From Asanoa siamensis (GTDB lineage: Bacteria > Actinomycetota > Actinomycetes > Mycobacteriales > Micromonosporaceae): a stretch of DNA of 64,000 nt. The notes under the pieces were generated by a model, which was not told the DNA's origin, made no database searches, and worked only from the letters and a program-made list of their open reading frames with translations. The translations under genes were made by a program, and so were the position numbers. Location: NCBI RefSeq assembly GCF_016862555.1, contig NZ_BONE01000027.1, positions 1 to 64,000 of the forward strand, read 5' to 3'. Position 1 is the first letter of the stretch. The number at the start of each line of letters is the position of its first letter. This document shows, piece after piece, positions 1-64,000 of the stretch.

Positions 1-4
1 GGCA

Positions 5-2224
5 GTGTCCGGGTCGTCCCCGGCGGACCTGTGGTCGGACGACAAGCCCGCTCCAACGCCAGCCGGTCAGTCGGCTGCGGTGGAGTCGTCCGCGACAGAT
101 TCGCGGTCAGAGCGTGCGGCGGCATTTGATCAGTCGGCGCCAGGGGAGTCGCGATCGTCGGCGACCGATTTGTGGTCGGAGCTCAAGGCCGCTCCGACGC
201 CGAGCGATCAGCCGCCTGCGGCAGAATCCCGCTCGTCCGCAACGGATCTGTGGTCGGGGCGGAGGCCTTCCGCCTCGACGAGCGAGACGTCGGTGCCAGC
301 GGGCCAACCGGCGTCGTCGGCGACGGACCTGTGGTCGGACCGCAAGCCTTCGGCGGAGAGCGATCAGACCCGGTCGGGCTCGTCGACACCTGACCTATGG
401 GCGGAGCGCAAGCCCTCAGCGACGGGGGCCGCCGCCGAACCGGGCTCGCCAGCAACCGAGTACCGGCCAGAGCCGAAGCCGGGCTCGCAGGTGACTGACC
501 TGTGGTCGGTCCATGCGGACTCCGCCTCGGCCAGTCCTCAGGGCGGCGGAGGTCCGGCGGGCCCGGACCTGGGATCCGCGCAGCGGCCAGGCAACGGGCA
601 GACGCCAGCCGCCGAACAGGGTGCAGCCGCCGGTGACCCGTGGCCGGCCCAGCAGCGCGTCGCCCAGGACGGGACCAGCGGGCGGTCCCAGTCGCGCGCG
701 GCGGATCTCTGGTCTGATCAGGTGCGCCCAGCGGCGGCGGGCGACGAGCGGCCGGCGGCCAGTTCGTGGGCGGACCAACAGTCCGCAGCGCCGACCGGGA
801 CCGACGAGCGCTTGGGCGCCGGGACGGCAGGGGCCGGGTCTGCCCCGGGCAACTCCCAGCCGGCTACGCGGGTGGCCGGTCAGCCGGGGGACGCCAGGCA
901 GCCGGGCGGTCAGCCCGCCGGCACCGAGCCGTCGCACTCGTGGGCCACTGAGTCCGCGGATGCCCAGCCGAACACGGCAGGGCAGCGCGACCCCGCAACC
1001 GACCAACAGCAGGCAGCCGCGGCCGCCTTGTGGGCGTCCGCGGCGGATACCGCCGAAAACCCGGCCACCACGGGGCAGCAGTCCGGCTGGGGCGACGGGC
1101 CGTCCGCAGGCTGGGGCACCGCCGACTCCGAACCTCAGCGCTGGGCCGACCGCACCCCGTCCACCGGCACGGTCGCGCCGGCATGGACCGAGCAACCCGA
1201 CCCCACCCCCTCGGTCTTCACCGCCGAGGCCGGCGCCGTGCCCGTCGACTTCCGGCCCGCCAACGACGTCGAGGAGAGCCTGCTCAACGCCGCCGGTGAG
1301 GGCAGCACCGACACCTTCCTCTCGACCTTGCTCCTCGCCCGCGTGCTGCTGCCCGTTTCGCCCGACTCCAAGCCCGGCACACAGCCCGGCGGCGACGGGT
1401 TCGTGTGGCGCACCGAGACGATCGACGGTGAGCCCTACGTCGTCGTGTTCACCTCGCCCGAGCGGATGTCCGAGCACCCCGGCGCCACGACCGAGACCGT
1501 CACCGTCAAGTTCGTGAGGCTGATCAACAGTTGGCCGCAGGAGGACTGGTCCTTCGCCGTCAACCCCGGCACCCCCGTCGGGGCCAAGCTGCCCGGCGCC
1601 CAGATCGTCGCCCTGGCCAGTTGGGCCGCCGATGTCGGGCTCGACGCCGGTGAGGACGAGCCCGTCGTCGCGGTCGCGCCGAAGCAGGAGGCACCCGCCC
1701 CCGCGCCGGAACCCGCCACAGTGGACTCGGCCCTGCCGACGATGATGCAGAAGACCATCGCGCCGAGTCAGGTCGACTACTACCTCGAGCGGGGCTACGA
1801 CCGGGTGTCCGGCTTCGTGCACCGCGTCACCGAGGTCAGCCACCTGCGCACGCCGGCGCAACTGTTCACCGCGCTGGGCCTCGGCTACGCCAACAGCCCG
1901 TTCTCGCCCGACGCCGCCGAGGTCTACGTGTTGCGCTGGCCCGCCTACCGGCCCAGCCTCTATCGCATCCCGTACGGCGGCCAGAACGAGACCGCCATGC
2001 GCGCCATGGAGGGCTGGGTCATCGAGCGTTCGCCCTTCCGCGGCAACGGGTTCGCGCCGGGTGAGGGCAGTGACGTCATCGCGGAGTTCAAGGTGGACAG
2101 TGCCCGGTTGCCGCACGGCGCGCAGCTCTGGGTCATCCGCGGCGACGGCTCCGAGCAGGTGATCGCCACCCTGGACGCGGACGCGCCGGGCTGGAACCGG
2201 ACCAATGGGGACAGTGATGCGTGA
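5..2224 (+). CDS. SseB-domain protein with long DLW-repeat disordered N-terminus (5' end probably outside window)
   Basis: The frame is open to the left edge, so the GTG at 5 may not be the true start. Roughly residues 1-400 are low-complexity Ala/Ser/Pro/Gln sequence with a recurring short motif of the type (S/A)(T/A)DLWS followed by a basic/proline patch; about ten degenerate copies are visible. Residues about 415-545 resemble the SseB N-terminal domain found in many actinobacterial proteins of unknown role. A second globular domain (about 570-739) contains conserved-looking YYLERGYDRVSGFV and ends close to the stop. There is no signal peptide or membrane segment in the visible part. The next gene begins inside this stop codon, so the two are translationally coupled. 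The biochemical function is unknown; the architecture suggests a protein-interaction scaffold, which is inference. Confidence 0.7.
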   Translation: MSGSSPADLWSDDKPAPTPAGQSAAVESSATDSRSERAAAFDQSAPGESRSSATDLWSELKAAPTPSDQPPAAESRSSATDLWSGRRPSASTSETSVPAGQPASSATDLWSDRKPSAESDQTRSGSSTPDLWAERKPSATGAAAEPGSPATEYRPEPKPGSQVTDLWSVHADSASASPQGGGGPAGPDLGSAQRPGNGQTPAAEQGAAAGDPWPAQQRVAQDGTSGRSQSRAADLWSDQVRPAAAGDERPAASSWADQQSAAPTGTDERLGAGTAGAGSAPGNSQPATRVAGQPGDARQPGGQPAGTEPSHSWATESADAQPNTAGQRDPATDQQQAAAAALWASAADTAENPATTGQQSGWGDGPSAGWGTADSEPQRWADRTPSTGTVAPAWTEQPDPTPSVFTAEAGAVPVDFRPANDVEESLLNAAGEGSTDTFLSTLLLARVLLPVSPDSKPGTQPGGDGFVWRTETIDGEPYVVVFTSPERMSEHPGATTETVTVKFVRLINSWPQEDWSFAVNPGTPVGAKLPGAQIVALASWAADVGLDAGEDEPVVAVAPKQEAPAPAPEPATVDSALPTMMQKTIAPSQVDYYLERGYDRVSGFVHRVTEVSHLRTPAQLFTALGLGYANSPFSPDAAEVYVLRWPAYRPSLYRIPYGGQNETAMRAMEGWVIERSPFRGNGFAPGEGSDVIAEFKVDSARLPHGAQLWVIRGDGSEQVIATLDADAPGWNRTNGDSDA

Positions 2225-2579
2225 CGGCTACGTGGCCCGCTGGCGGGACCGCGAGTACGACGCCAGCCCCGACGGCGAGCAGGTCCGGATCTACCAGCCG
2301 GACGCGGGCGACGGCTTCACCGAGGTCCGCGCCGGGCGCCACGTCCGCGTCGTGCCGATGACCGAGGTCGACGAGATCGCGTACGTGCGGACCACCTGCT
2401 CCTGGAAGGGTGAGCCGTTCATCGTGCTCGCCGAGCACGACGGCTGGCTACGGGTGGAATACACCGGCGGGCGCGCCCCGATCGCCGAGTCGCTGGGCCT
2501 GGAGGCCTTCGACTTCGGCGTCTACCAGGGCTGGGCACCCGCCAACGAGGTCACCGACCTGCGCGAACACCGCGCATAG
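2217..2579 (+). CDS. Conserved hypothetical protein coupled to the SseB gene
   Basis: A 120-residue soluble protein beginning MRDGYVARWRDREYDA. The ATG at 2217 overlaps the upstream stop (2222-2224) and is preceded by a GGGGA stretch; an ATG at 2205 is the alternative. The protein is acidic and aromatic-rich, with no signal peptide, membrane segment or motif I can name. The coupling to the SseB-type gene suggests the two act together, possibly as a pair of interacting proteins. I do not recognise a family. Confidence 0.6.
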   Translation: MRDGYVARWRDREYDASPDGEQVRIYQPDAGDGFTEVRAGRHVRVVPMTEVDEIAYVRTTCSWKGEPFIVLAEHDGWLRVEYTGGRAPIAESLGLEAFDFGVYQGWAPANEVTDLREHRA

Positions 2580-2580
2580 G

Positions 2581-3525
2581 CTAAGACTTCGCCCACCGCA
2601 GCACCTCGCCGAGCACCAGGTCCGGCGCCTCCAGGTGCGGATAGTGGCCGACACCGTCCAACAACCGCCACTCGTACGGCGCCACGCAGTAACGCCCCGA
2701 CCCCTGCGCCGTCCGTGGCAGCACCGCCTTGTCCAGCGCACCGTGCAGTTGCAGCGTCGGCGTGGTCAACGGCGTCTGCATCTGCTTGACGAACCGGTAG
2801 CCGTGCAACCGCAGCACCGACCGGAACGCCCACCGGTAGCCCTCGAGCGCGCAGAACGCCGCCTGCGGGATCAGCATCGCCTCCCGGCACCGCGCGACAT
2901 AGTCGTCGAACCCGGCCGTGCGCGGCCACGCCGGCCCCGACCACCGCCGCAGGAAATCGCCGACCATCGCCGCACCGTCGCGCCGCAGCACGTGTTCATA
3001 GCGCGGCAACTGGAACCGCAGCGTCGGCGTCGCGGCGCTGAACTGGCCGCGCGGGTCCGCGAAGATCGCCGCCCGCAGCCGCAGCGGATGCGCCGCGCCG
3101 AGCACGACGAGCCGCCGCACCATCTTGGGGTGGAACGTCGCGGCCGCCCAGCCGACCATCCCGCCGAACCCGGAGCCCACGATCGTCGCCTGGCGCTCCC
3201 CGAGCGCCCGGATCAGCCCGGCCACGTCGGCCGCCATCGTGAACCCGTCGTACCCCCGGGGTGGCTTGTCGCTCGCCCCGTACCCCCGCATATCGACCGC
3301 GACCGCCCGGAAGCCGGCATCGGCGACGGCGGGCAGCATCTCGTGCCAGGCCCACCAGAACTCCGGGAAGCCGTGCAGAAACAGCACGAGCGGCCCGGCC
3401 CCGGCCTCCACCACGTGGAAGCGGTTGCCGTTGGCCCCCACCGACCGGTGCGTCCACGGCCCTTCGACCAGGACGCTCGTCTCGTCTACCACCGGTTCCA
3501 TCCGGCCAGCGTAGGTCAGCGACAC
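2581..3525 (-). CDS. Alpha/beta hydrolase of the epoxide-hydrolase type, nucleophile apparently lost
   Basis: The fold signature is clear: the oxyanion-hole segment HGFPEFWWAWHE, then DMRGYGASDKP, a nucleophile elbow and a C-terminal GVGHYPHLEAPD carrying the catalytic His. The acid position (LHGALDKAVLP) is also present. At the nucleophile elbow, where epoxide hydrolases have GHDWGG, this protein reads GSGFGG, so the Asp is replaced by Gly. Either the enzyme is inactive or it uses another residue. The GTG at 3525 has GGAG ten bases upstream; an ATG at 3501 (MEPVV) lacks a visible ribosome site. It is convergent with the SseB pair and divergent from the C45 gene. Confidence 0.75.
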   Translation of the reverse strand: MSLTYAGRMEPVVDETSVLVEGPWTHRSVGANGNRFHVVEAGAGPLVLFLHGFPEFWWAWHEMLPAVADAGFRAVAVDMRGYGASDKPPRGYDGFTMAADVAGLIRALGERQATIVGSGFGGMVGWAAATFHPKMVRRLVVLGAAHPLRLRAAIFADPRGQFSAATPTLRFQLPRYEHVLRRDGAAMVGDFLRRWSGPAWPRTAGFDDYVARCREAMLIPQAAFCALEGYRWAFRSVLRLHGYRFVKQMQTPLTTPTLQLHGALDKAVLPRTAQGSGRYCVAPYEWRLLDGVGHYPHLEAPDLVLGEVLRWAKS

Positions 3526-3582
3526 CCCGAACCGGCTCCGGAGATCTCCCGGAGCGACCTCCTAGGGATTACCGTCAGGGGC

Positions 3583-4680
3583 ATGACGATGCCTGTCCCT
3601 TACGTCGATGTCAGCGGCACACCGGCCGAATGCGGCTTCGCGTACGGGCAGGCCGCACGCGCCCAGATAGCCGCGAACCTGGATCTTTACGCCGGCCGGT
3701 TCGCCGCCGTCGGCCTGAGCACGGGTGTGACCAGGGCGGCGGGTGAGCGGTTCCGCGCCGAGACGACCAGGCTCTACCCCCGGATCGCCGAGATGCTCGA
3801 CGCGACCGCCGACGGTGCCGGGGTCGACAAGGGCGACCTGTACGCGGTCAACGCCCGCACCGAGCTGATCTACGGCACGCCACCGGACGGCGGCTGCACG
3901 GTGCTCGGGGCACTCGGCACCCACACCGCCACCGGCCACACCCTGCTCGCGCAGAACTGGGACTGGCACCCGGACCAGCGCGACGCGATGCTGCTGCTCG
4001 ACACGACCGACGAGCACGGACACCGGGTCGTCGCCCTGACCGAGGCCGGCATGCTCGCCAAGACCGGTCTCAACTCCGCCGGCCTCGGCGTCTGCGTCAA
4101 CATGCTGACCACCGACCGCGACGGCGCGGGCCGCCAGCCGGGCGTGCCCTACCACGTGGTGATCAGGGCCGCGCTCGAAGCCGACACCCTCGGCCGCGCG
4201 CTCAAGGCGGTCGTCCCGAGCCCGCGCAACGCCTCGATGAACCTGCTGATCGGCCAGGCCGGTCCGGCCGGCGGCGAGGTGATCGACCTGGAACTCGTGC
4301 CGGGCGTCGCGGGCTGGCTGCACCCCGAGGGCGGCGTCCTGGCGCACGCCAACCACCTGGAAACCACGCTGCCGGTCCGCGACCTGGTCAACGACTTCGG
4401 CGGCTCGACCCTCTTCCGCGCCGCCCGCGCCCGCCGCCTGCTGCACGCCGCGGCCGAGGAGGGCAAGCTCGTCGAGGACGACCTGACGGCGATCCTGCGC
4501 GACCACCAGAGCTACCCGAACGCGATCTGCCGCCACGTCGACGACCGGGACGCGTACGCCGACCGCTCGGAAACCGTCTACACCGTGCTGATGGACCTCG
4601 ACGAGCGCCGGCTGGGGCTCGCCGAGGGTCCACCGTGCGACCACGAGATCGAGTGGCTGACGCTGGAGCGCGCGGCTTAG
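3583..4680 (+). CDS. C45-family autoproteolytic acyltransferase/hydrolase
   Basis: A 365-residue protein of the family of penicillin acyl-CoA:6-APA acyltransferase (peptidase family C45, Ntn-hydrolase fold). In that family the proenzyme cuts itself before a Cys that then becomes the N-terminal nucleophile. The matching site here is GG|CTVLG with Cys105, followed by the typical HTLLAQNWDW segment. The family hydrolyses or transfers acyl groups on amides; the natural substrate here is unknown. No signal peptide is seen, so action is cytoplasmic. The start is ATG 3583, with a second ATG at 3589. Its stop overlaps the stop of the convergent haloperoxidase gene by two bases, leaving no room for a terminator. 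Confidence 0.8.
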   Translation: MTMPVPYVDVSGTPAECGFAYGQAARAQIAANLDLYAGRFAAVGLSTGVTRAAGERFRAETTRLYPRIAEMLDATADGAGVDKGDLYAVNARTELIYGTPPDGGCTVLGALGTHTATGHTLLAQNWDWHPDQRDAMLLLDTTDEHGHRVVALTEAGMLAKTGLNSAGLGVCVNMLTTDRDGAGRQPGVPYHVVIRAALEADTLGRALKAVVPSPRNASMNLLIGQAGPAGGEVIDLELVPGVAGWLHPEGGVLAHANHLETTLPVRDLVNDFGGSTLFRAARARRLLHAAAEEGKLVEDDLTAILRDHQSYPNAICRHVDDRDAYADRSETVYTVLMDLDERRLGLAEGPPCDHEIEWLTLERAA

Positions 4681-6035
4681 CGCAGCCGGCTGTTGAACAC
4701 CTGGTTGGCGATCGCCTCGCCGGTGTTGTAGCCCTGGTCGGCGTCCCACTGCCAGTGGACGCCGAGGTAGATCCGACTGCGCCCGTTCTCCCGCGCGGCC
4801 GCGGTGAAGGTGCCCGGCGCCCGGGTCACGCCCACCGCGTGCGGGTCCTCCGTGGTCAGCACCTCGGGCATGCTGTCGCTGTTGAAATAGCGCCGCATGA
4901 TGCCCGCCCAGGCCGCGCCGAACGTCGCGTGGCCCGAGACGTACGCCGGGAAGTTCGGCGAGAAGCGGGTCACCCCGTCGCGCTGCACCGACAGCGGCTT
5001 CCAGTCGGTGATGGGCGTGGTGTTCGGGTTGCCGTCGCCGGCCGCCTCACGGATGCCGCTCTCGGGCCGCCACAGGTCGATCGAGGTCTGGTACTTGGCG
5101 TCCCACGAGGCGATGCCCGCGTCGGCCATCGCGATCGCGACGAGCGCGAAGAGCTTCATGTTCTGCGCCTCGGTCCGCTTCCGCGCCTGCGTGACCTGCG
5201 TGGTGTGGTGGAAGAGCTGACCCGGCGGCTTGTACGTGCCGTCCAGGTCGTTGGCCCAGAAGAAGGCGATGTTGGTCTGCTCCTGGGTACGCACCGTGCT
5301 GGTGTCCCGGCCGAGATCGCGTACCTCGTCGAACTGTGCCTTGTAGGCGGCGCTCTGCAGCATCGCGGTGGCGTTGGCGAACCCGCCGGGCAGCGGCGGC
5401 CGGAACTGGGAGCCGGAGGTCAGCGAGAACGGCCGGACGAGACCCCAGTTCGGCGTCTTCGCGTCACCGGAGCCGGTCGGCCGCCACTGGCCCGGTGCGG
5501 TGCTGACCTGGTACGGCGTCGTGTTGTTCGACCCGTCGTTGGCCCGGTTGTTGATGACGGCGACCGCGGCCTCCTCGCCGATGCTGGTGCTCCAACCCTC
5601 CGGGCCGGGCTCACCGATGGGCGGGAACGAGTTGGAGTCGGCGAGCGCCTGCCGGAAGTCGTGGGTCGGGAACGCCGCCGAGAGTGCGCGGTAGGCGGCC
5701 CAGTTGACGTTCTGGGTGATGTCGTAGCTGAAGTTGCCGATCCGCGAGTACCTGCCCAGATAGGGCGTGCCGAGGGTGACGAACGAGTTGTAGGCGTCGT
5801 ACATCGCCAGGTGCAGCATCGCTCCGGCCCGGCTCAGCAGAGTGGGCGAGGCCGCGGGGTTGCCGACCGCGGCACGGAAGGAGCCGAGCAGGACGCGGTT
5901 CCAGAACAGGGTCTTGTCGAACCCGCGGTCGATGGCCGCGGCCGGCGTGCGAGTGAGTGTGGTCGCACCGCCGATCGCGACCGCGGCGGCGCCGGCAGTG
6001 GTCAGCAGCCGGCGCCGGGACAGACGAGCGGTCAA
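4677..6035 (-). CDS. Tat-exported vanadium-dependent haloperoxidase / PAP2-like enzyme
   Basis: A 452-residue protein. The N-terminus carries a twin-arginine signal (SRRRLLTTAGAAAVAIGG), implying folded export, which fits a metal cofactor. The vanadate-pocket motifs of the haloperoxidase/acid-phosphatase superfamily are present in order: WRPESG, then the loop with VSGHATFG (His369; a Val replaces the usual Pro), and finally RSRIYLGVHWQWD. The family either oxidises halides with peroxide or hydrolyses phosphate, and sequence alone does not separate these. I chose a TTG start at 6035 because GGAGG lies six bases upstream, and it places the Tat motif close to the N-terminus. The gene downstream of a LuxR regulator gene on the same strand, 115 bp apart, may be its target. 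Confidence 0.8.
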   Translation of the reverse strand: MTARLSRRRLLTTAGAAAVAIGGATTLTRTPAAAIDRGFDKTLFWNRVLLGSFRAAVGNPAASPTLLSRAGAMLHLAMYDAYNSFVTLGTPYLGRYSRIGNFSYDITQNVNWAAYRALSAAFPTHDFRQALADSNSFPPIGEPGPEGWSTSIGEEAAVAVINNRANDGSNNTTPYQVSTAPGQWRPTGSGDAKTPNWGLVRPFSLTSGSQFRPPLPGGFANATAMLQSAAYKAQFDEVRDLGRDTSTVRTQEQTNIAFFWANDLDGTYKPPGQLFHHTTQVTQARKRTEAQNMKLFALVAIAMADAGIASWDAKYQTSIDLWRPESGIREAAGDGNPNTTPITDWKPLSVQRDGVTRFSPNFPAYVSGHATFGAAWAGIMRRYFNSDSMPEVLTTEDPHAVGVTRAPGTFTAAARENGRSRIYLGVHWQWDADQGYNTGEAIANQVFNSRLR

Positions 6036-6150
6036 AGGAAGCCTCCGTGGTGGTGGTGGCGAGCGCGTCGATGGATATCGACATGAGGCGATCCTTTGCC
6101 GTGGCCGCGGCGTCCGGGAGGGCAGAGCGGACGGTGGCCGGAAGCGGACG

Positions 6151-7071
6151 TCAGACCCAGCCGCGCCGCGCCGCCGCGATCCCGAGCGTGAGCCGGTTGG
6201 TCGCGCCGAGGCGTTCCTCCAGCACCTCGAAGTGGCGGCGGACCCAACGGGTGCTCCGGCCGAGGTTGCGCGCGATGGCCTCGTCCTTGAGCCCCGCCGC
6301 GGCCAGCCGGAGCACCTGGCTCTGCGCGGGTGACGGCGGGTCGGCATCGCCGGGCGTCCGTCCGAAGGGGACCGACCGGCTCCACAGCAGGTCGAAGTAG
6401 TGGCGCAGCGCGATCAGGAGCCCGCGCGCGCGGACGACCAGCGCGAGCTGTTCGCGTGGGCCGTTGACCAGCAACATCGCCCCGTGATCGGCCAGCACGA
6501 GCTCGCCGGGCAGCAACGGGTGGACCCGGAGTTGGCCGCCCGCGCCGATGAGCCGTTCGGCCTCTGCCCGGGCGGTCGGCTGCTCCAGCACGTCGCTGCT
6601 GAAGACGGTGCGGAACCGGGTCGGCGTGGTCAGGTGGCTGAGCCGGCGCGCCGCGGCCCACCGCTGCTCGAACGGGGTCGGCGCCGACGTCGTCCGCAGG
6701 GTGTAGCACGGGCCCGTGGAATAGGCGGTCAGCTCGTGCCAGTGCGCCGCCATCTCCGCCGCGCTGCGGGCGAGCGCGGTCTCGCCGGCGCCCCCGTCGG
6801 AGCCCGGGAACCTGCGCTCCAGCAGCTCCAGCTGCGCGTACTGGTCGTCGAGCCGGGTGAGGGCGTCGAGGAGCTCGCGTTGCCGGCCGGCGAGCATGCG
6901 GCGCAGGGCGGTGCCCGGCGGTGCGACGGTCAGTGAACCGGTGCCGCTGTCACGGTGGACCAGGCCGAAGGTGGTGAGTTCGTGGACCACCTCGTCGTGC
7001 TCGTCGAGACTCTCGCCGGACAGCAGCTGTTCGTAGCGCAGGCGCGCTTCATCGGATAGGAAGACGTCCAT
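6151..7071 (-). CDS. LuxR-type HTH transcriptional regulator
   Basis: A 306-residue regulator. Its last 65 residues form a LuxR/GerE winged-helix-free HTH (LRLAAAGLKDEAIARNLGRS then TRWVRRHFEVLEERLGATNR). The N-terminal part has a TrmB/MarR-like helical region (LSDEARLRYEQLL; DEHDEVVHELTTFGLV) followed by a phospholipase-D-like effector region, an arrangement common in actinobacterial regulators of unknown signal. ATG 7071 follows a GGGGGA tract. It lies upstream of the haloperoxidase gene in the same orientation, so local control of that gene is plausible but unproven. Confidence 0.8.
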   Translation of the reverse strand: MDVFLSDEARLRYEQLLSGESLDEHDEVVHELTTFGLVHRDSGTGSLTVAPPGTALRRMLAGRQRELLDALTRLDDQYAQLELLERRFPGSDGGAGETALARSAAEMAAHWHELTAYSTGPCYTLRTTSAPTPFEQRWAAARRLSHLTTPTRFRTVFSSDVLEQPTARAEAERLIGAGGQLRVHPLLPGELVLADHGAMLLVNGPREQLALVVRARGLLIALRHYFDLLWSRSVPFGRTPGDADPPSPAQSQVLRLAAAGLKDEAIARNLGRSTRWVRRHFEVLEERLGATNRLTLGIAAARRGWV

Positions 7072-7154
7072 GATTCCCCCGTTGGAGTTCCTGCGACGAT
7101 GCTCCGACGGGACGATGATCTGTGTCAATAAGTAGAACAGTTGATTACGGCACG

Positions 7155-7580
7155 TTACTGTCGCTTGAACGAGACCAGCGCGTACGGCGTGCCCTCGCCG
7201 CAGTCGATCTTTGCTCGCAGCGGCGCGACCGTGGCCGTGATGTAGGTGCCCTCCTCGAGGACGAGCCCCGAGTCGTTGTGCAGCGCGAAGCGCTGGTTGT
7301 CGTCGTTGACGACGGCGTAGCAGGGACCTGACCCGCCCTTGACCACGCGTCCCGCGATGATGTCGCCCGCTCGGTAGTCGCTCGGCGTGCTCGGCCCGAC
7401 CTTGGGTGGCGGCAACGTCGGCGGCGGGGTGGGCGACGCGGTGCGCCCCGACGGCGCGACCGGCGAGTCCGACGAACCCGGCGGTGTCGGCATGGCGGAA
7501 CCGCCTCCCTGCGTGCCACAGGCGGCCGTCAGCGCGGCCGCCAGGACGAGGGCGGCGACAGCGGTGGCGCGGCTGCTCAC
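7155..7580 (-). CDS. Putative secreted lipoprotein
   Basis: A short protein of about 141 residues with a hydrophobic leader ending in the lipobox LTAAC, so it should be lipidated and held on the outer face of the membrane. A Ser/Pro/Thr-rich linker (about residues 25-65) leads to a small domain of about 75 residues with two cysteines (GPCYAVV and KIDCGEG) that may form a disulfide. The ATG at 7586 abuts the AGGGAG ribosome site, so the GTG at 7580, six bases from it, is the more likely start. The function is unknown. Confidence 0.7.
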   Translation of the reverse strand: MSSRATAVAALVLAAALTAACGTQGGGSAMPTPPGSSDSPVAPSGRTASPTPPPTLPPPKVGPSTPSDYRAGDIIAGRVVKGGSGPCYAVVNDDNQRFALHNDSGLVLEEGTYITATVAPLRAKIDCGEGTPYALVSFKRQ

Positions 7581-7630
7581 GTGCATCTCCCTTGGACGCT
7601 ACGGCCTGATCGGCGGTTCCGAAAAGGGAA

Positions 7631-7664
7631 CGCCCCCCGCACCACCGAAGTGATGCGAGGGGCG
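7631..7664 (-). terminator. Strong intrinsic terminator of the M6 protease gene
   Basis: A 15-bp fully paired stem (two G-U pairs in RNA) closed by a UUCG tetraloop on the minus strand, arms 7631-7645 and 7650-7664. It is followed on that strand by TTCCCTTTTC. It lies just after the stop of the M6 gene at 7681. Confidence 0.85.
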
Positions 7665-7680
7665 CGCGTACCCGAGAAGA

Positions 7681-10131
7681 TCAGTTGATCTTGATCTTGA
7701 CGGAGGTGCCCTTCTCCTCGACCACCTTGATCTTCACTCCGAGCGCGGGCAGCTTGACGCCGTGGTTCGGCAGCGCCTCGTCGAAGTAGTCCTTGGTGTC
7801 GTCGAACAGCGGGTTGGCCTCAGGTCCGCGGACGTACATGGCCTGGTCCTCGTGGTGCAGGGTGAAGGAGTCGGCCTTGCGGAGGCTGAACGGCGCGTCG
7901 TAGATCTGGACCCGGGTGCGCCACGGCTGGCCGTCGAGGCGGTACAGGGTCTTCGGACGCGCGTCGACGTAGAGGTTCAGACCCTCACCCGGGTGCTGGC
8001 TCACGTCATTGTCGGCCTGCGAGGTGTCCCAGTAGGAGACCAGCAGACCCGTCTGGTACGGGAAGTGGTCCACCCGGTCCTCGGTGGGCCGGTTGAAGTA
8101 GTACGGGCCGTACTGCAGGTACTTGTCGTAGCTGACGTACGTCCGCCAACCGGCGATGTAGTAGTGCGGGTGCTGGGTGATGAACGACGACGTGATGTTC
8201 TGGAAGCCGTCCACGGTCCAGCCGAGGTTGCCGGCCGCGTCGCCGTCGGTGAACACCGCGGTGCTGCCGTTGGTGATCGCGATCTTGTCGACGAACAGAC
8301 CGTTGGGCAGGTCGACACCGTCGTTGCCGCGCTGCGCCGGGTCGGTCTCGTAGCGGAACCGCAGGCCGACCGTCTTGTTGGCGAACGCCGACAGGTCGAA
8401 CACCGCGTCGGTCCACGTCTCCTGGACGCCGTCGATGCCGGCGCCACCCTCGGCCTCGGTGGCCGTGGTGATGTTGCCCTTGATCGGCACGAAGCCCTTG
8501 CCGTCGCCGGCGTCGACCTCGACGTACGCGAAGTCGCACGGGTCCGGACCGCAGTCCTCGATGTCCCAGCGGGCCTTGAAGGTCAGCGTGGACGTGCCCG
8601 CGGGCAGGGTGACCTGACGCGACAGCGTGTGCGCGGCGTTGTTGGTCAGGTCGTCGGCGTCACCGCTCCACCACTGGTACGAGCCGTCGGCGGCGGGGCC
8701 GACGTCGTGGCTGACGTCCTTGAGGCCGAGCGGGACGACCAGGGCCTGCGGCTTGTCGGAGTTGTATTCCTCCGGGCCGAGGGTCCAACTGTCCTTGACG
8801 CCGGCCGGCGTCACCACGTAGTCGAGCCAGCCGAGCTGCAGCTTGTTCCAGGCGCCCAGGTCGCCGGCACGGTCGCCGATGAACTGCTCGCCCTTCGCGC
8901 CGAGGCGGCTCTGCGCCATCAGCGTCCAGTACTCGTTGGGGTTGTCGCCCGCGCCGGTCGTGTCGTAGTCGTCCGGCAGGCCGAGGTCGTGCGAGTACTC
9001 GTGGTAGAAGACGCTGCGGCCACCGTTCTCCGGCTGGATCGTGTAGTCGTAGATCCAGACGCCGCTGGTGCCGATCTGCGCGCCACCGATCGGGAAGTCG
9101 ACCGGGCCCTGGCCGGTGCCCTGGAAGGCCGCCCAGCGGTGGCTCCAGATGGCGTCCTCACCCTGGTGCGGGTCACCGTCGGCCTGGTCGCCGCCGGAGT
9201 GGACGATCTGGAAGTGGTCGATGTAGCCGTCGGACTCGTTGAAGTTGCCGTCGCCGTCGTGGTCGTAGCGGTCCCACTCGTCGAAGCTCTTCAGCTCCGC
9301 GTTGACCTCGGCGGCCGGGCGGCCCTTGGCGATCTCGCCGTTGTACCAGGCGTTCGCGGCGTCCCGGATCAGCGCCCACGTGTTGCTGCAGACGTTGCCC
9401 TGGCAGACAGCCGGGTCGTCGCCGGGCTGACCGTCGCGCACCGGGTCGTTGGAGCGGCCGTAGCGCGCCTCGTTGTAGGGCACCTTGACCCAGTTGGTGA
9501 CCGTGCCGTCCACGGTGTACCGACCCGAAGACTGCTGCTCCATGTACTGCTTCAGCGACTCGTCATTCTTGCCGGTGCCGAAGTACAGCTTCTGGAAGTG
9601 CTCCTGGTTGAAGTCGGCCTGCCAGATGGTGGAGTTGTCGACCGCCCGGTTGGGTGCCGGGATCTGGTTGTGCAGCGGCCCCTCGAAGGTGGTCGGGCCG
9701 GCGACGTTCGGCGCGATGTTCTTGTCGGGGTAGCTCGGGTGCCGCTCGTTGCCGAACTCCGTCAGGATCACGAAGATCTTGTCGGTCTTCTCCCGCTGGA
9801 GCTCGACGTACTGGTCGACCTTGGCCTTGCCGGTCCGCTGCTTGGCGGCCCTGCTCAGGTCCTTCTGGCCGACCTTGACGACCTTGCTGCCGTTGACCAT
9901 CTGCGGCGTGGCCTTGCCGGCGATGACGTCCTGGATCGCGCTGTCACGCAGGCCACGACGCTTGGACTCAAGGGGGTTGGACAGTTCGTCCGAGACCAGC
10001 TGGGGCTCGGACTGCGTGGGGGCCTTCGCCGCCGCTGCTACAGGCGGCTGGGCGAGCGCCGCACCGCCCAGCGCGAAGCTGGTTGTCGCGGCCAGCGACA
10101 GACCAAGCAGCCCCACTGCGACTTTGCGCAC
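7681..10131 (-). CDS. Secreted immune-inhibitor-A-type M6 metalloprotease
   Basis: An 816-residue exported protease. A Sec signal peptide (about residues 1-28, ending ALAQ) is followed by a propeptide-like region. The catalytic zinc motif is HEYSHDLGLPDD beginning at His377, matching HExxHxxGxxD of peptidase family M6. Acidic EF-hand-like stretches (DRYDHDGDGNFNESDGYID) suggest calcium binding. The C-terminal half contains beta-sandwich regions (LTFKARWDIEDC, VGLRFRYETD) like those of other InA proteases. GTG 10131 is seven bases after GGAGG. The gene is transcribed alone and ends at a strong terminator. Extracellular protein degradation is the likely role. Confidence 0.9.
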   Translation of the reverse strand: MRKVAVGLLGLSLAATTSFALGGAALAQPPVAAAAKAPTQSEPQLVSDELSNPLESKRRGLRDSAIQDVIAGKATPQMVNGSKVVKVGQKDLSRAAKQRTGKAKVDQYVELQREKTDKIFVILTEFGNERHPSYPDKNIAPNVAGPTTFEGPLHNQIPAPNRAVDNSTIWQADFNQEHFQKLYFGTGKNDESLKQYMEQQSSGRYTVDGTVTNWVKVPYNEARYGRSNDPVRDGQPGDDPAVCQGNVCSNTWALIRDAANAWYNGEIAKGRPAAEVNAELKSFDEWDRYDHDGDGNFNESDGYIDHFQIVHSGGDQADGDPHQGEDAIWSHRWAAFQGTGQGPVDFPIGGAQIGTSGVWIYDYTIQPENGGRSVFYHEYSHDLGLPDDYDTTGAGDNPNEYWTLMAQSRLGAKGEQFIGDRAGDLGAWNKLQLGWLDYVVTPAGVKDSWTLGPEEYNSDKPQALVVPLGLKDVSHDVGPAADGSYQWWSGDADDLTNNAAHTLSRQVTLPAGTSTLTFKARWDIEDCGPDPCDFAYVEVDAGDGKGFVPIKGNITTATEAEGGAGIDGVQETWTDAVFDLSAFANKTVGLRFRYETDPAQRGNDGVDLPNGLFVDKIAITNGSTAVFTDGDAAGNLGWTVDGFQNITSSFITQHPHYYIAGWRTYVSYDKYLQYGPYYFNRPTEDRVDHFPYQTGLLVSYWDTSQADNDVSQHPGEGLNLYVDARPKTLYRLDGQPWRTRVQIYDAPFSLRKADSFTLHHEDQAMYVRGPEANPLFDDTKDYFDEALPNHGVKLPALGVKIKVVEEKGTSVKIKIN

Positions 10132-10188
10132 GTGGATACCTCCGGTGTGAGGGAGCCGTCCCCGGGGGGTAACGGGGGCGGGCGATCA

Positions 10189-10206
10189 GGCCCCTAATAA
10201 GGGGCC
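10189..10206. promoter_or_regulatory. Short palindrome upstream of the M6 gene
   Basis: GGCCCCT AATA AGGGGCC, a 7-bp perfect inverted repeat 58 bp upstream of the protease start. It could be an operator or a 5' UTR hairpin. There is no family evidence for either. Confidence 0.35.
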
Positions 10207-10324
10207 AATGAGGAAACTAAGCATTACTGGGGCCGGAGGGAAGCGGGACGCGTCGATTTATTTCAAAAATCTTGGTGGCGGGGACACTCACCGTCACATA
10301 GATGCCCGCTACCTGCAGACGAAA

Positions 10325-10353
10325 GCGGGCGAACCCGGCTCGGGTCCGCCCGC
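10325..10353 (-). terminator. Terminator of acs
   Basis: A 12-bp fully paired hairpin (one G-U) with a 5-base loop, arms 10325-10336 and 10342-10353. On the minus strand it is followed by TTTCGTCT and lies 20 bases after the acs stop. Confidence 0.75.
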
Positions 10354-10373
10354 CATGTTCGCGGAAACTGCGA

Positions 10374-12338
10374 TTACTCGTCGTCGGACTTCGCTGACTT
10401 CATGCCGTCCGAGATGAGGTCCATGACCGTCGAATCCTGCAGTGTCGTGACATCTCCGAGGGACCGTCGCTCGGCCACGTCGCGCAGCAACCGCCGCATG
10501 ATCTTGCCGGACCGGGTCTTCGGCAGTTCGGGCACCAGCATGATCTGGCGGGGCTTGGCGATCGGGCCGAGGGTCTTGGCCACGTGGTCGCGCAACTCCT
10601 TGATCAGCGCCTCGCCCGCGTCACCCTCGCTGTCGACCGAACCGCGCGGGATCGTGAAGGCGACGATCGCCTGGCCCGTCGTCGGGTCGGTCGCGCCGAC
10701 GACCGCGGCCTCGGCCACCGACGGGTGCGACACCAGGGCCGACTCGACCTCTGTGGTCGAGATGTTGTGCCCCGACACCAGCATCACGTCGTCGACCCGG
10801 CCGAGCAGCCACAGGTCGCCGTCGTCGTCCTTCTTGGCCCCGTCGCCGGCGAAGTACATGCCCTGGAAGCGGCTCCAGTAGGTGTCGACGAAGCGCTGGT
10901 CGTCGCCCCAGATCGTGCGCAACATGGACGGCCACGGCTCGCGCAGCACGAGGAAACCGCCGCCGCCGTTGGGCACGCTGTTGCCCTCGTCGTCGACCAC
11001 GTCGGCGCTGATGCCCGGCAGGGGACGCATCGCGCTGCCCGGTTTGGTCGCGGTCACGCCCGGCAACGGCGAGATCATGATGGCGCCGGTCTCGGTCTGC
11101 CACCACGTGTCGACGACGGGCGTGTTGTCGTGCCCGATGTTCTTGCGGTACCACATCCAGGCCTCGGGGTTGATCGGCTCACCGACCGAGCCGAGCACCC
11201 GCAGTGACGACAGGTTCGCCGCCGCCGGGAACTCGTCGCCCCACTTCATCATCGTGCGGATCAGCGTCGGTGCGGTGTAGAGGATCGTTACGCCGTACTT
11301 GTCGACGATGTCCCAGAACCGTCCCTTGTGGGGGGTGTCCGGCGTGCCCTCGTACATCACCTGGGTCGCGCCGTTGGAGAGCGGCCCGTAGACGATGTAG
11401 GAGTGGCCGGTCACCCAGCCGATGTCGGCGGTGCACCAGTAGACGTCGGTCTCGGGCTTCAGGTCGAAGACCGCGTGCTGCGTGTACGAGGCCTGCGTCA
11501 GGTAGCCGCCGGTGGTGTGCAGGATGCCCTTCGGCTTGGCCGTGGTGCCGCTCGTGTAGAGGATGAACAGCGGGTGCTCGGCGTCGAACGGCTGCGCCTC
11601 GTGCTGCTCGCCGGCCGTCTCGACGGTCTCGTGCCACCAGTGGTCCTTGTCGCTCCAGGCCACGTCCTCGCCGGTGCGGCGGACCACCAGCACGTGCTCG
11701 ATCGTCGGGCTCTGCGCGACCGCCTCGTCGACGGTCGGCTTGAGGGCCGACGGCTTGCCGCGCCGGTAGCCACCGTCGGCGGTGATCACCACCTTGGCGC
11801 TGGCGTCCTGGATGCGTCCGGCGAGCGCGTCGACGGAGAAGCCGCCGAACACGACGCTGTGCGTGGCGCCGATCCGGGCGCAGGCCAGCATCGCCACCGC
11901 CGCCTCGGGAATCATCGGCAGGTAGATCGCGACCCGGTCGCCGGCGCGGACACCGAGATCGGTCAGCGCGTTGGCCGCCTGGCAGGTCAGCTTGTGCAGG
12001 TCGGCGTAGGTCAGCGTGCGGGTGTCGCCGGGCTCGCCCTCCCAGTGGATGGCGACCTTGTCGCCGTTGCCGGCGGCGACGTGCCGGTCGAGGCAGTTGT
12101 AGGCGACGTTGAGCTCGCCGCCGACGAACCACTTGGCGAACGGCGGGTTGTCCCAGTCGAGGATCCGGTCCCAGGGCTTGGTCCAGTCGAGCCTCCTGGC
12201 CTGCGTCGCCCAGAACTCCAGGCGGTCGGCGTCGGCCTCGGTGTATGCGTCCGCCTTGACATTCGCTGCCTCGGCGAGCGCGGCCGGTGGTTCGAAACGG
12301 CGGTTCTCTTGAAGCAAGTTCGCCAAGGTCTCGCTCAT
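10374..12338 (-). CDS. acs: Acetyl-CoA synthetase
   Basis: A 654-residue AMP-forming acetate-CoA ligase that activates acetate to acetyl-AMP and then acetyl-CoA in the cytoplasm. The adenylation signature [11 protein letters not shown] is present, as are the family landmarks [10 protein letters not shown] and [14 protein letters not shown]. The C-terminal [12 protein letters not shown] carries Lys at about position 612, the residue that protein acetyltransferases and deacetylases control in this family. Length is normal. ATG 12338 lies seven bases after GGAG; an upstream in-frame extension is not supported. It is transcribed away from the Fic-like gene. Confidence 0.95.
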
Positions 12339-12542
12339 CGTCACGCTCCCTGCGCCGGGGTTGGGGTCTGTGGAGAAATCTAGTGTCCGGGCCGCCTGGG
12401 CTGGGAGGGACCGGTGGGGCGGGCCGCGCGCCGAGTGAACCGGCCCGCGCGCCGATGAGCCCGACGGCGTCCGTACTTGTTCGAATCTTGCCATCTCCGC
12501 GCGCTTTCGCGCACCCGCTGCACGCTCCGCTAGCGTTGCCTC

Positions 12543-13295
12543 GTGCTCGCTGACCCGCTCGCGCCGCTGCTGGCGCTCGCCGACGTGCAGTCCGCCGTGA
12601 CCTCGGCCCGGGAGGCCGCCGATGCCGCGATGCGCCATCGGGCGTTGCGCCGGCAGGGTGGGGCGGTCGCGGCCGAGGTCAGCCTGCGGTCCGCGGTGGC
12701 TTCGGCGGCGTTGGCGGGGCACGGGTACGACCGTGAGCAGGTCCGGGCCGGCGTCGTGACCGATCCGGTCGTGCAGGGGTGCCTGCGGGTCGCGTCGGCG
12801 TTGCCGTCGTTGGCCGAGACGTGGGTCAAGGCTCCGCGGCAGGTGCTGGCGCGGCTGCACGTGTTGGCGTTCCGCGGCGCGGTGCCCGCCGACCAGCTCG
12901 GACATCCGGTCGCGGGTTTCTCGGCGGGGTCACGGCTGGACGCGCTCGCCTCGCTGGTCGCCGGTGGGACGTCGGCGCCGCCCTTGGTGCTGGCCGCCGT
13001 CGTACACGGTGAGCTGTTGACGTTGCGCCCGTTCGCCGGTGAACCCGGGGTGGTCGCGCGGGCGGCGGCGCGGTTGACGTTGATGTCGTCCGGTTTCGAT
13101 CCGCGCGGGCTGATCGCCCCGGAGATCGGACATCTCGCCCGGGAGCCGGAGTGCGTCGGAGCCGCGGGGGCGTTCGCCACGGGTACGCCGGACGGGGTGC
13201 GGTCGTGGTTGCGGCACTGCTTCACGGCGGTGTCGCTGGGGGCTTCGGCCCTGACCGAGGCGGCCGAGGAGACGTGGACGGCGCCTCAAGGCTGA
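12543..13295 (+). CDS. Fic-like helical protein with degenerate catalytic motif
   Basis: A 250-residue protein conserved, as I recall, beside acs and the HAD phosphatase in actinobacteria. The pattern [28 protein letters not shown] lines up with the Fic core helix and its HPFxxGNGR signature, but His is Arg and the GNGR is not kept. AMP transfer would therefore not be expected. The start is GTG 12543 and no membrane segment is seen. The stop codon is embedded in a strong hairpin that probably ends transcription. The Fic assignment is tentative. Confidence 0.55.
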
Positions 13296-13304
13296 GGCGC
13301 CGTC
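13277..13304 (+). terminator. Hairpin over the stop codon of the Fic-like gene
   Basis: A perfect 12-bp stem with loop AGGC spanning the TGA stop at 13293-13295. There is no U-tract, as is common for actinobacterial terminators. The convergent HAD gene ends 220 bp away. Confidence 0.6.
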
Positions 13305-13524
13305 AGGTCACGTCCGGCCGGGTTACCAAGCGTGCACCTTGTTCGTCGTCGGCGGTCGCTCTGGGGCGATCCGCCGGGACGCGCCTGCCGCGGCTGGTCG
13401 CGCGTGGGTGCCCGGTGGCCGTGCACGGAGCCCGTCGTTTCCGCCGGTGTCCGCATCACCTTTCTACGCCGATGACCGCTTGATCGGAAGCCTCTGACCC
13501 TGTTCGGGTGGCGGTTTCGTCGCG

Positions 13525-14355
13525 CTAAGTGGCGGGGGCCGTGCGGGTGCGGCGGTGGCGGCCGTACCAGGCGATGCCGATCGCGACGCCCACGCCGACG
13601 CCGATCGCGGCGGCGGCCACCGGCACGGCCGGGCGCTCGCGGAGCCTTCTGCCGATCGGGATCGGGTGCCGGAACTCGAGCACCTGCCAGCCGTTGTCGC
13701 TCGCGAGGCGGCGCAGGGTGCGGCCCGGGTTGACCGCCGCCGGGTGGCCGACGCACTCGAGCAGCGGGATGTCGGAGCTCGAGTCGGAGTAGGCGTAGCA
13801 GTCGGCGAGGTCGTAGCCGCGCTCCTTGGCCAGCGCGGTGACCGCGTCGACCTTGGCGGAGCCGGCGGCGTAGAACTCGACCTCGCCGTTGTAGCGACCG
13901 TCGCTGACGCCCATCCGGGTGGCGATCACGTCGGTGATGCCGAGCAGGGCGCCGATGGGCTTGACGATCTCCTCGCCGGAGGCGGAGACCAGCACCACGT
14001 CGCGGCCGGCTGCCTGGTGCTCGTCGATCAGGGCCGCGGCCTCGGCGTAGATGTAGGGGTTGATCAGCTCGTGCAGCGTCTCGGTGACGATCTGACCGAC
14101 CTGGTCGACCGGCCAGCCCTTGCAGAGGGTAGCCAGGTAGTCACGGATCTTCGCCATGGACTGGTCGTCGGTGCCGCCTAGGCGGAACATGAGCTGGGCG
14201 TACGCGGACTTGACGACGTCACGGCGCGTGATCAGGCCGTCACGATAGAACGGCCGGCCGAACGCCAAGGCGCTGGACTTGGCGATGACGGTCTTGTCTA
14301 GGTCGAAAAACGCGGCGCTGCGGCCCACGATCGGAAGTCTAATGTGCGGCGCCAA
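13525..14355 (-). CDS. HAD-IB family phosphatase with C-terminal membrane segment
   Basis: A 276-residue SerB-like HAD hydrolase. The four HAD motifs are visible: FFDLDKT near residue 20 (nucleophile Asp), VLVSASGEE, the Lys of the AGSAKVDAV region, and YSDSSSDIPLL. A C-terminal hydrophobic helix (AVPVAAAAIGVGVGVAIGIAW) should anchor it to the membrane with a basic tail. Homologues sit next to ssd in actinobacteria, as in the Rv3661 region of Mycobacterium tuberculosis. The substrate is unknown; a phosphoserine or phospholipid-related monoester is possible. The start used is TTG 14355; GTG 14328 is an alternative and neither has a clear ribosome site. Confidence 0.8.
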   Translation of the reverse strand: MAPHIRLPIVGRSAAFFDLDKTVIAKSSALAFGRPFYRDGLITRRDVVKSAYAQLMFRLGGTDDQSMAKIRDYLATLCKGWPVDQVGQIVTETLHELINPYIYAEAAALIDEHQAAGRDVVLVSASGEEIVKPIGALLGITDVIATRMGVSDGRYNGEVEFYAAGSAKVDAVTALAKERGYDLADCYAYSDSSSDIPLLECVGHPAAVNPGRTLRRLASDNGWQVLEFRHPIPIGRRLRERPAVPVAAAAIGVGVGVAIGIAWYGRHRRTRTAPAT

Positions 14356-14540
14356 AGGTGGTGGCCCGCCCGGGGTGGCCTACCCCATAGCCTGGTACAA
14401 CTTGGTACCGCCCCACTGACACGGCGATGCAAGTCACGGATCTCCATCGGCGTGTCGTGCGAGTTGGGGCAAACGCCACTCGACGCGCACCGCGCATATC
14501 AGGCATGCTAGTTGAGACACGATTTCCAGTCGTGTTTCCG

Positions 14541-14648
14541 ACCCTCGGCGGTTGCACCCCCCGTAACCGCTGAGTGGGTTCGGCTCGACCCCCCCGGAGC
14601 CGAACCTCAGGCGACCCCCGTCTCCCCCCGACGGGGGTCGTCGTTTTT
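14541..14648 (+). ncRNA. 6C RNA
   Basis: Three consecutive hairpins lie between the divergent HAD and ssd genes. Stem one is 10 bp (14544-14553 with 14565-14574, one G-U) with CCCCCC in its loop. Stem two is 10 bp (14577-14586 with 14597-14606) with seven Cs in its loop. Stem three is 11 bp (14612-14622 with 14630-14640), with a C-rich loop and a TCGTTTTTCG tail that acts as a terminator. Two hairpins with at least six loop cytosines define the actinobacterial 6C RNA. The M. tuberculosis version (B11) also lies between its HAD gene and ssd, as I recall. The plus-strand terminator has no upstream gene, so a separate small transcript is implied. The exact 5' end is uncertain; a small 6-bp hairpin precedes it at about 14515. 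Confidence 0.85.
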
Positions 14649-14717
14649 CGTCCGTCCTCTGTGTCCTCCGTAGCACGTGTCCGTTCCGTGGCTGCGTCGT
14701 CGTCCACAGGCTCGGGG

Positions 14718-14726
14718 TTATCCACA
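14718..14726 (+). promoter_or_regulatory. DnaA-box-like sequence
   Basis: TTATCCACA, identical to the consensus DnaA box, lies in the leader of the ssd-tad operon. A single box may be fortuitous. Confidence 0.3.
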
Positions 14727-14812
14727 GCTTCGTCTCGTTGGCACGTCCTGGCGTCTCCGGTCGGCGCAAGGTGTGTGGGTCCTTGGCCCACTCGCCCTTC
14801 TGGAGGCCTGCT

Positions 14813-15889
14813 GTGTCCGCTTCCGTGCGACCTTTTCGGCTGCCGTTGGTCGTGACGGCCGACGCCGACCTGCTCGACGAGGTGCTACGGGTGGCGGCGG
14901 CCGCCGGCACCGCGGTCGACGTCGCGTCCGACTCCACCGCCGCCCGGCCGCGCTGGTCCCGGGCGCCGTTGGTGGTGGTCGGCGCCGACCAGGCGGCGGC
15001 CTGCGTACGTGCCCGGTTGCCGCGCCGCCAGGGGCTGGTGCTGGTGGGTCTCGAACCGGTCCCGGGTTGGGAGTCGGCGGAGGCGCTGGGCGCCGAATAC
15101 GTGCTGCGTCTTCCCGAAGCCGAGGAGTGGCTCCTGCGCCGGTTCGGCGCGCTGGTCGCCGACGGCACGGGTCGGGTGGTCACGGTTCTTGGCGGTCGCG
15201 GCGGCGCGGGCGCCAGCGTGTTGGCGGGTGCTCTGGCGGTCACCGCGGCCCGCGACGGCCGGCGCGTGTTGCTGGTCGACGCCGACCCGTTCGGCGGTGG
15301 CCTCGACCTGATCCTGGGCTGGGAGGGGGTCGACGGATTGCGCTGGCCGGGGCTCGCCGGCACCGACGGGGCGCTGGACCCGTTGGCCCTGGTCCGCTCG
15401 CTGCCGCAGCGGGGCGACCTGGTGATGGTCTCGTTCGACCGCGGCGAGCCCTTGCCGTTGCCGGCGGCGGCGATGGCGGCGGTCCTCGACGCGGGCCGCC
15501 GCGCCCGCGACCTGGTGGTGGTCGACCTGCCGCGGCGCCTCGACGACGCGGCGGTCGCGGCGCTGCAGGGCGCTGACCACACGTTGCTGGTGGTGCCGGC
15601 GGAACTCCGCGCTACGGCGGCGGCGACCCAGGTGGCCAAGGCCGCGGCGTTGCACTGCACGTCGGTCTCGGTCGTGGTCCGGGGCCCGGCACCGGGCAAC
15701 CTGTCCGCGGCCGAGGTGGCGCGGTCGGTCGGCTTTCCGTTGGCGGGCTTGCTGCCGCCGGAGCCGGGCCTGGCGCGCGGCCTGGAACACGGCCAGGCGC
15801 CGGCGTCGTCGGGGCGGGGGCCGCTGGCGGATCTGTGCCGGCGCATCCTCACCGACGTCTCCACGTCCTCGGGCGAGGTGGCGGCATGA
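14813..15889 (+). CDS. ssd: Septum-site/pilus-assembly ATPase-like protein Ssd (CpaE/MinD type)
   Basis: A 358-residue protein of the MinD/ParA superfamily found at the head of actinobacterial tad operons (CpaE/TadZ-like; named Ssd in mycobacteria). The N-terminal 110 residues form a response-regulator-like atypical receiver domain. The P-loop GGRGGAGASVLAG is a deviant form, and RVLLVDADPFGGGLD follows. Such proteins localise the pilus machine or affect septation. GTG 14813 is six bases after GGAGG. The stop overlaps the tadA start as ATGA, the first of a run of such couplings. Confidence 0.85.
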   Translation: MSASVRPFRLPLVVTADADLLDEVLRVAAAAGTAVDVASDSTAARPRWSRAPLVVVGADQAAACVRARLPRRQGLVLVGLEPVPGWESAEALGAEYVLRLPEAEEWLLRRFGALVADGTGRVVTVLGGRGGAGASVLAGALAVTAARDGRRVLLVDADPFGGGLDLILGWEGVDGLRWPGLAGTDGALDPLALVRSLPQRGDLVMVSFDRGEPLPLPAAAMAAVLDAGRRARDLVVVDLPRRLDDAAVAALQGADHTLLVVPAELRATAAATQVAKAAALHCTSVSVVVRGPAPGNLSAAEVARSVGFPLAGLLPPEPGLARGLEHGQAPASSGRGPLADLCRRILTDVSTSSGEVAA

Positions 15890-17103
15890 CCACGACGTTG
15901 CCGGCCAACCCGCCGCCGTTCGGGCGTCAGTCGGCGGATCTGGCGGGCCAGGTCCGTCGGCGGTTCGCCGCCGGGTTCGACGAGGTGAGTCCGGCCGCGG
16001 TCGTGGCGGCTGTCCGCGAGACCGGCGGGCCCGTGCTCGGCGACCGCGACGTCTTGCGGCTGGCCGCGCGGGTGCACGACGACCTCGTCGGAGCGGGTCC
16101 GCTCGGGCCGTTGCTGGCCGACCCCGAGGTGACCGACGTGCTGGTCAACGCGACCGAGGTCTGGGCCGACCGGGGCAACGGCCTGCGCCGGGAACGGGTG
16201 GCGTTGCCGTCACCCGACGCGGTGCGGCGCCTCGCGCAACGGCTGGTCGGCGCGGCGGGTCGGCGGCTCGACGACGGGGCGCCCTACGCCGACGCGATCC
16301 TGCCGGACGGCACGCGGCTGCACGCGGTGCTGCCGCCGGTGGCGACGGGCGGTCCCTACCTCTCGCTGCGTACGTTCCGCCGCCGCCCGTTCACGCTGGC
16401 CGACCTCGTGGCCCGGGCCACCGTGCCCGCGTCGGTCGCCGACCTGCTCGCGGCGGTGGTCGCGGCCCGCCTGGCCTACCTGGTGGTCGGCGGCACGGGT
16501 TCCGGCAAGACGACGCTGCTCAACACGCTGATCGAGATCGTGCCGCGCGACGAACGGATCGTCCTGGTCGAGGACGCGACGGAGCTGCGCCCGGCGCATC
16601 CGCACGTGGTGAGCCTGCAATGCCGGGTGTCCAACGTGGAGGGCGCAGGCGAGGTCGAGATGACCGACCTGGTCCGGCAGGCCTTGCGGATGCGCCCCGA
16701 CCGGCTGGTGGTCGGCGAATGCCGCGGCGCCGAGATCGTCGACCTGTTGCGGGCGCTCAACACCGGCCACGAGGGTGGCGCGGGGACGATGCACGCCAAC
16801 ACGATCGCCGACGTGCCGGCCCGGCTCGAGGCCCTCGGCCTGCTGGGCGGCCTGCCGCGGGTGGCGCTGCACGCCCAGGTCTCGGCGGCGCTCCAGGTGG
16901 TCCTGCACATGCGGCGCGCGACGTCGGGTCGCGTCCTGGAGACCGTCGGGCTGGTGGTCGCGGAGGGGCCGGACCGGTTCGCGACGGTGCGACCGGTCTG
17001 GGAGCGTTCGACCGGCGTGGCCGCGGCGGCGGCGGATCTCGCCGCGCTGCTGGCGGCCCGGGGCGTCCGCGTTCCAGAGATCCTCTGGACGGGTCCGCGA
17101 TGA
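15886..17103 (+). CDS. tadA: TadA/CpaF secretion ATPase
   Basis: A 405-residue type II/IV secretion ATPase that powers Flp-type pilus assembly at the inner face of the membrane. The Walker A is GGTGSGKTTLLN near residue 202. VLVEDATELRP and the His box/Walker B region (RMRPDRLVVGECRG, GHEGGAGTMHANT) follow in the usual order. ATG 15886 overlaps the ssd stop. Length is normal for the short actinobacterial form. Confidence 0.93.
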   Translation: MTTTLPANPPPFGRQSADLAGQVRRRFAAGFDEVSPAAVVAAVRETGGPVLGDRDVLRLAARVHDDLVGAGPLGPLLADPEVTDVLVNATEVWADRGNGLRRERVALPSPDAVRRLAQRLVGAAGRRLDDGAPYADAILPDGTRLHAVLPPVATGGPYLSLRTFRRRPFTLADLVARATVPASVADLLAAVVAARLAYLVVGGTGSGKTTLLNTLIEIVPRDERIVLVEDATELRPAHPHVVSLQCRVSNVEGAGEVEMTDLVRQALRMRPDRLVVGECRGAEIVDLLRALNTGHEGGAGTMHANTIADVPARLEALGLLGGLPRVALHAQVSAALQVVLHMRRATSGRVLETVGLVVAEGPDRFATVRPVWERSTGVAAAAADLAALLAARGVRVPEILWTGPR

Positions 17104-17912
17104 ACGCGATCGTGCTTGCCGTTGCGGCAGTCGTGGCGACGGCGCTGGTGGTCGGGGTGGTTCGCCTGCGGCGGTCCCGGGCTCTTCGACGCCGGCAGCG
17201 TCAGATCCTGGCGCCACCCGCCCGGCGTCGCACCGCCACGCGTTCCTGGTCCGTGGGCGGCCTGCTCGCGGTTGTCGCCTCCGGTCCGGCCTGGCGGGCG
17301 GTCACCCTGTCGTTCGGCGCCGCCGCAGCGCTGGGTTATCTGCTCGGCGGGGTGGTCGCCGCGGTCATCCTGGGCGCGTATGCCACCGTGGCCACCGTTT
17401 CCCTGCGCCGGCGCCGCGGGAACGCGACACGGCGCGCGGCCAGATCCGCGTTGCTGGACCGGCTGACGGGTCTGGCGGCCGACCTCCGCGCGGGCGTCCC
17501 GATCGCGACCGCTGTCCTCGCCGCCGAGACCGCGGATGCGACGGCGCCGCTAGCCGTCTTCCCCGAACAGGACGCGGACCAGAGGCTGGCATCGCTGGCG
17601 CGGGCCGCGGTGACGTTGGCCGAGCGCACTGGCGCGCCGCTGGCCGACCTCGTCGATCGGATCGAGGCTGACGCGCGGGCCGGGGATCGCGCCCGGGACG
17701 CGGCGGCTGCCCAGGCCGCGGGCGCGCAGGCCACGGCGATGTTGCTGGCCGCGCTTCCGATCGGCGGGTTGGCGCTCGGCTATGCGATCGGCGCGGACTC
17801 ATTGGCGATCCTGCTGCGTACACCGTTGGGCGCGGTCTGTGCCCTCTGCGCCGTCACGCTGCAGATCCTGGGGCTGGTCTGGTCGCAACGCCTGCAACCG
17901 AGGCTGTCATGA
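17100..17912 (+). CDS. tadB: TadB-like pilus assembly membrane protein
   Basis: A 270-residue protein with an N-terminal membrane helix (VLAVAAVVATALVVGVV). A second hydrophobic stretch at about 80-100 precedes a cytoplasmic T2SSF-type helical domain (LTGLAADLRAGVPIATAVLAAE), and two C-terminal helices follow (LPIGGLALGYAIGADSLAILL and onward). It corresponds to TadB, the inner-membrane platform of the Tad pilus. The start overlaps tadA by ATGA and the stop overlaps tadC in the same way. Confidence 0.85.
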   Translation: MNAIVLAVAAVVATALVVGVVRLRRSRALRRRQRQILAPPARRRTATRSWSVGGLLAVVASGPAWRAVTLSFGAAAALGYLLGGVVAAVILGAYATVATVSLRRRRGNATRRAARSALLDRLTGLAADLRAGVPIATAVLAAETADATAPLAVFPEQDADQRLASLARAAVTLAERTGAPLADLVDRIEADARAGDRARDAAAAQAAGAQATAMLLAALPIGGLALGYAIGADSLAILLRTPLGAVCALCAVTLQILGLVWSQRLQPRLS

Positions 17913-18613
17913 CCGCGTCGGCGCCACGGCTCCGCGGCGGTGCGCGGACCTGGCCGCTTCGCCGGGTGCGAGCGGCCCGGCGCTTGGAGAGCATCACGCC
18001 TACGCCCAAGGCCCGGCGACGTCCGGACCTCGCCAAGCTCGGCGCGCTGGCGTCGGCGGCCGCGACCACCGTGCTCGTCGACGGGTGGTGGGGGTTTGCC
18101 TTGGCGGCGCCGGCCGCGCTGGTCGCGCATCGGGCCATCGGCCGGCTGGAACCAGCCGACGCGAAAGCACGGCGGCTGCGCGAGGAGGCCGACGCACCGA
18201 TCTGCGCCGACCTGATCGCGGCCGCGTTGCGGGCCGGTGCGCCGGTCGACGTGGCGGTTCTCAGCGTCGCCGACGCGCTCGGGGGTCCGTTGCGGGACCG
18301 CCTGACGCCTGTCGGCCGATCGCTGCGGCTCGGCGCCGAGCCCGACGAGGCGTGGAGCCACGTCGCGGGCATGCCGGGCGGTCCCCGGATCGCCGCCGCG
18401 GCGGTTCGATCGTCGGCGAGTGGTGCAGCCCTGGCGGGCGCGCTCACCCGGCTCGCCGACGACCTCCGCGCCGACCGCGCGGCCGCGATGGAGGCCGCCG
18501 CGCGCCGTGCCGGCGTGCTGATCGTCCTGCCACTCGGGCTCTGCTTCCTGCCCGCCTTCATCCTCGCCGGTCTCGTACCGGTGATCGTCGCCCTCCTCGG
18601 CGACGTTCTCTGA
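17909..18613 (+). CDS. tadC: TadC-like pilus assembly membrane protein
   Basis: A 234-residue protein with a basic N-terminus and one hydrophobic region at about 45-70. A T2SSF-type domain follows (ICADLIAAALRAGAPVDVAVLSVADAL), then a C-terminal helix pair (AGVLIVLPLGLCFLPAFILA, LVPVIVALLGDVL). It pairs with TadB as the inner-membrane platform. ATG 17909 overlaps the tadB stop. Confidence 0.85.
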   Translation: MTASAPRLRGGARTWPLRRVRAARRLESITPTPKARRRPDLAKLGALASAAATTVLVDGWWGFALAAPAALVAHRAIGRLEPADAKARRLREEADAPICADLIAAALRAGAPVDVAVLSVADALGGPLRDRLTPVGRSLRLGAEPDEAWSHVAGMPGGPRIAAAAVRSSASGAALAGALTRLADDLRADRAAAMEAAARRAGVLIVLPLGLCFLPAFILAGLVPVIVALLGDVL

Positions 18614-18634
18614 CCGACAGAAGGGAGTCACACC

Positions 18635-18802
18635 GTGCGCAAGCTCCTCGCCCGGCTGCGCGACGACGACGGCATGACCACCGCGGAGTACGCGGTCGGC
18701 ACTGTCGCGGCCGTCGCGTTCGCCGCCGCACTGTTGAAGGTCGTCAGTTCTGACAGAGTGCTCGCCGCGCTTTCCGCGGTCATCAGCCGAGCGCTCGGCT
18801 GA
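18635..18802 (+). CDS. Flp-pilin-like DUF4244 small protein
   Basis: A 55-residue protein: a basic, acidic-ended leader (RKLLARLRDDDG) followed by MTTAEYAVGTVAAVAFAAALL. Gly before a TxAEY helix is the class III prepilin cleavage pattern, giving a mature pilin of about 42 residues. AAGGGAG lies upstream of GTG 18635. It follows tadC directly and should be the structural pilin or a pilin-like subunit. No prepilin peptidase gene is present in the window. Confidence 0.85.
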   Translation: MRKLLARLRDDDGMTTAEYAVGTVAAVAFAAALLKVVSSDRVLAALSAVISRALG

Positions 18803-19023
18803 TGACCAGGGCCCGTCGCATGCGACGTGTACTCACGCGCCGGCTCCCAGGCGGCGAACCTCCGACGCCGCCGGGAGTCCTCCGGGACTCCGATGCCTCC
18901 GATGCCCGTCCTCGCGGCCGGCACGAGGAACCAACGGGTGTTTCGCCGGCCGGCCTTGGCAACCGGCCTGGCACACCCGTGGGCACCTCCGCTGCCACCG
19001 CCGCGGGTCGGCACGGAGCGCGG

Positions 19024-19413
19024 ATGTCCCGCAGGGGGTGGCGCGGCCGGGTACGCCCGCTGCGGGCGGGCCGTGGCCGCGACCGCGGTTCGACGACGGC
19101 GGAGTTGGCAGCCGCCTTACCGGCGTTGGCGCTGCTGCTCTTCGTCGGAGTCGCCGCGGTCGCGGCCACCCAAACCAAACTGCGGTGCGCGGACGCCGCC
19201 CGCGATGCTGCCCTGGCCGCGGCGCGCGGCCAGGAAGGCACGCTGTCAGGCACCAGCACGGCACCCGACGGCGCGACCATCACGGTCACGGTCCAGGGCG
19301 ACACGGTCACGGCGACGGTACGAGCGTCGGCCCGAGTGGCCGGCACCCGCCTACCGGCGATCGACGTCTCGGCGACGGCCGTGGCGGAGCGCGAACCGGA
19401 CCTGCCGTGGTGA
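19024..19413 (+). CDS. TadE-like minor pilin
   Basis: About 129 residues from ATG 19024: a basic leader ending RDRG, then STTAELAAALPALALLLFVGV, the TadE-type class III signal and membrane helix, then a small extracellular domain. The frame is open back to an ATG at 18802 that overlaps the pilin stop. That extra 74-residue stretch is Pro/Arg-rich with clearly lower GC at third positions than its neighbours, so I prefer 19024, which has GGAG five bases upstream. The longer form would be translationally coupled and cannot be excluded. Confidence 0.7.
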   Translation: MSRRGWRGRVRPLRAGRGRDRGSTTAELAAALPALALLLFVGVAAVAATQTKLRCADAARDAALAAARGQEGTLSGTSTAPDGATITVTVQGDTVTATVRASARVAGTRLPAIDVSATAVAEREPDLPW

Positions 19414-20039
19414 GGTCCCGGGCCGCACCGGCGGCGGTCGCGGGCGCGACGGCCTCGACGGGCGCGACGGCTTCGACGGCCGCGAGCGCGGCCGCGGCGT
19501 CGGCTGCTCCGACTGCCGGGACGGACGTGACTGCCTCTAAGGGCGTGACGGCGCCGGCTGTCGGGCTTGGCCCACCGCGGCTGGACAGAGGCGCGGCGAC
19601 GGTGTGGGTGCTGGCTGTCGGCTTGGCGTTCGTGCTGTTCGGGTTGGCGTGCGCGGCAGTCGGTGTCGCGGCGATCGGCCGGCATCAGGCCCAGACCGCT
19701 GCTGATCTGGGCGCGTTGGCCGGCGGGGCGCGCGTACTGGAAGGTTCGGACGCGGCGTGTGCCCGGGCCGGCCAGATCGCCGCCGCCAACGGTGGTCGGT
19801 TGACCGGCTGCGTTGTGCACGGGTTCGACGTGGTGGTCACTGTCGAGGTGACGGTGGAGCTACCGCCGCGTGGCGCGGTGCGGATCGCCAAGGCTCGCGC
19901 CCGGGCCGGGCCGGTCACGTCGTTCGTCTCAAGTGGAGAGTTCGGCGAGCGGGTCGCGGTAGGCGCGCGCGATCAGGGTGACCCAGTCGTAGACGGCGTT
20001 CTCGTTGGGCGCCAACGGACCGGGCACGAAATGAGGTGA
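19410..20039 (+). CDS. TadE/TadG-like (Rv3654c-type) membrane protein with extended C-terminus
   Basis: GTG 19410 overlaps the TadE stop. The first 50 residues are an Ala/Ser/Thr-rich stretch. The core then reads DRGAATVWVLAVGLAFVLFG and GRHQAQTAADLGALAGGA, the pattern of the last gene of actinobacterial tad operons (Rv3654c family). Homologues usually end near the ARAGP seen here about 40 codons before the stop. No stop occurs there, and the frame runs 110 bases into the convergent oxygenase gene, so the tail looks like a lost stop codon. Confidence 0.7.
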   Translation: MRSRAAPAAVAGATASTGATASTAASAAAASAAPTAGTDVTASKGVTAPAVGLGPPRLDRGAATVWVLAVGLAFVLFGLACAAVGVAAIGRHQAQTAADLGALAGGARVLEGSDAACARAGQIAAANGGRLTGCVVHGFDVVVTVEVTVELPPRGAVRIAKARARAGPVTSFVSSGEFGERVAVGARDQGDPVVDGVLVGRQRTGHEMR

Positions 20040-21053
20040 TGACAGGCCACGCTGGACGGACTCGCAGGCCGCCCAGTCCTGGCGGTTGGTGAGGTCCCAG
20101 AAGTCGACGGCGTAGGACGGGTCGGTCACCTCGGCGGGAAACAGCCACTCGCAGGTGACCCGGCTGGCGCCCGGTGACAGCGGTTCGAGGAGGTGGGTCA
20201 GCACGTAGTCGGGATGCAGCGAGATGAGCATGTTGGGGAAGAGGCCGAGGTAGCGGACCAGGCGCGGTTCGACGCCGGCGAGCGGGATGCCGTGGGAGCG
20301 GCCGTCCAGCGACATCGTGTCCGCGTGGTCGCGTAGGTCCATCGAGCCACCGACCCAGGTGCCCGGCTCGCGCCAGTTGCTGCCGGAGTTGGGCGGTGAG
20401 ACCGCGCAGAGTTCGGGGTGGATCAGCGGGCAGTGGTAGCACTCGTGGTAGTTCTCCGCGATGACCTTCCAGTTGGCCGCCACCTCGTACTCGTGGCGGG
20501 CCTTGATGACCAGGGTCTCCGGCCGGTACGGCGCGACGTGGCCGGCCAGCGCGCCCACATGTGCGGCGAACGGGCGGGCTGTGCCGGTCGCGTTGACGAA
20601 CAGCCAGCCGTGCCAGTCGACGGCCGGCAGTTCGATGAGACCGTACGCGGTGGCGTCGAAGCCCTCACCCATCCGCGGCGCGGTCCGCACGCGGCCGTCG
20701 AGGCCGTAGGACCAGCCGTGGTACGGGCAGAGCACCGCGGGCCGGTCGGTCGCCGCGCCGGCGGCCAGCAGTTCGTGTCCGCGGTGCCGGCAGACGTTGG
20801 CGAACGCCCGTGGCGTGCTGTCGTCGAACGTCACGAGCACGCCGACGTCGCCGACCGTGCGGGCGTGCTGGTTGCCGGCCTCGGCGAGGAGCGCGGTGCG
20901 CCCCAGAGCCACCCACGACCCGGCGAACAGGTGGCGTTGCTCCCAGGCGAGGACGTCGGTGGCGACGTACGCGGCGGCCGGCAGCATGGTCGACGCCCCG
21001 AACGGGCGGAGCGCGGCCTCGAGCGCGGACGGTTCGATCGGCGCACCCACCAT
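19929..21053 (-). CDS. Rieske-type aromatic-ring-hydroxylating oxygenase alpha subunit
   Basis: A protein of about 374 residues. The Rieske [2Fe-2S] ligands are CRHRGHELL and CPYHGWSYG. The mononuclear iron site follows (ENYHECYHCPLIHPEL), so this is a terminal oxygenase component; the substrate could be an aromatic acid or a quaternary amine. No reductase or ferredoxin gene is adjacent. I give ATG 21053 (MVGAPIEPS); the frame extends to GTG 21125 and neither has a strong ribosome site. The 3' end overlaps the convergent TadG-like gene. Confidence 0.85.
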   Translation of the reverse strand: MVGAPIEPSALEAALRPFGASTMLPAAAYVATDVLAWEQRHLFAGSWVALGRTALLAEAGNQHARTVGDVGVLVTFDDSTPRAFANVCRHRGHELLAAGAATDRPAVLCPYHGWSYGLDGRVRTAPRMGEGFDATAYGLIELPAVDWHGWLFVNATGTARPFAAHVGALAGHVAPYRPETLVIKARHEYEVAANWKVIAENYHECYHCPLIHPELCAVSPPNSGSNWREPGTWVGGSMDLRDHADTMSLDGRSHGIPLAGVEPRLVRYLGLFPNMLISLHPDYVLTHLLEPLSPGASRVTCEWLFPAEVTDPSYAVDFWDLTNRQDWAACESVQRGLSSPHFVPGPLAPNENAVYDWVTLIARAYRDPLAELST

Positions 21054-21133
21054 CACGCCATCATCACCGACGCTCCAGACCTCCGAAACCCGCGCGGCAC
21101 GATCAGGCAGGGGATGGGGGCGCACGGCCGGCG

Positions 21134-21270
21134 TCGACCGGTTAGGCCGGAGCGTCCTTGGGTGACCGCACGCAGGGCTCGGTCGGTTAGGCCGCAGCGT
21201 CCGTAGGCGACCGCGAGGCAGGGGTCGGTCGGCTAGGCTGCGGCGTCCTCGGGCGAGCGCAGGGCGAGGG
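21134..21270. repeat. Three degenerate tandem copies of a 45-46 bp unit at the helicase 3' end
   Basis: Copies begin near 21134, 21179 and 21224, each carrying (C/G)GGT(C/T)... GG(T/C)TAGGC(C/T)G(G/C)(A/G)GCGTCC and ending in a GCAGGG-like block. The third copy is the last 12 codons of the helicase gene and includes its stop (21233-21235). The other two lie downstream of it, before the oxygenase gene. Confidence 0.7.
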
Positions 21271-24262
21271 TCGGGCGAGCGTCGACGACAGGTTCGACCT
21301 CACCGGCGACGGCGTCGTCGTGACCGACGGCGGCTGTGGGGCCCTTGGCACGGCGGCGCCTGGCCGCGGGCACCGGGCTCGCGGCCGGTGCGGGTCCGGT
21401 CGCCTCCTTGGCTCCCGCAGCCAGTTTGGCTCGGGCCTTCGGCACCCGCGGACCGGCGGCCGCGGCGGGTCCGGCGTCATCCGAGAGCGCGCTGCGGCCA
21501 GACCGGGACCGCTTCCGCCGAGGCGCGGACCCGACCCGATCCCCGCCCGTCGCGTCACCGACCCCTTGGCCGTTGGCAGCCAACGCTTCACTGGCCGCCG
21601 CGACGTCGGTCGTCGTCGCGTTCGGTTCGCTGGGCGCCGCGGCGTCGGTCGTCATCGCGTCGGTCGTCGTGGCGTCGGTCGTCGTCGCGCCGGTCGAGGT
21701 CGCCGTCGTGTTCGCCGAGAGGCCGGCCGTCGCGTCGGCTGAGGTGTCAGCTGCCGCGTCAGGCGCTGTTCGGGGGGCAATGCTCGGTACCGCCTGAGGC
21801 GCGATCCCAAGCCCTGCCTCGGCGGCTGCGTTCGGTGCGGCCTCGGCGACGACGTGCGGTGCTGCTTCGGCGGCCACGTGCGGTGCTGCCTCAGCGGCGA
21901 CCTGGGGCGCCGCTGCCGCATCGGTCCGGTCGACCACCGACGCAGGGGTCGGGCTCGCTGCGGTGGCCGACTCCGTGCCCGACCCCGACGTGGCCGCTGC
22001 CAGGTTGGAGAGGACTATGTCCAGGACCTTTACCGCTTCTGGCTTCGCCAGTGGGTTGTTGCCGTTGCCGCATTTCGGTGACTGGACGCAGGACGGGCAG
22101 CCAGCCTCGCAGCCGCACTCCGCGATTACGTCCCGTGTCGCCTGGAGCCAGGACGAGGCCGCCGCGAAGGCGCGTTCCGCGAAGCCCGCCCCTCCTGAGT
22201 GGCCGTCGTAGACGAAGACCGTGGGTAGGCCCGTGTCCGGGTGCGACGCCGTCGACAAACCGCCGATGTCCCAGCGGTCGCACGTCGCCACCAGCGGCAG
22301 CAGGCCGATCGCCGCGTGTTCGGCCGCGTGCAGTGCGCCCGGAATGTCAGCCTCGGCTACCCCGTTCGCCGACAAAGCCGCGGGGGAGACCGTGAACCAG
22401 ACCGCGACCGTGCGCAGCTCCCGCGCCGGGAGGTCCAACGGCTTTGTGTCGATGACCTCGCCCGAACCATGCCGGCGCCGTTGGTAGGACACCACCTGGC
22501 TCGTCACGTCCACCTCGCCCAGGTGCATCGCGACCGGGCCCGCCACCACCGACGAACCCACCCCCGCCACCGACAGCGTCGTCACGTCGCGGGCGTGGGT
22601 CGTGTAGTCCGGCTCCTCCGCGTGGACCAGCGCGCACCCGTCCTCGAGGTCCAGCGAGTCCACGACGAAGGACGCGCCCTGGTGCAGGTAGACAGCACCG
22701 TCGTGGAGCATGAAGTGCGACGAGCCCGCGTCGGTCATCCCGAGCAACCGGCCCGTCGACGACTCCACCACGCAGATCTGCTGGCCCCCACTGCCGCGCA
22801 GGTCGATCTCGGGGCGTTTCCACGGCCGCCAGTACCAACCCGACGGCCGCCGCCGCAGCAGGCCGGCCGCGACGAGTTCCTCCAGCACCGGCACCGCGGC
22901 CGGGCCGAACAGCGACAGGTCGGCCTGCGTCAGCGGGCCCTCGGCGGCCGCGGCGCACAGCTGCGGGCCCAGCACATAGGGGTTCGACGGGTCCAGCACC
23001 GTCGCCTCGACCGGGTGGCCGAACAGCGCCTCCGGGTGATGCACGAGATAGGTGTCGAGCGGGTCGTCCCGCGCCACCAGCACCGCCAGCGCGTCGGAAC
23101 CCGAACGGCCCGCCCGGCCCGCCTGCTGCCACAGCGACGCCCGTGTGCCGGGGTAGCCGCAGATCAGCACCGCGTCCAGGCCCACCAGGTCGACGCCGAG
23201 CTCCAGCGCGTTGGTCGACGCCAGGCCCAGCAGCGAGCCGGAGAGCAGACCCTCCTCCAGCGACCGCCGCTCCTCGCGCAGGTAGCCGGCGCGGTAGGCC
23301 GCCACCCGCGACGCCAGCTCGGGGGATATTTCCGACAAGGACCGCCGGGCCACGGTCGCGACCGTCTCCGCCCCGCGCCGCGAGCGCACGAACGCCACCG
23401 TGCGCACCCCGGCCGAGACGGCATCGGTCAGCAAAGAGGCCGTCTCGCGGACGGCCGACCGGCGGACTGACGCACCTTCGAGCGGCGGTTCCCACAACGC
23501 GAACGTCACCCCGCCCCGCGGCGACGCGTCCTCGGTCACCGGCTCGACCCGCAGGCCCGTCAACCGCGCCGCCGCCGTCTCGGGATCGCCCGCCGTCGCG
23601 GACGCCAGCACGAACACGGGGGTACGCCCGTAACGGGCCGCCGCCCGCCGCAACCGCCGCAGCACGTGCGCGACGTGCGAACCGAACACACCCCGGTAGG
23701 TGTGGCACTCGTCGACCACGACGAACGCCAGCCGGCGCAGGAAGGTGCCCCAGGCGGCATGCCCCGGCAGGATGCTTCGGTGCAACATATCGGGATTTGT
23801 CAGGACGAAACGCGAGTTCTGCCGGATCCACTCCCGCTCGGCCCGCGGTGTGTCGCCGTCGTAACACGCCGGGCGTACGCCAGGAACGTCCAGACCGGCG
23901 ACGGACCGCAACTGGTCCGCGGCGAGTGCCTTGGTCGGCGCGAGATAGAGCACCGTCGCCCGCGGGTCGTCGACCAGTCGCGACAGCGCGGGCAGTTGAT
24001 AGGCCATCGACTTGCCGGAGGCCGTCCCCGTCGCCACCACGACGTGCCGGCCCTCGAACGCGAGCGACCCCGCGACGGCCTGGTGCCGCCACGGCAGCGA
24101 GACACCCCGCGCCGCGTACGCGGAGACCACCGCCGGCGGCACCCACGACGGCCACGGCACGGGATCGCCGACCCGGGAGGCGACCTGTTCGACATGGGTG
24201 ACCGGCGGCTGGGCGAGCAGGCCGGCGAGCAGGGAAGCCGGCGCCCCAACCGCTGAGGTCAT
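21233..24262 (-). CDS. DEAD/DEAH-box DUF1998 helicase with long repetitive C-terminal tail
   Basis: A 1009-residue superfamily 2 helicase. Motif I is ATGTASGKSMAYQLP (near residue 80), motif II is DECHTYRG, and motif VI is QQAGRAGRSG. The DUF1998 region near 690-745 has the zinc-type Cys cluster CGCEAGCPSCVQSPKCGNGNNP. The family (MrfA/YprA-like in Bacillus) is linked to mitomycin-type DNA repair. After residue about 760 comes a 250-residue disordered tail. It contains an eight-residue repeat (VAAEAAPH, three or more copies), a TTDA repeat, and a basic Arg/Lys/Ala/Pro end. The tail is unusual for the family. The start is taken at 24262. Confidence 0.88.
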   Translation of the reverse strand: MTSAVGAPASLLAGLLAQPPVTHVEQVASRVGDPVPWPSWVPPAVVSAYAARGVSLPWRHQAVAGSLAFEGRHVVVATGTASGKSMAYQLPALSRLVDDPRATVLYLAPTKALAADQLRSVAGLDVPGVRPACYDGDTPRAEREWIRQNSRFVLTNPDMLHRSILPGHAAWGTFLRRLAFVVVDECHTYRGVFGSHVAHVLRRLRRAAARYGRTPVFVLASATAGDPETAAARLTGLRVEPVTEDASPRGGVTFALWEPPLEGASVRRSAVRETASLLTDAVSAGVRTVAFVRSRRGAETVATVARRSLSEISPELASRVAAYRAGYLREERRSLEEGLLSGSLLGLASTNALELGVDLVGLDAVLICGYPGTRASLWQQAGRAGRSGSDALAVLVARDDPLDTYLVHHPEALFGHPVEATVLDPSNPYVLGPQLCAAAAEGPLTQADLSLFGPAAVPVLEELVAAGLLRRRPSGWYWRPWKRPEIDLRGSGGQQICVVESSTGRLLGMTDAGSSHFMLHDGAVYLHQGASFVVDSLDLEDGCALVHAEEPDYTTHARDVTTLSVAGVGSSVVAGPVAMHLGEVDVTSQVVSYQRRRHGSGEVIDTKPLDLPARELRTVAVWFTVSPAALSANGVAEADIPGALHAAEHAAIGLLPLVATCDRWDIGGLSTASHPDTGLPTVFVYDGHSGGAGFAERAFAAASSWLQATRDVIAECGCEAGCPSCVQSPKCGNGNNPLAKPEAVKVLDIVLSNLAAATSGSGTESATAASPTPASVVDRTDAAAAPQVAAEAAPHVAAEAAPHVVAEAAPNAAAEAGLGIAPQAVPSIAPRTAPDAAADTSADATAGLSANTTATSTGATTTDATTTDAMTTDAAAPSEPNATTTDVAAASEALAANGQGVGDATGGDRVGSAPRRKRSRSGRSALSDDAGPAAAAGPRVPKARAKLAAGAKEATGPAPAASPVPAARRRRAKGPTAAVGHDDAVAGEVEPVVDARPTLALRSPEDAAA

Positions 24263-24276
24263 GCCTGCACTCTCGC

Positions 24277-24294
24277 ACTGATGTTCTGATCAGT
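24277..24294. promoter_or_regulatory. Inverted repeat between the helicase and bldG
   Basis: ACTGAT GTTCTG ATCAGT, a 6-bp perfect inverted repeat in the 117-bp divergent spacer. It could be an operator for either gene. Confidence 0.3.
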
Positions 24295-24379
24295 CGACGC
24301 CGGGTCAGGTCATCGCTGCATACACAGCGTGTCGATGGTTAGATCGCAGGAACAAAGTCACAACAGCGGGAGGCGTTCG

Positions 24380-24727
24380 ATGGAGCTGTCGCTCTCGACC
24401 CGGGCCCTGGGCGGGCACACCGTGCTCGAAGTCGGCGGCGAGGTCGACGTCTACACCGCCCCCCGGCTACGCGAGCGGCTGATCGAGCTCGTGGACGCCG
24501 GCGCCACCCAGATCGTCGTCGACCTCGGTCGGGTCGACTTCCTCGACTCCACCGGGCTCGGCGTGCTGGTCGGCGCGCTCAAGCGGCTCCGGCAGGCGGG
24601 CGGCGGCCTCAGCCTCGTCTGCGACAAGGAGCCGTTGCTGAAGATCTTCCGGATCACGGCGCTCGACCAGGTCTTCCCGTTGTTCGCGACCGTCGAAGCG
24701 GCCGTCGAGGCCGGTCCGGCCGAGTGA
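24380..24727 (+). CDS. bldG: Anti-sigma-factor antagonist BldG (STAS domain)
   Basis: A 115-residue single STAS domain. The signature [21 protein letters not shown] places the phosphorylatable serine at residue 57, the position known to matter in Streptomyces BldG. In that genus BldG is needed for aerial growth and antibiotic production and works by binding anti-sigma factors when unphosphorylated. ATG 24380 has GGGAGG six bases upstream. The stop overlaps the start of the anti-sigma gene, a conserved pairing. Confidence 0.9.
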
Positions 24728-25161
24728 TGGCGACTGTTCGTCTCTCGTTCTCCCCGGCTCCGGTGCACGTCCGGACCGCCCGCCTGGTCGGCGTGGCGGT
24801 CGCCCGTCGTGCGGGCGTCGCCGAAGAGCTGCTCGACGAGGTACGGCTCGCGATCGGTGAGGCCTGCACGCGCGCGGTCGCGCTGCACCGCCAGTACGGA
24901 CTCGCCGACCTCGTGCTGGTCGAGATGTCCGACGGCGGCAACTACGTGGTGCGCGTCATCGACCGCGCGCCGATCGAGGCCGGGCTCGGCCTCGCCGCGT
25001 TGCCCCCGGACGAGCTCGCCAACGAGTCGTTGACCGACGAGGCACTGACCGTCGGTGTCGGATTCGCCCTGCTCGCGGGGTTCGTCGAGGATCTCCAGGT
25101 GCGTCCTGTCGAGGTCGGCATCGGCACCGAAGTACGCATGGTCTGGCCGGTCGGGCGCTAG
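24727..25161 (+). CDS. RsbW/SpoIIAB-like anti-sigma factor (HATPase), BldG partner
   Basis: A 144-residue GHKL-ATPase-fold protein. The N-box reads DEVRLAIGEACTRAVALH, in which the Mg-binding Asn of SpoIIAB-type kinases (EAxTNAxxH) is replaced by Arg. The later Gly-rich ATP-lid motifs are also weak (VDDxGxG appears as VIDRAPIEAGLG). It may therefore bind partners without kinase activity. ATG 24727 overlaps the bldG stop (GTG 24724 is the alternative). The neighbour order matches the bldG locus. Confidence 0.82.
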   Translation: MATVRLSFSPAPVHVRTARLVGVAVARRAGVAEELLDEVRLAIGEACTRAVALHRQYGLADLVLVEMSDGGNYVVRVIDRAPIEAGLGLAALPPDELANESLTDEALTVGVGFALLAGFVEDLQVRPVEVGIGTEVRMVWPVGR

Positions 25162-25361
25162 CAGAGATCACGTTTTGTGCGCGACAACCCCGCGCCGATG
25201 TGAATAGCGACACTGTGTACGGCTAGAGTACGCGGGTTATCAGCTAGCGCCCTGACCTCGCCATCCGTCTGGTCGGGTGCGTCGTTGCTCTCCACATGGA
25301 GACGTCCCAAGGCCGGGCTAGTCCACCGGCGGGACGCGTTGGTCGTTATTGGAGGACATAG

Positions 25362-27725
25362 ATGTCCGGGACCGGGACCTTGGCCGCCGACGGCGGCGGG
25401 CTGTCCCTTACCAGTGCGAACTTCTCGTACGTGATCGTCGCCTTGGTGATCGCCCTCGTGGCGCTTGGCTTCGCGGCCACGCTGCGTCGGGCGGTTCTGG
25501 CAACCGGTAAGGGCACCACCAACATGCAGGAAATCGCGGGCGCTGTGCAGGAGGGCGCCTCGGCTTACCTGCGCCGCCAGTTCAGAACGCTCGCGATCTT
25601 CGTCGTGATCGCTGTGATCCTCCTTTACGTGCTGCCGGTACACGGCGCGGACGGCAACGAGACGCTGGTCAAGCTCGGCCGCTCGCTGTTCTTCGTGGTC
25701 GGTGCGGCGTTCAGCGCGTTCATCGGCGGCGCCGGCATGGCGCTGGCGACCCGCGCGAACCTGCGCGTGGCGGCCGCGGCCCGGGAGACCGAGGGCGGCC
25801 GCGAGAAGGCGATGCAGATCGCGTTCCGGACGGGCGGTGTCGTCGGCTTCCTGACCGTCGGCCTCGGCCTGGTCGGCGCGACCGTCGTCGTGCTGCTCTA
25901 CAAGGGCGACGCCCCGACGGTGCTCGAGGGCTTCGGCTTCGGCGCCGCCCTGCTCGCGATGTTCATGCGGGTCGGCGGCGGCATCTTCACCAAGGCCGCC
26001 GACGTCGGCGCCGACCTGGTCGGCAAGGTCGAGCAGGGCATCCCCGAGGACGACCCGCGCAACGCGGCGACGATCGCCGACAACGTGGGCGACAACGTCG
26101 GTGACTGCGCCGGCATGGCCGCCGACCTGTTCGAGTCGTACGCCGTGACCCTGGTCGCCGCCCTGATCCTGGGCCGGGCCGCGTTCGGCGAGGACGGCCT
26201 GGTGTTCCCCCTGATCGTCTCGGCGATCGGCGCGATCATCGCGATCGTCGGCGTGTTCATCACCCGCCTGCGGGCGAGCGACCGCAACGGCCTGCAGGCG
26301 ATCAACCGGGCCTTCTACATCTCGGCGGCGATCTCCGCGGTCGCGGTCGCGGTGGTCTCCTGGTTCTACCTCAAGCCGTCGTTCGCCGAGTTCAACGGGG
26401 TGTCCCCGGAGATCGCCGGCATCACCCGCGACCCGCGCTGGGTCGCGATCGGCGCGGTCGTCATCGGCATCGTGCTGGCCGCCGCCATCCAGGCGCTGAC
26501 CGGCTACTTCACCGAGGTCGAGCGGCGTCCGGTGCAGGACATCGGCAAGAGCTCGCAGACGGGCGCGGCCACGGTCGTGCTCGCCGGCATCAGCGTCGGC
26601 CTCGAGTCGGCCGTCTACTCCGCGCTGCTGATCGGCGCCGGCGTGTTCGGCGCGTTCCTGCTGGGTGGCGGTTCGCTGATCCTGTCGCTGTTCGCGGTCG
26701 CGCTGGCCGGCATCGGCCTGCTGACCACGGTCGGCGTCATCGTCGCGATGGACACCTTCGGCCCGATCTCCGACAACGCGCAGGGCATCGCCGAGATGTC
26801 CGGCGACATCGACGAGGCCGGCGCGAAGACGCTGACCGAGCTCGACGCGGTCGGCAACACCACGAAGGCCATCACCAAGGGCATCGCGATCGCTACGGCC
26901 GTCCTCGCCGCGACCGCGCTGTTCGGCTCGTACACGAGCTCGGTGGCGACGTCGCTGACCGACGCGGGCATCGCGGACGTCGACAACTACATCCTCAACC
27001 TGCTGAACATCAGCAACCCGCGGAACCTGGTCGGCCTGATCGTCGGCGCCGCGGTGGTGTTCCTCTTCTCCGGTCTCGCGATCAACGCGGTGGCCCGGTC
27101 CGCCGGCGCCGTCGTGGTCGAGGTCCGTCGCCAGTTCCGGGAGTTCCCGGGCATCATGGACGGCACCCAGCGGCCCGAGTACGGCAAGGTCGTCGACATC
27201 TGCACCCGGGACGCGCAGCGCGAGCTGCTCACCCCCGGCCTGCTGGCGATCCTCGCCCCGATCGCGGTCGGTTTCGGCCTCGGTGCCGGCGCGCTGGCCT
27301 CCTACCTGGCCGGTGCGATCGGCGCGGGCACGCTGATGGCGGTGTTCCTGGCCAACTCCGGTGGCGCCTGGGACAACGCGAAGAAGCTGGTCGAGGACGG
27401 CCACTACGGCGGCAAGGGCTCCGAGGCCCACGCCGCGACCGTCATCGGCGACACCGTCGGTGACCCGTTCAAGGACACCGCCGGCCCGGCGATCAACCCG
27501 CTGATCAAGGTGATGAACCTGGTCGCGCTGCTGATCGCGCCGGCCGTCATCACGTTCAGCGTCGGCGACGACGCCAACACCGGGCTGCGGGTCGGCATCG
27601 CCGTCATCGCGGTCGCGGTCATCGTGGGCGCGGTGGTGTTCAGCAAGCGCAAGCCCGTCGCCATCTCGGACGCCGACTCGGGAAAAGCCGATGAGGACGC
27701 CGAAGTTGAGCGGGTGAACGTCTGA
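25362..27725 (+). CDS. hppA: Membrane-bound proton-translocating pyrophosphatase
   Basis: A 787-residue integral membrane enzyme that couples PPi hydrolysis to ion export. The family hallmarks DVGADLVGKVE, DNVGDNVGDCAGMAADLFE and the C-terminal EAHAATVIGDTVGDPFKDTAGP are all present, with about 16 membrane helices. The K+-dependence site reads GNTTKAITKG; Lys rather than Ala at this position marks the K+-independent, proton-pumping class. ATG 25362 follows GGAGG by six bases. The 200-bp leader contains TAGAGT (near 25223), a possible -10 element. A strong terminator follows. Confidence 0.95.
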   Translation: MSGTGTLAADGGGLSLTSANFSYVIVALVIALVALGFAATLRRAVLATGKGTTNMQEIAGAVQEGASAYLRRQFRTLAIFVVIAVILLYVLPVHGADGNETLVKLGRSLFFVVGAAFSAFIGGAGMALATRANLRVAAAARETEGGREKAMQIAFRTGGVVGFLTVGLGLVGATVVVLLYKGDAPTVLEGFGFGAALLAMFMRVGGGIFTKAADVGADLVGKVEQGIPEDDPRNAATIADNVGDNVGDCAGMAADLFESYAVTLVAALILGRAAFGEDGLVFPLIVSAIGAIIAIVGVFITRLRASDRNGLQAINRAFYISAAISAVAVAVVSWFYLKPSFAEFNGVSPEIAGITRDPRWVAIGAVVIGIVLAAAIQALTGYFTEVERRPVQDIGKSSQTGAATVVLAGISVGLESAVYSALLIGAGVFGAFLLGGGSLILSLFAVALAGIGLLTTVGVIVAMDTFGPISDNAQGIAEMSGDIDEAGAKTLTELDAVGNTTKAITKGIAIATAVLAATALFGSYTSSVATSLTDAGIADVDNYILNLLNISNPRNLVGLIVGAAVVFLFSGLAINAVARSAGAVVVEVRRQFREFPGIMDGTQRPEYGKVVDICTRDAQRELLTPGLLAILAPIAVGFGLGAGALASYLAGAIGAGTLMAVFLANSGGAWDNAKKLVEDGHYGGKGSEAHAATVIGDTVGDPFKDTAGPAINPLIKVMNLVALLIAPAVITFSVGDDANTGLRVGIAVIAVAVIVGAVVFSKRKPVAISDADSGKADEDAEVERVNV

Positions 27726-27746
27726 TCGGGCACCCCTAGGGTTGTC

Positions 27747-27783
27747 GAGCCCCCGGTTGACGCGTCGCGTCAGCCGGGGGCTC
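27747..27783 (+). terminator. Intrinsic terminator of hppA
   Basis: A 17-bp fully paired stem (one G-U) with a 3-base loop, followed by TTCCTTCT. It sits 21 bp after the hppA stop and just before the next gene's start. Confidence 0.9.
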
Positions 27784-27803
27784 TTCCTTCTATGCTGCAC
27801 GGC

Positions 27804-28325
27804 ATGCGTACCCCTCGCGCAGTCCTGCCGGCTGTCCTGCTGGTGCTGGCGCTCGCCGGTTGCGGAGCCGGCCGGCCCGCGCCGCAGATCTGGGCGGCGG
27901 ACGTGTGCGACGCGCTGAGCCCCTGGCGGGACGAGATCGACAGCCTGGCCTCGGGCACCCAGCAGCAGATGACGGCCAAGACCACCCCCGCGCAGGCGAA
28001 GGAGAACCTGGTGCGGCTGCTCGGCGGTGCCGAACAGGCCAGTGAGGACGCCCGGGCGCTGGTCGAGAAGGCGGGCGTGCCCGACGTCGACGAGGGCACC
28101 GCGGTCGCCGACGGCTTCGTGGGCTCGCTGGCCGGGGTGCGCGACGCGTACGGGAAGGCAAAGCGGACCATCGACGGGCTGGACACCGGCCCCGCGTTCT
28201 ACGACAGCGTGCAGGTCGCGGTCGAGACCCTCAACAAGGAGTACGACGCCAGCGCGCTGGACACCAGCAAGCTCGACTCACCCGAGCTGACGCGCGCCTT
28301 CGACGAGGTCCCGGAGTGTCGCTGA
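27804..28325 (+). CDS. Putative lipoprotein
   Basis: A 173-residue protein with signal and lipobox LALAGC, so a surface lipoprotein. The mature part is mostly helical with two further cysteines (DVCDALSPW and the C-terminal PECR). ATG 27804 is favoured over 27792 because it puts basic residues directly before the hydrophobic core. Its end overlaps the next gene by ten bases. The function is unknown. Confidence 0.7.
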   Translation: MRTPRAVLPAVLLVLALAGCGAGRPAPQIWAADVCDALSPWRDEIDSLASGTQQQMTAKTTPAQAKENLVRLLGGAEQASEDARALVEKAGVPDVDEGTAVADGFVGSLAGVRDAYGKAKRTIDGLDTGPAFYDSVQVAVETLNKEYDASALDTSKLDSPELTRAFDEVPECR

Positions 28326-28903
28326 CGCCGCGGCAGCTCTCGCTGTTCGGCGTCGAGGCCCGCGAACCCACGCCGGGAGACCTGGCGGGCCTGCTCGCCG
28401 GGCCGGGCCAGGTGGTGCGGATGGGCGGCACGGCCCGGGTCTCGGTGGTGGTCGACGCGGCCTGGCGGGTGCACGTGCTCGCCGCCGAGCTGACCCGGCG
28501 CGGGCTGGCGCCGACCTGGTCGCCCACCGAGGTGGACGGGCACCTGGGCGTGCGTACCTCTTATTCGACCGCGCTGGCGACGCTCGGGGTCGCCTGGCTG
28601 CGGGGCGCGGTGAAGCGCCCTCCGCCGGATTTCTTCCTCGATGGGCGAAGGCTCCGCCTCTGGGTGGCAGCGGCGGGTGCGCCGGATGAGTCCGGTTTTG
28701 CCCTGAAGCTCGGCGCCAACGACGAGGGGCAGTGGGACCAGGTCGGCGCCGCGCTCGCCGCGGTCGGCCTCCCCGCCGCGCTGCTCGGGCCCCGGGCCGG
28801 CGGACCCGCCTACCGGGTGACGGGCCGGCGCCGGTTGGCCCGTCTTGCCGAGCTTGTCGGAGATCGTCCACCACCGGCCCCGCAGGAATGCTGGCCTGGG
28901 TGA
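28316..28903 (+). CDS. Conserved hypothetical protein upstream of topA
   Basis: A 195-residue soluble protein from GTG 28316, overlapping the lipoprotein stop. It starts SLTPRQLSLFGVEA and contains a repeated alpha/beta pattern (TARVSVVVDAAWRVHVLAAEL; PDFFLDGRRLRLWVAAAG) that loosely recalls a duplicated fold such as LAGLIDADG-type proteins, but no catalytic signature is evident. There is no signal peptide. Good GC3 and tight coupling support a real gene. Confidence 0.65.
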   Translation: MSLTPRQLSLFGVEAREPTPGDLAGLLAGPGQVVRMGGTARVSVVVDAAWRVHVLAAELTRRGLAPTWSPTEVDGHLGVRTSYSTALATLGVAWLRGAVKRPPPDFFLDGRRLRLWVAAAGAPDESGFALKLGANDEGQWDQVGAALAAVGLPAALLGPRAGGPAYRVTGRRRLARLAELVGDRPPPAPQECWPG

Positions 28904-29088
28904 ACGCGTTGTCCAACTGTTCGATCGACACCGGTTCCGGTGCGGTGGCACCCGTCACCCTTATACCTGGGTGTACGGTGTCGCCGTCCACCGTCACGCT
29001 GCGCCATGGTCCGGCTCGGATGGAGTATCGCGACCTCACCGCCGTGCGCGCGTTACCTTGGACATCCACGAGCATGTGAGGGAGTGCA

Positions 29089-31911
29089 GTGCCGAGCAAC
29101 GCCAGGAGCACCCGTCTTGTCATCGTCGAGTCACCGGCGAAGGCCAAGACGATCTCGGGCTATCTCGGCCCGGGTTACGTGGTGGAGGCCAGCCTGGGTC
29201 ACATCCGTGACCTCCCGCGCAACGCCGCGGACGTGCCGGCCAAATACAAGGAACTGCCCTGGGCCCGCCTCGGGGTCGATGTCGACAACGGCTTCGAGGC
29301 CCTCTATGTCGTGTCCGCCGACCGCAAGCAGCAGATCACCAAGCTGACCAAGCTGGCCAAGGAGGTCGACGAGGTCTTCCTCGCGACCGATGAGGACCGT
29401 GAGGGCGAGGCCATCGCCTGGCACCTGCTCGAGACCCTCAAGCCCAAGGTCCCGGTCAAGCGGATGGTCTTCCACGAGATCACCCGGCAGGCGATCCAGG
29501 CCGCCGTGGCCAACCCGCGCGACATCGACCGCGACCTGGTCGACGCCCAGGAGGCGCGGCGCATCCTCGACCGGCTCTACGGCTACGAGGTGTCGCCGGT
29601 CCTCTGGAAGAAGGTCATGCCGAAGCTCTCGGCCGGCCGGGTCCAGTCGGTCGCGACCCGCATCGTGGTCGAGCGTGAGCGCCAGCGGATGGCGTTCCGC
29701 TCCGCCGACTACTGGGACATCCAGGCGACGCTGGCCGTCGACGCGGCCGCCGCCAAGGAGGGCCCGCGCACCTTCACCGCCAACCTCGTCGCCCTCGACG
29801 GCGACCGGGTCGCCACCGGCAAGGACTTCGAGCCCACGACGGGCCGGGTGAAGCCGGGGGCCGCGGTCGTGCATCTCGACGCCGACGGCGCTCGAGGGCT
29901 GGCCGCCCGCCTCGACGGGCGGCCGTTCACTGTCACGAGGGTCGAGGAGAAGCCCTACCGGCGCCGGCCGTACGCGCCGTTCATCACCTCGACGCTCCAG
30001 CAGGAGGCGGCCCGCAAGCTGCGGTTCTCGTCACAGCAGACGATGCGCACGGCGCAGCGGCTCTACGAGAACGGCTACATCACCTATATGCGTACCGACT
30101 CGGTCAACCTGTCGGAGACCGCCATCGCCGCGGCCCGCCGGCAGATCGCCGAGCTGTACGGCCAGGGCAGCGTCCCGCCGGAGCCGCGCCGCTACACCGG
30201 CAAGGTGAAGAACGCCCAGGAGGCGCACGAGGCCATCCGGCCCTCGGGCGACACCTTCCGCACGCCCGGCGAGCTCGCCAACGAGCTGTCGGCCGAGGAG
30301 TTCAAGCTCTACGAGCTGATCTGGCGGCGGACCATCGCGTCCCAGATGACCGACGCGGTCGGCATGTCGGTGTCGATCCGGATCCGGGCCGTGTCGGTCG
30401 CCGGCGAAGAGGCCGACTTCGGCGCCACCGGCAAGACCATCACCGACCCGGGCTTCCTGCGGGCCTACGTGGAGTCGTCCGACGACGAGCACGCCGAGGC
30501 CGAGGACGCCGAGCGGCGCCTGCCCAACCTGGTCAAGGACCAGCCGCTGACGGCCGAGCAGCTCGAGGCGATGGGGCACAGCACCCAGCCGCCGTCGCGC
30601 TACACGGAGGCGTCGCTGGTCAAGCAGCTCGAAGAGCTGGGCATCGGCCGCCCGTCGACCTACGCGTCGATCATGGCGACCATCCAGGACCGCGGCTACG
30701 TGGTCAAGCGCGGCCAGGCGCTGATCCCGTCGTTCCTCGCGTTCGCGGTCGTCGGGCTGCTGGAGGGGCACTATCCCCGGCTGGTCGACTACAACTTCAC
30801 CGCCGCCATGGAGAACGAGCTCGACGAGATCGCCGGCGGCGACATGGCCGCGACCGCGTTCCTGACCTCGTTCTACTTCGGCAGCGACGTCTCCGCCGAC
30901 GGCACGATCGCGGCCTCGGGCGGGCTCAAGAAGCTGGTCACCGACAACCTCAGCGAGATCGACGCGCGCAGCGTCAACTCGATCCCGCTGTTCCGCGACG
31001 ACCAGGGCCGCGACGTCGTGGTCCGGGTCGGCCGCTACGGCCCTTACCTGCAGCGGGCCACCGACCACGCGGCGGCCAACGGCAACGGTGACGGCGCCGA
31101 GCACGAGGACCGGGCGTCCATCCCGGAGGGCCTCGCGCCCGACGAGCTGACGCCGGAGAAGGTCGACGAGCTGTTCCTCGGCGGCGGCGGTGAGCGCAGC
31201 CTGGGCACCCACCCCGAGACCGGCGAGGACATCGTCCTCAAGTCCGGCCGCTACGGGCCCTACGTGGCCAGTGGCGAGCGCAAGTCGTCGCTGCTCAAGT
31301 CGCACACGCCCGACGGGCTCTCGCTCGAGGAGGCGTTGCGGCTGCTCTCGCTGCCGCGCGTCGTGGGCGCCGACACCGACGGTGTCGAGATCATCGCCGC
31401 CAACGGCCGGTACGGCCCGTACGTCAAGAAGGGCGACGAGTTCCGCTCGCTGGAGTCCGAGGAGAAGCTCTTCACGGTCACGCTCGACGAGGCCAAGGCG
31501 CTGCTCGCGGCGCCCAAGACCCGGCAGCGCCGGGCCGCCGCTCCGCCGCTGCGGGAGATGGGCGCCGACCCGCTGACCGAGAAGCCGCTGGTGATCAAGG
31601 ACGGCCGGTTCGGGCCCTACGTCACCGACGGCGAGTTCAACGCGTCGCTGCGCCGGGGTCAGACGCCGGAGTCGCTCTCCCTCGAGCAGGCGTCGGAGAT
31701 GCTCGCCGAGAAGCGGGCCAAGGGTCCGGCGCCGCGCAAGAAGGCGACGAAGAAGGCCGCCACCAAGGCCACGGGCACGGCCGGCGCCGCCAAGAAGACG
31801 GCGGCCAAGAAGACCACCGCCAAGAAGGCGACCGCGGCCAAGAAGACCACGGCAGCCGCCAAGAAGGCGGCTCCGAAAAAGACGACTGCGGCCAAGAAGA
31901 CGACCGACTAG
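29089..31911 (+). CDS. topA: DNA topoisomerase I (type IA)
   Basis: A 940-residue enzyme that relaxes negative supercoils. The TOPRIM domain (LVIVESPAKAKTISGYLG and DEDREGEAIAWHL) is followed by the active-site Tyr at about residue 333 in YITYMRTDSVN. Three Topo_C_Rpt zinc-less repeats with the GRYGPYV motif occur near 640, 715 and 770, and again near 840. The tail (from about 870) is a Lys/Ala/Thr-rich (AKKTT) stretch typical of actinobacterial TopA. GTG 29089 has GGGAG upstream. Confidence 0.96.
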   Translation: MPSNARSTRLVIVESPAKAKTISGYLGPGYVVEASLGHIRDLPRNAADVPAKYKELPWARLGVDVDNGFEALYVVSADRKQQITKLTKLAKEVDEVFLATDEDREGEAIAWHLLETLKPKVPVKRMVFHEITRQAIQAAVANPRDIDRDLVDAQEARRILDRLYGYEVSPVLWKKVMPKLSAGRVQSVATRIVVERERQRMAFRSADYWDIQATLAVDAAAAKEGPRTFTANLVALDGDRVATGKDFEPTTGRVKPGAAVVHLDADGARGLAARLDGRPFTVTRVEEKPYRRRPYAPFITSTLQQEAARKLRFSSQQTMRTAQRLYENGYITYMRTDSVNLSETAIAAARRQIAELYGQGSVPPEPRRYTGKVKNAQEAHEAIRPSGDTFRTPGELANELSAEEFKLYELIWRRTIASQMTDAVGMSVSIRIRAVSVAGEEADFGATGKTITDPGFLRAYVESSDDEHAEAEDAERRLPNLVKDQPLTAEQLEAMGHSTQPPSRYTEASLVKQLEELGIGRPSTYASIMATIQDRGYVVKRGQALIPSFLAFAVVGLLEGHYPRLVDYNFTAAMENELDEIAGGDMAATAFLTSFYFGSDVSADGTIAASGGLKKLVTDNLSEIDARSVNSIPLFRDDQGRDVVVRVGRYGPYLQRATDHAAANGNGDGAEHEDRASIPEGLAPDELTPEKVDELFLGGGGERSLGTHPETGEDIVLKSGRYGPYVASGERKSSLLKSHTPDGLSLEEALRLLSLPRVVGADTDGVEIIAANGRYGPYVKKGDEFRSLESEEKLFTVTLDEAKALLAAPKTRQRRAAAPPLREMGADPLTEKPLVIKDGRFGPYVTDGEFNASLRRGQTPESLSLEQASEMLAEKRAKGPAPRKKATKKAATKATGTAGAAKKTAAKKTTAKKATAAKKTTAAAKKAAPKKTTAAKKTTD

Positions 31912-31921
31912 CGTCTGGTCG

Positions 31922-32716
31922 ATGTGGACGACCACATCGCACGTCGACGAGTTCCGCACCGCGGCGGGCGCGGGCCTGCTCGCCCGCCCGGTGGAGAACA
32001 CGCTGCTGCTGACGATCGCCGCCAAGGTGGCCGCGGCCGACCCGGGTGACACCGCGCCGGTGTTCGGCTGGCACCCCGACGGCAGCGCCTTCGTCTGGAC
32101 ACCGCCGCGGCCGCTGCTGCTCGGCGGCACGGCCACCGTCGCGGCGGCGGCCTCGTTGGCGGCGGTGCTCGACGGCGTCCCGGCCGTCAACTCCACCGAC
32201 GAGGGGGCGCGGGCCTTCTCCGACGCGTGGTGCGCCCGGACGGGCGCGACGGCCAGACCCGGGCGCCGGTCCAGGCTGTTCCGGCTGGGCGACCTCGTGC
32301 CGCCGGCCGGCGTTCCCGGCGTCGCGCGGGCAGCCGGCCCGGCCGACCGCGACCTGCTGACGGCCTGGCTCGTCGCCTTCGGCGAAGAGGCGCACGAGCC
32401 CCTCACCGCGGCCGCCGAGACCGTCGACGCCGCCCTGCGGGGCGGCTTCTACACCGTCTGGGAGTGCGACGGCGTCGCGGTGTCCCTGGCCGGTGTGCGG
32501 GCGCCGGCCGGCGGCGTCGTGCGGGTCGGGCCCGTCTACACCCCGCCGGCCCACCGCGGCCGAGGGTTCGGCTCGGCGGTGACGGCGGCGGTCAGCGCGG
32601 CCGCCCGCCCGCACGAGGTGGTGCTCTTCACCGACCTGAGCAACCCGACGAGCAACTCGATCTACGCGAAGATCGGCTACCGCCCGGTCGAAGACCGCCA
32701 GATCTACGAGTTCTGA
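31922..32716 (+). CDS. GNAT-family N-acetyltransferase
   Basis: A 264-residue protein. The C-terminal GNAT domain has the acetyl-CoA loop VGPVYTPPAHRGRGFGSAVT and ends with NPTSNSIYAKIGYRPVEDRQ, as in many GNATs. The N-terminal 110 residues form a divergent, GNAT-like domain without the motif. The acceptor is unknown. It starts ten bases after topA, so is probably read from the same transcript. Confidence 0.82.
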   Translation: MWTTTSHVDEFRTAAGAGLLARPVENTLLLTIAAKVAAADPGDTAPVFGWHPDGSAFVWTPPRPLLLGGTATVAAAASLAAVLDGVPAVNSTDEGARAFSDAWCARTGATARPGRRSRLFRLGDLVPPAGVPGVARAAGPADRDLLTAWLVAFGEEAHEPLTAAAETVDAALRGGFYTVWECDGVAVSLAGVRAPAGGVVRVGPVYTPPAHRGRGFGSAVTAAVSAAARPHEVVLFTDLSNPTSNSIYAKIGYRPVEDRQIYEF

Positions 32717-32743
32717 GCGCCGGGATCCGGCATCCTGGACGGC

Positions 32744-33097
32744 ATGGCCGCCAAGTTCGCGAGTGTCGACGACTACCTCGACGCGTTGCCCGCCGAGCAG
32801 CAGGAGATCGCCCGGCGGATGCGGCAGACCGTGCTCGATGCGCTGCCCAGCAGCGGCGAGAAGATCAGCTACAACATGCCGGCGGTGACGGTGGACGGCA
32901 CGGTGCTCGTCTACTACGCCGCTTGGAAGAAGTTCATCTCGCTCTACCCGGCGCCGCGGGCCGACGACGACTTCGAGCGGGCCGTGGCGCCCTACCGCGG
33001 CGCCAAGGACGCCCTGCAGTTTCGTTGGACCGAGCCGATCCCGTGGGACCTGGTCACCCGGGTCGTCCGCGTCATGCACGACCAGCGCGGAAGCTGA
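32744..33097 (+). CDS. DUF1801-family protein
   Basis: A 117-residue protein with the DUF1801 pattern: an N-terminal VDDYLDALP helix, EKISYNMPAVTVDG, and YYAAWKKFISLYPAP. The family is small, cytoplasmic and of unknown role (YdhG-like fold). It is 27 bp after the GNAT gene. A bidirectional terminator follows. Confidence 0.85.
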   Translation: MAAKFASVDDYLDALPAEQQEIARRMRQTVLDALPSSGEKISYNMPAVTVDGTVLVYYAAWKKFISLYPAPRADDDFERAVAPYRGAKDALQFRWTEPIPWDLVTRVVRVMHDQRGS

Positions 33098-33098
33098 C

Positions 33099-33130
33099 GG
33101 GGCCCGCTCCGCCGAGACGGAACGGGCCCC
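33099..33130. terminator. Bidirectional terminator between the DUF1801 and M14 genes
   Basis: A 13-position stem with a single mismatch and a 6-base loop (33099-33111 with 33118-33130). It lies between two convergent stops. Confidence 0.75.
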
Positions 33131-33146
33131 ACCTGTTGCCAGGAAC

Positions 33147-36100
33147 TCAGCCGAGCAGGTGCCGGATCGCGCGCTTGACCAGGTCGTCGCGCTGCGCGGG
33201 CGCGAGGCCCTCGAAGCCGAACCCGGTGTAGACGCTGTCCTGCGTGGTGATCACGGCGCCTTCCTCGAACCCGAGCTGGGTGCGGCTCCAGTCGGTGACG
33301 TTGGGCGCCGAACCCGGCGGCGGGCCGAGCACCGTGAAGCCGCCCAGGTCGGTCTCGAACCCGGTCGACGCGAGCGTGGCCCCGTCGGCGACGACCCGCA
33401 CGTCGTCGACGAACGCGGCCAGGCCCTCGGTGCCCCAGTCGGTCATGTAGGTGATGGAGAGCTCGACCTGCTTGCCCGCGTACGGCGTCAGGTCGACCAC
33501 CCACTCCTTCCAGCCGCCGGACGAGCCGGTGGCCGCGTGCCACGCCCCGGACGTGCCCGTGGGCAGGCACGGCTCGTCGGTCGCGGTGAAGGTGACGTAG
33601 TGGTTGAGCTGCGGGTGCAGCCGGCCCGGCGAGTTGGCGGCACAGCTGTCACCCGTGTTCTGGGTGGTCTTGCCGTTGACGTCGGGCAGGGTCGTCCAGT
33701 CGTCACCGCCGGCCGTACGCGCCTCCACGAACATGAAGTCCCAGTTCGTCTCGATGTCGTACGACGTGAAGAAGCGCAACTGGCCCGAGGACTTGCCGGT
33801 CAGGTCGACCGTGCGGCCGAGCCGCTTGTAGGCCTCGTCACCGCGCCCGCTGAAGGCGTAGTAGTCGCCCTCGTAGGGGTCGAACGGCGGCGCACCCGGC
33901 CGGACCCAGCCCACCGGAGCGGAGCTGGTGCCGAACCACGGGAACTCGTCCTGCGGCAGGATGCTCGACGTCGCCAGGAACGACGCGGTGTGGTCCTGGT
34001 TCTCGGCGGAGCCCGGGGCGTTGAGCGTGCCCTGGAAACCGGTGAACCGCCCGCCGGTGCCGTTCAGCGGCAGCGGGTTGCCCTCCTCGTCGGAGCCGGA
34101 CCCGTCGACGTACGCGTAGGCGCCCAGCCAGTACTGCTGGAAGTCGTTGAACAGCGGCAGGCACGGCGGGTCGTGCGGGTCGGTGCACTCGGGCTGCGCC
34201 GGCACGTCGGGCTCGTAGTAGTAGGAGCCGTTGATGTTCTGCGCGTACATCGCGTTCTTGCCCGTGATGAAGATCTTGCCGCCCTCGTTGACGTAGTCGC
34301 GCACGGCGAGCTCCGTCTCCAGCGCCGACTTCGCGGCCGTGCCGGGCACCTGGCCCTGCGCCCGCGGGATGACGTCGTCGCCGGTCTCCCACACGACGGC
34401 CTTGTAGTGCGACAGCACACCCAGCGGGTGCGGTGCCTTGCGATCGCGGGTGTCCATGTCGTAGACGTCGCTGCTGCGCCCGGCGGCGGTCAACGCCGCC
34501 TGCATCTCGTCGGCGTACTTCGCCGACGTGCCGGTCTGCGCCGGGCTGAGGCCCGTCACGTCCTCGGCCGCCAGCACCAGCACGTCGCCGCCGATGTCCT
34601 GCGACACCGTGTAGGTGAAGTGCGAGCTGGCCACGGGGCCCTTGCCCGGCTTCTTGCCGCTGAACCAGACCTCGACCGTGTCGCCCTTCTTGGCCTTGGT
34701 CACCGTGCCGCGCAGCTCGGCGTAGTAGTCGTCGCCCTCGTTGCCGTAGCGCTCACCGCCGCGCCATTCGCGGACGCTCGTGGTCTGCGGCCGGCCGCCG
34801 TTGACGGTGTAGTGCATCCGCACGTCGCGCAGCGCCCGCCGGGCGGTCACCGCGACCGGCTGCCGGGTGCCGTAGGAGAAGTCGAACGCGTCGACCACGA
34901 AGTCGGGGGTCGTGCGGCCGACCGCCGACACCGGGTCGTCCGGGTCGAGCGCGGAGCGGCCGGTGGCGATCGCGAACGGGATGTTCTTCTGGAACTCCGC
35001 CTCGATCAGGTCCTCGTCGTCCGGGAAGATGAAGTCGCTGACGCAGTCTTCCGCCAGCCACTCGTCGTCGGGCACCGAGTCGGCCGCGGCCGCGCAGGTG
35101 CTCATCTCGGGCGTGAAGCCGAGGCCGCCCCAGCGGGCCGACAGGCCCGAGTCGGCGTCACCGTTGGTGGTGTAGAGCTCGGCGGAGATGTCGGGGTCGT
35201 AGCCCGGCACCGCGGGGTGCGCGTCGTCGCCCGCCATCGTGATCGAGATGACGTCGTCGGGCGTCGGGGTGCTGACCTGCCAGCCCACGCCGTAGAGCAG
35301 GAGCTGGGCGGCCGAGTGGTAGTTGATGAAGAACTCGGGCCGGATCTTGCTGTAGAGCGAGTGCAGCGCCTTGGTCTCCGGCTCGGAGTCGGGCGCCGGA
35401 CCGCGGTAGGTGTCGCTGGTGATCTGCGGCGACGAGCCCTCGTTGTCGTAGCCCCACTTGTAGCCGAAGTTGCGGTTGAGGTCGACGCCGTCGAGCGTGG
35501 TGATCTGGCCGTCACCGTCGTTGTCGCGCAGGTTCTTGCGCCACAGCCGGTTGTCCTCGGTGAACGTGTAGTCGTAGCCGTCGGCGTTGTGCACCGGCAG
35601 GAACCACAGCTCGGTCTTGTCGACCAGGTTGGTGATCACCGGGTCCTTGCCGTAGTTGTCGAGCACGTAGTGCATCAGCCGGCGGGTCATCTCGACGGTG
35701 ATCCACTCACGGGCGTGCTGCGCGCCCATGTAGAGGGTCGCCGGGCGGGAACCGTCGCGCACGTTCTTCGCGTTCTTGGTCACTCGTACCGCGGTCATGG
35801 TCTTGCCCTGGGTGGTCTTCCCGAAGTTGACCACCTCGGCGAGCTTGGGATAGCGGGCGGCGGTGGCGACCAGCTCGTCGCGGATGCCGCCGGGAGCGCT
35901 GTAGGGCCGGAACGCCTCCCAGCCGGCCCGGGCCTGCTCGCGCAGTGCCTGCGAGGCCGCCTTGCCGCGGACCTTCTTGACGGACAGCTTGACGCCCTGG
36001 TCAGCGAGCCGGTCGGCGTTCCGCTCGCTGAGCACGGCCTCGACCCGGGTGTTGGCCCCGTCGGTGCCGACGGTGACCTCCTCGGCGTCGACGCCGGCCG

Positions 36101-36257
36101 CGCGCAGCTCGTCGAGCTGTGCCGGCGTCACCGTGCCGACGTAGACCTCCAACTGGTCACCCGCACCGGGCGCCGCCGCCCGGGCCGGCGATGCCGCGAG
36201 CATCGCGGCGACCACCGTGGCGGCGGTCGCAGCCGCCAGCCATCGTCTAGATCTCAT
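33147..36257 (-). CDS. Secreted M14 zinc carboxypeptidase, multidomain
   Basis: A 1036-residue exported protein. The signal peptide RRWLAAATAATVVAAMLAAS ends in ARAAA. The M14 domain has zinc ligands in AQHAREW (His181, Glu184) and NYHSAAQLLLYG, substrate-binding NADGYDYTF and LNRNFGYKW, and the catalytic Glu in GFTPEMST. EF-hand-like DNDGDGQITTLDGVD is inserted. The C-terminal part resembles the beta-sandwich and adhesion domains of immune-inhibitor-A proteins. ATG 36257 follows GAGGGGG. An extension to 36308 lacks a signal-peptide logic. Confidence 0.9.
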   Translation of the reverse strand: MRSRRWLAAATAATVVAAMLAASPARAAAPGAGDQLEVYVGTVTPAQLDELRAAGVDAEEVTVGTDGANTRVEAVLSERNADRLADQGVKLSVKKVRGKAASQALREQARAGWEAFRPYSAPGGIRDELVATAARYPKLAEVVNFGKTTQGKTMTAVRVTKNAKNVRDGSRPATLYMGAQHAREWITVEMTRRLMHYVLDNYGKDPVITNLVDKTELWFLPVHNADGYDYTFTEDNRLWRKNLRDNDGDGQITTLDGVDLNRNFGYKWGYDNEGSSPQITSDTYRGPAPDSEPETKALHSLYSKIRPEFFINYHSAAQLLLYGVGWQVSTPTPDDVISITMAGDDAHPAVPGYDPDISAELYTTNGDADSGLSARWGGLGFTPEMSTCAAAADSVPDDEWLAEDCVSDFIFPDDEDLIEAEFQKNIPFAIATGRSALDPDDPVSAVGRTTPDFVVDAFDFSYGTRQPVAVTARRALRDVRMHYTVNGGRPQTTSVREWRGGERYGNEGDDYYAELRGTVTKAKKGDTVEVWFSGKKPGKGPVASSHFTYTVSQDIGGDVLVLAAEDVTGLSPAQTGTSAKYADEMQAALTAAGRSSDVYDMDTRDRKAPHPLGVLSHYKAVVWETGDDVIPRAQGQVPGTAAKSALETELAVRDYVNEGGKIFITGKNAMYAQNINGSYYYEPDVPAQPECTDPHDPPCLPLFNDFQQYWLGAYAYVDGSGSDEEGNPLPLNGTGGRFTGFQGTLNAPGSAENQDHTASFLATSSILPQDEFPWFGTSSAPVGWVRPGAPPFDPYEGDYYAFSGRGDEAYKRLGRTVDLTGKSSGQLRFFTSYDIETNWDFMFVEARTAGGDDWTTLPDVNGKTTQNTGDSCAANSPGRLHPQLNHYVTFTATDEPCLPTGTSGAWHAATGSSGGWKEWVVDLTPYAGKQVELSITYMTDWGTEGLAAFVDDVRVVADGATLASTGFETDLGGFTVLGPPPGSAPNVTDWSRTQLGFEEGAVITTQDSVYTGFGFEGLAPAQRDDLVKRAIRHLLG

Positions 36258-36372
36258 CCATCCCCCTCGCTCATGACAAAGGGGCTCCTCCACGTCGAAG
36301 AGCACCAATGTGGAGCCTGCCGACTGCGTAGGCGCCGGTCAATGGATGGCTACCCTCGACGGAACCCTACGG

Positions 36373-37368
36373 TTACGGCTGGCTACGCGGGGTCAACGAG
36401 GCAGTGGGGGACGTGTGGCGGACCGCCCAGAGCGCGGCCTCGGTGCGCGATGTCGTGCCCGTCTTGCGCAGCAGGTTGGAGACGTGCACGGTGACGGTCC
36501 GCACGGAGATGCCGAGCGCCCGCGCGATCTGCTTGTTGGCCATGCCGTCGCGCAGGCAGACCAGCACCTCGGCCTCGCGGGCGGTCAGCTCCGCGGCGGC
36601 CGGATCGGCGGGCCGCGCAGGCGCGAGCAGGGCGGCCATGTCGTCGGCGGGCGTCGTGGCGACGAGCTCCGTCAGGCGGTACGCGTTGCCGCCGGTCCGC
36701 TGCCACACCTCGCGCGCGGCGCCGGGCGGGATCTCGCGGTCCGGGTAGACCTGCGCCAGCACCGCCGCCACGTCGGCCGGCCGCAGCGGGCCGAGGTGGG
36801 CCCGGATCGCGCCCGGCGTGCCGGTCAGTCGGGCCAGGGTCCGGGCGACCAGTGGGTCTGCACTGGGCCGGCTGGTCACCAGCAGCAGGGCCGGCAGGCC
36901 CGGCGCCGCCGCGAGCTCGCCGACGAGGTTGAGGCTGGCCGGGTCGAGGGCGTGCAGGTCCTCGACCACGAGGACGGCGGGCCCGGCACCGGCCAGGTGG
37001 CGGACCACCCGCGTGGCGACCCGCAGCAGCGCGCCGGGCGCGAACCGCTCGACCGGGGCGGCGTCGTGCTGGGCGAGCCAGGCGAGGGCGGGGCCGGGTG
37101 CGGGCAGGCCGCGGGTGTCCCGGCCGCTGAGGACGGCGGCCAGCCAGTCGTACGGCGCCGGCGAGTGGATGCGGGCCTGACCGGCGAGCACGGTGCCCGG
37201 TGTCGGGTCGAGTTCCGCGAGCACGGCCGCCAGCAACGCGCTCTTGCCGGTGCCCGGATCGCCGGTGAGCACGGCGACCCGTACGCCGGCGAGGTCACCG
37301 GCGACCGTGGCCCAGGCGGCGGCCAACTCGGCGCGTTCCCGCGCTCGCCCGACCATCGTCACCGGCAT
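36373..37368 (-). CDS. ATP-binding LuxR-family regulator (short LAL type)
   Basis: About 331 residues: an N-terminal AAA/STAND-like ATPase with Walker A GDPGTGKSALLA and Walker B AVLVVEDLHALD, then a C-terminal LuxR HTH (LTAREAEVLVCLRDGMANKQ; IARALGISVRTVTVHVSNLL). Full LAL regulators are about 900 residues, so the sensory central region is missing here. ATG 37368 is used; ATG 37356 is an alternative. It is divergent from the PP2C gene, which may be its target. Confidence 0.8.
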   Translation of the reverse strand: MPVTMVGRARERAELAAAWATVAGDLAGVRVAVLTGDPGTGKSALLAAVLAELDPTPGTVLAGQARIHSPAPYDWLAAVLSGRDTRGLPAPGPALAWLAQHDAAPVERFAPGALLRVATRVVRHLAGAGPAVLVVEDLHALDPASLNLVGELAAAPGLPALLLVTSRPSADPLVARTLARLTGTPGAIRAHLGPLRPADVAAVLAQVYPDREIPPGAAREVWQRTGGNAYRLTELVATTPADDMAALLAPARPADPAAAELTAREAEVLVCLRDGMANKQIARALGISVRTVTVHVSNLLRKTGTTSRTEAALWAVRHTSPTASLTPRSQP

Positions 37369-37432
37369 CACGCACACACCCTACGAAACAATGCGTAGAG
37401 ACTGCGATCGACGGGTTTGAGATGCTCGTACC

Positions 37433-38140
37433 ATGCCCCGCTTGATCTTGCGTGCTGTGACCGTGACCGACGTCGGCCCGGCCCGGCCCAACAACGAGGA
37501 CGCGGCGTTCGCCGGGCGCCGCCTGGTGGTGATCGCCGACGGCGTCGGCGGCATGCCGGCGGGCGAGATGGCCAGCGAGATCGTCATCGAGGCGCTGCGC
37601 GGGCTGGAGGACCAGGACACCCCCGACCCGGCCGGTGCGCTGGCCGGCGCGGTCGAGCAGGCCAACGCCCAGATCGCCGCCGAGCACCAGGGCGCGGGCA
37701 CGACGGTCACCGCGGGCCTGCTGCAGGGCGACTACCTGGGGCTGCTGCACGTCGGCGACTCCCGTGGCTACCTGCTGGCCGCCGGCGCGCCCGAGATGGT
37801 CCGGTTGACCCGCGACGACACGTTCGTCCAACTGCTCGTCGACCGGGGCGCGCTGACCGCCGAGGAGGCGCGGGGGCATCCGCGCCGCTCGGTGATCACG
37901 CAGGCGGTGCAGGGCGACAGCTACAAGGCGGCGACGGCGCTGCTGCCGGTGGAGGCCGGCGACCGGGTGCTGCTGTGCAGCGACGGCCTGTCCGACTACG
38001 TCGAGGACACGGTCATCGGGCGTACGCTGCGCGAGGTCGTCGATCCTGACGCGTGCGCCCGGCAGCTCGTGGCGCTCGCCCTCGCCGCCGGCACCTACGA
38101 CAACGTCACCGTGGTCGTGGCCGACGTGGTGACCGCCTAG
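37433..38140 (+). CDS. PP2C-type Ser/Thr protein phosphatase
   Basis: A 235-residue single-domain PPM phosphatase. Metal ligands are in RPNNEDAAF, IADGVGGMPAGEMAS, LLCSDGLSDYV and GTYDNVTVVV. There is no membrane segment, unlike PstP. Candidate roles include dephosphorylating STAS antagonists such as BldG, but no link is shown. Its stop overlaps the convergent oxidase stop. Confidence 0.9.
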   Translation: MPRLILRAVTVTDVGPARPNNEDAAFAGRRLVVIADGVGGMPAGEMASEIVIEALRGLEDQDTPDPAGALAGAVEQANAQIAAEHQGAGTTVTAGLLQGDYLGLLHVGDSRGYLLAAGAPEMVRLTRDDTFVQLLVDRGALTAEEARGHPRRSVITQAVQGDSYKAATALLPVEAGDRVLLCSDGLSDYVEDTVIGRTLREVVDPDACARQLVALALAAGTYDNVTVVVADVVTA

Positions 38141-39447
38141 GCCCCGAGCACCCGCTCGGTGTAGGCGTTGGCGAAGACCCGATCGGGGTCGAGCCGATCG
38201 CGCAGCGCGACGAACTCGTCGAAGCGCGGATAGACGGGGCGCAGCGACTCGGCGTCGCGGTAGTGCAGCTTGCCCCAGTGCGGCCGGCCGCCGAGCTCGC
38301 GGGCGAGGCTCTCCACCGCCCGGAAGTAGGGCTCGTAGGGCGCGCCGGCGAACTGGTGCACGGCGACGTAGACCGAGTCGCGGCCGTAGCCGTGGGAGAG
38401 CGGGATGTCGTCGGCGGCGGTGAACCGCACCTCGACGGGGAACTGCACCTTGAACGGCAACGTCTCGATGATCCGGGGCAGCGCGCCCAGCACCGTCGGG
38501 AACGCGTCGCGCGGGAAGCCGTACTCCATCTCCGTGAATCGCACCCGGCGCGGCGTGCAGAAGACGGTGTCCGACCGTCCGGTGTAGACGCGCTCCGTGA
38601 GCGCGCGGGCGGAGATCGCGTTGATGGGGGCCACCGCGGCCGGCAGCGCGCGGCCCAGCCGGCAGGCGCCCGCGAACACGGTGTTGGCCAGGAAGTCGTC
38701 GTCGAGCCAGCCGCGCCAGCCCGGCAGCGGCCGGTCGTGGGCCGGCACCCGGTTGTTGGTCTTGACCTGGACCCGGTCGGTGTACGGGAACCAGTAGAGG
38801 TCGCAGTGGTCGTTCTCGGCGACGAGATCGGGCCAGCCGGTGAGCACGTCGGCCAACCGGCCCGGGCGCTCGTGGGCCCGCAGGGTGAAGGCGTCGACGC
38901 AGCGCAGCGTCACCTCGGTGAGCACGCCTAGCGCGCCGAGCCCGACCCGGGCGGCCGTGAAGACCTCCGGGTGGTGCTCCGCGTCGCAGCGCAGCACCTC
39001 GCCCGTGCCGGTGACCAGGGTCAGGCCGACCACGAACGTGGACAGGCAGCCGTACGCCGCGCCGGTGCCGTGCGTACCGGTGGAGATCGCGCCGGCGACG
39101 GTCTGCGCGTCGATGTCGCCGAGGTTGGGCAGCGCGAGGCCGTGGCTGGCGAGCAGGGCGTTGAGGGTCGCCAGGGTCATGCCGGCCGGCACCGTCACGG
39201 TCCTGGCCTCGCGGTCGACGTCGACCGGGCCGGGCAGCGCGGTCAGGTCGACCCGCACGCCGTCGGTGACCGCGATGTCCGTGAAGGAGTGGCCGGAGCC
39301 GACGGGCTTGAGCCGCCCGCCCGTCTTGATCAACTCGACGAGCGCGTCGAGGTCGCGGGGGCGCTCCGCGCGCGCGGTGGCCTGCTGGTTGCCGGCCCAG
39401 TTGCGCCACTGCGCCACGCTGGTCGCGGCGGCTCGACTCGCGGTCAT
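38137..39447 (-). CDS. FAD-linked D-arabinono-1,4-lactone / sugar-lactone oxidase
   Basis: A 436-residue FAD-dependent oxidase. The PCMH-type FAD domain includes PVGSGHSFTDIA (the His that often holds flavin covalently) and GAISTGTHGTG. The ALO domain at the C-terminus ends HWGKLHYRD and RVFANAYTERVLGA. The family oxidises aldonolactones. ATG 39447 has GGAGG five bases upstream. A palindrome lies 14 bp upstream and a TetR gene is divergent from it. Confidence 0.88.
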   Translation of the reverse strand: MTASRAAATSVAQWRNWAGNQQATARAERPRDLDALVELIKTGGRLKPVGSGHSFTDIAVTDGVRVDLTALPGPVDVDREARTVTVPAGMTLATLNALLASHGLALPNLGDIDAQTVAGAISTGTHGTGAAYGCLSTFVVGLTLVTGTGEVLRCDAEHHPEVFTAARVGLGALGVLTEVTLRCVDAFTLRAHERPGRLADVLTGWPDLVAENDHCDLYWFPYTDRVQVKTNNRVPAHDRPLPGWRGWLDDDFLANTVFAGACRLGRALPAAVAPINAISARALTERVYTGRSDTVFCTPRRVRFTEMEYGFPRDAFPTVLGALPRIIETLPFKVQFPVEVRFTAADDIPLSHGYGRDSVYVAVHQFAGAPYEPYFRAVESLARELGGRPHWGKLHYRDAESLRPVYPRFDEFVALRDRLDPDRVFANAYTERVLGA

Positions 39448-39460
39448 GGCGGCCTCCACA

Positions 39461-39479
39461 ATATGAACAGCTTTCATAT
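39461..39479. promoter_or_regulatory. Candidate TetR operator upstream of the lactone oxidase
   Basis: ATATGAA CAGCT TTCATAT, a 7-5-7 perfect inverted repeat. It is AT-rich in GC-rich DNA and lies in the divergent spacer between the oxidase and the TetR gene. Confidence 0.55.
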
Positions 39480-39625
39480 CAGTGTTTAAGCGCGCGCGTA
39501 AGAGTGTCCTGTCAAGAGTCCCCGCAAATACCGCCCTTCTGCTGAATACCTCTCATCCGGGTTGCTCGTTGATCCGAGTAACGTTCCCCCCGCGCGGGGC
39601 CGAAAGAGGAAGGATGTGGTGAGGC

Positions 39626-40255
39626 ATGACGACATCAGCCGTCACCACGGGCCCGCTGCGCCGGGTGCCGGTGCAAGGCCGCAGTGTGGCCCGCGTCCAG
39701 CGGATGCTCGACGCGTGCGCCGAGATCGTCGACGAGGTCGGCTACGAGGGCCTGACGACCACATTGCTCGCCGAGCGTGCCGAAGTGGCGATCGGTTCCG
39801 TCTACCAGTTCTTCCCCGACAAGCGGGCCATCGTGCAGGCGCTGACGCTGCGCAACATGGAGGCCTACCTGGAGCGGTTGGCCAACCGCTTCGGCAGCGG
39901 CACGTTCGCTGACTGGTGGGAAGGCGTCGACGCCGGCATCGACGAGTACATCGAGATGCACCGCACCGTGCCCGGCTTCCGGACCCTGCACTTCGGCGAC
40001 GTCGTCGACGTGCACCTGCTCGACGAGGAGCGCGACAACAACGCGGTCATCGCCGAGCAGCTCGCCCGGCTGCTCGTCGAGCAGTTCCACGTCGCCGACG
40101 AGCCACGGCTGCGGTTCGCCCTGGAGATCGCCGTCGAGGCCGCCGACGCGTTGATCAAGCTGGCCTTCCGGCGCCGCACCGAGGGCGACGAGCGGGTCCT
40201 CGCGGAGGCCAAGGCGCTCATCCGCGAATACCTGCACCGGCACGTCTCGGTGTAA
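39626..40255 (+). CDS. TetR-family transcriptional regulator
   Basis: A 209-residue regulator. The N-terminal HTH (YEGLTTTLLAERAEVAIGSV followed by YQFFPDKRAIVQAL) is typical of TetR, and the C-terminal ligand domain is undefined. ATG 39626 follows GAGG. It is divergent from the lactone oxidase gene and probably represses it and itself through the palindrome at 39461. Confidence 0.88.
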   Translation: MTTSAVTTGPLRRVPVQGRSVARVQRMLDACAEIVDEVGYEGLTTTLLAERAEVAIGSVYQFFPDKRAIVQALTLRNMEAYLERLANRFGSGTFADWWEGVDAGIDEYIEMHRTVPGFRTLHFGDVVDVHLLDEERDNNAVIAEQLARLLVEQFHVADEPRLRFALEIAVEAADALIKLAFRRRTEGDERVLAEAKALIREYLHRHVSV

Positions 40256-40257
40256 GG

Positions 40258-40299
40258 AACGGTCCGTTCTTAACGCTTTCCGTATAAGAACGGACCGTT
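40258..40299. terminator. Inverted repeat between convergent genes, also a direct repeat
   Basis: Perfect 15-bp arms 40258-40272 and 40285-40299 with a 12-base loop, between the TetR stop and the stop of the next, convergent gene. Each arm contains the near-palindrome AACGG(T/A)CCGTT. Each is followed by TAACGCTT, so the two halves are also direct repeats 31 bp apart. It may act as a terminator, an operator or both. Confidence 0.6.
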
Positions 40300-40307
40300 G
40301 CTAACGC

Positions 40308-41513
40308 TTAGAGGAAGGCGTGGCCCTCGCCGCGGTAGGTGGGCTCGACGGCGATCACCGTGTCGTCGTCGATCAGGTGGAGCTCGTTGACGTGCTCGGC
40401 GAGCTCACCCGCCTTCGCGTGCCGGAACCAGACCCGGTCGCCGACCCGCAAGGAGTCGGCGGCCGGGCCGCGCAGCGGGGTCTGCACCTCGCCGGCGCCC
40501 TCGGTGCCGATCATCTTCAGGCCCGCCGGCAGCCACGGGGTCGGTTGGCGGCTCGGCTCGGCGGGGCCGGACGCGATCCAACCGCCCCCCAGCACGGTCA
40601 CCAGGCCGGGTCCCGGCCGGCGGACCACCGGCTGGGCGAAGAACGCGGCCGGTGTCGGCCGCCAGGCCGTGTACGCGTCGAACAGCGTGGGCCCGTAGAG
40701 GCCGGAGCCGGCGGTGATCTCGGTGACCGACGGGTCGCCGCCGGTCAAGCTGACACTGCCGGTGCCGCCGCCGTTGACGAACTCCAGCTCGGTGACGGCG
40801 CGGACCGCTTCCACCACGGCACCGCGCCGGTCCAGCAGCTCGCGCCAGGACCGCCGCTGCATCGCCCGGATCGCGAGGGCCCGGGCGCGCCGGCCGGGTG
40901 GCGCGTCGCCCAGGCCCGCGATCTGGGCCTCGTACGACATGATCCCGACCAGCTTGAACGCCGGTCGCTTGGCGATCGCCTCGGCGAGCGCGCGGGCCTG
41001 GTCGGGCGCGTGCACGGGGGAGCGGAACACGCCCAGGTGAACGCGTCCACCGGCGAGCCGGTAGGAGGCGTCGAGGTCGACGCAGAGCCGGATCTCGGTG
41101 CCGCCGGTCGTCGACTCGAGGAAGTCGAGTTGCTCGACGTTGTCCACCATCAGAGTGACACCGGTCCGCAGGCGCTCGTCGCCGGCCAGGTCACGCAGGG
41201 CGGCCCGATCCGCGGTCGGATAGGCGACTACGGCGTCGTCCGTAACGCCCGTCCGGACGAGCCAGTTGGCCTCGGCGAGCGTGTACGCGAGCACGCCGTG
41301 CCAGCCCGGACGACCAAGCACCCGGGAGAGCAGCGCGCGGCAGCGCACCGACTTGCTGGCCACCCGCAGCGGCTTGCCGGCGGCGCGGCTGACCAGGGCA
41401 TCCGAGTTGGCGTCGAACGCCGCGAGGTCGACGACGGCGCACGGCGGGTCGAGCTCCGCGGTGGCCTTGTCGAACCTTGCCCTTTGGGACGTTTCGGGGG
41501 TTTTACCGGACAC
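40308..41513 (-). CDS. PLP-dependent amino-acid deaminase/aldolase (alanine-racemase-like barrel)
   Basis: A 401-residue fold-type III PLP enzyme, like D-threonine aldolase. The PLP lysine lies in LRVASKSVRC near residue 50. The barrel ends with GGGTGSVSL (phosphate binding), and the C-terminal domain has VWFRHAKAGELAEHVNE, resembling the metal-binding His region of D-threonine aldolases. Cytoplasmic. Homologues sit beside the tmk fusion in other actinomycetes, as I recall. Confidence 0.82.
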   Translation of the reverse strand: MSGKTPETSQRARFDKATAELDPPCAVVDLAAFDANSDALVSRAAGKPLRVASKSVRCRALLSRVLGRPGWHGVLAYTLAEANWLVRTGVTDDAVVAYPTADRAALRDLAGDERLRTGVTLMVDNVEQLDFLESTTGGTEIRLCVDLDASYRLAGGRVHLGVFRSPVHAPDQARALAEAIAKRPAFKLVGIMSYEAQIAGLGDAPPGRRARALAIRAMQRRSWRELLDRRGAVVEAVRAVTELEFVNGGGTGSVSLTGGDPSVTEITAGSGLYGPTLFDAYTAWRPTPAAFFAQPVVRRPGPGLVTVLGGGWIASGPAEPSRQPTPWLPAGLKMIGTEGAGEVQTPLRGPAADSLRVGDRVWFRHAKAGELAEHVNELHLIDDDTVIAVEPTYRGEGHAFL

Positions 41514-41717
41514 ATCTGCACCGTAGCGGGTGGGAATGCAATGCGAAACACCCTCGTGTACGCGGCACCCTTACGGGCGTATCGGGGCAGCTAGGGTCAG
41601 GGATCGACCGGAAGGCGGCGTGGCCCGTAAGGGGCACGACGCATGAGGACCTCAGGATGATGTCGGGGTGGGCGTGATCGTCCACGCCGTTAGAGTGAGG
41701 TCCGGGGGAGCCCAGCG

Positions 41718-44099
41718 ATGGGCCGGCACTGCGGAGGTACGGCCATCGACACGAACGTCAGCGGAGAGGACCTCGAGCGCCCCGGCGCACGTCCGGACGC
41801 CGCCGGGTCCAGCACCACCAACCGCTCGCAGCAGGTCGACCTCTCCGGCGTCAGCGCGCTGCGGGCCGTGCTCCGGATCCGGCCGTTCCGCCGGCTCTGG
41901 CTGGTGCTCGGCGTCGCGTCGCTGGGTGACTGGCTGGGCCTGCTGGCGACCTCCATCTTCGCCTCGGCCCAGGTCAGCGGCGACACTGCCAAGGGTCTCG
42001 CGTTCGGTGGCGTGATCGCCGTACGCCTGCTGCCCGCCCTTATCCTCGGCCCCGTGGCCGGCGTGCTGGCCGACCGGTTCGACCGGCGCTACACGATGGT
42101 CATCTGCGACCTGCTGCGGTTCGTGCTGTTCGCGTCGATCCCGCTGGTCGCGCTCCTCGGGTTCTCCGGCGCGGTGGTGGTGGGCTGGGCGGCGATCGCC
42201 ACCTTCATCATCGAGGCGATCACGCTGATCTGGATCCCGGCCAAGGAGGCCGCGGTTCCCAACCTGATCCCCAAGGCCCGGCTCGAGGTCTCCAACCAGC
42301 TGACCCTGATCACGACGTACGGCCTGACGCCCGTGCTCGCGGCCGTCGGCCTGGCCGCCCTCGACGCCAGCGTCCGGGGCATCACCGGTTCGGCACCGGC
42401 CGACTGGGCCGAGCCCGCTCAACTCGCGCTCTGGTTCAACGCGTTTTCCCGGCTGGCCACCGCGATCGTGGTGTTCTACGGCATCAAGGAGATCAGCGGC
42501 CGCACCTCGCCGCAGGACCGCGAGAACACCAGCATGTTGCGCCAGTTCGTCGACGGCTGGAAGTTCATCGGCAACTCCCCACTCGTACGCGGCCTCGTGC
42601 TCGGCATCTTCGGCGCGTTCGCCGGCGGCGGCGTGGTGATCGGCACCGCCCGGTTCTTCACCCAGTCGCTCGACGCCGGTGACGCCGCGTTCTACCTGCT
42701 CTTCGCGTTCCTGTTCGTCGGTCTCTCGGTCGGCATCGGGCTCGGCCCGGCGATCATCAAGGACCTCTCCCGGCGGCGCTGGTTCGGCATGAGCATCGTG
42801 CTCGCGGCCGCCTCGGTGATCGTGCTCGCCGCCTCGATCCACCTGTCGATGGCGATCGTCGGCGCGGTGCTGGTCGGCGCCGGCGCCGGCATGGCGTTCC
42901 TCGCCGGCATCACGCTGCTCGGCGTCGAGGTCGCCGACGAGGTGCGCGGCCGGGTGTTCGCGGTCGTGCAGACCGGCACCCGGGTGGTGCTGATGATCGC
43001 GATCGCGCTGTCCAGCCTGCTGGTCGGCGTCGGCGGCTCGCGCACGCTCGACGTCGCCTCGCTCGGCATCTCGATCTCCTCGACCCGGCTGCTCCTGCTG
43101 GCCGCGGGCGTCGCCGGCATCCTCTCCGGGATCAGCGCGTTCAAGCAGATGGACGACAAGCCCGGCGTCGGCGTCCTGGCCGACCTGTGGGGCTCGATGC
43201 GCGGCCGGCCGCTCTCGCCCGCCGAGCCGTCGGCCTGGCGCGGCGTCTTCGTGGTCTTCGAAGGCGGCGAGGGCAGCGGCAAGTCGACCCAGGTCGCGGC
43301 GCTGGCCGATTCGCTGCGGGCCGAGGGGCGCGACGTCGTGGTGACCCGCGAGCCCGGCGCCACCGACGTCGGCCAGCGGATCCGGTCCATGGTCCTCTCG
43401 CAGGACACCGATCTGTCGCCGCGCGCCGAGGCGCTGCTCTACGCGGCCGACCGGGCCCACCACGTGGCGACCGTCGTCCGGCCGGCGCTGGCCCGCGGGG
43501 CGGTGGTCGTCAGCGACCGCTATGTCGACTCCTCGCTGGCCTATCAGGGCGCTGGTCGTACCCTCCCGGTCGAGGAGGTGTCCTGGCTCTCCTCGTGGGC
43601 GACCGGGGGCCTCAAGCCCGACCTGGTGGTGCTGCTCGACGTCGAACCCACGGTCGGCCTGTCCCGGGCGGCCGAGCGGGGTGTGCACGACCGGCTCGAG
43701 ACCGAGGCGCTGCCGTTCCACGAACGGGTCCGGTACGCGTTCCTCGACCTGGCCGCCGCCGACCCGCGCCGCTACCTGGTGCTCGACGCGACCCGGCCGC
43801 GGGACGAACTCGCGCTCGCGGTCTTCGACCGGGTGACCCCGATGCTGGGCGACCCCGGGCCGGAGCATCCGGGGCCGGCCAAGCAGCCCGACACGTCGAC
43901 GGAGCCGGAACTCTCCCAGCAGGAGATAGCCTCGATCGTCGACGCGGCGCAGCGTGGCGAGCCCGCGGATTCGAACTCTTCGGATTCTTCGGATTCTTCG
44001 GACTCCGGGGCGGATGACGACAGGCCGTCCGCGCGGCTGGCCGCCGCGCAGCGCACCCCGCCACCGCCGCCGGACCGGGAGTTGGAACCACGTGGCTGA
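41718..44099 (+). CDS. tmk: MFS transporter fused to thymidylate kinase
   Basis: A 793-residue fusion. Residues about 50-480 form a 12-helix major facilitator module (GPVAGVLADRFDRRY loop between helices 2 and 3). Residues about 510-720 are dTMP kinase, with P-loop FEGGEGSGKST, DRYVDSSLAYQG and LEVEP-like VVLLDVEPTVG. The tail is acidic with an SSD tandem repeat and a Pro-rich end. The kinase makes dTDP for DNA synthesis; what the transporter carries is unknown. The same fusion occurs at this locus in Streptomyces, as I recall. The stop overlaps the holB start. Confidence 0.92.
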   Translation: MGRHCGGTAIDTNVSGEDLERPGARPDAAGSSTTNRSQQVDLSGVSALRAVLRIRPFRRLWLVLGVASLGDWLGLLATSIFASAQVSGDTAKGLAFGGVIAVRLLPALILGPVAGVLADRFDRRYTMVICDLLRFVLFASIPLVALLGFSGAVVVGWAAIATFIIEAITLIWIPAKEAAVPNLIPKARLEVSNQLTLITTYGLTPVLAAVGLAALDASVRGITGSAPADWAEPAQLALWFNAFSRLATAIVVFYGIKEISGRTSPQDRENTSMLRQFVDGWKFIGNSPLVRGLVLGIFGAFAGGGVVIGTARFFTQSLDAGDAAFYLLFAFLFVGLSVGIGLGPAIIKDLSRRRWFGMSIVLAAASVIVLAASIHLSMAIVGAVLVGAGAGMAFLAGITLLGVEVADEVRGRVFAVVQTGTRVVLMIAIALSSLLVGVGGSRTLDVASLGISISSTRLLLLAAGVAGILSGISAFKQMDDKPGVGVLADLWGSMRGRPLSPAEPSAWRGVFVVFEGGEGSGKSTQVAALADSLRAEGRDVVVTREPGATDVGQRIRSMVLSQDTDLSPRAEALLYAADRAHHVATVVRPALARGAVVVSDRYVDSSLAYQGAGRTLPVEEVSWLSSWATGGLKPDLVVLLDVEPTVGLSRAAERGVHDRLETEALPFHERVRYAFLDLAAADPRRYLVLDATRPRDELALAVFDRVTPMLGDPGPEHPGPAKQPDTSTEPELSQQEIASIVDAAQRGEPADSNSSDSSDSSDSGADDDRPSARLAAAQRTPPPPPDRELEPRG

Positions 44100-45276
44100 C
44101 GTCTTCGCCGACCTGGTGGGCCAGGAGGAGGCCGTCGACATCCTGCGCCGTGCGGCGGCGGGTGCGGTGGCCATCCTCGACGGCTCGGGCACCGGCTCGG
44201 CGATGACGCACGCGTGGATCTTCACCGGGCCGCCCGGCTCGGGCCGCTCGGTCGCGGCCCGCGCCCTCGCCGCGGCGCTGCAGTGCGCCACCGGCGTCGG
44301 CTGCGGCGAGTGCACCGGCTGCCGCACCACGCTCGGCGGCACCCACGCCGATGTGCGGATGGTCACACCCGACGGGCTGTCGATCGGCGTCAACGAGATG
44401 CGCGCGCTGGTGCTGCGCGCCGCCAGCGCACCCACCGGCGGGCGCTGGCAGGTGGTCGTCATCGAGGACGCCGACCGGCTCACCGAACAGGCCGGCAACG
44501 CGCTGCTCAAGGCGATCGAGGAGCCGCCGCCGCGGACGGTGTTCCTGCTCTGCACCCCGTCGACCCACCCCGACGACATCTCCGTGACGATCCGGTCCCG
44601 CTGCCGGGTGGTCACCCTGCGCCAGCCGCCCGCCGCGGCGGTCGCCTCGGTGCTGGTGTCCCGCGACGGCGTCGAGGCCGACACGGCGGCCTGGGCCGGC
44701 GCGGCCGCGCAGGGCCACGTCGGCCGGGCCCGCCGGCTGGCCCGCGACGCCGACGCCCGCCGCCGGCGCGAGGCCGTGCTCGCCGTGCCCCGCCGGTTGA
44801 CCGGCGTCGGCGCCTGCTTCGACGCCGCGTCGGCGCTGATCGAGGCGGCCGAGGCCGAGGCGGAGGCGGCGGTCGCCGAGGCGGACACGGCCGAACGCAC
44901 CGCGCTGGAGACCGCGCTCGGCGCAGGCGGCACGGGCCGCGGCGCCTCGGGCGCCATCCGCGGCGCCGCCGGGCAGCTCAAGGACCTGGAGAAGCGGCAG
45001 AAGTCCCGGGCGACGCGGGCGCAGCGCGACGCGCTGGACCGCGCGCTGGTGGACCTGGCGGGTTTCTACCGCGACGTCCTGGTCCGCACGATGGCGGCGC
45101 CGGTGGCCCCGGTCCACACGGACGCGACATCGCTGGCGGAGGCCGCGGCCCGCAAATGGAGCCCGGACGACGCCCTCCGCCGCCTGGAGGCGGTCCTGGA
45201 GTGCCGCACGGCCATCGAGGCCAACGTAAAGCCCCGCATCGCCGTCGAGGCGATGATGCTTTCCCTCTGGAACTAG
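44092..45276 (+). CDS. holB: DNA polymerase III delta-prime subunit
   Basis: A 394-residue clamp-loader subunit. It has GPPGSGRSVAARALA in place of a GKS P-loop, the zinc cluster CGECTGCRT, and QVVVIEDADRLTEQAGNALLK with the SRC motif in IRSRCRVV. Arg instead of the P-loop Lys suggests it does not hydrolyse ATP, as for many delta-prime subunits. GTG 44092 overlaps the tmk stop and has GGAG ten bases upstream. The long Ala-rich C-terminal region is typical of actinobacteria. Confidence 0.93.
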   Translation: MADVFADLVGQEEAVDILRRAAAGAVAILDGSGTGSAMTHAWIFTGPPGSGRSVAARALAAALQCATGVGCGECTGCRTTLGGTHADVRMVTPDGLSIGVNEMRALVLRAASAPTGGRWQVVVIEDADRLTEQAGNALLKAIEEPPPRTVFLLCTPSTHPDDISVTIRSRCRVVTLRQPPAAAVASVLVSRDGVEADTAAWAGAAAQGHVGRARRLARDADARRRREAVLAVPRRLTGVGACFDAASALIEAAEAEAEAAVAEADTAERTALETALGAGGTGRGASGAIRGAAGQLKDLEKRQKSRATRAQRDALDRALVDLAGFYRDVLVRTMAAPVAPVHTDATSLAEAAARKWSPDDALRRLEAVLECRTAIEANVKPRIAVEAMMLSLWN

Positions 45277-45285
45277 TTATCCACA
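45277..45285 (+). promoter_or_regulatory. DnaA-box-like sequence
   Basis: TTATCCACA immediately after the holB stop; a match to the DnaA box consensus that may be fortuitous. Confidence 0.3.
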
Positions 45286-45376
45286 GGCGGACTTTCGCTG
45301 CGTGTGCGGCAGCGGTACGGTTCGATGCCTGGACGACGTGTGGTGGTGGTCGCGACACGGTCGGTGAGGGAGCCGC

Positions 45377-45703
45377 ATGCCGCGAGAGATCGACGAGGCG
45401 TGGGTCGAAGAGGCGATCGCGCGCTACCGCCGCATCGAGTCGCTGCGCGACGAGTTCGACCGCGCGGCGCGCGCGACCGAGGTGACGGTCCGCTCGCCGG
45501 ACGGGTTGGTCGAGGTGGTCGTGACGGCAGCGGGCGAGGTGACGGAGGTACGGGTGGTGGGCAACCTGCAGGGTCGCGGCAACCGCGACCTTTCTGTCTC
45601 CTTGACCACCACGATCGCGGCGGCGGCCGACGCGGCGCGCTGGGCGCGCGACAAGCTACGCGCCGAGACGTTCGCCGACTACCCGCCGCTGGGCGAGTCA
45701 TGA
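45377..45703 (+). CDS. YbaB/EbfC-family protein
   Basis: A 108-residue protein with an N-terminal coiled helix (WVEEAIARYRRIESLRDEFD), then the YbaB-type beta region TVRSPDGLVEVVVTAAGEV and a C-terminal helix. YbaB proteins bind DNA as dimers. In actinomycetes, paralogues of this form often sit beside T7SS-type genes, as here, and may have a different role. Confidence 0.8.
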   Translation: MPREIDEAWVEEAIARYRRIESLRDEFDRAARATEVTVRSPDGLVEVVVTAAGEVTEVRVVGNLQGRGNRDLSVSLTTTIAAAADAARWARDKLRAETFADYPPLGES

Positions 45704-45818
45704 CGCCGCCGCGGGGCCGTGGCGGCGGCGGGCTTGATCTCGCGGCTGGAGCCGTGACCTCGCCATCCGGTCGTGGGTCAGCGGCTTGGTCGCTGGTTTG
45801 CCGCGGGTGGGAGGTGTG

Positions 45819-46124
45819 ATGACCGCTCCGCTGGGTCGGGTGGCGCGTGACCTTGATGAGTTGGCCGCCGGGTTGGGCGGTGGGCTAGCGGCGGTGGATC
45901 CGGGGCCGGGAGCGTTCGGGGCCGACCTGCCGGGGCGGCTCGGTGTGCTGGGTCGCGACCTGCACGCGCGGTGGTCGGCCGAGGTGGGTGAGCGGGCGCG
46001 CACGGTGGATGCGCTTGCCGCGCGGCTGACCGACACGGCCGCCACCTTGCGCACGGCTGGTGGCGGTTATGCCGGCGCGGAGGACGACTCCGCCCGGCGT
46101 AGTGGTGAGGTGGGTGGGGCATGA
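45819..46124 (+). CDS. EspC/WXG100-like putative type VII secretion substrate
   Basis: A 101-residue, helix-turn-helix-hairpin protein without a signal peptide. The C-terminal part ends LRTAGGGYAGAEDDSARR; YAGAE matches the YxxxD/E secretion signal of type VII substrates at the expected place after the second helix. ATG 45819 has GGGAGG upstream. It is coupled by ATGA to the next gene, which may be its partner. Confidence 0.65.
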   Translation: MTAPLGRVARDLDELAAGLGGGLAAVDPGPGAFGADLPGRLGVLGRDLHARWSAEVGERARTVDALAARLTDTAATLRTAGGGYAGAEDDSARRSGEVGGA

Positions 46125-46759
46125 GCGATGCGCTCGACCATCTCGCGGGGCCTGCGGGTGATCTGCTCGCGCGGGTCGACGACCTGCTCGCCCGGGTCGG
46201 CGCGCCCGACGACGACCCGGTCTGGCCGTTGCTGCGCCGCATGCGGGCGTTGCCGGGCGAGGCGGTGGCCGCGCTGACCGGCACCTTGCGCGCGGCGCCG
46301 CTGGCCGAGGCGGGCGGGGTGTTGCGGGCTCGGGCCGCGACGTGCACCGACGTGCGGTCGGCCGTGATCGCGCCGGTGGCCTGGGAAGGACCGGCGGGTG
46401 AGTCCTATGCCGCCCGCGCCGCGCGGCTGGGCGCCGACGCGGCGGCTGCCGGTGAGGCGCTGGCCGCGACCGGTCGCTTCGCCGACGAGGCCGCGGCCTG
46501 GATCGAGCGCACGCGGGAGCGCCTGGCCGTCGTCCTGGCCGAGACGCTGGTCTCGGCCGACGCGGTCGCGGTCGTGCTCGGCACGGACAACGCCGCCCGC
46601 GCGGCGGCAACCATCGCGACGCGGGTGCTGTCCACCCTCGACACCGCGATCAGCGACGGCGAAACACTTCGCCAACCGCTCCTCGCCGGCGACCGCGGCA
46701 GGTCCGGCGCGCCGCCGCTACCTGCGAACTACGAACGCGTCACCCGGCTGGGCTACTGA
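46121..46759 (+). CDS. WXG-like helical protein, partner of the EspC-like gene
   Basis: A 212-residue, almost all-helical Ala-rich protein. VAWEGPAGESYAARAARL carries a W-x-G turn between helices, as in ESX/WXG100 proteins, although the protein is about twice their size. ATG 46121 overlaps the upstream stop. No T7SS core genes or effector toxin follow; instead there is a 311-bp repeated noncoding stretch. Confidence 0.6.
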   Translation: MSDALDHLAGPAGDLLARVDDLLARVGAPDDDPVWPLLRRMRALPGEAVAALTGTLRAAPLAEAGGVLRARAATCTDVRSAVIAPVAWEGPAGESYAARAARLGADAAAAGEALAATGRFADEAAAWIERTRERLAVVLAETLVSADAVAVVLGTDNAARAAATIATRVLSTLDTAISDGETLRQPLLAGDRGRSGAPPLPANYERVTRLGY

Positions 46760-46997
46760 GCGCACTGCTCAAGGCCTTCCGGCCGGGCTCCGCGGAAGGG
46801 CGGACGGTCGCAATGGGCGCGGCGTCAGCTCGGCCGGGCTACCGATCTCGCGGCCAAGGCGTTCGGCCCGAGCTCCGCGGAAGGGCGGACCGGTCGCGAT
46901 GGCGCGGCGTCAGCCCGGCCGGCCTACCGAGCTTGCAGCCCAGGCGTCCGCCTGCGCTCCGCGGATGGCGAGCCAGTCGCGAGGCGGCGCCTGATAG
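46752..46997 (+). repeat. Three degenerate tandem copies of an 85-86 bp unit
   Basis: Copies begin at 46752, 46838 and 46923, each with (G/C)CTAC(T/C)GA near the start, GCTCCGCGGA in the middle and GCGGCGTCAG-like sequence near the end; similarity falls in the third. The first copy covers the last codons and stop of the WXG-like gene. The rest of 46760-47070 holds no convincing gene. Confidence 0.75.
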
Positions 46998-47070
46998 GCA
47001 GCCCTGCCTGCGCCCGTCGCGGGCCGGCGAAGGTGAAGGCGGCGGCCAGCCGCTGCTTGACCCGCCGTCG

Positions 47071-47697
47071 TCAGGTGGCTGTGTCGCTCAGGTCAAGCGA
47101 CGGCGGTGGGTGGGGCAGGGGATGGGCAGCCGCCGGGCGGAGGCCGTCGAAGATAATGGCCAGGTAGCGCTGCCAGAGGTCCGGCGGGGCCTCCGGGACG
47201 TAGCTCACCACGTAGTTCGGTGCGCACATCAGCAGGATCACGTCCGCGCCCGTGATGTCCGGGCGGATTGCTTTCTGCGTGCGGGCGCGGGCCACCAGGT
47301 GGTCGATCGTGGCGTACAGGCGGGTGCGGGTGCGGGTGACCTCCGGGCTGACGTCGCCGGCCGACTGCAGGAACGATAGATCGCGTTGCTGTCGTTGGTG
47401 GGCCGCCGCCGTCAGGAACTCGTGGAGGGCCGTGGCCGCATCGTCCGCAGTCAGCAAATCTTGGCCCACCGCGTCCAGCGCGTCCATCCGGTCGATCACG
47501 ATCGCGGCCAGCAGGTCGTCCTTCGTGGCGAAGTGCCGGAACACCGTGCCCTTGCCGACCCCCGCCCGGCGGGCGATGTCGGCCACCGACGCCTCCAGGC
47601 CCCGTTCCGCGAACTCGTCGGCGGCCGCGGCCAGCAGCGCGTCCCTGTTGCGGGCGGCATCGGCGCGAAGAGGGCGCGGCGGGGTCACGCCAGTCAC
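47071..47697 (-). CDS. TetR-family transcriptional regulator
   Basis: A 208-residue regulator with HTH VADIARRAGVGKGTVFRHFA and the following TKDDLLAAIV, of the AcrR-like subgroup. It is divergent from the quinone-oxidoreductase-like gene, with two identical 12-bp operators in the 83-bp spacer. Repression of both genes is likely. Confidence 0.9.
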   Translation of the reverse strand: MTGVTPPRPLRADAARNRDALLAAAADEFAERGLEASVADIARRAGVGKGTVFRHFATKDDLLAAIVIDRMDALDAVGQDLLTADDAATALHEFLTAAAHQRQQRDLSFLQSAGDVSPEVTRTRTRLYATIDHLVARARTQKAIRPDITGADVILLMCAPNYVVSYVPEAPPDLWQRYLAIIFDGLRPAAAHPLPHPPPSLDLSDTAT

Positions 47698-47709
47698 CGT
47701 AGCAAAGTT

Positions 47710-47760
47710 GACCGCCCGGTCCGGTTATTGCTAGCGTCCAAATAACCTGACCGCCCGGTC
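47710..47760. promoter_or_regulatory. Two copies of a TetR operator
   Basis: GACCGCCCGGTC (5-2-5 palindrome) occurs at 47710-47721 and 47749-47760. Both are embedded in a longer identical TGACCGCCCGGTCCG, 39 bp apart. They lie between the TetR start and the oxidoreductase start and would cover both promoters. Confidence 0.8.
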
Positions 47761-47780
47761 CGCTTAGAGGGGCAGCAGCC

Positions 47781-48737
47781 ATGAGAGCAGTCGTCGCCAA
47801 TGAATACGGCCCGCCCGAGAGCTACACCGTGGCCGACGTGGCGGTGCCCACGCCCGGGCCCGGGCAGATCCAGGTAAGAATCGCCGCCGCCTCGATCAAT
47901 CCCGCCGACGTGCGGCTGCCTAGCGGCGACTTTCGCGACACCGTCCCGCTCACGTTCCCGCACGTGCCCGGCAACGACTTCGCCGGCACGGTCACCGAGG
48001 TCGGGCCCGGGGTGACCGGCTACGGGACCGGCGACGAGATCTTCGGTCAGGCCGTGCCCCGCGCGCTGCGGGCGATGGCCGGCACCGACCGGCCGTCGCT
48101 GAGCACCGGGTCACTGGCCGAGTACGCCGTCTTCGAGGCCGACACCCCGTTCCTCGCGCACCGGCCACCCGCGCTCGACGTCGAGAGCGCCGCCGCGCTG
48201 CCGACCGTCGGCCTCACCGCTCGCGCGCTGATGGCCGTCGCCGACGTGCGGCCGGGTGAGACCGTGCTCGTCGTCGGCGCCACGGGCGGGGTCGGCACCG
48301 CCGTGCTCCCCCTGCTCGCCCGCGCCGGCGCCCGGGTCGTCGCCACCGCCACCGAGGCCGACGAGGCGATCCTGCGCGCGCTCGGTGCGAAAGAGACCAT
48401 CGGGTACGCCGAAGCCGGCTACCCCACCGACGTCGACCTGGCCCTCAACCTGACCCTGCCGAGCGACCGGCTCACCGCGGTCGCACGGGCCGTCCGCCCG
48501 GGCGGCCGGCTCCTGACCATCACGTACCCCGTACCCGAGCAGGCCTGGATCGACCGCCCCGACGTCACCCTGCGGTTCGTGCTCGACATGGACGGCGTGT
48601 ACGGCGGCATGCGTGAAGTCGGCGCGCTCGACCTGCCCGCCACGATCGGCCGCCGCCACCTGCTCGCCGACGGCGCACAGGCCTGTGTGGACTTCGCCCG
48701 CCGGCACACCACGGGCAAGCTCGTCGTCACGATGTGA
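47781..48737 (+). CDS. Quinone-oxidoreductase-type MDR protein
   Basis: A 318-residue NADP-dependent medium-chain reductase. Pattern: SINPADVRLPSG, HVPGNDFAGTVTEVGPGV, then the nucleotide fold VLVVGATGGVGTAVLPLLA. No zinc-ligand set is present, as in quinone reductases. It is probably induced by an electrophile or quinone through the divergent TetR. The 3' end overlaps the convergent gene by 11 bases. Confidence 0.88.
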   Translation: MRAVVANEYGPPESYTVADVAVPTPGPGQIQVRIAAASINPADVRLPSGDFRDTVPLTFPHVPGNDFAGTVTEVGPGVTGYGTGDEIFGQAVPRALRAMAGTDRPSLSTGSLAEYAVFEADTPFLAHRPPALDVESAAALPTVGLTARALMAVADVRPGETVLVVGATGGVGTAVLPLLARAGARVVATATEADEAILRALGAKETIGYAEAGYPTDVDLALNLTLPSDRLTAVARAVRPGGRLLTITYPVPEQAWIDRPDVTLRFVLDMDGVYGGMREVGALDLPATIGRRHLLADGAQACVDFARRHTTGKLVVTM

Positions 48738-49953
48738 CGGCGGCCAGCGGCGTGTCCGGGTCGGCCAGACGGGCGGGGTCGACGACGGCGCGGGAGCGGA
48801 TCATCTCCTGGATCGGCGAGACGACGTCCCACACGTTCACGTTCATGCCGGCCACGACCCGGCCCCCGGCGAGCCAGAACGCGATGAACTCCCGCTTGCC
48901 GACGTCGCCGCGGAAGACGACGCGGTCGTAGCCGTCCGGCTCCACGTAGCCTGTGTATTCCATGCCCAGGTCGTACTGGTCGGTGTAGAAGTAGGGCAAC
49001 CGGTCGTAAGGCACGTCCTCGCCGAGCATCGACCGGGCCGCCGTCTGGGGCTGGTTGAGCGCGTTGGCCCAGTGTTCGACCCGGATGTGCCGGCCCAGGA
49101 ACGGGTGACGGGCGTTGGCGACGTCGCCCGCCGCGTAGACGTCCGCGGCCGACGTGCGCAGGTGCTCGTCGGTTACCACGCCGTCGTCGACCGTCAGACC
49201 CGCGTCGGACGCGAGCCCCGTGTTGGGCGTGATGCCGATGCCGACCAGCACCTCGTCGGCCCCGACGAACGACCCGTCGCCGAGTCGCCCGCCGGACACC
49301 CGCCCCGCGTGCTCCGCGATCTCGACGACCTCCACACCCAGCCGCAGGTCGACGCCGTGCGCGCGGTGCAGGTCGGCGAAGACCTGGGCCACCTCGGGCC
49401 CGAGCACCCGCAGCAACGGCAACTCCGCGGCCTCCAGCACCGTGACCTGCGCCCCGGCCGCCTGCGCGGCCGCGGCCGCCTCCAACCCGATCCAACCCGC
49501 GCCGATCACCACGACCCGCGCGTCGGGCCGGAACGCCTCCTTGAGCCGGTCGCTCTCCTCGACCCGCCGCAGGTAGTGCACGCCGGCCAGGTCGGCACCC
49601 GGCACCGGCAGCGGCCGCGGCGACGAACCCGTGGTCAGCAGCAGCTTCGCGTAGTCGAGCCGGGTCCCGTCGTCGAGCGTCACCGTGTGTGCGGCCGGGT
49701 CGAGCGCGGTGACCCGCGTGCCGAGCCGCAGCGTGACGTCGTGCGACGCGTACCACGATGCACTGTGGACGTAGATCTTCGACCGCTCGTGTTTGCCCTG
49801 CAGGTAGCCCTTGGACAGCGGCGGCCGCTCGTAGGGCCGCTCCCGTTCGTCGCCGATCAGCACCAGCGGCCCGCCGTAGCCCCGCGCCCGCAGGGTCTCC
49901 GCCGCCTTGGCGCCGGCCAGGCCCGCTCCGACGATCACGTACGCACTGGTCAT
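48727..49953 (-). CDS. FAD/NAD(P)-dependent ferredoxin-reductase-like oxidoreductase
   Basis: A 408-residue flavoprotein. It has FAD site VGAGLAGAKAAETLRARGYG, NAD(P) site VIGAGWIGLEAAAAAQAAGA, and the second FAD motif VYAAGDVAN. The family transfers electrons from NAD(P)H to ferredoxin or rubredoxin. The start overlaps the folE stop (ATGA) with GGAGG just upstream, so it is the second gene of a folE operon. Confidence 0.9.
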   Translation of the reverse strand: MTSAYVIVGAGLAGAKAAETLRARGYGGPLVLIGDERERPYERPPLSKGYLQGKHERSKIYVHSASWYASHDVTLRLGTRVTALDPAAHTVTLDDGTRLDYAKLLLTTGSSPRPLPVPGADLAGVHYLRRVEESDRLKEAFRPDARVVVIGAGWIGLEAAAAAQAAGAQVTVLEAAELPLLRVLGPEVAQVFADLHRAHGVDLRLGVEVVEIAEHAGRVSGGRLGDGSFVGADEVLVGIGITPNTGLASDAGLTVDDGVVTDEHLRTSAADVYAAGDVANARHPFLGRHIRVEHWANALNQPQTAARSMLGEDVPYDRLPYFYTDQYDLGMEYTGYVEPDGYDRVVFRGDVGKREFIAFWLAGGRVVAGMNVNVWDVVSPIQEMIRSRAVVDPARLADPDTPLAAVTS

Positions 49954-50558
49954 GCCCGTCCTCCCGGCATGGTGAGCGCGAGGAACTCGCCGCGGGACCG
50001 GGGGTCGTCGCGCAGCGACCCCAGCAGCGTGGAGGTGATGGTCGACGAGCCCTCGGCCCGCACGCCGCGCAGTGTCATGCAGGTGTGCTCGGCCTCGATG
50101 ACCACCCCGACGCCCTTCGGGTCGAGGTGGTCGCGCAGCCAGTCGGCGACCTGCTTGGTCAGCCGTTCCTGCACCTGCGGGCGGTAGGCGAAATGCTCGA
50201 CGATCCGGGCGAGCTTGGACAGCCCGAGGATCCGCTGCCCCGGCAGGTAGCCGACGTGGGCGACACCGACGAACGGCAGCAGGTGGTGCTCGCAGATCGA
50301 GCGCACCGGGATGGCGCGGGCGAGCACCAACTCGTCGTAACCCTCGTCATTGGGGAACGTGGTGAGGTCGAAGGGCCGAGGGCTGAACAACTCGGCGTAC
50401 GCGTTGGCCATGCGCCACGGCGTGCGCCGCATGCTCTCGCTGTCGGTGTCTATCCCGAGCGCCCGCAGGAACTCGCCGGCGGCCTGCTCGGCGGCGACGA
50501 GGTCGATGCCGGCGCGCTCATGGGCCACTCGCTCCAGCGGCTGGACCTCGATCGACAC
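49950..50558 (-). CDS. folE: GTP cyclohydrolase I
   Basis: A 202-residue enzyme converting GTP to dihydroneopterin triphosphate, the first step of pterin synthesis. The zinc ligands lie in CEHHLLPF and EHTCMTLRG, and GLSKLARIVEHFAYRPQVQE is conserved. This is probably a second copy, since it sits away from folate genes and in a redox operon. A Fe-S-type regulator is divergent from it. Confidence 0.93.
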   Translation of the reverse strand: MSIEVQPLERVAHERAGIDLVAAEQAAGEFLRALGIDTDSESMRRTPWRMANAYAELFSPRPFDLTTFPNDEGYDELVLARAIPVRSICEHHLLPFVGVAHVGYLPGQRILGLSKLARIVEHFAYRPQVQERLTKQVADWLRDHLDPKGVGVVIEAEHTCMTLRGVRAEGSSTITSTLLGSLRDDPRSRGEFLALTMPGGRA

Positions 50559-50631
50559 GATGACATCCTCTCCTCTATTTCACTAACCAGTCTTAGCCTT
50601 ATTCAAGGATCGAGTCAACAGGTATGGGTTT

Positions 50632-50649
50632 CGCCAGCGAAATTTGGCG
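50632..50649. promoter_or_regulatory. Inverted repeat in the folE/regulator spacer
   Basis: CGCCA GCGAAATT TGGCG, a 5-8-5 inverted repeat 14 bp upstream of the regulator start. It is a candidate autoregulatory site. Confidence 0.4.
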
Positions 50650-50662
50650 TTATCATGGACAG

Positions 50663-51361
50663 GTGAACAACACCCCCGTCGAGGCCGTCGCGGTGCTTGC
50701 CGACGCGCAGCGCCGCGGGTTGTTCGGTTTCGTGCGCCGCGTCCGCCGGCCGGTGACCCGCGAGGAGGCGGCCGCCGCCGTCGGCATCTCGGCCAAGCTG
50801 GCCGCCTTCCACCTCGACAAGCTCGTCGCGGCGGGCCTGCTGCGCGCGGGCCGCGAAGGCCCCGGCGGCCTGCCCAGGGTCGGTCGCCGGCCGAAGGTCT
50901 ACGAGCTGGCCGAGGTCGACATCCGGGTCAGCATCCCGGAGCGGCGCCCCGACCTGATCGCCGAGATCCTGGTCGACGCGGTCGTCACCCAGCAGCCCGG
51001 AGAGGACGCCCGGGCGGCGGCCCTGCGCACGGCGCGCGAGCGGGGCCGGGAGTGGGGTGCGGGTGAGCGCGCGCGCATCCGTCCGGGCCGGCTGGGCCCG
51101 GAGCGGTCGCTGACGCTGACCGAGGCGACGCTCGACCGTGCCGGGTTCGAGCCGGCCCGCACCGCGTCGGGCGAGGTGCGGCTGCGCAACTGCCCGTTCC
51201 ATCAGCTCGCCGCGCGCGAGCCGGATCTGGTCTGCGGGATCAACCACGCCTACCTGGGCGGCGTCCTCGCCGGCCTCGAGGCGACCGGCGTCGACGCCGT
51301 GCTGGCGCCGCGTCCGGGGGAGTGCTGCGTCGAGCTACGCCCGGGCCCGCGCCCGGCCTAG
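50663..51361 (+). CDS. SufR-like winged-helix regulator with cysteine cluster
   Basis: A 232-residue regulator. The N-terminal winged HTH (TREEAAAAVGISAKLAAFHL, then DKLVAAGLL) resembles ArsR/SufR proteins. The C-terminal domain has NCPFHQLAAREPDLVCGINH and GECCVEL. One Cys pair is 13 residues apart and a Cys-Cys lies near the end, the pattern of SufR-type [4Fe-4S] sensors. The start is GTG 50663. It probably senses iron-sulfur or redox state and controls the divergent folE-reductase operon and itself; this is inference. The 3' end overlaps the convergent gene by 27 bp. Confidence 0.82.
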   Translation: MNNTPVEAVAVLADAQRRGLFGFVRRVRRPVTREEAAAAVGISAKLAAFHLDKLVAAGLLRAGREGPGGLPRVGRRPKVYELAEVDIRVSIPERRPDLIAEILVDAVVTQQPGEDARAAALRTARERGREWGAGERARIRPGRLGPERSLTLTEATLDRAGFEPARTASGEVRLRNCPFHQLAAREPDLVCGINHAYLGGVLAGLEATGVDAVLAPRPGECCVELRPGPRPA

Positions 51362-51619
51362 GTGCGCCAGCGCGCCGATGACGGTGGCGTTGACCAGCGC
51401 GCCGATCACGACCCCGACCAGCTTGAGGGTGGCCAGCAGCGAGATCGGCGCGGTCAGGATCAGCATGTAGATCGACGCGAACGAGGCGTCCGGGCGGGTG
51501 ACGGTCGAGTCGATCGCGTAGTAGGCGACCGCGGCCGCCACGAGGAGCAGGTAGATCCGGCTCGGCCAGTTGTCGAACGGGAAGCGGACCCAGGCCCGCC
51601 AGGCTGGAGCGTCGGTCAT
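51335..51619 (-). CDS. SCO4225-family small membrane protein
   Basis: A 94-residue protein with two or three hydrophobic helices (IYLLLVAAAVAYYAI; FASIYMLILTAPISLLATLK; VGVVIGALVNATVIGAL). It is similar in pattern to the SCO4225 membrane family, whose role is unknown. ATG 51619 is chosen because the extension upstream has no coding character. Confidence 0.75.
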   Translation of the reverse strand: MTDAPAWRAWVRFPFDNWPSRIYLLLVAAAVAYYAIDSTVTRPDASFASIYMLILTAPISLLATLKLVGVVIGALVNATVIGALAHLGRARARA

Positions 51620-51660
51620 CGACGCATTCTCGCGTACGCGTGCATGTTTCACGAATGGCG

Positions 51661-51703
51661 ACGGCGTCGCGCTCAGGAGCATCCGCTCCGGCTGCGACGC
51701 CGT
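51661..51703 (+). other. Nested hairpin in the 370-bp divergent spacer
   Basis: A perfect 10-bp stem (51661-51670 with 51694-51703). Its interior contains a second 5-bp stem GGAGC/GCTCC, and the stem is followed by GGCCTTTCC. It lies far from either start codon (51619 and 51990) and may belong to a structured RNA. Confidence 0.5.
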
Positions 51704-51815
51704 GGCCTTTCCTGCACCCCCCGCAGGCTTGTGGCTCCACTCAACGCCTGCCGGTTCCGCTTGTCGCGGGATCGACGCCGCTTTCAGCCGTCCGGCTGCG
51801 GACATCGATACGAAT

Positions 51816-51850
51816 CGGGGGTCGGCACGACCCGAGTGTGCCGACCCCCG
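51816..51850. other. Strong 13-bp hairpin in the same spacer
   Basis: Perfect arms 51816-51828 and 51838-51850 with loop GACCCGAGT. No U-tract is present on either strand and no gene ends here, because the flanking genes diverge. A third, weaker hairpin lies at about 51771-51801. I see no gene in 51620-51989. Confidence 0.55.
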
Positions 51851-51989
51851 AAGCCTCACGCACCACGGCCAACGACGACCCGGGAGGGCGGTTGCGGCGA
51901 CGAACGCTGTCCCATTCGTACGGTCAGTGCAATTCGTCCAAAAGTCGCATGGTCGTGTACGCCACACCGGCCGACGTAAGGTGACGGCT

Positions 51990-52829
51990 ATGGGCATGCT
52001 GTGCGCGGTCAGTTTCAACCGTTACGGCCGCCTCTACTACCTTGATCCGGGCGGCCTGACCCCTGCGGTCGGCGACCGGGTCCTCGTGCCGACCGACGAC
52101 GGCACCGAGGTGGCGGAGTGCGTCTGGGCCGCGCAGTGGGTCGACGAGGAAACGTCAGGTTTTCCGAAGCTGGCCGGCATGGCCACCGACGCCGACCTCA
52201 AGCGCGACGAGACGCAGCGGCGACGCAAGGCCGAGGCCAAGGCGGCGGCCAAGAAGCTGATCCGCGAGCACGCGCTGCCGATGAAGGTGGTCGCGGTCGA
52301 TCACGTGCTCGACGCGTCCGGCGCGAGCGCCCGCACCACGATCTACTTCACGGCGCCGCACCGGGTCGACTTCCGCTCACTCGTGCGGGACCTCGGCGCG
52401 ACCCTGCACTGCCGGGTCGAGTTGCGGCAACTCTCGGCCCGTGACTCCGCGCGGGTGCAGGGCGGCATCGGCTCGTGCGGGCGTGACCTGTGCTGCGCCA
52501 CGTTCCTCACCGACTTCGAGCCGGTCACGATCCGGATGGCCAAGGACCAGGACCTGCCGCTCAACCCGCTGCGCATCTCGGGCGCCTGCGGGCGGCTGAT
52601 GTGCTGCCTGAAGTACGAGCACCCGCTCTACCAGAGCTTCCAGGCCAGCGCGCCCGCGGTGGGCGCCCGGGTCAGCACCCCGGAGGGTGACGGCCGGGTG
52701 GTCGCACACAGCGTGCCGCGCGACTCGGTCGTGGTCCGGCTCGACGCCGACGGCTCCCGCTGCTCGTGCAGCCGGGCCAGCGTCTGCGGCCCGCGCAAGG
52801 CCCACGACGCGCAGTACAACAGCAACTGA
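51990..52829 (+). CDS. PSP1/RicT (YaaT)-family protein
   Basis: A 279-residue PSP1-domain protein. Three cysteine groups are conserved: GGIGSCGRDLCCATF, ISGACGRLMCCLKYEH, and a C-terminal CSCSRASVC. In Bacillus, RicT forms an Fe-S complex with RicA and RicF that affects RNA processing and sporulation; the actinobacterial role is unknown. ATG 51990 is chosen as the conserved MxGMLCAVSF start. The stop is one base from the convergent gene's stop. Confidence 0.88.
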   Translation: MGMLCAVSFNRYGRLYYLDPGGLTPAVGDRVLVPTDDGTEVAECVWAAQWVDEETSGFPKLAGMATDADLKRDETQRRRKAEAKAAAKKLIREHALPMKVVAVDHVLDASGASARTTIYFTAPHRVDFRSLVRDLGATLHCRVELRQLSARDSARVQGGIGSCGRDLCCATFLTDFEPVTIRMAKDQDLPLNPLRISGACGRLMCCLKYEHPLYQSFQASAPAVGARVSTPEGDGRVVAHSVPRDSVVVRLDADGSRCSCSRASVCGPRKAHDAQYNSN

Positions 52830-52830
52830 C

Positions 52831-54585
52831 CTACCGGAGCACGAACGGTTGGTCGGCCGCGCGGACCGTCAGCGACTGCGCCGGCTCCAACCAGGGACGG
52901 TCGCCGGGGGCCGCCGGGTTCGGGCGCCATTCGCGGCAGATGCGGTCGATCGCCACCGGGTAGACCGTCAGTGCGCCGTCGGCCGCGACGTGCAGGCGCA
53001 GGAAGCTCTTGACGTCGTCGATGCCCTGGCCCGCGTACAACTCGTTGACGTTGACCCCGAACCGGCAGGCGATCAGCAGGTAGAGCGCGACCACCTGGGA
53101 GCCGACCAGGCCGGCCAGCGGCCCGTAGAGGGCGATCGCGATCAGCAGCGAGAACGGCCACGGCCAGTCCGGGAACGGGGTCATCAGCCACAGCCAGGTG
53201 CCGAGCACGGCCAGCGCCACCTGGGCCAGCCCGTGTCCGCCGCCGAGGATGATGTGCCGCCAGGAGCGGCCGCCGGTCGCGGTCGGCGGCTTCGCGAAGA
53301 ACGCGGCCCCGAGCAGGGTGACCACCAGGATCGCGACCAGCGGGATGCTGAAGAGCCGCAGCCCCGTCTCGTCGCGCTGCTGGGTGGCGATGCCGGCCAT
53401 GGCCAGCATCAGCATCGTCTGCAGGCCGCCGATCAGCGTGGTGAAGCCGGCGTTGCGGGTGGGCAGCCGGCCGAAGATGCCCCAGCCGAGGCGGCGCGAC
53501 GTCGCCGCGTCGGGGTAGGTGGCCGCCAGCGCGTACGGCCGCGACTGGCTGGACTTGCGGGCCAGCGTGTCCGGCGGCGGCACCGGGATCTCGGTGGGTA
53601 GCTGGTGGGTCGGGTAGAGATAGGCGCCCCCGCCGCCGCAGGTGACCAACTCGCGGTCGGCGCCGCTGTAACGGGCGTAGTGGTGCAGGTCGCCGGAGAG
53701 CATCAGCCGGACCCGCGCCCCGGTCGGCGCGATGATCGTGCGGATGAAGTAGTCGACCGCGTCGTACGCCTCGGGGCTCTTCTCGATCGCCGCCTTGACC
53801 CACGACGGCTCGGGCACCGCGAGGATGATCTTGGCGTCCGGGCCGAACTGGCGGGCCGCGGCCTCGAAGTAGTTGAGCTGCGGGTCGTCGACGTACGCGC
53901 CGAACTGCTCGTCGAGCGCCAGCAGCCACCAGTCGGCCGGCAGGCGGACGGCGAAGTAGGAGCGGGACTGCTTGGTGCGCCAGCCGCCCAGCGAGGCGTC
54001 ACGCTGCCGGGCGAAGAGGCGCAGGAACGCGGTCAGGCCGTCGTACCAGTCGTGGTTGCCGGGCACCGCGTAGAGCGTCGGCTGCGGCGCTCCGTCGGGC
54101 GGGCAGGGCAGCGCGGCCGTGTAGGGGCCCTTGCAGCGGTCCTCGTAGGCGGGCGCGCTCGCGGTCGGATAGACCTGGTCGCCGCCCATCACCAGCACCT
54201 GGCCGCGGGGCAGCGTCCGGCCGTCGATCTCGATCTCGGGCTGCGCGAGCAGGTAGGCGACCGAGTAGGTCGAGTTGAAGCCGTCACCGAGGTCGGCGAC
54301 ATAGTCGAGCCACAGCTCGCCGTCGGTGCCGGGCTCCTCGTGCACGTCGCCGGACAGGGCGTTCTGCAGCTCGCGCTTGTCGAGGTAGGCACCGAACAGG
54401 ATGGCCAGCAGCGTGCGTACGCCGGTGCTCAGCAACAGCAACGGCCCGAGCCACGGGACCGCCGGGCGGGGCTTGAAGCCGAGCTCGATCGGATCCATGC
54501 TCCGCGGTCGGGGCCGCCGGGTGGGCATGGCCTCGGTCTGCGGGAGGCGCTGGACGGGGGGCGAAACGGTGGCATCATCCGTCAC
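52831..54585 (-). CDS. Membrane metallophosphoesterase
   Basis: A 584-residue protein. The calcineurin-like phosphoesterase motifs are YVADLGDGFNST, VMGGDQVYP, PGNHDWYD and LMLSGDLHHYAR. They are followed by four or more hydrophobic helices (GLQTMLMLAMAGIA, SIPLVAILVVTLLGAAFFA, AQVALAVLGTWLWL, LLIAIALYGPLAGLVG). A first helix lies near residue 45. The enzymatic domain therefore sits before a membrane module. The substrate is unknown. Confidence 0.85.
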   Translation of the reverse strand: MTDDATVSPPVQRLPQTEAMPTRRPRPRSMDPIELGFKPRPAVPWLGPLLLLSTGVRTLLAILFGAYLDKRELQNALSGDVHEEPGTDGELWLDYVADLGDGFNSTYSVAYLLAQPEIEIDGRTLPRGQVLVMGGDQVYPTASAPAYEDRCKGPYTAALPCPPDGAPQPTLYAVPGNHDWYDGLTAFLRLFARQRDASLGGWRTKQSRSYFAVRLPADWWLLALDEQFGAYVDDPQLNYFEAAARQFGPDAKIILAVPEPSWVKAAIEKSPEAYDAVDYFIRTIIAPTGARVRLMLSGDLHHYARYSGADRELVTCGGGGAYLYPTHQLPTEIPVPPPDTLARKSSQSRPYALAATYPDAATSRRLGWGIFGRLPTRNAGFTTLIGGLQTMLMLAMAGIATQQRDETGLRLFSIPLVAILVVTLLGAAFFAKPPTATGGRSWRHIILGGGHGLAQVALAVLGTWLWLMTPFPDWPWPFSLLIAIALYGPLAGLVGSQVVALYLLIACRFGVNVNELYAGQGIDDVKSFLRLHVAADGALTVYPVAIDRICREWRPNPAAPGDRPWLEPAQSLTVRAADQPFVLR

Positions 54586-54649
54586 GTGCGGAGCCTAGCG
54601 GCGCCGGACAGGCGCGGCACACCCGTCGATCGGGAGTACGACCGGTGGC

Positions 54650-54676
54650 GTGACACCGACAACGGTGCCGTATGCT
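54650..54676 (+). promoter_or_regulatory. Putative tRNA promoter
   Basis: GTGACA and TATGCT are separated by 15 bp and end 21 bp before the tRNA. They are a reasonable but imperfect -35/-10 pair. Confidence 0.45.
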
Positions 54677-54697
54677 TGGCGGGCCGCACGCCGGCAC

Positions 54698-54771
54698 GCC
54701 GCCTTAGCTCAGTCGGTCAGAGCGACGCACTCGTAATGCGTAGGTCGACGGTTCGATTCCGTCAGGCGGCT
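54698..54771 (+). tRNA. tRNA-Thr (CGT)
   Basis: A complete cloverleaf: 7-bp acceptor stem (GCCGCCT/AGGCGGC), GCTC/GAGC D stem, anticodon stem ACGCA/TGCGT with loop CTCGTAA (anticodon CGT, reads ACG), and T stem GACGG/CCGTC with TTCGATT. CCA is not encoded. An integrase gene begins its 3' end 158 bp downstream, so the 3' half of this tRNA is the likely attachment site. Confidence 0.97.
54735..54771 (+). other. Probable element attachment site (attL) in the tRNA 3' half
   Basis: Inferred from the position of the tyrosine integrase beside the tRNA. The matching direct repeat would be at the far end of the element, outside this window, so the exact core cannot be read. Confidence 0.5.
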
Positions 54772-54777
54772 CACGAA

Positions 54778-54813
54778 AAGGCCCTGACCAGCAGCGATGC
54801 CAGTCAGGGCCTT
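54778..54813. terminator. Terminator between tRNA-Thr and the integrase gene
   Basis: A perfect 11-bp stem (AAGGCCCTGAC/GTCAGGGCCTT) with a 14-base loop. It is placed to end tRNA transcription and that of the convergent integrase operon. Confidence 0.75.
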
Positions 54814-54929
54814 ATGTTTATCTATATGGTTCTGAGTCGCCCCCTGGAAACCCCCCGAAAACGCCTGGCGGCGATCAGATTCGGGATCGCCCATCGGATT
54901 GGGGTGCCGCGGATTAGTGGCCTGACCAC

Positions 54930-56147
54930 CTAGGCCGCTCGCCGTCTCCCGCGGTCTCGGCGGTCTAGGGCGTCAGTCGGCCGGTCCGCGCCGAGTCGCT
55001 CAAGTATCTGCGAGCTGTCCGGTGCGAGAGCGGGTTTGACGATGTAGTGCTTCTTGGTGATCTCCTTGCTTGCATGCCCGAGCTGGGCGGCGGCGCTGTC
55101 GGCGTCGGCCTCACTGTCGATAAGGGTGGCGACGGTCTTGCGGAAAGTGTGTGGCGTTACCCATTCGAGACCTGTGTCAGTGCGCGCCTGACGCCACTGC
55201 CGGCGGACGTTCTGTGGCGACAGCCACGTGCCACGTCGCGATGCGAAGATGGCGTCATTGAGGTTGCTGGCGGCGGTGACCTTGCGCGCCATGAGCATCG
55301 CCACGGCAAACTGGGGCAGAAAAATGGTCCGGAAGCCGGCGTCGGACTTGGTCCAGTCCTGGCGAAAGAAGCCCTTGCTTTTGAGGTAGACGATTGTGCC
55401 GCTGATAGTGAGGGTCGGGCGTTGGGCGGCGAGATCTATGTCCTGCCACCGCACGGCCAGAACCTCACCGATGCGGGCGCCGGTGGCGAGCAGCAGATCG
55501 ATGATGTCAGCTAGGTCGCCGGTTGGCCGGGGCCCGGACTTCCCTAGCGTGGGTTGCTGCCAGTTCCGGATGGCGGAGCGGACGCTTTCGAGTTGCTCGT
55601 GTTTGAGGGCTACCACATTTTTGCGCGGGTTAGGTAGCCGGCTGGTCTCGCGCACTGGGTTGGTCGTCAACGCGCCACGGCGTACTGCCAGAGCGAACAT
55701 CTGACCAAGGACGACCTTGGCTCCCCTGGCTGCTGATGGACGGTCAACGGCGACTTTGCGGAGGAACTTATCGATACGCCCTGCGCCGGCCTCGCGAATG
55801 CGGAGCAGGCCGAGCGCAGGGACGATCGATACGCGCACGCTGATTTCGTACCGGCTGATGGTTTGTGGCGACACCCGCTCCTCCGCCACGATCTCGGCCA
55901 GCCAGATCGTGGCGAGTGTGCTGACGTGTGTCTCCCTGGTGATCTCGTCGTCGTTAGGGGTTACCCGGTCTCGTAGTTTGATCTTGAGCGCGCGGATGGC
56001 GGCTGGGCCCGTGGTATCTGTGGCCTCGACGTCGCGCGTTTTGCCATCGTGGTCGCGGTATCGGGCTCGGGCGCAGTGCCGGTTGGGTCCGAGTTGCTTG
56101 GTGCGGATGTTGCCCCAGGTGCCGATCGGGAGCGGTGGTCGGGCCAT
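54930..56147 (-). CDS. int: Tyrosine site-specific integrase
   Basis: A 405-residue phage-type recombinase with an N-terminal AP2-like arm-binding region, a SAM-like core-binding domain (residues about 75-160) and a catalytic domain. Catalytic residues are visible: Arg in LLATGARIGEVLAVRW, His-x-x-Arg in TPHTFRKTVATL, and His plus Tyr in LGHASKEITKKHYI. It would insert and, with Xis, excise the element at tRNA-Thr. It is the last gene of the minus-strand set, three bases after xis. Confidence 0.95.
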   Translation of the reverse strand: MARPPLPIGTWGNIRTKQLGPNRHCARARYRDHDGKTRDVEATDTTGPAAIRALKIKLRDRVTPNDDEITRETHVSTLATIWLAEIVAEERVSPQTISRYEISVRVSIVPALGLLRIREAGAGRIDKFLRKVAVDRPSAARGAKVVLGQMFALAVRRGALTTNPVRETSRLPNPRKNVVALKHEQLESVRSAIRNWQQPTLGKSGPRPTGDLADIIDLLLATGARIGEVLAVRWQDIDLAAQRPTLTISGTIVYLKSKGFFRQDWTKSDAGFRTIFLPQFAVAMLMARKVTAASNLNDAIFASRRGTWLSPQNVRRQWRQARTDTGLEWVTPHTFRKTVATLIDSEADADSAAAQLGHASKEITKKHYIVKPALAPDSSQILERLGADRPTDALDRRDRGRRRAA

Positions 56148-56150
56148 GGT

Positions 56151-56363
56151 TCAGCGCTCCGGGTCGGTCTGGGTGTCGAGCCAGTGTTCGACCTCGCTGC
56201 GCCGGTAGCGCAGGGTGTTGCCGACTCGGATGGCGCGGGGTCCTTTGCCTCGGCTGTGCCAGGCGTAGAGGGTGTTCTTCGGCTTGCCGAGCCAGGCTGC
56301 GACATCATCGATGGTCAGGAGCGGGTCGGGCCGCCATTCTGCGGCGGTGGTCGGCGTGGTCAT
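56151..56363 (-). CDS. xis: Excisionase-type MerR/AlpA-like HTH protein
   Basis: A 70-residue protein with LLTIDDVAAWLGKPKNTLYA, a winged HTH_17 domain typical of small excisionases, then RVGNTLRYRRSEVEHWLD. ATG 56363 overlaps the stop of the preceding small ORF as ATGA. It directs recombination toward excision and may also regulate. Confidence 0.85.
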   Translation of the reverse strand: MTTPTTAAEWRPDPLLTIDDVAAWLGKPKNTLYAWHSRGKGPRAIRVGNTLRYRRSEVEHWLDTQTDPER

Positions 56364-56803
56364 CGCTGGCCTGCCGCATCGGACGGGCCTGCCTGCGGGG
56401 TTGCGTCGGGGTCGGCAAACGGCCGGTTGTCGTTCGTCCCGGACCCCGGCGTGGGGCGTAGGTAGGGCGGGCACGGATCGGGTGTCCTTTCAGCGTCCCG
56501 GCCCGGGTGGGCCGGGTGTCCGGTGGCGCTACCGCCCGCGTTCGCGCGGGGCGCCGGTTGTGGACGTCGATCCATGCGTAAGGGGGTGGAGTGATCAAGC
56601 CGGCTGGGGGGCGCGACGCCGCGCCGTCGGGGCTGAGGGACGCAGTCGGCGAGAACCCGGATGGACCCGTCGATCAGCTCGTCGTGCCCGGGGCAGGTGA
56701 GGTTCTGGGTACCACATGCCTTTTCTCGGCCCGCGTCGCGTGTTTCAGCCGGGACTCGGATGGGCGGTGTTGTGCACCTGATCTTTCCGGCCGGCCTAGG
56801 CAT
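56360..56803 (-). CDS. Hypothetical coupled ORF between methyltransferase and xis
   Basis: A 147-codon frame whose ATG lies inside the end of the methyltransferase gene (overlap 8 bp) and whose stop overlaps the xis ATG. That exact fit argues for a real gene. The N-terminal 60 residues contain three cysteines (RCTTPP, CGTQNLTCPGHD) and a possible zinc-knuckle. The rest is Pro/Arg/Ala-rich and disordered. Composition is poor evidence for coding, so confidence is moderate. Confidence 0.5.
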   Translation of the reverse strand: MPRPAGKIRCTTPPIRVPAETRDAGREKACGTQNLTCPGHDELIDGSIRVLADCVPQPRRRGVAPPSRLDHSTPLRMDRRPQPAPRANAGGSATGHPAHPGRDAERTPDPCPPYLRPTPGSGTNDNRPFADPDATPQAGPSDAAGQR

Positions 56804-57866
56804 GTGCGGCCGTGCCGGGCTCGGGCCGGTTGAGGTGACCGTGCAGTCGATGTTCGGCGATCCTTGCGTACTTCGCGCTCAAGTCGATGCCGATGTACTG
56901 GCGTCCGAGTTGGAGTGCGGCGATCCCGGTGGTGGCGGCGCCGCTGAACGGGTCGAGGACGGTGCCGCCTGGGCGGCATCCGGACGCGATGCACCGCAAC
57001 GGGATCTCGATCGGGTAGGCGGCGAAGTGCGCCTCGCGAAGCGGTCGGGTCGGGAACGCCCAGACGTCGCCGGGGTTTTTGCCCGGCGTTCTGCTCGGGT
57101 CGTGACCTCGTGTGCTGCCGGTTGCGGAACGGCGACGCCGGTCGTGGGGATATTTGACCGGGATGCGGATGGCGTCGAGGTCGAAGAAGTAGCGCTGGCC
57201 GCGGGTGAAGAGGAAGACCATCTCGTACGTGGTGGTAAGGCGATCCCGGACGGGCGAGGGCTGTGCGTTGGTCTTCGCCCAGACCGCCGCATTCCTCAAG
57301 ATCCAGCCTTGGGTTTGGAGGGCGAGAGCGACGCGCCAGGGGATGCCAACGAGGTTCTTCGCCGTGAGGCCAGAGACGGCGCCAGGTGACCACTGCCGCC
57401 GCTGGTAGCTGCCCCGGATGATGCTGTTCGGGCCGTGCGGCCGGGCGTTGCGGCCGCCGGTGCCGGCGTAGGAGTCGCCGAGGTTGAGCCACAGCGTGCC
57501 CTGCGGGTGCAGAACGCGGCGGGCCTGGTCGAACACCCCCACGAGGTGGTCGACGTACTCGCTGACGGTCGCCTCCTGGCCGTATTGACCGTCGACCCAC
57601 GTCGCTCCGCAGGCCGGGCACGAGCGCGGCTGAGCCGCCGTCGTCGGATCCGAAGCGGCCGTGTGACCGCAGCCGCTGCGACCACCGCACCACTGCCCGG
57701 TGTCGTAGGAGCGCAGCCCCCAGTACGGCGGAGACGTCACGATGCAGTCCACGGACGCGTCCGACATGTTGGCGAGTACGTCTCGAGCGTCGCCGGTGTA
57801 GAGCGTGACTGGCCCTGACGACCAAGTCGAATGGGCGTCTGGGACCTTCGGCTGACGGCCGGTCAT
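56796..57866 (-). CDS. Site-specific DNA methyltransferase (beta-type order) with zinc ribbon
   Basis: A 356-residue N4-cytosine/N6-adenine methyltransferase. Catalytic motif IV TSPPYWG is at residues 44-50, followed by a Cys-rich ribbon (WCGGRSGCGH and SCPACGATW). Motif I DPFSGAATTGIAAL lies near the C-terminus. The order IV before I is that of class beta. It is common in phage and mobile elements. No restriction nuclease is near, so it is probably an orphan that protects or marks the element. ATG 57866 overlaps the preceding stop. Confidence 0.92.
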   Translation of the reverse strand: MTGRQPKVPDAHSTWSSGPVTLYTGDARDVLANMSDASVDCIVTSPPYWGLRSYDTGQWCGGRSGCGHTAASDPTTAAQPRSCPACGATWVDGQYGQEATVSEYVDHLVGVFDQARRVLHPQGTLWLNLGDSYAGTGGRNARPHGPNSIIRGSYQRRQWSPGAVSGLTAKNLVGIPWRVALALQTQGWILRNAAVWAKTNAQPSPVRDRLTTTYEMVFLFTRGQRYFFDLDAIRIPVKYPHDRRRRSATGSTRGHDPSRTPGKNPGDVWAFPTRPLREAHFAAYPIEIPLRCIASGCRPGGTVLDPFSGAATTGIAALQLGRQYIGIDLSAKYARIAEHRLHGHLNRPEPGTAAHA

Positions 57867-58888
57867 GCCACACCTCTAGCGGCGGGCCCACCGGATGAGA
57901 CCTCGACCAGCGGTGGGAGTGTCGGGAGCTGATCTTCGTGAGGACTTCGCACCGTCGCACGTGGACGCTCGGGTTCACCGAAACTCGCGGCGAACTTCGG
58001 TGCCCGGAGGATCACCGCGTCTTCGTGCTGTACGAGCCATTGCGGGTCGCCGGCGGCGATGGCTTCGCCGACGTTCTTCTGCTGGAAGAAGGAGGCGCGT
58101 CGTATCGCCTGGCCGTTGTGGACGGCGCAGATGAGCGCGATGCAGTTCTCGACGAGGTGGAAACCGGCGTGGATGCCGGCGGCCTCAGCCATGCCGGGGA
58201 TGTCGATGAGTTCGCCGTCGCGGCGGTACGGGCGCGCGGTGATGAGGAGGTGCCCGCCGGGCCGCAGCAGGCCCATGGAGGCGGTGAGGATTTCGGTGAA
58301 GCCGGCCGCGAGCTCGCCGTGGCTGCGGTGGGCGAGGTTGTCGGGATCGCGGCCGTAGCTGTCGTGGATCCTGTGAACTTTGCCCTTCGTGCGGCCGGGG
58401 GTGACGGAACGGCCGTGCACTGAGGCGCCGTAGGGGGGCGAGGTGATGATGAGGGCGGCTTGCCCTTGGACGTTGTCGGGCAGGACGGGCAGGACCCGGC
58501 GGGCGTCTCCGGCGTAGATGTTGCCGCGCCCGGTGGCGCCGTGACGTTCGGCGAGGCGGATGTTCGCGGCGGCGAGGTCAGCCCACCGGGGCTCGTATTC
58601 GATGCCGATGCCGTGTCGGCCGAGGTGCATGGCCTCGACCACGGTGGTGCCGATGCCGGCCATCGGGTCCAGCACGATGTCGCCGGGTGAGGTGTAGGTG
58701 TGGATGGCGTAGCGACTGATCGTTGGCAGCATTTTGCCGGGGTGCTTGATGGCGTCCGGCATATAGCGGCCGGTGCGCAGTTGCCGGGAGGGCGTCTGTC
58801 CGGTCAGCCAGACCGAGCCGGGTGGAAGGTTCCCGGACGAGTCGTCGCTGTCGCTGGTGGCGGGCGTGGGCTGCTGGTGGTCAGCCAC
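57863..58888 (-). CDS. Second DNA methyltransferase (motif I first)
   Basis: A 341-residue methyltransferase. SAM-binding DPMAGIGTTVVEAM is at residues 74-87, followed by the catalytic TSPPYG at 149-154 and a TRD-like region after it. This order differs from its neighbour, so the two are not recent duplicates and probably recognise different sites. GTG 58888 has AAGGAGG upstream and overlaps the previous gene's stop by 8 bp. An orphan methyltransferase by context. Confidence 0.9.
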   Translation of the reverse strand: MADHQQPTPATSDSDDSSGNLPPGSVWLTGQTPSRQLRTGRYMPDAIKHPGKMLPTISRYAIHTYTSPGDIVLDPMAGIGTTVVEAMHLGRHGIGIEYEPRWADLAAANIRLAERHGATGRGNIYAGDARRVLPVLPDNVQGQAALIITSPPYGASVHGRSVTPGRTKGKVHRIHDSYGRDPDNLAHRSHGELAAGFTEILTASMGLLRPGGHLLITARPYRRDGELIDIPGMAEAAGIHAGFHLVENCIALICAVHNGQAIRRASFFQQKNVGEAIAAGDPQWLVQHEDAVILRAPKFAASFGEPERPRATVRSPHEDQLPTLPPLVEVSSGGPAARGVA

Positions 58889-59597
58889 GGTTGGCCTCCT
58901 TGCTTGGCGTCGTGGTGACGGCGAAGGCGAGCAGGTCCCGGTGGGTGACTCTGTGCCGGCCGCCGGGCAGGCTCATCGGGTGTGACAGCTCGCGACTCGG
59001 GTCGGTGCGGGGCTCCTGGTCGGGCAGTGGGGCCAGCACGATCGGCAGGTGCTGGTGGTAGAGGAACCCGGCCGCGCGGGCGGCGGTGATGACCGTGCTG
59101 CGCTCACTGATGGAGCCCGCGGCCGGCGGCCGGACGGTGAGCGCCACGAGAAGGAACCCGCCAGGGCGCAGCGTCGGCCGCCACTGCTGGAACGCGGCGA
59201 CCAGGCCGTGCAGGTCGGCGCTGTCGAGTCCGGGTCGGGGCAGCGGGGCCAGCAGCAGCGCGGCACGGTGGGCGGGCGCGGGAATGCGCTGCGGGTTGCC
59301 GGCGATCTCGCCCGTGGCCCGGTCCAGGTAGCCGCAGGCGGCGGCGATAGCCGGGTGCGCGTCGAGGGCGAGCACGGTGTCGCCGGGGCGGGTGTAGCGG
59401 CCGATCAGTTGCGCGACGCCCAGCGCGGAGAGGCCCTGCCAGTCGGGCAAGTCCGGCGAGGCTATCGGCGGCAGGCTGGCGCCGCGCGGTCCGGGGAGGA
59501 ACAACCCGATGGGTACCCGCTGCGCGCGGGCGTCCGGGTCGGTGTGGTGCGAGTGCGGCATCGGCGTGTGGGCCGCGTCCGCTGAAAGCGCTGACAC
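58881..59597 (-). CDS. Methyltransferase-like protein lacking a catalytic motif
   Basis: A 238-residue protein first in the minus-strand set. The SAM-fold pattern is RPGDTVLALDAHPAIAAACG, and a beta-strand/turn LRPGGFLLVALT matches the strand after motif IV. The expected (D/N/S)PPY is replaced by LLLAPLPRPGLD, so base methylation is not expected. It may be a partner subunit or regulator. GTG 59597 is placed five bases after a -10 box, so the message is probably leaderless. N-terminal residues are His/Pro-rich. Confidence 0.7.
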   Translation of the reverse strand: MSALSADAAHTPMPHSHHTDPDARAQRVPIGLFLPGPRGASLPPIASPDLPDWQGLSALGVAQLIGRYTRPGDTVLALDAHPAIAAACGYLDRATGEIAGNPQRIPAPAHRAALLLAPLPRPGLDSADLHGLVAAFQQWRPTLRPGGFLLVALTVRPPAAGSISERSTVITAARAAGFLYHQHLPIVLAPLPDQEPRTDPSRELSHPMSLPGGRHRVTHRDLLAFAVTTTPSKEANRG

Positions 59598-59602
59598 TTA
59601 GG

Positions 59603-59631
59603 GATACAGATTTCGGGGCTGTTTTGGACAA
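59603..59631 (-). promoter_or_regulatory. Promoter of the methyltransferase operon (leaderless)
   Basis: On the minus strand TTGTCC (59631-59626), a 17-bp spacer, then TGTATC (59608-59603), then five bases to the GTG at 59597. The same architecture and conserved spacer CCCCGAA occur at 61153-61181 before the transfer genes. Confidence 0.7.
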
Positions 59632-59764
59632 CGCGAGATCGGCCAGCCGTCGCGTGCCCGTCGAGACCCCGCCCCTCGGCAGCGCCTTGAACAAGATCGT
59701 TGGAGGGTTGAACACCCTGGTCAGCGCGGTCGGGCGTGCCTCGGGAGGAGACGCTGCGCGTGCT

Positions 59765-59788
59765 GTGGCCCCGGCGAAGCGGGGCCAC
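59765..59788. other. Perfect hairpin inside the iteron array
   Basis: GTGGCCCC, an 8-base loop, GGGGCCAC. It lies in the 85-bp gap between the second and third iterons. Confidence 0.6.
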
Positions 59789-59961
59789 TCCCTTGAACAA
59801 GATCGCTATTCCGGCGGTGGGCCTTGAACAAGGTCACTTCAGAGCTTGAACAAGATCAGCGCGGTGGTTGAACAAGATCGCATGGCGGGCCGCGCCGCCT
59901 TGAACACGGGCCGCGCGGCCTTGAACAAGCCGCAGGAGGGTTGAACACGATCTCGGCTCAA

Positions 59962-60006
59962 GGTGTCCCGCTCGCGGCTGGTCGGTGCCAGTAGGCGCGG
60001 GACACC
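59962..60006. other. Second perfect hairpin inside the iteron array
   Basis: GGTGTCCCGC and GCGGGACACC arms (59962-59971, 59997-60006) with an inner CTGG/CCAG stem. It occupies the gap between the ninth forward iteron and the first reverse one. A candidate nick or origin hairpin. Confidence 0.6.
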
Positions 60007-60225
60007 ACATCGATGTTCAACCTCGCCGCAGGGTGGTGCCGGCTATCGCCTCGGCGGTGGAGGCGCTCGGCTTGAACACGCACGCCGCCGGGTTGAACAG
60101 CAACGCACGACGTGAGTCTCCGGAGGGTTGACCTCGGACGCGTCGACGTGGTTGGCAGGGCGCAGCGCCGAGGTTGTTCAACCCCCCGCTTGGCCGATCT
60201 TGTTCATGGTCTGTTCAACCGAGGT

Positions 60226-60248
60226 GGCGGGATGGATGACGTCCCGCC
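60226..60248. promoter_or_regulatory. Inverted repeat upstream of the sigma-like gene
   Basis: GGCGGGA, a 9-base spacer, TCCCGCC, 55 bp upstream of the start at 60303. It could be an operator. Confidence 0.35.
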
Positions 60249-60302
60249 GGACGGCCCCCGTCGGTCGCCGGCACTCCATCGCCCACCTTCGGGGGATTCC
60301 TC

Positions 60303-61133
60303 ATGCCTGAGCGCATTCGCTCGACCATGCCCGCCGCCGGATCGCCGGTATCGCCGATCGTGCGTGGTGACGCGCCGCTGGACGTCGCGGAGACCACGTT
60401 CCGGCTGCTCACGGCCGGGCCGGAGCCGCTGTCCATCGACGGTGCCGAGATCGGCCACGGCCTACCGGCCCGGCGGATCCCGTTGCACGAGCTGGCCGCG
60501 ATCCTGATGCACCCGTCATGCAGCTACCGCGCGAGCGACACGGTGTGGCGGCTGCTGATCGAGCGTGCCCGCACGAGCGGCCCGGCCTGGGTGGTCGGTG
60601 CCGCGGGTGTGGCTCTGCCGGGCCTGCGCGCCGCCGCTCGGCGGCTGTCCCGTGTCCACAGCGGCGATGTGCAGGCCGAGGTGCTGACCGGCTTCCTGGC
60701 TGCGTTGCGGCAGGTCAGGCCCGCCGGCCCGCGAGTCGTGCAGCGGCTGTGCAGCGCCGCCCTGGTGACCGCCCGCGCGGCGCTGCGGGCCAGCGAGCCG
60801 CGCCGCGCCGACGTGACCGGCAATGCGCCCGGCTCCGCGCCGCCGCCGGCACCGTCCGGGCACCCGGATTTCGTCCTGGCCTGCGCGGTCACAGCCGGTG
60901 TCATCACCGCCGCCGAGGCCGACTTGATCGGCGCCACTCGGCTGGAGGACACGTCGGTCGCTGAATACGCCCACCGCCACGGCAAGACCTACTGGGCGGT
61001 CTCCAAGGCCCGCGCTCGCGCCGAGGAGCGCCTCGTCGCGGCGATCCAGTCCGGGGCTTTGACCGACACCGACACAGCCGTGATCAGCGAAGCCACGACG
61101 ACCCCCGGGGCGGACCAGCCACAACGCGTCTGA
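60303..61133 (+). CDS. Sigma-like HTH protein of the element
   Basis: A 276-residue protein. Residues about 60-150 are helical with a sigma region-2-like look. After a Pro/Ala linker (about 175-188) the C-terminal half has LEDTSVAEYAHRHGKTYWAV and SKARARAEERLVAAI, an HTH like sigma region 4. GGGGGA lies upstream of ATG 60303. It sits immediately beside the iteron array and could bind it or control the transfer genes; this is inference. No replication-initiator motifs are seen. Confidence 0.65.
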   Translation: MPERIRSTMPAAGSPVSPIVRGDAPLDVAETTFRLLTAGPEPLSIDGAEIGHGLPARRIPLHELAAILMHPSCSYRASDTVWRLLIERARTSGPAWVVGAAGVALPGLRAAARRLSRVHSGDVQAEVLTGFLAALRQVRPAGPRVVQRLCSAALVTARAALRASEPRRADVTGNAPGSAPPPAPSGHPDFVLACAVTAGVITAAEADLIGATRLEDTSVAEYAHRHGKTYWAVSKARARAEERLVAAIQSGALTDTDTAVISEATTTPGADQPQRV

Positions 61134-61152
61134 GCTGCTCTTTCCCGGCCAG

Positions 61153-61181
61153 ATGTCCAAGACGGGCCCCGAATCTGTATC
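61153..61181 (+). promoter_or_regulatory. Promoter of the transfer operon
   Basis: ATGTCC (61153-61158), a 17-bp spacer containing CCCCGAA, and TGTATC (61176-61181), then five bases to a GTG at 61187. It matches the methyltransferase-operon promoter in layout and sequence. Confidence 0.7.
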
Positions 61182-61186
61182 TCCAA

Positions 61187-61225
61187 GTGCGGGACTTTCT
61201 CCGCGCCGGTGACCCACCGACCTGA
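61187..61225 (+). CDS. Possible 12-codon leaderless leader peptide
   Basis: GTG 61187 to TGA 61223-61225 encodes VRDFLRAGDPPT. Its position relative to the promoter is identical to that of the methyltransferase-like gene start. It may be a regulatory leader upstream of the pilin gene, 204 bp further on. The rest of 61134-61428 shows no convincing gene. Confidence 0.35.
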   Translation: MRDFLRAGDPPT

Positions 61226-61428
61226 TCCGCTGACGGCGCTGACACTCCGTACGGTCCTGGCCCCCATCGCCTTTCTGGTGAGGAGGACGGCCGCGTTGGT
61301 CGGCAGAGGTCACCTCTCGCGCATCGTCCCTGGTCCCGCCTTCGCCGAGCGACAACGCGCGCCAGCCCCCGGCAGAGCCCTGTGCAAGGGGCGGCCCGGG
61401 GGAGTGCCGCACCGGAGGTGCCCAGTCC

Positions 61429-61872
61429 ATGAGATCCGTTTGGTCTGCCCGTCACGAGGCGGCCGATCGCCGCCGCCTCGCGACCGAGCGACACGGTCGG
61501 CCCATCGGGTCTGACCAGCGTCGATACCCGCGTCGCCCGGCCCGCGCCGGGTCCGCAGCCGTACTCGGTACCGCCGCGGTGGCGCTGGCGGTCGTCGCCA
61601 CGCCGCACGCCGCCTACGCGGCCGAGCCCGCCCCGGTGATGCTGGCCGTCGATTCGATCGCAGAAGTTGTCGGCAACATCCGCATCTGGATGATGGGGAT
61701 CCTCGCCGCCTGGGCGACGCTGTGCCTGACGGTGGGGTTCTTCCGCTACACCAGTGGTGAACCCGGCGAGGTCGAGAAGGGCAAGTTGGCGCTTCGCAGC
61801 GCCGCGATCGGCTACGCCGGTGCCCTGCTCGCGCCGTTGCTGCTCACCATCGTCGGCGAGTGGGTGGCGTGA
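61429..61872 (+). CDS. VirB2/TrbC-like conjugative pilin
   Basis: A 147-residue protein. The N-terminal leader is basic with signal core AGSAAVLGTAAVALAVVATP ending AYAAEP. The mature part has two membrane helices (IRIWMMGILAAWATLCLTVG and IGYAGALLAPLLLTIVGEWV) joined by a short charged loop, the VirB2-type layout. GGAGG lies ten bases before ATG 61429. Its stop overlaps the next gene (TGATG). Confidence 0.75.
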   Translation: MRSVWSARHEAADRRRLATERHGRPIGSDQRRYPRRPARAGSAAVLGTAAVALAVVATPHAAYAAEPAPVMLAVDSIAEVVGNIRIWMMGILAAWATLCLTVGFFRYTSGEPGEVEKGKLALRSAAIGYAGALLAPLLLTIVGEWVA

Positions 61873-64000
61873 TGGCCGCCCGCTCACCGCGACCACGCCG
61901 GCCGTCCCGGCGCGCGGCTCCGCTGCTGCTGTTGGGTATCGCGGTCTGTGCTGGTCTGGCCCTGCTGTGGGTCGGGCCAGCGCTGGCCGACCCGAGCCCG
62001 GCTCCCGGCCCGGCGCCGACCGCGCCCGGCGCCCCGACGACCGAGCCGGGCGTGCCGGACCCGGGCTCGCGACCGCCCGCGCTGGACCCGGCGCCGTCCA
62101 CGCCCGCGACCGGGACACCGGCCCCCATCCCGCAACCGACACCCAGAACCCCGAGCCCATCGGGCCTGGACGACGATCCGGCCTGGTACGACGTCGGCGG
62201 TCAGATCCGCAAGGCCGTCGTGGACCTCGTCGTGTGGGCCGCTGACCAAGCATTGCAGCCCGTGATCGAAGCCCTGGGTGAGTCGTGGCTGTCCACCCCG
62301 GACCTGACCGGCAACAACCAGGTCACGGCCATCTGGACGACGAGCCTGGTCGTCGCGAACGGGATCTTCATCCTGTTCATCGTCGCGGGCGGGTTCCTGG
62401 TCAGCTCGCGGGAGACCTTGCAAACCCGCTACGGGCTCAAGCAGGTCCTACCCCGCCTCGCCGTAGGCGTGGTGCTCGCCAATTGCAGCCTGATCCTCGC
62501 GCAGAAGGCGATCGAGGTGACCAACGCGCTCACCGTGGCCATCGCCGGCAACACGATCGACGGGCCGACCGCCGCGAGCGCGATCCGGCAGATCGTTGAC
62601 GAGGCCATGCGAGGCCACGCCTTCATGCTGGCGCTGCTGGTCATCGCCGTGATCGTGATGTGCCTGGTCCTCGAGTTCACGTTCGTGCTGCGGCTCGCGG
62701 CACTGATCGTGCTCATCGGCATCGCCCCGGCCGCGTTGATCTGCCACGCCAGCCCGCTGACCGAGAGCATCGCCCACACCTGGTGGCGTGCCTTCGCCGC
62801 ATGCCTCGGCATGCAGCTCGGTCAGGCGATCGTGGTCATGGCCACGGTGAAGGTCTTCCTCACCCCGACCGCACCGACCGTGCTCGGCTTGCCGACCGGC
62901 GACGGGCTGCTGTCCATCCTGGTCTGCCTCACCATGCTCTGGATCTTGATAAAGGTGCCGGGTTGGACGCGGCGGTTCGTCCTTGGTCCGCTCGGTCAGC
63001 GCGGCGGCCGGGGCATCATCGGCCAGCTCGTGCATACGTACCTGACGATCAAGACGCTGGGTGCGGCGACGGGGCTCATGCGCGGTGCCGGCGCGGCCCG
63101 AGCCGCCGGATCGGCGCGCGTGGCGGCGGGCGCACGGGCGACGACGCCCCGCTCGTCGGGTCCCCGCCGGTCCCCGCCCCACACCGGCGGAGCCCGCCTC
63201 GCCCGCTCGTCTCCGGCGCGTTCGTCCCCGGCCCGGCCGTCCCCGGTGGGACCGGCGCCGTTCAGTCATTTCCCGGCCGTGCACACGCCTCTGTCGTCCC
63301 CGTCCGGGACCAACGGCCCGCCGACGTTCAGTTCCCCGCCGACCCCGGCGGGAAGCTCCGCCCCGACAGGGAGCTCGCCCCCGTCCGCCAGCCTGCCGGC
63401 GGCACGGTTCTCCCACCCCTCGGCGGCCGAGCCGACTGCTGCGTCCCCGGCCGGCCTGGCGGCACGGGTCGCCTTCAGCGACGCCGGATCGGCCACGTCG
63501 AGTTCGGCGCCGCCGGGCCGTGCCGTGGCCGTCACGTTTTCGGCTGCGCCAACCGCGCATGGCGCTCCTCGGCGCCCACCGGCCCCGGTCGCGCCGGTGT
63601 TCTCCTCGGCACCGGGCGGTAGCTCTCGCGCCGTGACCCGCAGCGGCGCGATCCCCGCCAGCCGGCCCACAGCGGCGCGGCGGGCCAGCGCTGCCGGGCG
63701 AGCAGCCGCTGGCAAAAGGACACCGGCCAGCCCGCCGCCCGCCCGGACGGCCCCGGCCCGGGCGTCACGGGCCGCGCCAGCGGCACGCACGACCACGGCC
63801 GTCCCGTCGCCCGCGCCCGCACGACGGGCGCCGACCCCATCCCGGTCCGGCCTACCGTCCCCACCGACCGGGATGAGCGGACCGTCCCCGGCGATGCCTG
63901 CGGCACCGGCGGTCCGCCCCGCTGCTCCCGGCTCGTCCCGGTCGCCTTCGCGGATTCCGCCGTCCCCGGCACCAACCCGGGCGTCCGGGTCGCGGACGTC
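61872..64000 (+). CDS. VirB6/TrbL-like conjugation channel protein (3' end outside window)
   Basis: The frame is open from ATG 61872 to the window edge, about 709 codons. A signal-like leader (APLLLLGIAVCAGLALLWVG to ALADP) and a Pro-rich linker (about residues 40-100) precede about six membrane helices between residues 155 and 375, e.g. SLVVANGIFILFIVAGGFLV, LRLAALIVLIGIAPAALIC and ILVCLTMLWILIKV. A PGWTRRF segment follows, typical of actinobacterial TrbL. From about residue 410 the protein is a long Ser/Pro/Ala/Arg-rich tail. It is translationally coupled to the VirB2-like gene. Together they mark a type IV secretion operon. Confidence 0.85.
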   Translation, partial: MAARSPRPRRPSRRAAPLLLLGIAVCAGLALLWVGPALADPSPAPGPAPTAPGAPTTEPGVPDPGSRPPALDPAPSTPATGTPAPIPQPTPRTPSPSGLDDDPAWYDVGGQIRKAVVDLVVWAADQALQPVIEALGESWLSTPDLTGNNQVTAIWTTSLVVANGIFILFIVAGGFLVSSRETLQTRYGLKQVLPRLAVGVVLANCSLILAQKAIEVTNALTVAIAGNTIDGPTAASAIRQIVDEAMRGHAFMLALLVIAVIVMCLVLEFTFVLRLAALIVLIGIAPAALICHASPLTESIAHTWWRAFAACLGMQLGQAIVVMATVKVFLTPTAPTVLGLPTGDGLLSILVCLTMLWILIKVPGWTRRFVLGPLGQRGGRGIIGQLVHTYLTIKTLGAATGLMRGAGAARAAGSARVAAGARATTPRSSGPRRSPPHTGGARLARSSPARSSPARPSPVGPAPFSHFPAVHTPLSSPSGTNGPPTFSSPPTPAGSSAPTGSSPPSASLPAARFSHPSAAEPTAASPAGLAARVAFSDAGSATSSSAPPGRAVAVTFSAAPTAHGAPRRPPAPVAPVFSSAPGGSSRAVTRSGAIPASRPTAARRASAAGRAAAGKRTPASPPPARTAPARASRAAPAARTTTAVPSPAPARRAPTPSRSGLPSPPTGMSGPSPAMPAAPAVRPAAPGSSRSPSRIPPSPAPTRASGSRT

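Follow-up and report, generated by a model that had tools for sequence, protein, structure and literature searches.

Satellites of the SetCD/AcaCD ICEs and of IncC plasmids, such as the MGIs and SGI1, copy the activator promoters and oriT-like sites of their helpers. The locus analyzed here resembles these systems in that small, apparently mobilisable elements carry counterparts of its putative activator promoters and oriT-like site. Unlike them, it combines a sigma-like protein and an iteron array with a Gram-positive T4SS and a MOBC relaxase, and no FlhCD-type activator was seen among the proteins scanned here. Iteron-regulated plasmid origins consist of cooperative-looking, helically spaced direct and inverted repeats of lineage-specific sequence. 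The array described below shares these features, but a sigma-like gene instead of an initiator gene was found adjacent to it, and its modules are separable. Like the actinobacterial AICEs with TraB and clt, which integrate at tRNA genes according to the available part of PMC3218068, the element has its probable attachment site at a tRNA gene. However, it encodes a pilin, PrgI, VirB4, and a coupling-protein-like ATPase, in contrast to the single FtsK/TraB translocase that replaces a T4SS in the AICEs portrayed there, and it is therefore of the T4SS type. A further likeness is to the MOBC/pAD1 oriT, through a PF13814 relaxase with an N-terminal winged helix and repeats about 80 to 120 bp from a conserved site (available parts of PMC12857230 and PMC5357655). 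T4SS-type ICEs of Actinobacteria have been little studied, and the present analysis offers a testable map of one such family, comprising a control region, a sigma-like candidate activator, two putative regulon promoters, an oriT candidate, and probable satellites.

The array lies at 59687-60218 of the window, that is, of the whole 64,000-nucleotide stretch of Asanoa siamensis DNA that was analyzed. Recounting reproduced exactly the 15 TTGAACA-type repeats, 11 forward and 4 reverse, given in the preliminary description: 14 are exact, and the copy at 60201 on the reverse strand (ATGAACAAGATC) has one mismatch. The window holds 16 exact TTGAACA in total, 14 of them in the array, far above the chance expectation for the whole window (mean 0.94, largest value 5 in 100 shuffles). 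The full-length TTGAACAAGATC accounts for four array copies and has no other exact match in the 8.78-Mb genome (backwards control, 0), and a literature search for the repeat sequence gave no match. The forward copies begin at 59687, 59708, 59793, 59824, 59846, 59868, 59900, 59921, 59941, 60072, and 60093, and the exact reverse ones at 60014, 60175, and 60212. They form a left module on the forward strand (59687-59799), made of a pair 21 bp apart and a third copy; a middle forward block (59793-59947) with spacings of 31, 22, 22, 32, 21, and 20 bp; the inverted iteron at 60014 with the forward pair at 60072 and 60093 (60014-60099); and three reverse-strand iterons at 60175, 60201, and 60212 (60175-60218), the last two 11 bp apart. 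A GGCGGGA/TCCCGCC inverted repeat (60226-60248, forward strand) adjoins the last iteron within a block conserved among relatives and located before the gene at 60303. The alignment of this block is without L122. RNA covariation in it is weak, with four consensus pairs and a two-sided change in one of them, and an Rfam scan of 59500-61600 gave a single match (E value of 0.34), far under the gathering score.

The spacing list given earlier was correct in its values but lacked the 131-bp step from 59941 to 60072. Likewise, the claim that most copies share one face of the helix stands in that, with a turn of 10.5 bp, 9 of the 11 forward copies deviate by no more than 3 bp from a common face, but phasing in the window's single array is only suggestive when all 11 copies enter the test (R of 0.46, P of 0.09). 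Across 59 upstream regions (58 relatives plus the window), the 113 same-strand neighbor spacings of up to 70 bp concentrate at 20-23 bp (68 cases), 31-33 bp (14), and 11 bp (8). The resulting R of 0.78 at 10.5 bp is descriptive, since the sequences are related and the values at 11 bp (0.76) and 10 bp (0.75) are nearly as high. Turn-like spacing thus looks like a habit of the family.

The array belongs to a T4SS-type ICE family of Micromonosporaceae, whose members in this family of bacteria include elements of Actinoplanes, Micromonospora, Salinispora, and Virgisporangium. It separates two operons that point outward. To the left, all on the reverse strand, lie a 238-aa protein with no Pfam match and a methyltransferase-like fold by eye only (58881-59597), two N6_N4_Mtase DNA methylases (57863-58888 and 56796-57866), an Xis-like HTH_17 protein (56151-56474), and a tyrosine integrase (54930-56147). 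A forward-strand tRNA-Thr(CGT) gene (54698-54772) is the probable attachment site by analogy with the mini-element L172, and no second att copy was found on the contig, which ends at 102,607. The genes at 57863-58888 and 58881-59597 form a conserved pair, a methylase and a neighbor that resembles a degenerate methyltransferase by eye; together they may constitute a two-subunit enzyme with a protective role during transfer. To the right, on the forward strand, lie the gene of a 276-aa sigma-70-family-like protein (60303-61133), the proposed transfer activator; the T4SS pilin gene (61429-61872), first of the transfer operon; and a membrane protein without Pfam match that we take to be TrbL/VirB6-like (61860-63998 in the window, running on to contig position 64022). 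PrgI, VirB4, the coupling-protein-like ATPase, and a Replic_Relax (PF13814) relaxase follow. The PF13814 family bears the name replication-relaxation and is listed under the MobC relaxase superfamily in the available part of PMC5357655. Farther along the contig, at about 81-90.5 kb, there is a cluster with a T2SSE-type ATPase and TadB/TadC/TadE-like neighbors, named mostly from reading. Homologues of the 60303 product occur in 196 of 354 genomes of the family, and profile matches in 63 of 394 genomes of the class, a set that includes a few of the family.

A motif of about 30 bp is shared by the start of the leftward operon and the gap before the pilin gene, one copy per direction. The leftward copy, TGTCCAAAAC-N6-GAAATCTGTATC, occupies 59603-59630 on the reverse strand, with the GTG start of the next gene directly after it; the rightward copy, TGTCCAAGAC-N7-CGAATCTGTATC, lies at 61154-61181 on the forward strand, before the T4SS operon. 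The 28-bp motif occurs exactly twice on the contig, heading each outer operon, and not once in 30 shuffles. In clade A, a regular expression written from such copies finds two in 10 of 11 loci and one in L128. In clade B, where the motif reads TTTCCAATCC...GGATTTGTAATCCCC, a fixed expression finds both copies in 6 of 23 loci, one in 13, and none in 4, and best-match alignment shows the pair in more loci than this. Their conservation suggests that the two motifs are promoters. Since the motif changes between clades, as does the sigma-like protein, factor and promoter may co-evolve. The T4SS-side gap also shows the highest conservation (0.87 over 276 bp) of the 12 stretches called non-coding, compared with 0.62-0.87 for the genes around it; the conserved block upstream of 60303 is outside this scoring because it fell within an over-long ORF call. 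The gap, whose strongly conserved non-coding part runs from the sigma-like gene to the pilin gene (61182-61428, forward strand), may be a structured leader. By eye, 61182-61428 displays a hairpin at the putative start and long inverted repeats, with no Rfam match at the gathering level.

The predicted model of the 60303 product contains sigma2- and sigma4-like folds, and weak Pfam matches among its 53 homologues are to Sigma70_r4 (4 of 53) and Sigma70_r4_2 (3 of 53). It thus looks like a divergent sigma-70-family protein. Clades A and B have different sigma4 helices in this protein but share TTGAACA, which fits a role at promoters. The earlier suggestion that this product binds the array is less plausible: judging from the model, the two promoter-like motifs are likelier targets for it than the iterons. 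A candidate for the array binder is the 414-aa product of contig positions 71981-73225, beyond the window, which has MarR-type matches and, by reading, three winged helices. Matches to it were found in 40 of 47 genomes searched, its homologues follow 60303 at a distance of about 11-15 kb wherever the same contig carries both, and a relative of 180 aa (E value of 1.7e-12) stands directly upstream of five TTGAACA in L215, from another family, where these five copies by themselves are not significant (P of 0.07). It is a candidate only, since among the helices compared there is no clear correspondence with the type of repeat. Two other possible binders were discarded: far-lineage elements without a detected methylase still have other repeats, and L136, L146, and L117, without a detected Xis in the sequence covered, keep TTGAACA arrays.

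We consider that the array is probably a cooperative operator, of either regulatory sign, for the sigma-like transfer activator and for the excision/protection operon; this reading best explains its position, spacing, and modularity and the content of the mini-elements. An element-encoded DNA-binding protein, with the multi-winged-helix protein of 71981-73225 as the candidate, would fill the helically spaced sites. The left module would act on the putative leftward promoter of the methylases and then Xis and Int, and the remaining iterons would control the 60303 gene. The sigma-like product would then read both outward motifs, the left one switching on protection and excision and the right one the T4SS, the coupling protein, and the MOBC relaxase. 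As for the sign, we infer activation rather than repression by the array binder. A wider generalization is conceivable, although we hold it only tentatively: in a widespread actinobacterial class of T4SS ICEs, conjugation may depend on an element-encoded sigma-70-like factor, with an iteron array of lineage-specific repeats gating the gene for this factor, and small satellites carrying a serine recombinase operon, an iteron-linked promoter, a MOBC oriT, and little more may parasitise these ICEs by copying the two switches. No element-encoded sigma factor acting as a conjugation switch was found in the literature searched, including the available part of a review on Gram-positive conjugation control (PMC6540685), although its absence from print is unproven.

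The distances between motif and iterons are in line with an operator. From the upstream edge of the motif to the first exact iteron there are 41-46 bp in 12 of 15 clade-B ICEs and 64-66 bp in the other 3; 54-57 or 75-77 bp in 8 of 9 clade-A relatives, with 64 bp in L123; and 56 bp in the window. The gap is 43-44 bp in six mini-elements with the clade-B form of the motif and 21 bp in L172. These figures cover the loci in which a matched motif has an exact iteron no more than 160 bp away, which places L119, L121, and L151 outside, as well as L393 (no regex match). L174, entered twice, is counted once, so that the satellite tally of seven stands for six distinct loci. The steps between gaps are near whole helical turns; as a step of 21 bp reflects a first pair member without an exact match, the sole informative comparison is about 44 versus about 56 bp. 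The first iterons mostly keep a fixed, turn-like distance from the putative promoter, with the exceptions given above.

The arrangement is also conserved among relatives. At least three exact TTGAACA lie within 700 bp in 42 of the 59 upstream regions, which come from 58 relatives and the window, so that the repeats are present in related elements, the absence of which the preliminary description had named as evidence against its reading. Relative to the 60303 start, iterons recur at about -68 (reverse), -96, -117, -208, -255 (reverse), and -340 to -430, and the positions of the 60014 copy and the forward pair of the window are similar in relatives. A further pair lies near -520/-540 in clade B, with a similar one in clade A. 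An over-repeated 7-mer is significant at 0.01 in 49 of 85 upstream regions versus 1 of 89 control windows, which are coding rather than intergenic (L219 was skipped as short). The repeat itself varies by lineage, with GCCAACA in L166, GCTGGCA in L223, ATGTCAC in L241, seven TTGCACA in L161, and seven GTGAACA in L116; among far-lineage elements taken one by one, L166 is significant, and L162-L165, L167-L171, and L173 are not. Two examined strong matches to the conserved block lack a full 60303 gene (L211 and L212); they proved to be truncated remnants rather than copies of an oriT, and L211 has iterons and no 23-mer of the type described below. No element matches were found in the stretches L178 and L179.

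The same operator could instead be bound by a repressor that silences the element, a sub-case of the operator reading, and not additional to it, that we regard as unlikely. Mobile elements often have arrays of repressor sites where promoters diverge, and the data fix the location of the array, not its regulatory sign. However, in most loci with an intact pair the first sites do not overlap the motif, from whose distal edge they are separated by about 41-57 bp.

The proposal of the preliminary description that a cooperative protein occupies this control region is supported, although not all of the functions it listed are. Read as an iteron oriV at which an initiator of the element would act on the excised circle, the array has iteron-like features in its direct repeats at 21/31 bp, its inverted copies, and its lineage-specific sequence, and by eye AT-rich runs stand beside the repeats in L223 and L236, relatives from other families. 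This minor alternative seems improbable: no known replication-initiator family appeared among the element proteins and neighbors scanned, leaving the origin option without direct support, the GC minimum of the array is 0.48 (50-bp windows), and a search of the plasmid collection for relatives of the 60303 product at an E value of 1e-5 gave none. Furthermore, five ICEs (L128, L131, L134, L137, and L150) have about 2-13 kb of cargo inside the array, and in these the left iterons remain at the leftward end and the remainder stays with 60303. No exact left iteron is left in L122, L151, and L158, and in L144 the cargo separates the 59597 homologue from the motif, leaving motif and iterons undivided.

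That the array is an oriT, with the relaxase bound to the repeats and nic in the adjoining conserved block, is a disfavored reading to which we give very little credence. It draws on the TraX protein of pAD1, a MOBC relaxase with an N-terminal winged helix whose binding site consists of five direct repeats located about 70-120 bp away from nic (available part of PMC12857230), and on the position of the conserved block beside the last iteron. The pAD1 layout is, however, found not at the TTGAACA array but about 9 kb to the right, at the junction between the coupling-protein and relaxase genes (contig positions 69593-69760, beyond the window), and since the relaxase has this better-fitting site, the array as a transfer site is not supported. 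The junction contains repeats with a 12-bp period, with [T/C]AACGA at -115, -103, -91, and -79 relative to the relaxase start in most relatives of clades A and B, and a near-invariant 23-mer, GGACCGGAACCGACTGATAAGAG, at that start. Part of the 23-mer encodes the relaxase N terminus, so that its conservation in the ICEs may be due in part to constraint on the protein. The layout makes the segment a candidate MOBC-type oriT. At least two [CT]AACGA accompany 25 of 27 relaxases with a GRARNRLN-type helix (two in the window, none in L132, one in L135), compared with none of the six in which a different residue follows RL (L118, L121, L154, L157, L130, and L153), a contrast that is not a formal test because the sequences are related and that has its caveats, since the L132 array is weak and the L130 helix also differs slightly. 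Five of those six carry CTCACGA and L153 carries neither; one CTCACGA also occurs in three GRARNRLN loci, and far-lineage relaxases have neither repeat in any number. By this indirect test, the 12-bp repeats follow the helix type, whereas the relaxase recognition helix does not track the array motif: L118, L121, L154, and L157 keep TTGAACA arrays despite their other helix. Finally, a partition (centromere-like) site of the excised form is highly improbable, since, although helically spaced short-repeat arrays occur at plasmid centromeres, no ParA/ParB pair or other par genes lie beside the array among the neighbor proteins scanned, and the near-fixed gap to the promoter-like motif is not expected of such a site.

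Nine mini-elements (L172, L174, L175, and L391-L396) were examined. None has a 60303 homologue, and their surrounding 10-20 kb contain no T4SS genes except PrgI fragments in L392 and L394. L172, L174, and L175 were met through their iterons and then found to hold the junction segment, while the six others were met through the 23-mer and then found to hold iterons. All nine carry the junction segment, with its 12-bp repeats and 23-mer, and one to three iterons at the place of the left module, and all nine lack the right part of the array, which counts against the array as oriT; the corresponding left part likewise stays with the leftward promoter in the cargo-split arrays. The first 39-81 relaxase residues are kept in eight of the nine (none in L172). 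The leftward motif is found by regex in seven, in the clade-A form in L172 and the clade-B form in six; L393 has no regex match, and L395 is cut by its contig end. In the seven with sequence on that side, this motif faces recombinase genes. L172, which also retains the second promoter motif, carries int and xis, and its two boundaries, separated by 9,128 bp, are copies of a 35-bp sequence from the end of the tRNA-Thr gene. The others with sequence on that side have serine recombinases, some in frames that look broken. One flanking gene is common to L174, L391, and L395 and another to L393 and L394, and the differing flanking genes indicate that the serine-recombinase type is present at more than one place. 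From their gene content, the mini-elements are probably satellites that respond to the ICE regulators and borrow the ICE relaxase, likely of shared ancestry, although individual ones may be deletion remnants.

When up to two mismatches are allowed, the 23-mer has 53 matches, including 41 exact ones, which are spread over 46 of the 354 genomes; the backwards control gave 0. One further place without a close 60303 homologue, G074:C1:4300313 (two mismatches), is outside the nine. In L138 (G326:C3), the segment from the array to 60303 appears inverted relative to the flanking genes, and the ends of the inversion may be the two inverted promoter-like motifs. In addition, a 39- to 42-bp element, TTGAACATTCAA...TTGAACA, recurs in G070, G082, G087, G121, G122, G124, G126, G128, and G129.
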